Source: Planctomycetaceae bacterium
GTDB lineage: Bacteria > Planctomycetota > Planctomycetia > Planctomycetales > Planctomycetaceae
DNA length: 32,581 nt
Direction: 5' to 3'
NCBI GenBank assembly: GCA_014762625.1
Contig: JABURQ010000078.1
Span: forward strand, 1-32,581
Shown: piece by piece, positions 1-32,581 of the stretch
Layout of the letters: each line of letters starts with the position of its first letter
How positions within the stretch are numbered: the first letter of the stretch is position 1
Program-made: the position numbers and the translations under genes
The notes under the pieces: generated by a model
Seen by the model: only the letters and a program-made list of their open reading frames with translations
Told to the model about the DNA's origin: nothing
Databases searched by the model: none

Positions 1-21
1 AGATGTTTTTAAGAGACAGCT

Positions 22-1089
22 GTGGAGGTGGCGGGTCAGAAACTCAAGTTCAAAAAAGCAGTCATCGCGACGGGAGCCCGTCCCGTCATTCCGTCGATTC
101 CGGGATTGGAATCGATTTCGTATCAGACGAATGAAACCATTTTCTCTCTGACGGAACGGCCGGAGAGCCTCGGGATTATCGGCGGCGGTCCGATTGGATG
201 CGAACTGGCACAGACGTTTGCGCGTTTCGGGATGCGGGTGACTCTCTTTGAGCAAGCCGATCACGTGCTGAGTCGTGAAGATGAGGATGCCGCCCGCATC
301 GTACAAAACTCCCTGGTTCAAGACGGCGTTCAATTGAGGCTTTCTTCCAACGTTAAAGAGTTCAAAGCCTCGGGGATTCAGAAAACGATTGTCTCAGAAA
401 CGGGAGGAAATTCGAGCGAAGAGACGTTTGACGAAATCCTGCTGAGTATCGGTCGCCAGCCCAACGTCGAAGGATTAAATCTGGAGGCTGTGGGAGTTGA
501 TTATGATTCCCGGACGGGTGTTGTCGTCGATGATTATTTAAAAACGAAGAACAAAAATATTTACGCGGCCGGGGATATTTGCTTCCCTTATAAGTTTACG
601 CATGCCGCCGATTTTCTGGCTCGGAATGTGATTCGGAACGCGCTCTTTCTGGGACGCGCTAAAGCGAGTTCGCTCGTGATTCCGTGGTGTACTTATACCG
701 ATCCGGAAATTGCGCATGTCGGTCTCAGCGAACGAGAGGCCCGCGAGCAGGGAATCGAAATCGATACTTACAGACAGGAGCTTTCCGAAGTGGATCGCGC
801 GATTCTCGAAGAAGTCTCCGAAGGATTTGTTAAAGTCCACACTAACAAAGGGAAAGGGGAGATCCTGGGAGCGACAATTGTGGCGCCGCACGCGGGAGAT
901 TTGATTTCGGAAATCACTCTGGCGATGGTGCATGGGCTCGGATTAGCGGAGATTGGAAATACAATTCATCCTTATCCCACGATTGCAGATGCGATTCGTA
1001 AATTGGGAGATCAATACAATAAAACGCGTGTCACGCCGTTCGTGGCGGGACTTTTAAAAAAATGGCTATCCTGGACCAACCGTGTTTAG
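22..1089 (+). CDS. MerA/lipoamide dehydrogenase-like flavoprotein disulfide reductase, 5' truncated
   Basis: Class I pyridine nucleotide-disulfide oxidoreductase, often named mercuric reductase in databases. Visible are the ATGARP motif that ends the FAD domain, the NAD(P)-binding Rossmann motif GIIGGGPIGCE, the second FAD motif IYAAGDIC, and a C-terminal dimerisation domain with HPYPT, which carries the catalytic His of the lipoamide dehydrogenase type. About 100-130 N-terminal residues, including the FAD GxGxxG and the redox CxxxxC, lie outside the window, so the substrate cannot be judged. There is no vicinal Cys pair at the C-terminus as in true MerA, so mercury reduction is doubtful. Codon 22 (GTG) is only the first codon after an in-frame stop at 10-12. 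That stop lies in a 5' end that resembles a sequencing adaptor, so 22 is not the real start. Family confident, function not. Confidence 0.85.
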   Translation: MEVAGQKLKFKKAVIATGARPVIPSIPGLESISYQTNETIFSLTERPESLGIIGGGPIGCELAQTFARFGMRVTLFEQADHVLSREDEDAARIVQNSLVQDGVQLRLSSNVKEFKASGIQKTIVSETGGNSSEETFDEILLSIGRQPNVEGLNLEAVGVDYDSRTGVVVDDYLKTKNKNIYAAGDICFPYKFTHAADFLARNVIRNALFLGRAKASSLVIPWCTYTDPEIAHVGLSEREAREQGIEIDTYRQELSEVDRAILEEVSEGFVKVHTNKGKGEILGATIVAPHAGDLISEITLAMVHGLGLAEIGNTIHPYPTIADAIRKLGDQYNKTRVTPFVAGLLKKWLSWTNRV

Positions 1090-1347
1090 AAATGCTTATA
1101 GGGGCGTTTAATGCCGGTGTTAATTCGACTCCAAGTATGATCCTACGAACATGTCTTCAGTGAGGCGTCCCTATTATTTCATCAGAGACTTTGTAAATGG
1201 GCAAAGTTTCCAAAGGGCTGAGTTGAAAGTCATTAGGAGGATGTCTATTCTTATTTGGTCGAAAGCGATTAGCTGATCGAATTAATGCGCGATCAGGCTC
1301 TCGCACACCATCTCCAATTGTAGAATGATACTGATAAGGATTCTCTT
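1090..1347. other. intergenic region with one inverted repeat
   Basis: No gene is seen here. The one structure is an inverted repeat CTGATCG/CGATCAG at 1273-1279 and 1290-1296 (7 bp arms, 10 nt apart), about 50 bp before the next start codon. It could be an operator or a 5' UTR hairpin. A ribosome binding site AAGGA (1336-1340) lies 7 nt before the ATG at 1348. Confidence 0.35.
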
Positions 1348-1788
1348 ATGGCGAAAGCTCCTAGTAATATTTCGTTAGCAGAACTTCAGGCATTGCTCGA
1401 TGAGCAGAAAAATCGACTGGCCGATCTCAAAAAGAAACAGACTGAGCTGCAAAAAGAACTGGATGAGGTCAATCAGGAAATTTCTGTCCTGGAAGGTGAA
1501 GGCAAAGGAAAAAGGAAAGGTCGTCGTGGACGCCCGGCCGGTTCTGGTGGCAAGAAAAAGAAAGTCCGTCGTCGTCGCGCCAAAAACTCCAAACCTTTGA
1601 AGGCCTTCGTGACGGAAGTTCTGACCGACAACAAAAAAGGTCTGACGTTGCAGCAGGTGATGGATAAAGTTCAGAAAGCCGGCTACAAAAGCAAAAGCAA
1701 GAATTTTAAAAACGTGCTCTATCAGTGCCTGTATCACAATGATCAGTTCGTGCTCGATTCCGACAAGGGAATCTATACTTTGAAGTAA
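1348..1788 (+). CDS. small basic coiled-coil / AT-hook / winged-helix-like protein
   Basis: 146 residues in three zones. Residues about 8-52 are a charged heptad-rich coiled coil. Residues about 53-84 are a Lys/Arg/Gly linker with an AT-hook core (RGRP) and runs of K and R. Residues about 85-146 are a compact domain (LTLQQVMDKVQKAGY, then a stretch ending in GIYTLK) that looks like a small winged helix. This layout suggests a nucleoid-associated or histone H1-like DNA-binding protein; that is inference from composition. The start is supported by AAGGA 7 nt upstream. The gene stands alone and is closed by a terminator at 1811-1842. I do not recognise a named family and give no symbol. Confidence 0.85.
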   Translation: MAKAPSNISLAELQALLDEQKNRLADLKKKQTELQKELDEVNQEISVLEGEGKGKRKGRRGRPAGSGGKKKKVRRRRAKNSKPLKAFVTEVLTDNKKGLTLQQVMDKVQKAGYKSKSKNFKNVLYQCLYHNDQFVLDSDKGIYTLK

Positions 1789-1810
1789 GTTTCACTAAAA
1801 TATCATTATT

Positions 1811-1842
1811 CGGGAGGAAGCTGTTCGGCTCCTCCCGTTTTT
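1811..1842 (+). terminator. Rho-independent terminator
   Basis: Stem CGGGAGGA/TCCTCCCG (1811-1818 and 1830-1837) with a further GC pair inside, followed by TTTTT. It lies 22 bp after the basic protein gene. Confidence 0.85.
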
Positions 1843-1889
1843 ATGCGCTCTTATTCAGAGCCTGTCTTCAAATTCCATTTTGGCTACGA

Positions 1890-2123
1890 ATGGCAAGCCA
1901 GTTCCCCGCTTTTTGTTGGTCTGCATCGTCGAATCCGTTCCAGGAACGGTTTCGATTGGCGTTTATCGATCAAAAATCGGACGCGTTAAATTCACTCGAA
2001 ACCGATCTCAATAATCCAGCCATGCTGGGGATTCGACTGTTTCCACCGCCTCAATCGGGCAACAGTTCGCTCATTCTCGCTTCGAAAAGCGAATTAGAAG
2101 ACAAGCTCTCAGCCTCCAATTAA
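1890..2123 (+). CDS. doubtful 77-residue ORF
   Basis: An open frame of 77 residues in the 356 bp between the terminator at 1811-1842 and the peptidase gene. It has no Shine-Dalgarno sequence, no recognised motif, no signal peptide and no membrane segment. It shares the frame of the downstream peptidase but ends 22 bp before it. It could be an orphan gene, a decayed 3' fragment, or chance. I list it only because nothing else occupies this stretch. Confidence 0.2.
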   Translation: MASQFPAFCWSASSNPFQERFRLAFIDQKSDALNSLETDLNNPAMLGIRLFPPPQSGNSSLILASKSELEDKLSASN

Positions 2124-2144
2124 TCTTCTCAGCGGAGTGGAATC

Positions 2145-3332
2145 ATGACAGCCCCTTTTTCCGATCAATCAGCGATCCAGTTATTAATCAAACTTCTTTC
2201 GGTCCCCGGAAAGAGTGGTGACGAACGGGCCATCGCCGATTTGATCGTCAAGCTGGCTACCGACGCGGGAGTGAAAGAGTCGCAAATCAAAGAAGACAAA
2301 GCGTTCAAGAAGAGTCCTTACGGCGGAAACTGCGGTAATCTGATCATTAAGCTGCCCGGAACGTTTCGTGCGCCGCGTCGATTGTTGATGGCTCATATCG
2401 ATACGGTGCCGTTATGTGTGGGGGCGCGTCCTGTTCTGGATGGAGATGTCATTCGTCCCCGCGATTCTCATACCGCACTTGGTGGAGATGATCGCGCCGG
2501 AGCGACCGTGGTTCTCAATACGTTGCTCACGATTCTGAAACATCAACTGCCCCATCCGCCGCTGACGTTTTACTGGCCGATCCAGGAAGAAGTCGGGCTC
2601 GTGGGGGCTCGATATGTCAGTCCTCGCGATCTGGGGCAACCGAAGCTCTGTTTCAATTGGGACGGCGGATCGGCGGATGATATCTGTATCGGGGCGACCG
2701 GAGCCTACAACGTGAATATCACCGTTCACGGTATCGCCTCCCATGCGGGAGTCCATCCGGAAGCAGGAGTTTCGGCGATCGGGACCGCTTCTCTGGCGAT
2801 TGCGGATCTGGTAGAGAACGGCTGGCATGGCCTGGTGATGAAAGGAAAAAAACGTGGGACGTGTAATCTCGGAATCATTGCGGGAGGAGACGCGACCAAC
2901 GTCGTTACGGATCGTTGTGTGATCCACGGCGAAGTTCGCAGTCACGAGGACGGATTTCGCCAGAAAATCCTGAAAGCGGTCGAGAAGGCGTTTGTGAAAG
3001 CGGCGAAGAAACTTAAAAACGATACCGGGAAAACCGGTTCCATCGATTTCGAGTGGGATCTGAAATACCCCGCATTTCTGTTGGACAGTCAGGAAGCGGT
3101 GGTGCAAACCGCTCAGGAAGCTGTGGAAACGTTGGGCTTAACGCCGTCTCTGGTTGTTGGCAACGGCGGTCTCGACGCCAACTTTCTTTCCGATCGCGGC
3201 ATGCCAACCGTCACGTTAGGGTGCGGAGAGAAGAACGTTCATACCGTCGATGAGGTGGTCGTGGTGGAGAACTTCTTGAACGGCTGCAAGTTGGGTCTGG
3301 AATTGGCGTGCGGTCCGCAGCAGCAGATCTGA
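2145..3332 (+). CDS. M20-family metallopeptidase (peptidase T-like)
   Basis: 395-residue cytoplasmic zinc aminopeptidase/carboxypeptidase of the M20/M42 fold. Expected metal ligands and catalytic residues are visible: H84 and D86 in MAHIDT, an Asp in GGDDRAG (115-116), the catalytic E148/E149 in QEEVG, D173 in NWDGG, and a C-terminal His in HTVDE. The lid/dimerisation domain sits between about 190 and 300 (ITVHGIASHAGVHPE). CGGAG at 2133-2137 precedes the ATG by 7 nt. There is no signal peptide. It is convergent with dxs, 29 bp apart. Likely role: release of amino acids from short peptides; the exact substrate cannot be read from sequence. Confidence 0.9.
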   Translation: MTAPFSDQSAIQLLIKLLSVPGKSGDERAIADLIVKLATDAGVKESQIKEDKAFKKSPYGGNCGNLIIKLPGTFRAPRRLLMAHIDTVPLCVGARPVLDGDVIRPRDSHTALGGDDRAGATVVLNTLLTILKHQLPHPPLTFYWPIQEEVGLVGARYVSPRDLGQPKLCFNWDGGSADDICIGATGAYNVNITVHGIASHAGVHPEAGVSAIGTASLAIADLVENGWHGLVMKGKKRGTCNLGIIAGGDATNVVTDRCVIHGEVRSHEDGFRQKILKAVEKAFVKAAKKLKNDTGKTGSIDFEWDLKYPAFLLDSQEAVVQTAQEAVETLGLTPSLVVGNGGLDANFLSDRGMPTVTLGCGEKNVHTVDEVVVVENFLNGCKLGLELACGPQQQI

Positions 3333-3361
3333 ACGCTTTTAGATGAGATGTACCAGGGCCA

Positions 3362-5263
3362 CTAGATCAACGTCTCGTCGCAACTGGCAATGTGCTGGGC
3401 GCTGGAGACCAGACCATCGACATCGAGTCCCAGATCGGCCAGCAACTCTTCGCGGTCGCCATGCTCGACGAAATGATCGGGGATGCCGACACGCTTTACG
3501 CGCTGGCTGTTGAGACCGAGTTGGGAGATCGCCTCGAGGACGGCCGCTCCGAATCCGCCTTGTAGCGTGTTTTCCTCAACGGTGATCAGAAAGCGGTCGT
3601 TTTCCAGAGCTTGCTCGATCACCTGGGTGTCGAGTGGTTTGACGAACCGGGCATTAATCACACCGACGTCGAGCCCTTGTTGTTTGAGCTTTTCAGCCGC
3701 CACCACACAGCGCGGGAACATCGCTCCGATGGCGAGGAAGTTTCCGTCTTCACCCCAGGAATAAACTTCCGCTTTGCCGAGTTCGACGGGGGTTTCCTCG
3801 CGCGACGCTTTTTCCAGTTTGGTTTTGGGATACCGCATCGAGACGGGAGACCCGAGTTCGATGGCGAAGTCGAGCATGGGGGCGATGTCCTGCTCGTCGC
3901 CGGGGGCCATCACGGTCATATTCGGGAAGATTCGCATGTAGGAGAGATCGAAGACGCCATGATGCGTCGGGCCGTCGGGACCGCATAACCCCGCCCGATC
4001 GAGACAGAACACCACCGGCAAATTTTGGAGCGCGACTTCCTGGAAGATGTGGTCGAAGCTGCGTTGCAGGAAGGTGCTGTAGATATCGACGATCGGAACT
4101 CCGCCCGCTTTCGCCATTCCTCCGGCGAAGGCGACGGCGTGGCCTTCACAGATTCCGACATCGAAGAAGCGGTCGGCAAAGTCGGAGCGAATTTTCTGCA
4201 AGCCGTTCCCCGCACACATCGCCGCCGTCATCACGGCGACCTTGTCGTTTCGCGACATCACGTCGTAAATGGAATCGGCGACGGCGTTGGTGTAAGCACG
4301 CGATTTGCTCTTCTTGATCGCGACGATTTCGTTTTCTTTATTTCGCTCGAAGGGGGGCGGAGCATGGAATTGGACCGGATCTTCGCAGGCCGGCTGGAAG
4401 CCGTGACCTTTCTCGGTCAGCACATGCAGCAAGACCGGCCCTTCGATTTCCTTCACCATTTCGAGGTAGCGGCGAAGGGCGTGGAGGTCGTGTCCGTCGA
4501 CCGGACCGATGTATCGGAAGCCGAGTTCTTCAAATAGCATCCCGCCGTGGAGGAAGCCTTTGAGGGCATCTTTGAAATTCGACAGGACGTGCTCGACCGG
4601 TTCTCCCACCACGGGGACTTTATTGAGCAACCAGGCGATGTCCTTTTTCAAGCCGTTGTAAAACGGAGCGGTTCGTGCTTTGTCGAGATATTCGGCGACT
4701 CCTCCGACACGGGGGCAGATTCCCATTTTATTGTCGTTGAGGATGACCAGCATGTCTTTGTTCAAGCCGGCGGCGTTGTTGAACGCTTCGAACACAACTC
4801 CCGAGGGGAGGGCTCCGTCGCCGATGACGGCGACCGCTTTTCGGCCTTCTTCGGGATGGACGAGGTCGTCTCCCGCTTTGAGTCCCAGTACGGTGGAGAC
4901 GCTGGCTCCCGCGTGGCCGGTCACGAACAGGTCATATTCGCTTTCCTGGGGGTTGGGATATCCCATCAACCCCCCTTTATTGCGAATGGTCTGGATTTCG
5001 TCGAATCGTCCCGTGATCAGTTTATGAGGATAGATTTGGTGGCCGGTGTCCCAGATCAGCCGGTCTTTGGAGAAGTCGTAGGTCAGATGTAACGCGAGAC
5101 ACAGTTCCACAACCCCCAGATTACTCGCGAAGTGGGCCGAGCGATCGGAGACTATGTTGCACAATGCCTCTCGCATCTCGGCAGCAATTTCTTCCAACTG
5201 CTCGTCGGAGTAGCCTTGCAGGTCGCGAGGGGATCCAATTTGTGGGAGGTGCTTGAATGTCAT
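3362..5263 (-). CDS. dxs: 1-deoxy-D-xylulose-5-phosphate synthase
   Basis: Thiamine-diphosphate transketolase-type enzyme condensing pyruvate and glyceraldehyde 3-phosphate, the first step of the MEP isoprenoid pathway. 633 residues, normal length. Seen: GHQIYPHK near the N-terminus; the ThDP/Mg motif GDGA...LNDNK; FHAPPPFE; the catalytic Glu in ICEGHAVAF; YSTFLQRSFD; GPDGPTHHG; and a C-terminal transketolase domain. Several canonical strings differ (GHAGAS for GHSSTS, GDGALPSG for GDGAITAG, CEGH for the usual EQH). I believe these changes are common in planctomycete DXS. The reading frame is open 25 codons further upstream, but that part overlaps ispA and does not look like DXS, so I place the start at 5263 (MTFKHLPQIG). 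It follows ispA by 16 bp, so the two form one operon. Confidence 0.95.
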   Translation of the reverse strand: MTFKHLPQIGSPRDLQGYSDEQLEEIAAEMREALCNIVSDRSAHFASNLGVVELCLALHLTYDFSKDRLIWDTGHQIYPHKLITGRFDEIQTIRNKGGLMGYPNPQESEYDLFVTGHAGASVSTVLGLKAGDDLVHPEEGRKAVAVIGDGALPSGVVFEAFNNAAGLNKDMLVILNDNKMGICPRVGGVAEYLDKARTAPFYNGLKKDIAWLLNKVPVVGEPVEHVLSNFKDALKGFLHGGMLFEELGFRYIGPVDGHDLHALRRYLEMVKEIEGPVLLHVLTEKGHGFQPACEDPVQFHAPPPFERNKENEIVAIKKSKSRAYTNAVADSIYDVMSRNDKVAVMTAAMCAGNGLQKIRSDFADRFFDVGICEGHAVAFAGGMAKAGGVPIVDIYSTFLQRSFDHIFQEVALQNLPVVFCLDRAGLCGPDGPTHHGVFDLSYMRIFPNMTVMAPGDEQDIAPMLDFAIELGSPVSMRYPKTKLEKASREETPVELGKAEVYSWGEDGNFLAIGAMFPRCVVAAEKLKQQGLDVGVINARFVKPLDTQVIEQALENDRFLITVEENTLQGGFGAAVLEAISQLGLNSQRVKRVGIPDHFVEHGDREELLADLGLDVDGLVSSAQHIASCDETLI

Positions 5264-5279
5264 GCGTCTCTCGCAGGGG

Positions 5280-6191
5280 TTAGTGATCGCGGGCGATGAT
5301 GAAATCCGCAAGTGCCGCCAAACGCTGGCCACGTTCACCTAACGGTTTCAAACGCTCGTGAGCGTCCTGTATCAATTGTTTTGCCTTGTCCCGGCTTTCC
5401 TCAACCCCTAATAGTGAGGGATAAGTGAGTTTGCCGTGATCGGCGTCCTTTTGTGTCTGTTTTCCGATAATCTCGGAATCTCCCGAGATATCTAGTAAAT
5501 CATCCGCAATCTGGAAGGCCAATCCAACAGATTTGCCGTATTCGACGAGGTGATTTCGCATCTCCCAGTCGGCGCCGGCAATTCTAGCCCCCAATGAGAG
5601 CGCACAACTCAATAATCGTCCGGTTTTTCTACGATGAATTCCTTCCAGGTGTTGAACATCTTTGATTCCGGAGTCTTCCGCCTCCAGATCGACCACCTGT
5701 CCCGCCACCATGCCGGTTGCTCCGGCTGCGGCCGCCAGATCGGCACAACAGGCAGCCGCAACCTCTTGCGGTTGAACATCTTGGGCCATGATCTGAAAAG
5801 CCAGCGTGAGCAGGGCATCGCCGGCCAGAATGGCCAACGCTTCTCCAAATTGCTTGTGATTGGTCGGTTTTCCGCGACGTAAATCATCGTCGTCCATCGC
5901 GGGCAGATCATCGTGGATCAGCGAATAGGTATGAATCATCTCGATGGCACAGGCGGCGGGCAGAGCATCGACGGCTTTCCCGCCACACGCTTCACAAGCC
6001 AGCAGGACCAGAATGGGACGCAGGCGTTTTCCACCCGCCATCAGAGAATAGTGCATTGCTTCTCTGAGCTTATCGGGGCAATTCGGCCCCAAGTCGAGAT
6101 AGGACTCCAGCGCCGTATCGATGTCGGCTCGATATTCGGTCCAGATTTCCTGCAACAGAGAAACTTCAGTCATCGATGGGTGGTCCGTCAC
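5280..6191 (-). CDS. ispA: polyprenyl synthetase, farnesyl diphosphate synthase type
   Basis: 303-residue trans-prenyltransferase building farnesyl (possibly geranylgeranyl) diphosphate from IPP and DMAPP. Both Asp-rich motifs are present: the first is DDLPAMD at 94-100, with the two-residue insertion typical of bacterial IspA and the preceding HTYSLIH; the second is DDLLD near residue 230. The GGKRLRP substrate-binding motif is at 53-59. The start is taken at a GTG preceded by CGAGG with 5 nt spacing; an internal ATG six codons later lacks a ribosome binding site. It is the first gene of the ispA-dxs pair, a classic bacterial arrangement. Confidence 0.93.
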   Translation of the reverse strand: MTDHPSMTEVSLLQEIWTEYRADIDTALESYLDLGPNCPDKLREAMHYSLMAGGKRLRPILVLLACEACGGKAVDALPAACAIEMIHTYSLIHDDLPAMDDDDLRRGKPTNHKQFGEALAILAGDALLTLAFQIMAQDVQPQEVAAACCADLAAAAGATGMVAGQVVDLEAEDSGIKDVQHLEGIHRRKTGRLLSCALSLGARIAGADWEMRNHLVEYGKSVGLAFQIADDLLDISGDSEIIGKQTQKDADHGKLTYPSLLGVEESRDKAKQLIQDAHERLKPLGERGQRLAALADFIIARDH

Positions 6192-6382
6192 CAGAACCTC
6201 GGAATTCTCCAGACCTTACGTTCAGTTAGAGTATCGGTTTTCGGGGCCGGATACAAGCAGATTCGGGAGACATCGCGCGCGATTTTCCGAGATTCAAAAC
6301 CGACTAACTCCGCACTCGGCAGCAACTTGAGTATGATGGGGGCTGACCGGACTGGTTGTTGAGATTCAAGGGAAGGAGAAAA
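6192..6382. promoter_or_regulatory. divergent intergenic region with nested inverted repeats (ispA / aguB)
   Basis: This 191 bp must hold promoters for both ispA and aguB. It contains a bipartite inverted repeat, AGTTAG then TCGGTTTT (6224-6229, 6234-6241) facing AAAACCGA then CTAACT (6296-6303, 6304-6309). Inside lies a perfect 12 bp palindrome ATCGCGCGCGAT (6272-6283). A possible -10 box for aguB is TATGAT at 6332-6337, with a poor -35. Function as an operator is inference. Confidence 0.4.
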
Positions 6383-7270
6383 ATGTCGTCGTCACGACGT
6401 GTCAAAATCGGACTGGTGCAGATGCAGTGCACCTCTGATACCGAACGTAATCTGAATCGTGCCATCGAATTAACACGCGAAGCCCACCAGCAGGGGGCGG
6501 AGGTCGTTTGTTTACCTGAATTGTTTCGTTCGCTCTATTTCTGCCAGACGGAAGACCACCGACACTTCGATCTGGCGGAATCGATTCCCGGACCCTCGAC
6601 CGAGGCACTTTGTCCGCTGGCGAAAGAACTGGGGATCGTGATTATTGCCAGCCTGTTCGAAAAACGGGCCGAAGGGCTCTATCACAACACGGTGGCGATG
6701 ATCGACAATCATGGAGAGTATCTCGGCAAATACCGCAAGATGCACATCCCCGACGATCCGCTGTTTTATGAAAAATTCTACTTCACGCCGGGCGATCTCG
6801 GCTTTCAGTCGTTCGAAACCGAATTCGGCAAACTGGGGACGCTCATTTGCTGGGATCAGTGGTATCCGGAAGCGGCTCGACTGACGGCGTTACGGGGGGC
6901 GGAAGTTTTGTTCTATCCGACCGCCATCGGTTGGCATCCCTCCGAGAAGGAAGAATTCGGAGTCGCCCAGCATGACAGTTGGGAATTGATTCAGCGATCT
7001 CATGCCGTCGCGAACGGATGTTATGTCGTGTCCGTCAATCGGATCGGTCATGAAGGGGAACCGGGCGGTGGGATTGAGTTCTGGGGGCAGAGTTTTGTTG
7101 CCGATCCGAGCGGTCAGATTCTGGTGAAAGGCTCGACCGATCGGGAAGAGGTTCTGATTGCGGAAATCAATCGGGATCAATCGGACGTCAGTCGCACGCA
7201 TTGGCCGTTCCTGAGAGATCGTCGCATCGACGCCTATTCCGACATCACGAAACGGTTCATCGATGAGTGA
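6383..7270 (+). CDS. aguB: N-carbamoylputrescine amidase
   Basis: Nitrilase-superfamily enzyme hydrolysing N-carbamoylputrescine to putrescine, CO2 and ammonia. 295 residues. The Glu-Lys-Cys triad is visible: E46 in LPELF, K119 in YRKMHIP, C156 in LICWDQW. The segment DDPLFYEKFYFTPGD and the C-terminal RDRRIDAY are typical of AguB. AAGGAG at 6373-6378 sits 4 nt before the chosen ATG; the frame is open nine codons further up, but from a TTG without a ribosome binding site. The last 8 bases overlap the start of aguA, so the two are translationally coupled and act in successive steps. Confidence 0.95.
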   Translation: MSSSRRVKIGLVQMQCTSDTERNLNRAIELTREAHQQGAEVVCLPELFRSLYFCQTEDHRHFDLAESIPGPSTEALCPLAKELGIVIIASLFEKRAEGLYHNTVAMIDNHGEYLGKYRKMHIPDDPLFYEKFYFTPGDLGFQSFETEFGKLGTLICWDQWYPEAARLTALRGAEVLFYPTAIGWHPSEKEEFGVAQHDSWELIQRSHAVANGCYVVSVNRIGHEGEPGGGIEFWGQSFVADPSGQILVKGSTDREEVLIAEINRDQSDVSRTHWPFLRDRRIDAYSDITKRFIDE

Positions 7271-8303
7271 ATCACTGCGAGAGGCCGGATACCGTATGCC
7301 GGCGGAATGGGAACCGCATCAGGCGACCTGGTTGAGCTGGCCGCATAACCGCGAGAGTTGGCCGGGAAAGATCGAAGCGGTCTGGCCGCGCTATGCCGAG
7401 ATGGTTGCTGCGCTGGCCCGTTCCGAGCCGGTTCACATCAACGTCAATGATGAGGAGCTGGAACGCGATGCCCGGCGGTTTCTCCAACAGGCGGGAGCCG
7501 AGGGAGAGATTCATTTCCATCACTTCCCGACCAACGATGCCTGGTGCCGCGATCACGGGGCGATTTTTGTGACTCGTTCCGGGGCTGACAATCCTCTGGT
7601 GGCCATCGATTGGGACTACAACGCCTGGGGAGGGAAGTACCCGCCGTTTGACCTCGATCAACAGATACCGGGCCGCATGGCGCGAGAGCTTGGAGTTCCT
7701 TCCTATAAAGGGGGCATGATTCTCGAAGGAGGGTCAATCGAGGTGAACGGAGACGGATTGTTGATGACGACGGAGTCGTGCCTGCTCAATCCGAATCGAA
7801 ATCCCGATCTCACGCGACCGCAGATCGAGCAGCGATTGCGAGATTGTCTCGGAGTGGAAACCATTTACTGGCTGGGAGACGGCATCGTCGGCGATGATAC
7901 CGACGGTCATATTGACGACATCACGCGATTCGTCGGTCGTCAGAAAATTGTCACTGCCGTCGAGGCGGATTCGGAGGATGATAACTTTGTTCCGCTTCGA
8001 GAGAATCTCGAACGTTTGAGGGAGTTTCGGACTCCTGACGGGGAATCGTTTGAGATAATCGAACTGCCGATGCCGCCCGCGGTTGTCCATGAGGGGCAAC
8101 GTCTTCCCGCCAGTTACGCCAACTTTTATATCGGCAATCGAGTGGTTTTATTGCCGACCTATCGCAGCGCTCGCGATGAGGAGGCCCGAGAGGTGTTGCA
8201 AAGTTGCTTCCCGGAGCGAGAGGTTGTCGGGATTGACTGCACCGACATCGTGTGGGGGCTGGGAGCGTTTCACTGTCTGACTCAACAGGTTCCGCTGGCT
8301 TGA
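7263..8303 (+). CDS. aguA: agmatine deiminase
   Basis: Peptidylarginine-deiminase-fold enzyme converting agmatine to N-carbamoylputrescine and ammonia, feeding AguB. 346 residues. Family motifs in order: EPHQATWLSWPHN near the N-terminus, WCRDHGAIFV, AWGGKYPPFD, EGGSIEVNGDG, GDDTDGHIDD, YANFYIGN, and the C-terminal WGLGAFHC with nucleophile C338. The ATG lies inside the end of aguB (8 bp overlap). No arginine decarboxylase is in the window, so the agmatine source is elsewhere. Confidence 0.96.
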   Translation: MSESLREAGYRMPAEWEPHQATWLSWPHNRESWPGKIEAVWPRYAEMVAALARSEPVHINVNDEELERDARRFLQQAGAEGEIHFHHFPTNDAWCRDHGAIFVTRSGADNPLVAIDWDYNAWGGKYPPFDLDQQIPGRMARELGVPSYKGGMILEGGSIEVNGDGLLMTTESCLLNPNRNPDLTRPQIEQRLRDCLGVETIYWLGDGIVGDDTDGHIDDITRFVGRQKIVTAVEADSEDDNFVPLRENLERLREFRTPDGESFEIIELPMPPAVVHEGQRLPASYANFYIGNRVVLLPTYRSARDEEAREVLQSCFPEREVVGIDCTDIVWGLGAFHCLTQQVPLA

Positions 8304-8328
8304 CCGTCTGTTTTTCTGATGGCTTCAA

Positions 8329-9159
8329 TCAGGAGTCGCCGTCGTCATCGTCGTCTTTTTTCTTACGAATGATGACCGTGCGGCCGTCGCCGGTGACGGT
8401 CGTCGTTTCCACGACGGGAAGCTCTCGAATCCGGATCTTGCGGAAATGAATCTCGGCGCCTTCGCTTTGCAGAGAGATGCTGCCGGCGGTTGGAGTGCAT
8501 CCGGTGATTTCTCCCAGCAAACGATCGTTGACCGAGACCGTAATCCGACCGCTCAGACTTTTGATCGTGAGCTTGTTCCATTGCAGAGGAGAGAGCGTCA
8601 GATCTCGGACCTGCAGATTGTTGGCAGACATCGCCTCGCCGAGGGGAAAGATACTGCCCGTCGAAGCGCCGTGAAGTTGGACTTGGATCGAGTTGGGCCA
8701 GATTTTGTCTTCATCTCCGGTGTGGATCAGGACGCCGCTGTTGCCGTTGGGATCTTTGGGGAACTTCCATTCGAGCGAGAATTCAAAGTTCTGGTATTTC
8801 TTTTGAGTTCTCAGGTAGCCGTGTGGTTCTCCAGCGCAAATCAGCACATCGCCGGTGTTCTCATCGCCGGGAGAGACTTTCCAAATCTGGTTCAAGGCGA
8901 TTTTTTTATCGGTCGTGTATTGGACCCAGCCTTGCGGGAACTTGCTGAGATCGATCGGCTGGCTGGTTTCGGCTGACGGAACTTTCTTCGTGGTGACCGT
9001 CTTAGGTTCCGTTTTTGATTTCTCGGGAGGCGGAGGAATGGGGGATGGAGTCGGTTCCTGAGCGTGTGCATATCCGAGGAGACTCAGGGCGCAAAAACTA
9101 CTGAGAGCAATCGTGCAGAAACGGCTCAGTCTGGCCGGGTGCGCGATGCTGTGATTCAT
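8329..9159 (-). CDS. secreted DUF1080 (3-keto-disaccharide hydrolase-like) protein
   Basis: 276 residues. Signal peptide at 1-33 (hydrophobic TIALSSFCALSLLGYAHA, cut likely after AHA). A Pro/Thr/Lys-rich linker runs to about 70. A DUF1080 concanavalin-like beta-sandwich fills about 75-260, with GDVLICAGEPHGYLRT, FEFSLEWKF, NSGVLIHTG and a C-terminal IHFRKIRIREL. The tail is very acidic (KKKDDDDDGDS). DUF1080 proteins are greatly expanded in planctomycetes and some hydrolyse 3-keto-glycosides; the substrate here is unknown. It lies convergent to aguA with no partner gene next to it, and 154 bp downstream of the methyltransferase gene, so it may have its own promoter. Confidence 0.9.
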   Translation of the reverse strand: MNHSIAHPARLSRFCTIALSSFCALSLLGYAHAQEPTPSPIPPPPEKSKTEPKTVTTKKVPSAETSQPIDLSKFPQGWVQYTTDKKIALNQIWKVSPGDENTGDVLICAGEPHGYLRTQKKYQNFEFSLEWKFPKDPNGNSGVLIHTGDEDKIWPNSIQVQLHGASTGSIFPLGEAMSANNLQVRDLTLSPLQWNKLTIKSLSGRITVSVNDRLLGEITGCTPTAGSISLQSEGAEIHFRKIRIRELPVVETTTVTGDGRTVIIRKKKDDDDDGDS

Positions 9160-9313
9160 GTGACGATTTCCACAGGCGACAGATTGAATGATCGAAGTCC
9201 TGTCCGAACGGAACGATGAAAAGCTCTATGTGGTTAGTAGATCTATTCTAAGTGCGGGATTCACCCCATTCAACGCCTGCTGGGGCTTTTCTTTGTGCTC
9301 AAGCGATCAGTTT

Positions 9314-9883
9314 TCAGATCTTCATTTTTCCCAAAAAACGGACCACATCACGGTCCGGCAGGTGGGCCTGTTCGAGTCGTTCCGTTGAGAGGAACGGCAG
9401 ATAACGGTCAAAATCGACGGGATCTACCGTGAAAGCCGGGTTTTTTAAGTGATTGTCGGGGCGCTGCATCTGGCTGCGAGCGAAGGTCTCGAAGCAGAAC
9501 AGGCCTCCCGGCTTCAGTCCTTTCTGAACGATTTCCGGAATAATCACCCAATCGAGGAATCGGAAGGTCAGGATCGCATGGTAGGAGTTTTTCGGTCGCC
9601 ATTCGTCGAGATCGGCACAAATCCAGTTTACGGTCACCTCTCGCGATTCGGAGATCTCTTGCGCGGTTTTGATTCCATTCGAGGAGATATCGACCGCATC
9701 CACATCCCAGCCCCATTCGGAAAGCAGCAGGGCGTTTTGTCCGAGTCCGCAGGCCAAGTCGAGCGCTCGTCCGGGAGTCGTCTTTTTCAGGCATGCAGTC
9801 ACCCAGTCATCCGGGGCGGGACAGTTTGCAGGCGACTTGTCGGCGTACTTGCGATCCCATTTCTCCCGGTCGGCGTCGGTCAT
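9314..9883 (-). CDS. class I SAM-dependent methyltransferase, TehB/thiopurine type
   Basis: 189 residues, cytoplasmic. SAM motif I is [12 protein letters not shown] at 40-51, followed by an acidic motif II (VDAVDIS) and the later [11 protein letters not shown] strand. The N-terminal [10 protein letters not shown] is common in small TehB-like methyltransferases. Its ATG overlaps the TGA of gatB in an ATGA junction (9880-9883), so it is translationally coupled to gatB and is the last gene of the rpmB-gatCAB operon. The substrate is unknown; the position hints at, but does not prove, a link to translation. Confidence 0.85.
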
Positions 9884-11382
9884 GAGTTCTGGACCATGTC
9901 GATGATCATTTCGCGGACCATTTTGGCATCGGCCCCTTTGACCTCCTTCATCACCTGGCCGATGAGGGGGCCGGCGGCTTGCTGTTTTCCGCCTTTCAGG
10001 TCGTCGATCGATTTGGCATTCTGCTTGCGCGCCAGGACTTCCTGAATGGTGGCTTCGATGGCGCCGGTGTCTTTGACGACCGCGAGTCCTTTGTCTTCGA
10101 TAATCTGGTCGACATCGGCGGGAGAGAGCTCTTGGCCTTCTAGTCCTTGCTCCAACAGGACGGCGAAGACCTCGCGACCGCTTTTGACCGTCAGGTCGCC
10201 GTCCACGATTTTCTTCAGCATTGTTCCCAGCACCGGGGGGCGGATGGGAAAGTCATCGATCGTCAGTTCGCGTTCGTTGAGTTCTCTAAGGATATCCTGC
10301 GTGACCCAGTTGGCGGCCTGCTTTCCATCTTCAGAAACCTGGGCCGTCTCCTCGAAGTAATCCGAGAGTTGCGGCGAGTGATTGATGATGACGTCGCAGT
10401 CGTAATCGGAAAGTTCGTAGGCCGTTTTCATTCGCTCGCGGCGATCCGCGGGGAGTTCGCACATGGTTTGGCGAATGGCGTCGATCTCTTCCTCGGTCAT
10501 CGTGACGGGAGCCAGATCGGGATCGGGGAAGTAGCGATAGTCGGCCGCTTCCTCTTTGCCCCGTTGGGCGAATGTGGTTCCACGATGGGCATCGAACCCG
10601 CGCGTCTCTTTCATAACGCCGGGATCGCCCCATTTGCGTCCCGTCAGTTCATACTCTTCGAGTTGTCGCTCGACTTCGTATTCGATCGCGGCTTCGACGT
10701 TGCGGAAACTGTTGAGATTTTTGACTTCGACGATCGGCGTCGGCACGTGGTGACCGTCCGCTTCGAGGATGTGGAGATTGACGTTCGCGTCGCAGCGGAG
10801 GGAGCCTTCCTGCATGTTGCAGTCTGAGACGCCGAGGTACTGCATGATCAGACGGAGTTCGTCGAGATATTGTCGCGCCTCGGCCGCCGAACTGATGTCT
10901 GGTTCCGAGACGATTTCGAGGAGAGGCGTTCCCGCGCGATTCAAATCGACTTTGCTGTCTTCGCCGCGACCGCTTTCATCGTGAATGTTTTTGCCGGCGT
11001 CTTCTTCCAGATGGGCGCGGAGAATGCGAATTTTCTTTTTGTGGCCTTCGGCGTCATCGACTTCCAGCCAGCCGTCGTAGCTCATCGGCATATCGTACTG
11101 GCTGATCTGATAGCCCTTGGGAAGGTCGGGATAGAAGTATTGTTTGCGATCCCATTTGGTAAAGGTGGCGATTGAGCAGTTCAGGCCGAGTGCGGCTTTC
11201 ACGGCCAACTCGTAGGCGTGACGGTTGAGAACGGGTAGCGTTCCCGGCAGAGAGATACAGAGCGGCTGGGTTTGCGTATTGGGAGCGTCAGGGTTGAATT
11301 CAGTTGTGCAGGCGGTGAACAGTTTGGTCTGCGTCAACAGTTGCACGTGGACTTCCAGTCCGACCACGATTTTGTAGTCCAT
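9880..11382 (-). CDS. gatB: Asp/Glu-tRNA amidotransferase subunit B
   Basis: 500-residue kinase/tRNA-binding subunit of GatCAB, which phosphorylates misacylated Glu-tRNA(Gln) or Asp-tRNA(Asn) for amidation. N-terminal cradle: [67 protein letters not shown]. The C-terminal GatB/YqeY tail domain is at about 350-500. Two of the four Cys expected of the usual zinc-binding element near residues 20-45 are replaced (see findings). It ends in an ATGA overlap with the methyltransferase and starts 37 bp after gatA. Confidence 0.96.
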
Positions 11383-11419
11383 CGTATTTGTCCTGACGAA
11401 TGCGGAGGTCGCGGTTTTT

Positions 11420-12892
11420 TTACTCGTGATTCGCGAGTTCGGGAACTTTCAGGTGCCAATCGGTCGCCTGCTCGAACATTTTTGCCGCTCGCAATAAGCG
11501 GGCTTCTTCCAGCGGCGGTCCGAGGAGTTGCAGTCCGATCGGTAATCCGTCGCCGCTCATGCCGGCGGGAATGCTGATGCCCGGGATTCCGGCCAGATTC
11601 GCTCCCAAGGTAAACATATCCGAAAGATACATGGCGAGGGGATCGTCGATCAATTCGCCAATTTTGAAGGCGGGAGTCGGGCAGGCTGGCGAGGCGATGA
11701 AATCGACCTCGGCGAACGCTTTGTCGTAATCTTCGCGAATCAGGCGTCGGACCTTTAATGCCTTCACATAATAAGCATCGATGTATCCCGCTGAGAGGGT
11801 GTAAGTCCCCATCATGATCCGGCGTTTCACTTCCGGGCCGAATCCTTCTTCACGGGTTTGGCGGTACATGTCGGTGAGGTCTTTGAACTTCTCCGCGCGA
11901 TGGCCGAAATGAACGCCGTCGTAGCGCGACAGGTTACTCGATGCTTCCGCCGGGGCGATGATGTAATACGTGGCGACGCCGTAACGGGCGTGCGGAAGTG
12001 AGACATCCTTCACCTCCGCGCCCAGATTTCGATACACATCGAGAGCTTCGTCGGTGGCCTTGATCACATCTTCCTCCAGGCCGTCTGCCTGGAATTCCTT
12101 CACCAGACCGATTTTCAAACCGTCCAGAGGCTTGTCGAGGTCGGTGAGAAGATCGGGAGCGGGTTGATTGATGGAAGTGGAGTCGAGAGGGTCGTGTCCC
12201 GACATGGCCTGAAGTAAGGTGGCCGTCGCCGTGACATCGGTTCCGAACGGCCCGATCTGGTCGAGGGAACTGGCAAACGCGACGAGTCCGTAGCGAGAGA
12301 CGCGACCGTAAGTCGGCTTCATTCCGACGATGCCGCAGAAGCTGGCCGGTTGTCGAATCGAGCCGCCGGTATCACTCCCGACAGCGAGGGGAGCCATTCG
12401 AGCTCCCACAGCAGCGGCGGAGCCACCGGAAGATCCACCCGGGGCGTATCCCTCTTTCCAGGGATTGTGTGTCTTTTGGTAGGCCGAGTTCTCAGTGGAC
12501 GATCCCATAGCGAACTCGTCCATGTTCGTGCGTCCGAGTAGCACGGCGTCCGCGGCCTGGAGTTTTTCGATCGCGGTGGCGGAGTAGGGGGGGATGAAGT
12601 CCTTCAAGTAGCGACTGGCACACGTGCAGGGTTGACCTTTATGGCAAACCACGTCTTTGACGGCGACGGGGATGCCTGCAAGTGGACCGACTGTTTCTCC
12701 CGCGGCTCGTTTTTCATCGATCGCTTTGGCCTGTGAGAGAGCGAATTCCCGATCGATATGGAGAAAGGCGCCGAGCTGTTGATCGTGACGAGAAATTTGA
12801 TCGAGACAAGCTTGAGTCAGTTCGACACTGGTGACCTCGCCCTGGTTGAGTTGAGCCAGCAAATCACCAGCCGGGGTGGAGAGGATCGACAT
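11420..12892 (-). CDS. gatA: Asp/Glu-tRNA amidotransferase subunit A
   Basis: 490-residue amidase-signature subunit of GatCAB, which releases ammonia from glutamine. The Ser-cisSer-Lys triad is complete: K79 in PVAVKDVV, S154 in GGSSGGS and S178 in GSDTGGS. These numbers match the textbook GatA positions, which supports the chosen start ([10 protein letters not shown]). It lies between gatC (75 bp upstream) and gatB (37 bp downstream) on the same strand. Confidence 0.97.
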
Positions 12893-12967
12893 GTCGTTTC
12901 ATACCTGAATCAAAAGTTTCTGGATCGTGTCGCGCCTGATTCGGGGTCGCCTGATGGCTCTCACGCT

Positions 12968-13255
12968 TTAATGTTCGATGATCTGTGGAACGAGGAAATA
13001 TTTCCCATCAGTTTTGGGGGCGTTCGCCAGAGCCTCTTCCCGCGGGAGAGGGGCGCGGCGTTCGTCGTTCCGAAAGACGTTGGTCTGCTCGATCGCATGC
13101 ACCATCGGCTCGACATCCTCGGTGTCCACTTCTTCCAGAACGGCCACGTAGTCGATCAGCTTAGATAATTGCGGACGGAGCTCGGCCACCTCTTGTTCCG
13201 AGAGGTTGAGGCGGGCCAGTTCGGCAACTTTGCGAATATCGTCTTCACTCAGCAT
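12968..13255 (-). CDS. gatC: Asp/Glu-tRNA amidotransferase subunit C
   Basis: 95 residues, normal for the small subunit that stabilises GatA and bridges it to GatB. Typical N-terminus (IRKVAELARLNLSEQE), then LSKLIDYVAVLEEVDTEDVEPMVHA, and a C-terminal arm ending DGKYFLVPQIIE. The ribosome binding site is weak. It lies 51 bp after rpmB and 75 bp before gatA, as part of one operon. Confidence 0.95.
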   Translation of the reverse strand: MLSEDDIRKVAELARLNLSEQEVAELRPQLSKLIDYVAVLEEVDTEDVEPMVHAIEQTNVFRNDERRAPLPREEALANAPKTDGKYFLVPQIIEH

Positions 13256-13306
13256 GAGTTCGGTCCGGTCCCAGGTGCTGATGCGGAGGGGAACAACAAT
13301 CTCAGA

Positions 13307-13567
13307 TCAGGCACCGGGAACGGTGAAGGGCTGACGCACGACGGCTTTCTGGATCTTTCCGCTGCGGATGCAACTGGTGCAGACGCGTTTGCGAACGACC
13401 TCATCCCCTTCCTGCACGCGGATGCTCTGCAGGTTGAGTTTGAATTGTCGTTTGGTGATGCCGGTTGTTTTGCGACCGTTTCCGCCGAGATACTTCGGCT
13501 TACCGCGTTCTTCCTTCTTGTTTCCGCGACCGGGCTTTTTCCCGCAGACACTGCACTGTTGTGACAT
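13307..13567 (-). CDS. rpmB: 50S ribosomal protein L28
   Basis: 86 residues with [16 protein letters not shown] at the start and the KRQFKLNLQ and [10 protein letters not shown] motifs of L28. C5, C8, C63 and C66 form two CxxC pairs, so this is the zinc-ribbon (C+) type. The frame is open 82 codons further upstream, but only this ATG fits the family, and GTGGAG lies 7 nt before it. The promoter is about 200 bp upstream. First gene of the operon with gatCAB. Confidence 0.96.
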
Positions 13568-13774
13568 TTCTGGACTCCACGTATTTCGAGGCGGCCCTGA
13601 GGGCCGGTTTGGTGATCTGGAAAGAATCGATGAGTTTAGTCGTTTTGCGGGGGAATTCAAGGCAAACGAGGGCTGTTGCTGGCCGGTTGTTGCGGCAAAT
13701 TCGCTCCGAATTTTAACGGAATATCTCCGTCTCTGGTCCCGATTCGGCTCCGCAAAACCGTCAAACTTTGACCC

Positions 13775-13803
13775 ATTGTAAAATTGGGAAATCAAAATGA
13801 CAA
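13775..13803 (-). promoter_or_regulatory. promoter of rpmB-gatCAB operon
   Basis: On the minus strand, -35 TTGTCA (13803-13798), a 17 bp spacer and -10 TACAAT (13780-13775). It would start transcription near 13768, leaving a 5' UTR of about 200 nt before rpmB. The sufR promoter has the same two hexamers and the same spacing. Confidence 0.65.
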
Positions 13804-14088
13804 CACTTCGCATAGAAAGGATTGCAATCGTGACAGCGGATTAATCGACAATTCCTGGTACGAATTACAAGACTCGGAGAACCGGCACATCCTGCCGGAA
13901 TATATAAGTGTCTGTTGTGTATGGGGATGTGTCTAATTTGTGTTTATTTTGTGTGCCGTCTCCGTTTTGGCACACCGGATGAATTACCTGTTTCGATGTG
14001 ATGACAAATTGATTTGGTTTTTTTGAACCACTTGCAGACTGTCATCGTAATCAACAACCACAGAAATGATTTTCAAGGAGACAGAAAC
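13804..14088. promoter_or_regulatory. upstream region of csrA with two inverted repeats
   Basis: Rest of the 521 bp gap between rpmB and csrA (the other part holds the rpmB leader and promoter). No gene is seen. Two perfect inverted repeats stand out: CCGGCA/TGCCGG (13882-13887, 13893-13898) and GTGTGCC/GGCACAC (13951-13957, 13969-13975). Neither is followed by a T-run, so they look like regulatory or UTR structures rather than terminators. I cannot identify a confident csrA promoter. Confidence 0.45.
14074..14082 (+). promoter_or_regulatory. ribosome binding site of csrA, candidate CsrA site
   Basis: CAAGGAGAC contains the Shine-Dalgarno AAGGAG and the CARGGA core of the CsrA consensus. The same nine bases recur before the downstream protease gene (14404-14412). 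Confidence 0.4.
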
Positions 14089-14322
14089 ATGTTGGTACTC
14101 ACACGGAAGCGTAACGAAATGATTCGCATTGGTGATGACGTTGTGATCAAGGTCATCAAGACCGGAAAAGGGGCCGTCAAAATCGGCATCGATGCTCCCG
14201 GCAATGTCCGCGTTCTGCGGGCGGAACTGGAAGCACACGGCGAGATGGAAACGACGGAGGAGGCGGAGGAAGAGGAAGTCGGGCACCGCCCCGAACTTCT
14301 TCTTATGCCCAACGCCGTCTGA
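14089..14322 (+). CDS. csrA: carbon storage regulator CsrA
   Basis: 77-residue RNA-binding post-transcriptional regulator that acts as a dimer on GGA motifs near ribosome binding sites. Starts MLVLTRKRNEMIRIGDD; the key RNA-contact residues L4 and R44 (VRVLRAEL) are both present. After about residue 50 there is an unusually acidic tail (TTEEAEEEE) before a PELLLMPNAV end. The frame is open 25 codons upstream, but the family start and AAGGAG (14075-14080, 8 nt spacing) fix the ATG at 14089. CAAGGAGAC covering the ribosome binding site looks like a CsrA target, so autoregulation is plausible. ctp follows 96 bp downstream. Confidence 0.95.
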   Translation: MLVLTRKRNEMIRIGDDVVIKVIKTGKGAVKIGIDAPGNVRVLRAELEAHGEMETTEEAEEEEVGHRPELLLMPNAV

Positions 14323-14403
14323 TCGGAAAACTTTTTAACCCACAACGAAACTGACTCTGACTTTTTCAATCAATCATCCGGCAACGATGTCGGAGATCAC
14401 TCA

Positions 14404-14412
14404 CAAGGAGAC
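14404..14412 (+). promoter_or_regulatory. ribosome binding site of the S41 protease gene, candidate CsrA site
   Basis: CAAGGAGAC with A before it gives ACAAGGA, a full match to the ACARGGA core of the CsrA consensus, over the ribosome binding site of the next gene. Confidence 0.4.
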
Positions 14413-14418
14413 TTAATC

Positions 14419-16254
14419 ATGAAGACCTCATTTTCAAATCGACGAAATGCGGGTGTGTGGATGAAATGGACGTTGGCTGTTCTGGTGGTGCTGGGAGCTG
14501 CGTTCAAAGCGGATGCCCAGGACCCGTACGGAGCTCAGACTCCCTTCCCGGGACTCGACGGAACCTATCATTCCACAACACCTGTTCGAACTGACGATTA
14601 CTTCAACGACGGCTACCACTCTCGTTACCCCACTCGTACGACTCCCGCCAACAACGACTTCAACGATCGTTGGTCGCCGCAGGATTTCGACTCGGGGAGG
14701 AGGTGGCCGACACCGACTCGCAACGACCGGGACTTTGATTTCCCGGCCAGCACTCCGACTTATCCGACGACTCCGACGAGGGACCGGATGCCGGTTGTCG
14801 ATCCGGAATTGGAACAACTGCAGAAACAGCAGCAGAATATTTCGTTCCGCTACAGCAATCCTGTGTTGATGCGGTTCATGCAGACTCTGGACGTCAATCG
14901 GGCGGTGACCCTCTACCGCGAGATCAGCGATATGGTCGATCGTCGACATATGAATCCGAGCAGTTACTCGGATCGCGTGGAAAAGAGTTTGGAGAATCTG
15001 TCTGCCGCTGCGGAGAATACCGACTTCCAACAAGCCAACAACCTGCGTCTGTCGGCTGCCGGAATCGATACCTTCCAACAGGCCATGACGTCGGTCTCTC
15101 GACAAATGAATGTTCGGACTCGGTCCGATGCCGAGAAGGTGATGTCGCAGTCCATGAGTGCTGCCCGACAGTACCTGGGATTACCTGCGGAGGTGGTGGC
15201 GATGGAGTTCATTTTCGGAACCACCGATACGCTCGATAAATACTCGGCGTTCGTGCCCGATGATGTTCGTCAAGGGCCGTCCGCGTCGGCGGTGGAGGAT
15301 TCCGTGGTCGGGATCGGTGTCGAAGTGAAGCCGACTGAAGGAGGAATCCGCATCGAACGTGTGTTGCCGAACGGTCCGGCTCATGAGGCCGGTCTGGAAG
15401 CGGGGGATGTGATCGTCAATATCGACGGTCGGTCGATCGGCGGCATGTCCTTCAATCAGGCGGTCGATATGATCGGGGGGCCGTCCGGGAGTCGTCTCAG
15501 TCTGGGGCTGAAACGTTCCAGCGGGCCGGCGTTCGCGGTGAGCATGATCCGTCGTCGAGTGGAAATTGAGTCGGTCTCCGAAGTGCGGATGCTCGACAGC
15601 AACAACGGCGTCGGTTACATCCGGCTGGACAAGTTCGCTGAAAAATCGTCTGCCGAGATGGATGCTGCCTTGTGGAAACTTCACAACGCGGGGATGAAAT
15701 CGCTGGTCTTCGACTTGCGAGGTAACCCCGGCGGTTTGTTGACGACGGCGATCGAGTTGTCCGATAAGTTCCTGCCGCAAGGAGTGATCGTTTCGACGCG
15801 AGGTCGTCTGGCTCAGGACAACATGTCCGAGTCGGCCCAACGTTCGCGGACCTGGAAAGTGCCGCTGGTGGTGCTGGTCGATGAGAATTCGGCCTCCGCG
15901 TCGGAAATCTTTTCCGCCGCGATCCAGGAGAACGGACGAGGCGTGATCGTGGGACGTAAGTCCTACGGTAAAGGAACCGTGCAGACGCACTTCCCGCTCA
16001 ACAGCGTGTCGGGAGCCCTGCGATTGACGACCGCCAAGTTCTACTCACCGAACGATCGTGAGATGGCGGGAGCTGGCGTGACTCCGGATGTGATGGTTGA
16101 CGACTTCAAACTGGAGACTCGTCAGTTGAAGTCGGGGGATAAAGACCTCCAGGCCGCGTTGCGAATCGCTCCGCGACCTGAGTTGGCTCAGATGGCCGAG
16201 CGTTCGGCTCAACCCCGCACGCCGGGAATGAGCATCTCGGATACTCGGTTTTGA
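14419..16254 (+). CDS. secreted C-terminal processing peptidase (S41) with PDZ domain
   Basis: 611 residues. Signal peptide at about 1-34 (WTLAVLVVLGAAFKADA). Residues 35-135 are a Pro/Thr/Asp/Arg-rich low-complexity stretch. A helical region follows at 135-295, then a PDZ domain at about 296-375 (VVGIGVEV...AGDVIVNIDGRSI). The S41 core is about 380-580, with catalytic Ser493 in ENSASASEI and Lys518 in SYGKGTVQ, spaced 25 apart as in Tsp/CtpA. It should cleave C-termini of envelope proteins. Good ribosome binding site (AAGGAG, 8 nt). It follows csrA by 96 bp and ends at a strong terminator, so csrA-ctp may be one transcript. Confidence 0.94.
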   Translation: MKTSFSNRRNAGVWMKWTLAVLVVLGAAFKADAQDPYGAQTPFPGLDGTYHSTTPVRTDDYFNDGYHSRYPTRTTPANNDFNDRWSPQDFDSGRRWPTPTRNDRDFDFPASTPTYPTTPTRDRMPVVDPELEQLQKQQQNISFRYSNPVLMRFMQTLDVNRAVTLYREISDMVDRRHMNPSSYSDRVEKSLENLSAAAENTDFQQANNLRLSAAGIDTFQQAMTSVSRQMNVRTRSDAEKVMSQSMSAARQYLGLPAEVVAMEFIFGTTDTLDKYSAFVPDDVRQGPSASAVEDSVVGIGVEVKPTEGGIRIERVLPNGPAHEAGLEAGDVIVNIDGRSIGGMSFNQAVDMIGGPSGSRLSLGLKRSSGPAFAVSMIRRRVEIESVSEVRMLDSNNGVGYIRLDKFAEKSSAEMDAALWKLHNAGMKSLVFDLRGNPGGLLTTAIELSDKFLPQGVIVSTRGRLAQDNMSESAQRSRTWKVPLVVLVDENSASASEIFSAAIQENGRGVIVGRKSYGKGTVQTHFPLNSVSGALRLTTAKFYSPNDREMAGAGVTPDVMVDDFKLETRQLKSGDKDLQAALRIAPRPELAQMAERSAQPRTPGMSISDTRF

Positions 16255-16281
16255 TCACCCTTGATTGACCGCTGAGAGACG

Positions 16282-16313
16282 AAGGCACGGCTCGAAAGGG
16301 CCGTGCCTTTTTT
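16282..16313 (+). terminator. Rho-independent terminator after the S41 protease
   Basis: Ten-base stem AAGGCACGGC/GCCGTGCCTT (16282-16291, 16300-16309), 8 nt loop, T-run from 16308. Confidence 0.92.
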
Positions 16314-16752
16314 ATTGGTGATTTTGGATTTGGACGCGAAGGGAGGAAGTGAGAACACGGATGAGACTGAAGAAACGGATTGTCACGGAAGAATAATGGG
16401 GGGCGGGTGGCGGGGCGCACTGTGACACAGAAGCCCCCGAGAGAGGTATGATCAGGTCGAGCGGATAGCCCCGTTTGCTCGCCAAACGGGGTGCGTTAGC
16501 ACAAGAGGTAGAAGCTTAACCACGGATAACACAAATGAGAAAAGTCTCGCGCAGAGGCGCTGCGACGCGGCGAGAGAAATAGAACAACATTCGACATCCA
16601 CTGTAGGCCGATTCTCCGAATCGGCACCTTCGATGTTGATGAAGAAAAAGAATCGTCATGAATTCGCGACGGGGTGACAGACTCGCAAGAGGCTAGGTGT
16701 CAGAACCGCAAAGTTCGCGGAGGACGCAGAGAATAAGGCTGACTGAAGACAA
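16314..16752. repeat. repeat-rich intergenic stretch before the OLD gene
   Basis: No gene is visible. It holds a 9 bp perfect hairpin CCCCGTTTG/CAAACGGGG (16469-16477, 16483-16491), strings such as CCACGGATAACAC (about 16519) and CCGCAAAG...CGCGGAGGACGCAGAG (about 16706-16733) that resemble recurring intergenic repeats of environmental bacteria, a copy of the window's GGA-triloop palindrome (16603-16626), and TGACA/TGTCA facing each other (16675-16679, 16698-16702). It reads as a pile of small elements next to an acquired gene. Confidence 0.55.
16603..16626 (-). repeat. GGA-triloop palindrome, copy A
   Basis: On the minus strand GCCGATTC-GGA-GAATCGGC followed by CTAC. One of four copies in the window; the others are at 18911-18933, 19851-19875 and 19938-19962. 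Confidence 0.75.
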
Positions 16753-16781
16753 CTGAAATTTCCGAAATAGATTGATATACA
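16753..16781 (+). promoter_or_regulatory. candidate promoter of the OLD-family gene
   Basis: -35-like CTGAAA (16753-16758), 17 bp, then TATACA (16776-16781) preceded by TGA, an extended -10. Downstream are two direct copies of TGATCAAA (16800-16807, 16814-16821), 14 bp apart, a possible operator. Matches are partial. Confidence 0.35.
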
Positions 16782-16848
16782 ACAGTGATTATGCTCAGAT
16801 GATCAAACTAAACTGATCAAAGATTCAAAGAAGAATAAAGGGAACACA

Positions 16849-18822
16849 ATGCCGAATCAGCTCATCAAACTCTCCAAGGTCGTGATTCACAAATACAAGT
16901 GCATTGAAAGTGACCAAGAGTTTGATGTCGACGAGAATACCACTGTCCTTGTTGGAATGAATGAGTCCGGCAAAACATCGATCTTGGAGGTTCTAGCTAA
17001 AACAAACTACTTCGAAGATGATGATAATTTCAAACTCAATGCGACCCACGATTACCCTCGAAAAGAGAAGAAGAAGATGGACAAGAGCGATCAAAAAGCT
17101 CCTGCCATTACTTGCACATTCACTCTCACCGAAGAACTTTTGCAGTCTATTGAAGAGGATCTGGGGAAGGGAGTCTTTACCGAGACAATGCCCTCCAAAA
17201 CTTTATATTACAATGATAGGCCGATCTGGACGAATTATTCAGGAGTTGACCTCAAGAAATTTGTCACTCACAAACTGGATGAATTGGGATATTCAAAAAA
17301 CGGATTCGAAGAAAAGCTTCTGGCCGTGAAGTCGATAGAAGATTTGGAGAATTTAGCACAAGAATTGGGCACTGATGAGAGCCCGATATCTTTTGATAGC
17401 CTCAAGCGATATTACAAAAATAGTTGGGGCTGGAATGGCTCTCCACTAAATGAATATGTATTAAATGAATATGTATTCCGTACTCATATCTCCAAAAATC
17501 TACCGAAGTATCTCTATTACGATGAATACTACACACTACCCTCGCGAATTAGCATAGAGGATATGCAGTCCGAATCGCTTGAAGAATCAGAGCTGAAAAC
17601 CGCTAAAGCTCTGTTTGAACTCGCGGACATCAATACCGACGAACTTCTCAATGCATCGGAGTTTGAGGATTTCAAAGCCGAGCTTGAAGCAACACAAGCA
17701 AGTATCAGCGAAGAGTTATTTGAGTATTGGTCAGCCAATCAAAATCTTGATATTCAGTTCGATATAGATAAGGTTGAAAGTACACAAAGTGGTACAAATC
17801 CACAGGGACAAGCTGTCACCAATCGGATTGTAGAGCACATTTTGGATATTCGCGTACGCAATAACACAACAAGAGTCTCTCTTCCCTTGAAAAATCGCAG
17901 CAAGGGTTTCAACTGGTTTTTCTCATTTCTGGTGTGGTTCAAGAAAATCCAGGAAGATGCAGATTCGGCATACGTGATTCTACTTGATGAACCAGGACTG
18001 AATCTTCACGCATCAGCCCAGGCAGACTTGTTACGATTCATCGAAGATCTGTCAGAAGATTATCAGATCATTTATACAACCCATTCGCCTTTCATGGTTG
18101 ATTCAGAGCAACTGAATCGCGTGCGCACAGTCGTCGAGACAAAAAAGGGATCATCAATATCCACAACCATCCAAGAAAAAGATCCTCGCACTCTCTTTCC
18201 GCTTCAAGCAGCTCTTGGTTACGACATAGCGCAAAACCTATTCATTTCCAAAAACAACCTTTTGGTGGAGGGCGTTTCTGATCTGATTTACTTGCAAGGC
18301 GTTTCAGCTTTGTTGGAGGGAAAGGGGCGAACGTACTTGAATCCAGAAGTGACCATTGTGCCTGTAGGAGGACTAGAAAAAGTAGCTACGTTCGTTTCTT
18401 TACTCAGAGGAAGCAAGCTCAATTTCGGCTGCTTACTGGACTCTAGCATCGATCAATCGAGCCAGGATCGATTGAACAACATGGTTCAACACAAGATCAT
18501 CAAACAAAAACAGATCGTCTACTTCGATGAATTTGTGACTGGAACTGAAGCCGACATCGAAGATTTATTCGCAAAAAGCGAATATCTGGATCTGTTTAAC
18601 ACTGCTTTTGATGAGCATGCTGAGATTGCAGAGGCAGATCTTGACGCGGGAATCAATCGAGTTATCGCACAGATCAACACACACCTGGGAGTAACGAGGT
18701 TTAATCACTACAGGCCTGCTAATGAATTTGCAAAATCAGAGGCAGCTCAATCTGGGCTGAGCGATGCGACCCTTGATCGTTTTGAGGCGGTATTCGAACA
18801 CGTCAACAAATTCTTTAAGTAA
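16849..18822 (+). CDS. OLD-family ATPase / TOPRIM endonuclease
   Basis: 657 residues. N-terminal ABC-type ATPase: Walker A GMNESGKT at 36-43; Walker B with following Glu ILLDEP (D380-E381); switch His in YTTHSPF. The ATPase is split by a long helical insertion. C-terminal TOPRIM domain: E474 in LLVEGVSD, then a Gly-rich VPVGGLEK, then LLDSSID with D531. OLD (overcoming lysogenization defect) proteins are nucleases, many of them phage defence factors. The DxD of TOPRIM reads D-S-S here, so activity needs testing. No UvrD-like partner follows, so this is a stand-alone (class 1-like) OLD and not Gabija. AAGGGA lies a few bases before the ATG. Composition is visibly more AT-rich than its neighbours, suggesting horizontal gain. 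Confidence 0.88.
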   Translation: MPNQLIKLSKVVIHKYKCIESDQEFDVDENTTVLVGMNESGKTSILEVLAKTNYFEDDDNFKLNATHDYPRKEKKKMDKSDQKAPAITCTFTLTEELLQSIEEDLGKGVFTETMPSKTLYYNDRPIWTNYSGVDLKKFVTHKLDELGYSKNGFEEKLLAVKSIEDLENLAQELGTDESPISFDSLKRYYKNSWGWNGSPLNEYVLNEYVFRTHISKNLPKYLYYDEYYTLPSRISIEDMQSESLEESELKTAKALFELADINTDELLNASEFEDFKAELEATQASISEELFEYWSANQNLDIQFDIDKVESTQSGTNPQGQAVTNRIVEHILDIRVRNNTTRVSLPLKNRSKGFNWFFSFLVWFKKIQEDADSAYVILLDEPGLNLHASAQADLLRFIEDLSEDYQIIYTTHSPFMVDSEQLNRVRTVVETKKGSSISTTIQEKDPRTLFPLQAALGYDIAQNLFISKNNLLVEGVSDLIYLQGVSALLEGKGRTYLNPEVTIVPVGGLEKVATFVSLLRGSKLNFGCLLDSSIDQSSQDRLNNMVQHKIIKQKQIVYFDEFVTGTEADIEDLFAKSEYLDLFNTAFDEHAEIAEADLDAGINRVIAQINTHLGVTRFNHYRPANEFAKSEAAQSGLSDATLDRFEAVFEHVNKFFK

Positions 18823-18855
18823 CTCACTCTATAACACCCAAAACGGAGACTTAAA

Positions 18856-18896
18856 AGCACGAACAGGATTGCTCCCATTCGTGCTTCTGATGTTTT
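18856..18896 (+). terminator. possible terminator after the OLD-family gene
   Basis: Stem AGCACGAA/TTCGTGCT (18856-18863, 18878-18885) with a smaller GGA/TCC pairing inside. The T-run follows after six bases rather than at once, so termination is probable but not certain. Confidence 0.5.
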
Positions 18897-18910
18897 TGTG
18901 GCGGTATTTC

Positions 18911-18933
18911 TGGCCGGTGGAACCGGCCTTACA
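18911..18933 (+). repeat. GGA-triloop palindrome, copy B
   Basis: GGCCGGT-GGA-ACCGGCC followed by TTACA, between the convergent OLD and DUF59 genes. The stem sequence differs from the other copies but pairing, loop and right flank are kept. Confidence 0.6.
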
Positions 18934-18952
18934 TCCCAATCAGATTGGACAC

Positions 18953-19258
18953 CTAAAAAATCCCGAGTTGGTCGCGGGCGTCGTCTGTCATCCGTTCTGG
19001 AGACCATGGCGGAGTCATCACCAGCGTGATGGCGGCTTCGTCCACGTCGTCGAGTTGCTCCAGTGCCATCTTGGACTGATTGATGATCTGCGGTCCGGCG
19101 GGGCAGGCGGGGGAGGTGAGGGTCATCTCGACGAAGACTTTCTTGCCCTCTTCGTCGTAATTGACCGAATACACCAGACCGAGATCGACGATGTTGATCA
19201 TCAATTCCGGGTCGATCACCTGCTTCAATGATTCGAGATATTGATCGTCTTCGGCCAT
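18953..19258 (-). CDS. DUF59/MIP18 iron-sulfur assembly factor (SufT-like)
   Basis: 101 residues of the MIP18 fold: VIDPELMINIVDLGLVYSV, then EMTLTSPACPAGP with the conserved Cys52, then VDEAAITLVMTPPWSPERM. Proteins of this type (SufT, PaaD, Cia2) help deliver Fe-S clusters to target proteins. It is the last gene of the suf block on the minus strand, 246 bp after the Rieske gene, which agrees with the role. I do not use the symbol sufT because single-domain DUF59 proteins vary. Confidence 0.88.
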   Translation of the reverse strand: MAEDDQYLESLKQVIDPELMINIVDLGLVYSVNYDEEGKKVFVEMTLTSPACPAGPQIINQSKMALEQLDDVDEAAITLVMTPPWSPERMTDDARDQLGIF

Positions 19259-19504
19259 GATATGGGTTCCTGTTTGGAGATGTTTTTTTGAGACCTCCTC
19301 ACCCCGTCCCGGAAAACGAATTCCGATTGCTTGCGCCCTCGACCTCGATCCTCGCTAATCGCTCGGCGGTCTCGGTTACACTCCAAAGTAGGAGACGGTG
19401 GCATGCAGGTTGTCTCGATGATTCGCCAGCCGACGCTGATTGTGGCCTTCTCCTCCTCTAAAGGAGAAGGTGGCCGAAGGCCGGATGAGGAGGTGATAAA
19501 TTAT
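19259..19504. repeat. ~200 bp element with inverted ends between Rieske and DUF59 genes
   Basis: ACCTCCTCA at 19293-19301 and its inverse TGAGGAGGT at 19486-19494 bound a 202 bp segment; pairing extends to 12 positions with one mismatch. Near the right end are CCTTCTCCT/AGGAGAAGG (19446-19454, 19462-19470) and GGCC-GAA-GGCC (19472-19482). It looks like a non-coding MITE-like or intergenic repeat. No ORF with a plausible start is seen. Confidence 0.5.
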
Positions 19505-19819
19505 TTACTCTGGTACTTCAACGTAAATGCCATCGTCGCGGACGTCAACATTCATTGTCTGGACCGGTTCGGTGGCCGGCATGCAGAGGGCTTTGCCGTC
19601 CTTCAAGTCGAACTTGGCTCCGTGTCGCGGACAGACGATGGCACAATCTTCAATCGGTCCGTCCGTGAGCGGCTGACCGTCGTGGGTACAGACATCTTCA
19701 ATGGCGTAATAATCATCGCCGATGCAGACCAGTAATGCCGGCAGATCGTCGATGATAAAGGATTTGCGGTCTCCCGCTGTGAGTTCACCCGGTTCGGCAA
19801 CCTTCTCGAATTCGGCCAC
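19505..19819 (-). CDS. Rieske [2Fe-2S] ferredoxin
   Basis: 104 residues, a complete small Rieske ferredoxin of the non-heme oxygenase type. Cluster ligands are C44 and H46 in CTHDG and C63 and H66 in CPRHG. No membrane segment, so a soluble cytoplasmic electron carrier. It sits inside the suf block, downstream of sufD across a repeat-rich 165 bp gap. No oxygenase gene is nearby, so a role in Fe-S assembly or electron supply to it is inferred from context, as known for Rieske-like proteins in some other suf operons. Confidence 0.92.
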   Translation of the reverse strand: MAEFEKVAEPGELTAGDRKSFIIDDLPALLVCIGDDYYAIEDVCTHDGQPLTDGPIEDCAIVCPRHGAKFDLKDGKALCMPATEPVQTMNVDVRDDGIYVEVPE

Positions 19820-19840
19820 GTTGTTCCTTTGGTTTGTTGT

Positions 19841-19972
19841 ACGTCGCTCATGCCGACTCGGAGAGTCGGCCTACGTGAGGGCGGCTGTGATTTGTTGTGG
19901 GGCAGGGGCTCCCTGCCGTATTGTTCTAAGTCGCTCGTGCCGACATGGAGTGTCGGCCTGCGTGAGAGCGGA
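19841..19972. repeat. three-hairpin array between sufD and the Rieske gene
   Basis: Three palindromes in a row: GCCGACTC-GGA-GAGTCGGC (19852-19870), GGCAGGG-GCT-CCCTGCC (19901-19917) and GCCGACA/TGTCGGC around TGGAG (19939-19957). The first and third also share flanks (GTCGCTC before, CGTGAG after), so they are copies C and D of the GGA-triloop repeat. If sufD and the Rieske gene are co-transcribed, the transcript carries all three. Confidence 0.75.
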
Positions 19973-19984
19973 ATGTTCTTGGTA

Positions 19985-21310
19985 TCAGTCGCCGATGCCC
20001 AGTTTCTGGATGACGGCGTCGTTCAAGGTTTTGCGAACCGCTTCGACGGGGATGCGGTCGTAGACGGTCTGGAAGAATCCTTCGACGATCATGTGCATCG
20101 CTTCGTAACGGGAGAGCCCGCGGGACATGGCGTAAAAGACCTGTTCTTCATCGACTTGTCCAGCCGTGGCTCCGTGAGTACATTTCACATCGTCGGCTTC
20201 GATTTCGAGGCCGGGGATGGCGTCCGTTCGGGCGGTATCGGAGAGCATCAAGGCGTCACTGCGTTGGTAGCCGTCTGTCAGTTGAGCTTTCTTGTCGACT
20301 TTGATCATCCCCCGCCAGATCACGCGCGACTTGTCGCGGAGCACCTCTTTGTAGAGGAGGTCGCTGCGGGTTTGCATGTCGTTATGAGTCTGTTGGGTGT
20401 AGTAGGAGATTTTCTGTTTGTCGGTGGCGAAGGTGACGCCGTTGACCTCGCCGACCGAGCCGCGACCGTTCAGGACGACATCCTGATGAACGTGGGCGAG
20501 TTTCGCACCCAGCGCGGAGACGGTCCACTGGACGAAGCCGTTCGCCTCGACAAGGCCGGACTGATGGGCGAAGTGGTAGGTTTTCTGATTCCAGTTCTGC
20601 AACTGCACGTATCGCAGGTTGGCATCTTTGCCGACAATCAATTCGACGCAGCCGAGATGCAGACCGGGGGATTCTTCATCGCCGGAAAGTGTTTCTTCCA
20701 GTAACGTCGCGGAAGCGTTATCTTCAAGGATGACCAGCGTGTGGCTGAGGTCGGCGGTTCCCGCCTTGGTCAGTGCGATCAGGGAATGCAGGGGGGCATC
20801 GACTGAAACATTGGCGGGGACGTAGAGGACGGTTCCGCCGGTCCAGAAGGCGGCGTGCCAGGCGGAGAATCGATCCCGGTCCGGCGTGACCGCTTTGGTC
20901 ATTAAATAGGGTTCGAGAATCTCGCGATGCGTATGCACTAATGCGGAGAGATCGCCGAACACGACCCCTTGCTCGGCGAGCGAAGGATCGACCTGAGACA
21001 AGGTGCAGTGACCGTTTTCGTGAGTTACCTGGCCTTTGAACTCGGCTTCATTCTGTAATTGGGTTGCGAGTTTCGAACCGGTCGGCGTTTCGGAACTGAG
21101 AGCGAATTTCTGCGGTTGAAACGTCCGCAGATCGACCCGTTTCCATTCTTCCGGATCGAGCGGCTCGCAGAGTTTTTCGTTGTAAATGTCGAACGCTTTT
21201 TTTCGCAGGTCGATCACCCAGTCGGGATCGTCGCGTTGCGCCAGAAAGGCCTCGAAGGCTTCCTGATTGAATGTTTCCGGAGGTGCTACGGTGGTAGTGC
21301 TCATGAGCAT
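19985..21310 (-). CDS. sufD: Fe-S assembly scaffold protein SufD
   Basis: 441 residues; partner of SufB in the SufBC2D scaffold where Fe-S clusters are built. Seen: an N-terminal helical part (DDPDWVIDLRKKAFDIYN) and the beta-helix core with FWTGGTVLYVPANV, LVILEDNASATLLEE, CTHGATAGQVDEEQVFYAMSRGL and the C-terminal EAMHMIVEGFF. The His in CTHGAT matches the conserved SufD His. Two ATG codons (21310, 21304) are possible. Neither has a clear ribosome binding site, because a heptamer repeat occupies the region just upstream. Confidence 0.95.
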   Translation of the reverse strand: MLMSTTTVAPPETFNQEAFEAFLAQRDDPDWVIDLRKKAFDIYNEKLCEPLDPEEWKRVDLRTFQPQKFALSSETPTGSKLATQLQNEAEFKGQVTHENGHCTLSQVDPSLAEQGVVFGDLSALVHTHREILEPYLMTKAVTPDRDRFSAWHAAFWTGGTVLYVPANVSVDAPLHSLIALTKAGTADLSHTLVILEDNASATLLEETLSGDEESPGLHLGCVELIVGKDANLRYVQLQNWNQKTYHFAHQSGLVEANGFVQWTVSALGAKLAHVHQDVVLNGRGSVGEVNGVTFATDKQKISYYTQQTHNDMQTRSDLLYKEVLRDKSRVIWRGMIKVDKKAQLTDGYQRSDALMLSDTARTDAIPGLEIEADDVKCTHGATAGQVDEEQVFYAMSRGLSRYEAMHMIVEGFFQTVYDRIPVEAVRKTLNDAVIQKLGIGD

Positions 21311-21311
21311 T

Positions 21312-21428
21312 TAGTAATTAGTAACTAGAAATTAGTAATTAGAGACAGAAAGGAGTGGGAAGTGGTTTATCAAACATACACATCGAATTATTGACTAAAT
21401 CCTACCTCCTAATCACTGACTCCTTTCT
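21312..21428. repeat. heptamer tandem repeat and inverted repeat between sufB and sufD
   Basis: TAGTAAT, TAGTAAC, TAGAAAT, TAGTAAT in tandem (21312-21339), then AGAAAGGAGT (21347-21356) and its exact inverse ACTCCTTTCT (21419-21428), the latter touching the sufB stop codon. The array sits where the sufD ribosome binding site should be. Confidence 0.7.
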
Positions 21429-22840
21429 TACCCGACAGAACCTTCCATCTGTAATTCGATCAGGCGATTCATTTCGACCGCATATTCCATCGGCAACTCT
21501 TTGACCAGCGGTTCGATAAAACCGGTCACGATCATCGAGGAGGCTTCCGCTTCGCTGAGTCCGCGGCTCATCAGGTAGAAGAGCTGCTCCTCGGCGATTT
21601 TGGAGACCGAAGCTTCGTGCTCGATGACGACGTTTTCTTCATCGACTTCAATATAAGGATAGGTATCGCTGCGACTGATCGGGTCGAGAATCAACGCATC
21701 ACAAACTACATTCGATTTGCAGTCTTTGGCGTGTTTATCGACTTTCACCAGGCCGCGATAACTGGAACGACCGCCGTCTTTCGAGATCGATTTCGAGATG
21801 ATGCGGCTCGACGTATGCGGGGCACAGTGGACCATTTTCGCACCGGCGTCCTGATGCTGGCCTTTGGAGGCGAAAGCGATCGAAAGCGTTTCGCCACGGG
21901 CGCCCGGTTCCATCAGGTAAATGGCCGGATACTTCATCGTCAGTTGCGAACCGAGGTTTCCGTCGACCCATTCCATCAGCGAGTCGCCGTAAGCCATCGC
22001 TCGTTTGGTGACGAGGTTGTAGACGTTGCTGGACCAGTTCTGAATCGTCGTGTATCGACAGCGGGCGTTCTTCTTCACGACGATTTCGACGACCGCCGAG
22101 TGCAGTGATTCGCTGCTGTAGGTTGGAGCGGTGCAGCCCTCGACGTAATGGACTGAAGCTCCTTCATCAACGATGATCAGGGTTCGCTCGAACTGTCCCA
22201 TGTTTTCCGAATTGATACGGAAGTAGGCTTGGAGTGGGAAGTCGATCTGGACGCCTTTGGGGACGTAGATGAACGATCCTCCCGACCAGACCGCCGAGTT
22301 AAGCGCGGCGAACTTGTTGTCGTTGGAAGGAATGACCGTTCCGAAGTATTCGCGAAACAATTCGGGGTGTTCCCGCAGAGCGGAGTCGGTGTCGGTGAAA
22401 ATGACGCCCTGTTTTTCGAGGTCTTCCTGTAGCGAACCGTAGACGACTTCGGACTCGTATTGGGCTTTCACGCCGGCGAGATATTTCTTTTCGGCTTCGG
22501 GAATCCCCAATCGGTCATACGTTTTGCGGATGTCGTCGGGGACATCGTCCCAGCTTTTCTCCTGGTGATCCGAAGCCCGCATATAGTAATAGATGTCCTG
22601 GAAGTCGAGTTTTGTAAGATCGCCTCCCCAGTTCGGCATCGGTTTGTCTTCAAAGATTTTGAACGCTTCGACGCGGAAGTCGGTCATCCATTCCGGTTCG
22701 TTCTTCATTTGGGAAATCTGTCGGACGATTTCCTCGTTGAGCCCTTTTTGACTCTTGAAGACGTATTTGTCCGTAGGGTCGTGGAATCCGTACTGGTATT
22801 CGCCAACGCCTACATCCTGTTTGGGTGAATCAGTCGCCAT
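21428..22840 (-). CDS. sufB: Fe-S assembly scaffold protein SufB
   Basis: 470 residues, typical length. Motifs in order: [40 protein letters not shown], the Cys in [12 protein letters not shown] that corresponds to the essential C405 of E. coli SufB, and [29 protein letters not shown] lies a few bases before the ATG. It is preceded by sufC (58 bp) and followed by sufD. Confidence 0.97.
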
Positions 22841-22898
22841 AATCGGCTCCTTGGTATTTCTGAACGACCCGCAGGCCGTGGAATCTCAAACGGTCAAA

Positions 22899-23708
22899 TT
22901 ATTGTGCGAGTGCTTCGGTTTGTTCTTGTTCGGCGGCTGCCTCCGGGTGTCGCTCGCGGATCGCCGCGTAGCCTTCGGAGTGAATCTCTTCCGCCAGTGA
23001 AGCATCGCCGGTTTCCACAATACGTCCGCCCATCATGACATGGGTGTACTGCGGAGTGTTGTATTGCAGCAGTCGTTCGTGGTGTGTGATGATCATCACG
23101 CCCATCTCCGGGCCGGTCAGTTTGGTGAGACCTTCGGAGACAAAACGAACGGCGTCGCTATCGAGTCCAGAGTCGGTTTCGTCGAGGATGGCGAACTTCG
23201 GCTTAAGCATCGCCAATTGCAGGATTTCCATCCGTTTTTTCTCGCCGCCCGAGAAGCCTTCGTTCAAATAGCGGCGGGCGAATTCCATTTTCATGTCCAG
23301 CGATTCCATCTGCTGTTTGAGTTCCTTGCGGAATTCACGCATCGGCACGAGCCCTTCGCCTTCCTTACGGTCGGGGTTTCGAATGTTCGAGACCGCGTGC
23401 CGCAGAAAGTCGGCGACTTTCACGCCGGGAATTGTGACGGGATATTGAAACGCGAGGAACAGTCCCAAGCGGGCTCTTTCGCTCGGATCGAGGTCGTTAA
23501 GCTTCGCTCCGTCAATTTCGACCGATCCCTCAGTAATGGTGTACTTGGGATGTCCGGCCAATGCATAAGCGAGGGTGCTCTTTCCGGAGCCGTTCTCGCC
23601 CATTAAGGCGTGAATTTCTCCCGCTTTGACTTCGAGATTGACCCCTTTGAGAATGGGGGTCTCTTCCACGTTGACGTGCAGGTTTTCGATCTTCAGCAGA
23701 CTACTCAT
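22899..23708 (-). CDS. sufC: Fe-S assembly ATPase SufC
   Basis: 269 residues, ABC-type ATPase of the Suf scaffold. Walker A GENGSGKST at 37-45, signature FSGGEKKR, Walker B FAILDETDSGLD, and the switch His in IITHHERLL. After about residue 250 there is a Glu/Gln/Ala-rich tail not needed for the fold. GAGG lies before the ATG. The 228 bp between nuoB and sufC could hold a second promoter, but I see no convincing boxes; it contains GAGAGA-TAG-TCTCTC (23891-23905). Confidence 0.96.
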   Translation of the reverse strand: MSSLLKIENLHVNVEETPILKGVNLEVKAGEIHALMGENGSGKSTLAYALAGHPKYTITEGSVEIDGAKLNDLDPSERARLGLFLAFQYPVTIPGVKVADFLRHAVSNIRNPDRKEGEGLVPMREFRKELKQQMESLDMKMEFARRYLNEGFSGGEKKRMEILQLAMLKPKFAILDETDSGLDSDAVRFVSEGLTKLTGPEMGVMIITHHERLLQYNTPQYTHVMMGGRIVETGDASLAEEIHSEGYAAIRERHPEAAAEQEQTEALAQ

Positions 23709-23936
23709 AGCGGTCGATTCCTCAATCGGAATGTCAGTAAATGGTAATGATGTAATGATATTATTAACCGGAATCGCTCCGGACGGATCACGGAGAATCC
23801 ACGCCGCGATTTCGCTTCGCTGGCGCGAATGAAATCGATCCCGACGCCCGATTGGGGCGAGAGGCGGGTTTCATCAATGATTCACAATGAGAGAGATAGT
23901 CTCTCAAGCGTTGCTGGATGTCGCAGGACAAACGCC

Positions 23937-24527
23937 TCAGGCGGTTGCGGTGCTTTCGGCGACCTTGCCATACCCGGAGTGGTGGGGCAGGGCGAGTTCG
24001 TCGGTGATTTTTTCACCCTTTTGACCGAAGCTGGCGGTGCCGGACACTTTGCCCAGTTTGCGAGCTTTGATTTTGTCCTGGATTCGCATCAATCCTTCGA
24101 GCAGAGCTTCGGGACGCGGAGGGCAGCCGGGAACGTAAACGTCCACCGGCACGACCAGATCGACCCCTTTGACGACGTGATAACCGTGCTTAAAGTACGG
24201 GCCGCCACCCACCGTACAGGCTCCCATCGCGATGACGTATTTCGGGTCGGCCATCTGTTCGTACAGACGACGGACGCGACTGGCCATCTTGTAGGTGACT
24301 GTGCCGGCAACGATCATGAGATCGGCTTGCCGCGGCGTGGCCCGAAAAGCACCCGCACCGAACCGGTCGATGTCGTATCGAGACGCTCCGGTGGCCATCA
24401 TTTCGATGGCACAACAGGCGAGTCCGAAAGTCATCGGCCAGACGCTAGACTCTTGCGCCCAGTTCATGGCTTGTTCGAGGGTGGTCGTAATGACGTTTTC
24501 TTCAAAGCGTCCTTCGATCCAGGTCAT
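23937..24527 (-). CDS. nuoB: NADH-quinone oxidoreductase subunit B
   Basis: 196 residues; peripheral-arm subunit of complex I that binds the terminal cluster N2. All four ligands are present: C38-C39 in GLACCAIE, C104 in [10 protein letters not shown] and C135 in VPGCPPRPE. The frame is open 20 codons further up, but MTWIEGRF with AGGA upstream is the better start. It ends with a longer charged tail than usual. No other nuo gene is adjacent: it lies between the sufR-like regulator and sufC, which is unusual for nuoB. Confidence 0.93.
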
Positions 24528-24642
24528 TGTCGTGCTTTCCTGCTCTAATGGGCCATTCCTTCGACATCTCGCCGGAGGATTGACCATTTCTGTGAATCTG
24601 TAGCAGCGTTTAATGTAACCGCTGCTCGGTCGGAATCAAAGG

Positions 24643-25272
24643 TTACGAGCCCTCTGAAACCGGGACAAATTCGCAGGAATGATGCCCATCCATACAACAC
24701 TGTGTGCGTTCGATTTTCATTCCTAGAACTTCCTCGAACACCGACTGCTCTAACTCACAAATTGAGGAGTCGAGTGTGGCGAGGTCGTGATAGGGACAAT
24801 TGTGTTCTCTTAAAACGGGTAAATCTCCCTCGCGATCGACTTCCACTTGAAATCCGCGATCGCTGAGAGAATTCTGAAGTTCCCGGAAACGGTCCAAAGT
24901 GGTCCGCCCCTGGAATTTACTGCTGTATTGTCTGATTAAGGATTCTTTGATTCGTTGAGTGACCCGCTCGCGAATCTCGGGCTCTTCGATACGCATCAGT
25001 TCTTTCCAGAGAATCAATGCCAGATCGCTGTAATTATCGCCCAAAGAACGCAGAGCGTCCGTCGTGACGCGATATTCGTGATAGGGGCGACCGCGTCCTT
25101 CTCGCACTGCATGACGTTCGACCAATCCCTGTCCTTCAAGACGTATCAATCGCTGTCGGACGGCCGTCGCGGTGACGCCAGTCATATCGCAAATTTGCTG
25201 AATAGTGGAGGCACCCATGCGGTGGAGCTCGTTCAGAAACTCGCGGTCTTGAGAATCGATTGTCTGCTGCAT
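24643..25272 (-). CDS. SufR-like Fe-S responsive transcriptional regulator
   Basis: 209 residues. N-terminal winged helix at about 8-75 (MGASTIQQICDMTGVTATAVRQRL as the helix-turn-helix, then a GRGRPYHEYRVT wing). The C-terminal half carries Cys159, Cys172, Cys192, Cys193 and Cys200; C159-x12-C172 is the start of the SufR cluster-binding pattern. SufR proteins bind a [4Fe-4S] cluster and repress suf genes when clusters are sufficient. Placement at the head of the suf block fits. The promoter is at 25336-25364 and overlaps an inverted repeat, suggesting autoregulation. The exact cluster ligands are inferred. Confidence 0.9.
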   Translation of the reverse strand: MQQTIDSQDREFLNELHRMGASTIQQICDMTGVTATAVRQRLIRLEGQGLVERHAVREGRGRPYHEYRVTTDALRSLGDNYSDLALILWKELMRIEEPEIRERVTQRIKESLIRQYSSKFQGRTTLDRFRELQNSLSDRGFQVEVDREGDLPVLREHNCPYHDLATLDSSICELEQSVFEEVLGMKIERTQCCMDGHHSCEFVPVSEGS

Positions 25273-25335
25273 GGTCTGTTTCTTCTGGCGGACGCTAGTC
25301 GTAGGTCGTTTATTAAGTCCTTATATCTTAGACAT

Positions 25336-25364
25336 ATTGTAGGGGGATCCAATGTTTTTGACAA
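25336..25364 (-). promoter_or_regulatory. sufR promoter
   Basis: Minus strand: -35 TTGTCA (25364-25359), 17 bp, -10 TACAAT (25341-25336). About 65 bp before the sufR start codon. Confidence 0.7.
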
Positions 25365-25393
25365 TTCTCGCTGTCAATAATCGACGAATTGAC
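25358..25393. promoter_or_regulatory. candidate SufR operator overlapping the -35 box
   Basis: Perfect inverted repeat TTGACA-8 bp-TGTCAA (25358-25363, 25372-25377), with a further half site TTGAC at 25389-25393. The left arm covers the -35 box of the sufR promoter, a standard place for an autorepressor. Confidence 0.5.
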
Positions 25394-25432
25394 GGGAAAT
25401 CTCTGTTCTGGGTTCCGATCAAGCAAAAATGA

Positions 25433-25460
25433 TTGTTCCTAAGTTCTTGCTCGTTATACT
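25433..25460 (+). promoter_or_regulatory. promoter of the symporter gene
   Basis: TTGTTC (25433-25438), 16 bp, TATACT (25455-25460), about 90 bp before the start codon. Confidence 0.5.
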
Positions 25461-25550
25461 GTTTGAGTCATTTGAATCGAGATCGGGCATGCGTCGGCGC
25501 TACTAAAGCCAGATCGCCTGAATCAACAGAGTCTGCAAGGAATGTTTCTC

Positions 25551-27845
25551 ATGAAGAAACCGCATCATTTCGAGTCGCCCCGCTATCGATGGCTGATCAG
25601 TTTGGGGGTCGTCTTATTCGGCTTGTATGGCCTTTGTCATTCAGGATGGGCACAACAGGCCGACGAAAGTCAGCCTGTCGCCGAACAGGTAGAAAAAGAC
25701 ATTCCTTCATCTGAAGAGTCTCGAACGCCAGCGGATCAGGAGGACAGTCAACAGGAAGCAGTCGTTTCTGTTGCTTCACAACCAGTGGTGCCGCCGAAAT
25801 CGAGCGTCCCGGCAATTGAAGATGCTGAAGAAGCCGCTGCGCCTGGATTTCTTGAACGAGTCGATTCGGCCTTTGCGACCGCCGTCGACTATATGGCGAG
25901 CGTGTTGTTCTATCGTCTGGGAGCAGATAAGGAAGAATACGTCGTATTTTCCGGAAGTGACATCTATGTTCGTCCCCGAGGGACTGATCAACCCTTTAAA
26001 AAACTGACCCCGGAGGGAATCTCTTCAGACGAGACGATTGCTGCCGACGACCTGGAAGCTCTCTATTATCGCAAAAAACTGATTGACGCCGTCCCCGCCG
26101 ACGATCGCTACTTTCGCTACGGGAAGCTGGAGGGGAAAGAGATCGAGTACATTTCGGTGAAACTTCCCGATGTTGTAGTCGGAGGAAAGACACTGAGTCT
26201 CAGTCACGGGGCGAAGCTCGTCAAAGAAGGAGATGCCTATCAACTCGTCGGGCCGATGCGCGGGAAGCTCGACCCCGAGACTTCTTTAACCGAGGAGCAG
26301 GCCGAAACTCTGGCCGACGCGGGTTGGCTGAAGGGAGGCAATGATTACATACAGTCCGGCAAAGTGGGGGGCGCGCCGGTTGTGGTGTTGTGGCTGGCGT
26401 TGGGAGCCGTCTATTTCACGTTATATATGAGAGGTGTCAACTTCTGGGGATTTTCGCACGCCGTTGAAGTGGTCCGCGGGAAATACGACAACCCGGAAGA
26501 AGACGGCGAAGTAACTCACTTTCAGGCGCTCATGTCGGCTCTTTCCGCGACGGTCGGGCTCGGTAACATCGCCGGCGTCACCATCGCGATGACGCAGGGG
26601 GGGCCCGGAGCGTTCTTCTGGATGATCCTCTGCGGCTTGTTCGGCATGACGAGTAAGTTTACCGAATGTACGTTGGGGCAGAAGTATCGCACCGTGAAGC
26701 CGGACGGCACGATTCTCGGCGGTCCAATGGGATACCTCAAAACGGGTCTCGCGGAAATTGGTCTCGGCGGACTCGGTCGCGTGTTGGCGTTTCTGTTTGT
26801 CGTGATGTGTATGCTGGCCAGCTTCGGTGGCGGTAACATGTTCCAGATCAATCAATCCGGCTCGACCCTGTTGGAGCAGGTACAATCCAAGGAACGAAAA
26901 ATTGTCGCCAAGCTGGATAGCGAAATCGAAGCAGCGGCCAGTGTCAAAAACAAGGCACGCGTTTCGGAACTGCGTCAGGAAAAAACCAAGCGGCAGGAAG
27001 AGATCGATAAGTTCTCTCAAACTTTTAACGTCGTTTACGGTATCGTGATGGCGATTCTGGTTGGAGTGGTAATCATCGGCGGTATCAAGCGGATTGGTGC
27101 GGCGGCCGAGAAAATCGTTCCGACGATGTGCCTGATGTATATTGCGGCTTGTTTGTGGATCATTGTGACGCACTTGGGAGAAGTGCCTCCTCTGATCGGG
27201 GCGATCTTTACGGAGGCTTTCAGCGGTGACGCGATTCGCGGAGGGCTGATTGGAGTTCTGGTGATCGGCGTTCAACGCGCCGCCTTCAGTAACGAAGCGG
27301 GAGTCGGCTCCGCCGCCATCGCGCACTCCGCCGCCAAAACCGAAGAGCCGGTTCGCGAAGGAGCGGTTGCGTTGCTAGGGCCGTTTATCGATACGATTGT
27401 CGTCTGTTCCATGACGGCACTCGTCATTCTGATCACGGGAGCCTGGGACAATCCCGATTGGATCATTCGCGACGGCTTGTCGGGAGCCGCTCTGACGTCG
27501 CAGGCGTTTGAAGAGGAAATCAGTTGGTTCCCGTGGCTGCTCAGTATCGCGGTGGTGTTGTTTGCGTTCTCGACCGTGATTTCCTGGAGTTATTACGGTG
27601 AACGATGTTGGGAGACATTATTCGGTGCTCGCAGCATCATGCTGTACAAGGTGTTGTGCGTGATGTGCGTTTTTGTCGGAGCAATTGCGAATGCCGGATC
27701 CGTTCTCGACTTTTCTGATATGATGATCCTGTCGATGGCGTTCCCCAATATTCTGGGTGTCGCGCTTCTTTCTCCGAAAGTGAGAGCCGATTTGCTCGAT
27801 TACTGGAAACGCTACCAGGCTGGAGAGTTCAAAACCTACAAGTAA
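25551..27845 (+). CDS. AGCS family amino acid:cation symporter with extra domains
   Basis: 764 residues, far longer than the usual ~450-550. Residues 1-32 are a signal peptide (WLISLGVVLFGLYGLCHSGWA), followed by a Glu/Pro/Ser-rich linker to about 95 and an extracytoplasmic-looking segment to about 270. The transporter core then runs from about 274: KYDNPEEDGEVTHFQALMSA, LSATVGLGNIAGVTIAMTQGGPG, and FSNEAGVGSAAIAHSAAKT. A charged coiled coil at about 436-488 is inserted between two membrane helices. AGCS proteins import alanine or glycine with Na+. AAGGA 9 nt before 25551 favours that ATG over the one at 25542. uspA follows by 61 bp. Confidence 0.9.
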   Translation: MKKPHHFESPRYRWLISLGVVLFGLYGLCHSGWAQQADESQPVAEQVEKDIPSSEESRTPADQEDSQQEAVVSVASQPVVPPKSSVPAIEDAEEAAAPGFLERVDSAFATAVDYMASVLFYRLGADKEEYVVFSGSDIYVRPRGTDQPFKKLTPEGISSDETIAADDLEALYYRKKLIDAVPADDRYFRYGKLEGKEIEYISVKLPDVVVGGKTLSLSHGAKLVKEGDAYQLVGPMRGKLDPETSLTEEQAETLADAGWLKGGNDYIQSGKVGGAPVVVLWLALGAVYFTLYMRGVNFWGFSHAVEVVRGKYDNPEEDGEVTHFQALMSALSATVGLGNIAGVTIAMTQGGPGAFFWMILCGLFGMTSKFTECTLGQKYRTVKPDGTILGGPMGYLKTGLAEIGLGGLGRVLAFLFVVMCMLASFGGGNMFQINQSGSTLLEQVQSKERKIVAKLDSEIEAAASVKNKARVSELRQEKTKRQEEIDKFSQTFNVVYGIVMAILVGVVIIGGIKRIGAAAEKIVPTMCLMYIAACLWIIVTHLGEVPPLIGAIFTEAFSGDAIRGGLIGVLVIGVQRAAFSNEAGVGSAAIAHSAAKTEEPVREGAVALLGPFIDTIVVCSMTALVILITGAWDNPDWIIRDGLSGAALTSQAFEEEISWFPWLLSIAVVLFAFSTVISWSYYGERCWETLFGARSIMLYKVLCVMCVFVGAIANAGSVLDFSDMMILSMAFPNILGVALLSPKVRADLLDYWKRYQAGEFKTYK

Positions 27846-27906
27846 GCAATCGAATACAGGCGAGTTTCCGGCTCGTACACCTCGTTTCAAAACGTGAGAT
27901 TGACCC

Positions 27907-28338
27907 ATGAAAAAGAATTGTGTCGTTGTTCCTGTTGATTTTTCCGACAATACCGAGCCCGCCATCAAGGCCGCCATGGAATTTGTTGAGAGCCCGTCGC
28001 AGGTAAATGTGATTCACGTTCTGTTTGCGCTGGATGCGGTTTCTCCGGGAGTCGTGTTCGGCGGTGTGACCGACGAATCTCGCGAAGCCAACATCAATGA
28101 ACACTTCGAAGCGTTGAAGCAAAAGCTGGGGGCTCCCGACCTGGGAACCGAAGTGCGCGTGGGAAATCCTGGTTTGGAAATCTCGGAATATGCGAAAGAA
28201 CTCAACGCCGACCTGATCGTGATTCCGTCGCACGGCTACCACGGGTTCAAACGGATGGTGCTCGGTTCGGTCGCGGAGCGGGTGATTCGTCTCGCGGAGT
28301 GCGACGTGTATGTCCTGCGTCGCAAAGACGCGGAGTGA
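27907..28338 (+). CDS. universal stress protein (UspA family)
   Basis: 143-residue single-domain UspA protein: VVVPVDFSDNTEPAIKAAMEF at the N-terminus and IVIPSHGYHGFKRMVLGSVAERVIR at the C-terminus. The HG-x9-GS part of the ATP-binding motif is kept, while the first Gly of the G-x2-G is Pro, as in a good many family members. It lies 61 bp after the symporter and 8 bp before the DUF971 gene, so the three are likely one operon; UspA proteins next to transporters often modulate them. Confidence 0.92.
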   Translation: MKKNCVVVPVDFSDNTEPAIKAAMEFVESPSQVNVIHVLFALDAVSPGVVFGGVTDESREANINEHFEALKQKLGAPDLGTEVRVGNPGLEISEYAKELNADLIVIPSHGYHGFKRMVLGSVAERVIRLAECDVYVLRRKDAE

Positions 28339-28346
28339 AGTCCAGA

Positions 28347-28691
28347 ATGACAGAATTTCATCCTGCCGCACTGTCCACCGACGAGACCGCGCTGATCATC
28401 CTATGGAGCGACGGCCGGTCGGATCGTTACCCGTTCGGCGTGCTGCGCGACTGCTGCCCCTGCGCGACCTGTATGGTCAAACGAACCGAAGAGATCGAAG
28501 AAAAGCCGGAGGAAACTCTGTTGCCGGTTCTTTCTCCCGAAGAAGCCGGCCCTCTCAAATTGACCAAGGTCGAAGCGGTCGGCAATTACGCCTACGCGAT
28601 TCATTTCAGCGACGGTCACAACTCGGGGATCTACACACTCGATTTATTGAGACGTCTGGGGGATGAGTTGTTGCGAGTCTCCCAGAGCTAA
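28347..28691 (+). CDS. DUF971 domain protein
   Basis: 114 residues. Characteristic IILWSDGRSDRYPFGVLRDCCPCATC, with several Cys, then VGNYAYAIHFSDGHNSGIYTLDLLR. DUF971 is also the N-terminal domain of gamma-butyrobetaine hydroxylase and the C-terminal domain of the Fe-S carrier HCF101. As a free domain its role is not settled; an Fe-S or zinc link is plausible. The frame is open 16 codons upstream but overlaps uspA; the ATG at 28347 follows GGAG (28332-28335). It ends 10 bp from the convergent sulfatase gene. Confidence 0.88.
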   Translation: MTEFHPAALSTDETALIILWSDGRSDRYPFGVLRDCCPCATCMVKRTEEIEEKPEETLLPVLSPEEAGPLKLTKVEAVGNYAYAIHFSDGHNSGIYTLDLLRRLGDELLRVSQS

Positions 28692-28700
28692 TGAACACGA

Positions 28701-30167
28701 TTATTTCCCTTCCGCCTCCCATTTCTTCATCTGCTCGATGTTACGTTGGATGATTTCAAAGCGTTCCGGGCGGCGTTTTTTGATCGTGTTGAGATAAACG
28801 GCCATGTCGCTGTCGTACATCGCGCCTTCCGGTTGAGCCCCCAGGTCACCGGTTTTCTCGATCCATTCGTGCAGGTTGCCGCGCATCCGTCGCAGCATGT
28901 CGGAGTAATAGGGATCATGTACCAGATTGTTCAGTTCCCACGGATCGGTCTGCATGTCGTACAGTTCTTCCGGCGGGCGGCTCTCGGCCATCTGCAGCAT
29001 CTGGTATTTGTCCAATTTTCCGGCGGCTTTCAGTTCCTTGAGCCGGATGAGAATTTCTTTGCCGTCCTTGTAGGCGTTGGGTTGCAGATACGGTCTGTCG
29101 GGATAGAAGTTGCGAATGTATTTGAAGCGTCCGTTCGTGACGCCGCGTATCCGATCGACGGTTTCATCGCAACGGTCTCTTGCGCAGACCACGTAATCCC
29201 GCGGTTCATAATCCTCGGCTAAGAGATCTTTGGATTGCAGGTAGTCGGGAATCTCGATCCCCGCCATCGCCATCGAGGAGGCGGCCATATCGATATGGAC
29301 CACGACATCATCGCGAATCGTCCCCGGCCTTAATCCGGGTCCATTGACAATGAGGGGGATGTGCATGCCTTCCTGATAGCAGAATTGTTTTCCGCGAGCA
29401 TGTGAGATGCCGTGATCGGTGATCAGGAATATGACCGTGTTGTCGCGAATATTTTCTTTTTCCAGACGTGCGACCAGTTCTCCCACTTCGTGATCGGTCC
29501 AGCGGACGGTATCGAGATAGGCGGCCCAGTCGTCGCGAATCACTTCGTCGTCGGGATAGTAAGGAGGTAAGTTCACGTCGGCGGGATCGGTGACGCTGCC
29601 GAGTTTCTCTGTGACGCGTTTGCTCCAGTTTTTTCCTCCGCGGAATTTCCCGCCGTGCAGTTGAATCTGTGCGAAGAAGGGCTGCCCCCGTTTTCGCCCC
29701 GACCAGTCGCCGCTGTCGTAGACCGACGGGTCCCATTCGAAGTTGTAATCGGTCTTGGCGATTTTGGGGGAACCGTGCGGAGTTCCCATATTGCAGGTCC
29801 AGTAGCCGGCGTTCTGGAAGTATTCGGGGATCAGTTTGACGTGCGACGGCAGATTGATTTTCATTTCGCCACGACCGCTACGATGGTGGTGGGCGCCGAT
29901 CGAGGTTTGATACATACCGGTGATTAATGCCGACCGACAGGTCGAACAGACGGGGGCTGTCACATAGGCGTTCGTGAATTTGACGCCGGTGGCGGCGAGT
30001 TTATCGATGTTCGGCGTCTGAATGGTGGTTTCGCCGTAGCAACTGAAGTGGGCCGACATATCCTCAATGACGATCCAGACGATATTAGGCCGTTCCGCCG
30101 CCGGGAGCGAAGCGACAGAGATCAGCAATGCAAACAAGACTGGAAACAAGCGCGAAAGCAGGGACAT
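28701..30167 (-). CDS. secreted sulfatase (alkaline phosphatase superfamily)
   Basis: 488 residues. Signal peptide 1-22 (LLSRLFPVLFALLISVASLPA). Sulfatase fold: NIVWIVIEDMSAHFSCYGE with metal Asp, TPNIDKLAATGVKFTNAY, the active-site segment APVCSTCRSALITGMYQTSIGAH with the formylglycine position at Cys74, and FLITDHGISHARGK with metal Asp/His. The C-terminal part has ELYDMQTDPWELNNL. The active-site motif is CSTCR rather than the consensus CxPSR. The frame is open 43 codons upstream, but the signal peptide and GGAG 9 nt before 30167 fix the start. Planctomycetes use many such enzymes on sulfated algal polysaccharides; the substrate is unknown. Confidence 0.93.
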   Translation of the reverse strand: MSLLSRLFPVLFALLISVASLPAAERPNIVWIVIEDMSAHFSCYGETTIQTPNIDKLAATGVKFTNAYVTAPVCSTCRSALITGMYQTSIGAHHHRSGRGEMKINLPSHVKLIPEYFQNAGYWTCNMGTPHGSPKIAKTDYNFEWDPSVYDSGDWSGRKRGQPFFAQIQLHGGKFRGGKNWSKRVTEKLGSVTDPADVNLPPYYPDDEVIRDDWAAYLDTVRWTDHEVGELVARLEKENIRDNTVIFLITDHGISHARGKQFCYQEGMHIPLIVNGPGLRPGTIRDDVVVHIDMAASSMAMAGIEIPDYLQSKDLLAEDYEPRDYVVCARDRCDETVDRIRGVTNGRFKYIRNFYPDRPYLQPNAYKDGKEILIRLKELKAAGKLDKYQMLQMAESRPPEELYDMQTDPWELNNLVHDPYYSDMLRRMRGNLHEWIEKTGDLGAQPEGAMYDSDMAVYLNTIKKRRPERFEIIQRNIEQMKKWEAEGK

Positions 30168-30303
30168 GAGTTTATTCTCCAAGCAGAGTGGGTGTGCTAT
30201 TACTCTGACTGATTCGTGGGGCCGGATCAAATGGAGAACCGCTGATTCCTGAATCAAAAGACATTCCCCGGCGGTCACTGTTCCGGTGAGGAGCAATCTT
30301 TCC

Positions 30304-30309
30304 TATAAT
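30304..30309 (+). promoter_or_regulatory. -10 box before the receiver gene
   Basis: Perfect TATAAT about 70 bp before the start codon. The -35 region at 17 bp (TTCCGG) is poor. Confidence 0.35.
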
Positions 30310-30376
30310 TTTCGAGTAGTCATCTGGCTCTTTTGCGGAGCCGAGATCCGTATCCTCCAACGGTTTTCACGAACTC

Positions 30377-30841
30377 ATGAACGATCCCGATCTGACCGGC
30401 TCTCACATTCTGATTGTCGACGACAACATTCCCAACTGCGAACTGTTGGACGCATATCTCTCGGACGACGATTACGAAATCCGTATCGTCCACGATGGGC
30501 ACGCGGCGCTCGAAGCGGTCGCGGCTCACGAACCGGACATCATTCTGCTCGATATTATGATGCCGAGGATGAGCGGCTATGAAGTTTGTCAGAAATTGAA
30601 ATCTGAAGGGGAAACCCGGGGGATTCCGGTTCTGATGGTGACGGCGCTCAACGAAAGCGGCGACATCGAAAAAGCGGTCGCTGCGGGATGTGATGATTTC
30701 CTGACCAAACCGGTCAACAAACTCGAGTTGCGGACGCGAGTCCGGTCGTTGTTGCGTGTTCGGCATCTCGCCAACGAACGGGATCGTCTGCTGGCCTACT
30801 TACAGGAAGTAGAAGAATCCCGCCACGCTCCGCCCGATTGA
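30377..30841 (+). CDS. stand-alone response regulator receiver protein
   Basis: 154 residues. CheY-like receiver at about 8-125: acidic pair in ILIVDDN (D15, D16), phosphoacceptor D59 in IILLDIMMP, Thr in MVTALN, Lys in LTKPVNK. It ends with a short helix (RHLANERDRLLAYLQEVEES) and no output domain, so it probably acts by protein contacts or in a phosphorelay. The receiver resembles those of PleD-type proteins. No histidine kinase is in the window. Weak ribosome binding site. Confidence 0.93.
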   Translation: MNDPDLTGSHILIVDDNIPNCELLDAYLSDDDYEIRIVHDGHAALEAVAAHEPDIILLDIMMPRMSGYEVCQKLKSEGETRGIPVLMVTALNESGDIEKAVAAGCDDFLTKPVNKLELRTRVRSLLRVRHLANERDRLLAYLQEVEESRHAPPD

Positions 30842-30965
30842 TGGATGGATTTCCGTCATTGGAGGGTAGGGGCTTTGAAGATCCAATCTGGGGTTGAGAA
30901 AAATGGGGTTTCCGGCTTGAATAGATCAATCAAACTTGGCTGATTTGATACTTACGATATTTATG

Positions 30966-30995
30966 TCACTTCGTGGCCACGCTGTTACGAAGTGA
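30966..30995 (+). promoter_or_regulatory. 5' hairpin before the RlmI-like gene
   Basis: Nine-base perfect inverted repeat TCACTTCGT/ACGAAGTGA (30966-30974, 30987-30995), ending 29 bp before the ATG at 31025. A possible GTG start at 30992 would lie inside the stem, which argues for the later ATG. Confidence 0.5.
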
Positions 30996-31024
30996 AACTG
31001 AACGATAACAATCATTATTGCCCC

Positions 31025-32239
31025 ATGTCCGGTACCGAATCTGTATCGCCGCGCGTCATCATTAAACCCAAGCGGGCGCTCCCCTTTTTCTCGCATCATC
31101 CCTGGGTTTTCGGCGGTGCTGTACTGCGCCTTGAAGGAGAGATCAAACCGGGAGACGAAGTTGCCGTCTTCACGCACGATGGGACCTTCATCGCGTGGGG
31201 TCTGTTCAATCCTCACAGTCAGATTCGAGTGCGGCTCTATTCGTGGGACGAGAATCAGCGCATCGACCGGGATTTCTGGTCGCGTCAACTCGATTCCGCC
31301 TTTCGCATTCGGATCCCGATGTTTCGCGAGGCGGATGAAGAAACGGCGGCTCGACTTGTCTTCAGTGAAGGAGACGGGCTTTCGGGACTGGTGGTCGATC
31401 AGTTCGGGGAATGGTTGCTGGTGCAGGTGACGTCGCTGGCGGTGGCCGAACGGATTGAGGTCATCCTCGATTTGCTGTCGGAAAAACTAAATCCCCGCGG
31501 CATTTACCTGCGCACCGAGAAAGGGATGAACGAGCACGAACAGCTCGAGATGCAGGACAGTCTCGTGCGCGGCGAAGCGCCGCCTGAGAAGATTCTGATT
31601 CGGGATGCCGGCATTCGTTACGAAGTCGATGTGCTCGAAGGCCAGAAGACCGGGTTCTATCTGGATCAACGGACTAACCGTCGGGCCTTTACCAACTATC
31701 TTCCCCCTCAAGCCAGAGTGTTGGATGCTTTCTGCTATTCGGGAGGTTTCGGGCTCGCCGCCGCCATTCACGGTCACGCTGCCTCGGTCCTCGCTGCCGA
31801 TACCTCGGAATCGGCGCTCGATCTCGCCCGGGCGAACGCCGAACTCAACGGCGTTGCGGAGAAATTCGAGTTCCGACAAGTCGATGTGTTTGACGATCTC
31901 GGTACGTTGATTGAGGAAGGGGAGGCGTTCGATGCCGTGATTCTCGACCCTCCCAAACTGGCTCGCACGCGGCGCGGCGTGGACCGGGCGATGAAAGGGT
32001 ATTTCAGCCTCAACAGCCGGGCGTTGGACCTGTTACCTCACGGCGGATTGCTCGTGACGTGCAGTTGTTCTGGACTGGTTTCGCGGCACGATTTTGAAGA
32101 CATGCTGGCGCAAGTCGCGACTCGCAACAAACGCAGTATTCGGATTCTTGAAGCCCGCGGCCAGGCCGCCGATCATCCGGTCTCCACCTGGTGCGCGGAA
32201 ACGAATTATCTCAAATGCTATATCTGCTGGGTCGACTGA
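31025..32239 (+). CDS. class I SAM-dependent rRNA methyltransferase, RlmI-like
   Basis: 404 residues. N-terminal PUA domain (KPKRALPFFSHHPWVFGGAV, then GDEVAVFTHDGTFIAWGLFNP), an EEHI-like middle domain, and a Rossmann methyltransferase domain with motif I VLDAFCYSGGFGLAAA, DPPKLAR and TCSCSG carrying the catalytic Cys. This is the layout of RlmI, which makes m5C1962 in 23S rRNA; the target here is inferred. The frame extends to a GTG at 30992, but that lies in a hairpin and adds residues unlike the family. A further methyltransferase gene begins 19 bp after its stop. Confidence 0.9.
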   Translation: MSGTESVSPRVIIKPKRALPFFSHHPWVFGGAVLRLEGEIKPGDEVAVFTHDGTFIAWGLFNPHSQIRVRLYSWDENQRIDRDFWSRQLDSAFRIRIPMFREADEETAARLVFSEGDGLSGLVVDQFGEWLLVQVTSLAVAERIEVILDLLSEKLNPRGIYLRTEKGMNEHEQLEMQDSLVRGEAPPEKILIRDAGIRYEVDVLEGQKTGFYLDQRTNRRAFTNYLPPQARVLDAFCYSGGFGLAAAIHGHAASVLAADTSESALDLARANAELNGVAEKFEFRQVDVFDDLGTLIEEGEAFDAVILDPPKLARTRRGVDRAMKGYFSLNSRALDLLPHGGLLVTCSCSGLVSRHDFEDMLAQVATRNKRSIRILEARGQAADHPVSTWCAETNYLKCYICWVD

Positions 32240-32258
32240 CTCCGGGAACAAGACCAAC

Positions 32259-32581
32259 ATGGGCCGTCGATCCTCCAAATCGAAAAACAACAAGGCGTAC
32301 GGCATTAAATCCGCCGAACGACTGCTGATCGAACATTTGCCCGAAGTGACGGGCCGGCAGATCGCCTGCACTTCTCTGGGACGCGGGCAGCTCGCCGCTC
32401 AGCTCGCCGACGATTACCCGGAAGCGAGCGTGACCTGTTTGTTTCTCGACAAATATCTGGCCGAGCGGGCGTACGAAGCGCGACAGCCGATGCCCGGTAA
32501 TCTCAAACTGGTCTGCGATACGGATCTCCCCGAAGAAGAGTACGACCAGATCTTTCTGCCGCTACCGATTCGGGGTGAGCG
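32259..32581 (+). CDS. RlmG/RsmC-like methyltransferase, 3' truncated
   Basis: Open from ATG at 32259 to the window end (107 codons, no stop). It begins MGRRSSKSKNNKAYGIKSAE, then TGRQIACTSLGRGQLAAQLA, VTCLFLDKYLAERA, and ends in YDQIFLPLPIRGE. The last string matches the FDLVLLPLPK-type end of the N-terminal domain of RsmC/RlmG rRNA guanine-N2 methyltransferases. The catalytic C-terminal domain lies outside the window. It starts 19 bp after the RlmI-like gene, so the two are probably one operon for rRNA modification. Confidence 0.7.
   Translation, partial: MGRRSSKSKNNKAYGIKSAERLLIEHLPEVTGRQIACTSLGRGQLAAQLADDYPEASVTCLFLDKYLAERAYEARQPMPGNLKLVCDTDLPEEEYDQIFLPLPIRGE

Follow-up and report, generated by a model that had tools for sequence, protein, structure and literature searches.

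The question raised by this locus is whether the short palindromes dispersed in it belong to one repeat family, and what kind of element they represent. The window, a 32,581-nucleotide stretch of a contig from a Planctomycetaceae bacterium, had been described beforehand as carrying four hairpins of one shared family, and all four are found at the positions given. Their arms enclose a central GGA: GCCGATTC-GGA-GAATCGGC at 16607-16625 (minus strand; eight Watson-Crick pairs), GCCGACTC-GGA-GAGTCGGC at 19852-19870 (eight Watson-Crick pairs), GCCGACAT-GGA-GTGTCGGC at 19939-19957 (seven pairs and one T-G wobble), and GGCCGGT-GGA-ACCGGCC at 18912-18928 (seven pairs). In the same order, the right flanks read CTACAG, CTACGT, CTGCGT, and TTACAT. 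Within the window, the excess of such structures is modest: it holds five GGA-loop hairpins of at least seven pairs (counting G-T), shuffled sequences hold 1.5 on average, and 15 of 200 shuffles reached four. A tRNA search of the window returned none, and an Rfam search nothing at the gathering score.

The hairpins are real, and they are divided between two families. A covariance model of the first family, F1, spanning 64 positions, matches the window only at 16582, 19832, and 19919. It misses the 18911 copy, whose hairpin belongs to another family spread through the genome, F2, and the single family of four is therefore rejected. F1 copy 1 is a 64-nt unit at 16582..16645 (minus; 62.5 bits) built around the hairpin 16607-16625, and its GTAG tag is found at 16603-16606, read on the plus strand. 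Copy 2 (19832..19894, plus; 58.9 bits) surrounds the hairpin 19852-19870 and is tagged by CTAC at 19871-19874, which is GTAG on the minus strand. Copy 3 (19919..19982, plus; 65.2 bits) surrounds the hairpin 19939-19957, with a tag degenerated to CTGC. The F2 copy, at 18912..18932 on the minus strand, consists of a GTAA tag and GGCCGGT-TCC-ACCGGCC. A third GTRG hairpin, GTGG plus GGCAGGGG-C-TCCCTGCC (19897..19917, plus), sits amid F1 copies 2 and 3 and resembles repeats (GTAG plus GGCAGGGGCCTCCCTGCC) that flank a REP-associated tyrosine transposase (RAYT) gene, L161, on both sides in the congener G001. F1 copies 2 and 3 are direct, not inverted, neighbours within a SUF gene cluster. Upstream of the pair lies a sufD-type gene (SufBD core; 19985..21310, minus; Pfam PF01458, TIGR01981 sufD above cut-off), whose stop is 3 nt from copy 3, and downstream a Rieske [2Fe-2S] protein gene (19505..19819, minus; Pfam PF00355). 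The orthologous spacer holds one F1 copy in G001 and zero in G002. As a matter of context only, an OLD/GajA/AriA-like ATPase-TOPRIM gene (16849..18822, plus; Pfam AAA_15 and OLD-like_TOPRIM; PADLOC AriA, Old, and GajA models) separates F1 copy 1 from the F2 copy.

On its tagged strand, F1 reads GTAG followed by a GCCGAC(TC/AC) stem and a TCC loop. The covariance model places it at no fewer than 37 distinct sites of the own genome (E<0.1) and at 10 and 4 sites in two congeners, with zero matches in 37 other relatives; among the 39 other genomes, only those of the same genus matched. These counts are lower bounds, since 150 of 2459 own-genome candidates were scored at first; no further short copy appeared when 393 kb was searched again, covering the window, L084, and 20 regions that surround known copies. 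Two near-identical copies, at the ends of contigs C51 and C80, may be one place. The excess is decisive genome-wide, the core pattern GTAGGCCGACN{5,7}GTCGGC giving 10 own-genome matches vs 0 in reversed-pattern controls. The looser GCCGN{7,15}CGGCCTAC yields 26 matches vs 24 in its reversed control, with no excess by count; on inspection, 19 of the 26 are hairpin copies. With genes called from a codon score, a called gene contains 1 of the 39 own copies and none of the 14 from sisters, the called coding fraction of the own genome regions being 0.65.

The copy extent of about 24 nt proposed initially is too short. The conserved unit, in an alignment where 35 of the 39 own rows and 9 of the 14 from sisters could be anchored, measures ~64 nt, and a 131-nt long form with the same outer arms is also present. 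Long-form searches of Rfam up to E=1 returned nothing in five loci (L244, L251, L252, L254, and L256). The outer arms (AACATTC...GAATGTT) are imperfectly complementary, and 29 of the 35 short own copies fold with five or more outer pairs. However, these arms pair no better within a copy than across copies: out of 2000 shuffles, 328 and 140 were as good in the own genome, and 1499 and 1726 in the sisters. Outer flanks co-evolving as a second helix are unsupported by this test. Sister copies mostly share the left arm and differ in the right one, the tag and hairpin being kept. Because copies are mostly single, a REPIN layout is untypical of F1; close inverted pairs are seen only on C68, with two short forms, and on C108, where one form is long and the other short.

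The hairpins have 7-8 pairs and loops of 3-4 nt. Of 49 F1 copies, 34 have a loop of 3 nt, and the "fixed GGA triloop" of the preliminary description fits 33 of these; in the other 15 the loop is 4 nt long and reads AGGA 12 times (these stem counts exclude four long forms and include one poorly aligned row, L081:3682). The exact tag, CTAC after the hairpin, is carried by 28 of the 49 copies (18 of the 35 in the own genome and 10 of the 14 from sisters), and 18 of the 21 others are one base off. Compensatory change in the arms had been put forward as an argument for selection on structure; that it shows such selection at each site is left unsupported by the larger sample. Double changes cluster at the two innermost stem pairs and assign the copies to a small number of master sequences. 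Other stem deviations mostly lack compensation, pair 6 of the 16607-16625 copy being the one clear exception. The apparent compensation mostly reflects a few subfamilies; neither the stem-pair counts nor the outer-arm shuffles support locus-by-locus compensatory evolution.

F2 combines a GTAA or GTAG tag with GGCCGGT-TCC-ACCGGCC. Its pattern, GGCCGGTN{3,4}ACCGGCC, occurs at 24 own-genome places, 43 in G001, and 8 in G002, with 0 in reversed controls. A fetched subset with GTAG or GTAA comprises 21 rows, four of which repeat the same places, hence 17 distinct places; a single one lies inside a called gene (1/21 rows, 1/17 places). Six own-genome pairs stand in opposite orientation exactly 46 bp apart; the loop gives the orientation of all six, and the tags that of two. 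The F2 copy of the window is single.

REP repeats are short mobile-type palindromes known from many bacteria, and REPINs were reportedly described by Bertels and Rainey in 2011. F1 and F2 both display the features of GTAG-tagged REPs, i.e., a short palindrome, an unpaired GTAG, and dispersed, mostly intergenic repeats. In the sections of Di Nocera et al. (2013; PMC3733652) that deal with it, the GTAG super-family of REPs has stems of 6-13 bp with GTAG at one end and short loops, and its dispersed copies are intergenic and downstream of genes; it is reported in the PVC superphylum, and several REP families coexist in R. baltica. F1 and F2 are like this super-family (24 families) in architecture, the level at which they were compared. 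F1 is unlike it in its outer helix, its 131-nt form, and the lack of an own RAYT in the genomes searched. TnpA-REP (RAYT) subclasses, in the portions of PMC6006769 concerned, have hairpins close to tnpA with a 5' GT[AG]G guide at their foot, as well as "double foot" forms. One F1 copy, G000:C29:69445, resembles the latter, with GTAG on one side and CTAT on the other, but unlike tnpA-adjacent REPs it is separated by several kb from the RAYT genes on the contig. REP singlets are described in part of PMC8049555 as decaying remnants. With respect to the REPINs of that text, F2 is similar in its inverted pairs at a fixed spacing and in being most abundant where its RAYT is present, whereas F1 differs in its mostly single copies and the direct orientation of its window neighbours.

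RAYTs of the GTAG-hairpin class have matches in 63 of 150 genomes of the bacterial family. Among 30 loci fetched from these matches, 29 show a GTAG hairpin close to the RAYT gene, between locus positions 900 and 2900. Such hairpins number 85 in the 102 kb of the 30 loci vs 18 in 343 kb of own-genome regions chosen around F1 copies. Three of these RAYTs, tested against NCBIfam, all score as REP-associated tyrosine transposases (179-187 bits, cut-off 80). The class carries DHLH/WQ/YIHxNP motifs, a set that matches no single one of the TnpA-REP subclass rows compared from PMC6006769. In the congener G001, an intact RAYT gene (L168) is bordered on one side by an F2 hairpin (GTAG plus GGCCGGTTCCACCGGCC) and on the opposite side by the same arms enclosing a TTT loop. 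An F2-flanked RAYT, i.e., a REPtron partner, is thus found in G001 and not in the own genome, which has no GTAG-class RAYT at E<=1e-10. F2 copies are most numerous in G001, compared with the own genome and G002, which are without the F2 RAYT. No F1-flanked RAYT was found in G000, G001, G002, or the 30 fetched loci, and G001 RAYT matches have arms other than those of F1, or none recognised. The RAYT link suggested at the outset is seen for F2, beside L168, and for no gene with F1 arms.

The reading of both families as REPs is supported, F1 being an orphan family. The notion of REP elements mobilised by RAYTs, already raised in the preliminary description, is borne out by the tag-plus-stem architecture, copy number, extragenic placement, genus-restricted amplification, and the RAYTs of relatives beside the same architecture, an intact one by F2. 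From these sequence comparisons, F1 and F2 are probably two GTAG-tagged REP families copied by RAYTs, the RAYT of F1 having been lost. Single-stranded F1 or F2 would fold into a 7-8 bp hairpin with GTAG unpaired at its 5' foot. A RAYT, an HUH tyrosine transposase related to IS200/IS605, would recognise this hairpin and copy it to new, mostly intergenic sites. We infer that RAYTs copied both families, and that those for F1, and for F2 in the own genome, have disappeared, which would make both families decaying remnants here. The 64-nt F1 would add an outer imperfect helix around the tag-plus-stem core, and the 131-nt form a multi-branched loop.

It is unlikely that F1 acts in transcripts as an RNA hairpin kept downstream of genes, where it would protect or end the mRNA, its REP likeness betraying its origin. 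Among genes with a stop codon no more than 150 nt from F1, 13 of 14 own and 4 of 4 sister cases share the direction of the GTAG strand; this distance limit was picked after the data were seen, and the copies counted include two window neighbours and one sister copy orthologous to a window site. Corresponding own and sister counts are 9/10 and 3/3 at 100 nt, 13/16 and 5/6 at 200 nt, and 13/16 and 6/9 at 300 nt (39 own rows, 35 short and 4 long, and 14 sister rows, C80 and the second C68 copy being excluded). Replication direction does not account for this, because more distant genes are co-oriented with F1 in 135 of 267 cases and GC skew is positive in 14 of 28; a replication-strand account is thus unsupported. 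F2 is without such a stop-codon bias (2/5 rows, one place twice, so 2/4), and the outer pairs that most short F1 copies can form would suit an RNA fold. However, the lean is not limited to 3' ends, 9 of 12 own cases with a 5' end within 150 nt being co-oriented, as are 35 of 54 adjacent genes of either kind. The mostly uncompensated stem deviations and the outer-arm pairing, no better within than between copies, also argue against a maintained RNA structure. In the flanks read, the GTAG strand continues after the hairpin mostly with ATGAGCGA, ATGTTCGA, or ACCTTCGA; no T run follows, so F1 is not an intrinsic terminator. A mixed form, equally doubtful, regards F1 as a REP family without transposase that has turned into, or was positioned as, a 3'-end element oriented with transcripts, the 131-nt form being a compact multi-branched RNA fold without Rfam match. 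If this were true, F1 polarity would be kept without a transposase, and host transcription rather than the transposase would pick the copies that persist.

Slightly less probable still is that F1 is no orphan and is moved by the other RAYT class of its own genome, associated with GGGTGC/GGGTGG-tagged repeats. Such RAYTs are present, L004 exceeding the NCBIfam RAYT cut-off at 93 bits, and two of this class lie near the long F1 form, which is found ~70 nt after a GGGTGC-type RAYT pseudogene (L003) and ~1.1 kb away from a further RAYT-like gene, on contig C151. The left side of F1 is, moreover, often abutted by GTGG/GGGTGG-type hairpins. Nevertheless, none of the nine Y1_Tnp matches of the own genome (one inside L085) lies beside a short F1 form; the nine profile-match loci each carry GGGTGC/GGGTGG hairpins, and in the loci looked at, the hairpins beside these RAYTs have other tags and arms. 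A miniature element bounded by terminal inverted repeats and mobilised by a transposase of another kind is a very improbable reading of F1. The 64-nt and 131-nt forms do share outer arms, which are imperfectly complementary, but the right one is different in most sister copies, which keep the tag and hairpin, the GTAG architecture is that of repeats beside RAYT genes, and no target duplications are evident by eye in the flanks.

Taken as GTAG-tagged REP families, F1 and F2 add two families to a bacterial group for which only passing mention of REPs was found in the literature searched; the finding is otherwise ordinary for a REP-rich genome. Across three related genomes, a comparison of F2 in the presence and absence of its transposase is possible, and F1 is seemingly partnerless. 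These genomes thus offer a natural setting in which to ask what keeps REP copies after RAYT loss, and whether selection acts on how they are oriented behind genes.

Sequence inspection finds all four hairpins of the preliminary description at their positions in the window. The single family with a fixed GGA triloop into which it had grouped them does not hold: its members divide into two families of GTAG-type REPs, a known kind, with three copies in F1 and one in F2. The F1 copies, assigned by a conserved unit of ~64 nt, lie at 16582-16645, 19832-19894, and 19919-19982; the F2 copy (18912-18932) reads GTAA followed by GGCCGGT-TCC-ACCGGCC. GGA-loop hairpins with at least 7 pairs number five in the window versus a shuffle mean of 1.5, and 15 of 200 shuffles reach four. 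Since this excess is modest, the case rests on genome-wide data. The expected genomic excess of model matches is indeed observed: a covariance model of F1 built from 20 copies returns at least 38 rows at E<0.1, amounting to at least 37 distinct places in the source genome, a lower bound as 150 of 2459 candidates were scored.

On its tagged strand, the F1 core displays GTAG directly 5' of GCCGAC.. TCC(T) ..GTCGGC, and most copies carry ATGAGCGA, ATGTTCGA, or ACCTTCGA 3' of the hairpin. The tag is exact in 18/35 own-genome and 10/14 sister copies. Among 39 other genomes, the model matches only two, both of the same genus (10 and 4 matches). A search for the core pattern gives 10 matches in the own genome and a single one in one of the congeners. 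Of the 168 other genomes of the family, three contain one match each, which is chance level because the reversed control singly matches 12 genomes. One of these three matches (L206), in genome G098 of another genus, reproduces the F1 core exactly and has different flanks. A group II intron (Rfam RF02005, RF00029) lies beside an F1 copy on contig C17 of the own genome (L041).

The compensatory arm changes had been taken as a sign of selection on structure. In 49 F1 copies, double changes cluster at the two pairs next to the loop and distinguish a small number of master sequences (ACGGAGT in 12 copies, TCGGAGA in 8, AGAGGACT in 5). Deviations at other stem positions are mostly uncompensated, the window copy at 16607-16625 being an exception, with pair 6 compensated. 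Copies with a 3-nt loop form 250/272 pairs versus a mean of 233 with shuffled 3' arms (as many in 0/2000 shuffles), and those with a 4-nt loop 107/120 versus 99 (5/2000). The structure is therefore copied along with the family, and selection at individual sites is unsupported. A second helix from the outer arms is possible in 29 of 35 short own-genome copies and weaker in sister copies; in a shuffle test, these arms pair no better within than between copies.

The F2 hairpin pattern matches at 24 own-genome places; G001 and G002, the two congeners, have 43 and 8, and reversed controls none. Six own-genome pairs, in opposite orientation and spaced by exactly 46 bp, have the layout of a REPIN (an inverted REP pair with a set spacer).

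A REP-associated tyrosine transposase (RAYT) had also been anticipated. A first Pfam search gave nine Y1_Tnp matches in the own genome; the RAYT-like ones have GGGTGC or GGGTGG hairpins at one or both sides, and no such hairpins accompany two matches of different look (L002, L006). Loci L003, L004, L007, L183, and others form a separate class with these adjoining hairpins, L004 carrying GGGTGC followed by CACTGGCGTCTCGCCAGTG at both sides. A second class is present in 63/150 family genomes, and 29 of the 30 loci fetched for it have GTAG hairpins adjoining the gene. Its hairpin arms vary by gene group, GGTCCGC, for example, being common to several genes. Three of three proteins tested are REP-associated tyrosine transposases by NCBIfam, and an alignment of 14 displays PDHxH and Y(I/V)HxN motifs. 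An intact member in G001 (L168) has the F2 hairpin, GTAG followed by GGCCGGTTCCACCGGCC, at one side and GTAG followed by GGCCGGTTTTACCGGCC at the other. A further G001 RAYT (L161) has GTAG followed by GGCAGGGGCCTCCCTGCC at both sides, resembling the window hairpin 19897-19917; the remaining G001 matches are partial or broken. No GTAG-class RAYT was found in the own genome at E<=1e-10. A profile search there gave nine matches, all weaker (best 8e-18), and all nine loci contain GGGTGC/GGGTGG hairpins. The anticipated association thus stands for F2, whose RAYT occurs in a sister species, and not for F1, which is without a known RAYT: none with F1 arms was found in the own genome, G001, G002, or the 30 fetched loci.

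In the window, an OLD/GajA/AriA-like ATPase-TOPRIM gene (16849-18822), possibly with a role in phage defence, lies between F1 copy 1 and the F2 copy. In both congeners, the sequence to its left and that to its right match different contigs. The sufD-Rieske spacer holds two F1 copies and the hairpin 19897-19917; its counterpart holds one F1 in G001 and none in G002. Two more repeated palindromes lie upstream of F1 copy 1, at 16406-16439 (GGTGGCGGGGCGC...GCCCCCG) and 16474-16508 (TTTGCTCGCCAAACGGGGTGCGTTAGCACAAGAGG), the latter with about 15 in G001 and G002 among the matches listed. A GTGG-tagged hairpin at 19442-19490 (CCTTCTCC...GGAGAAGG) runs into GTGGCCGAAGGCCGGATGAGG, with about 15 in G002 among the matches listed.

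At 11 of the 22 own-genome places with CCGAGCGATNAGC, the F1 arms flank a ~75-nt loop replacing the triloop. This 131-nt long unit has a predicted multi-branched fold (z -2.4 to -3.5; two copies, both strands) and no match in an Rfam search. Only this form occurs near two GGGTGC-type RAYT-like genes. Some short copies share its wider flanks, so either form may have arisen from the other. At six loci (L244, L245, L252, L254, L256, L088), a long or short copy is separated from the contig end by a few hundred bases, its right side toward the end in each, as if a longer unassembled repeat lay beyond it.

F1 lies inside a called gene in 1/39 own and 0/14 sister copies. The GTAG strand coincides with the sense strand in 13/14 own and 4/4 sister copies that have a stop codon within 150 nt, a bias fading with distance (13/16 and 6/9 at 300 nt; 17/25 and 7/13 at 1500 nt). 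Near gene 5' ends, it is sense in 9/12 own-genome cases. Adjacent genes are co-oriented with F1 in 35/54 cases and more distant ones in 135/267, and GC skew displays no preference (14/28). Some sense bias has precedent, since GTAG ends often provide the TAG stop of flanking ORFs, according to Di Nocera et al. (PMC3733652). Of these findings, the orientation bias of F1 and its long form deserve further attention.
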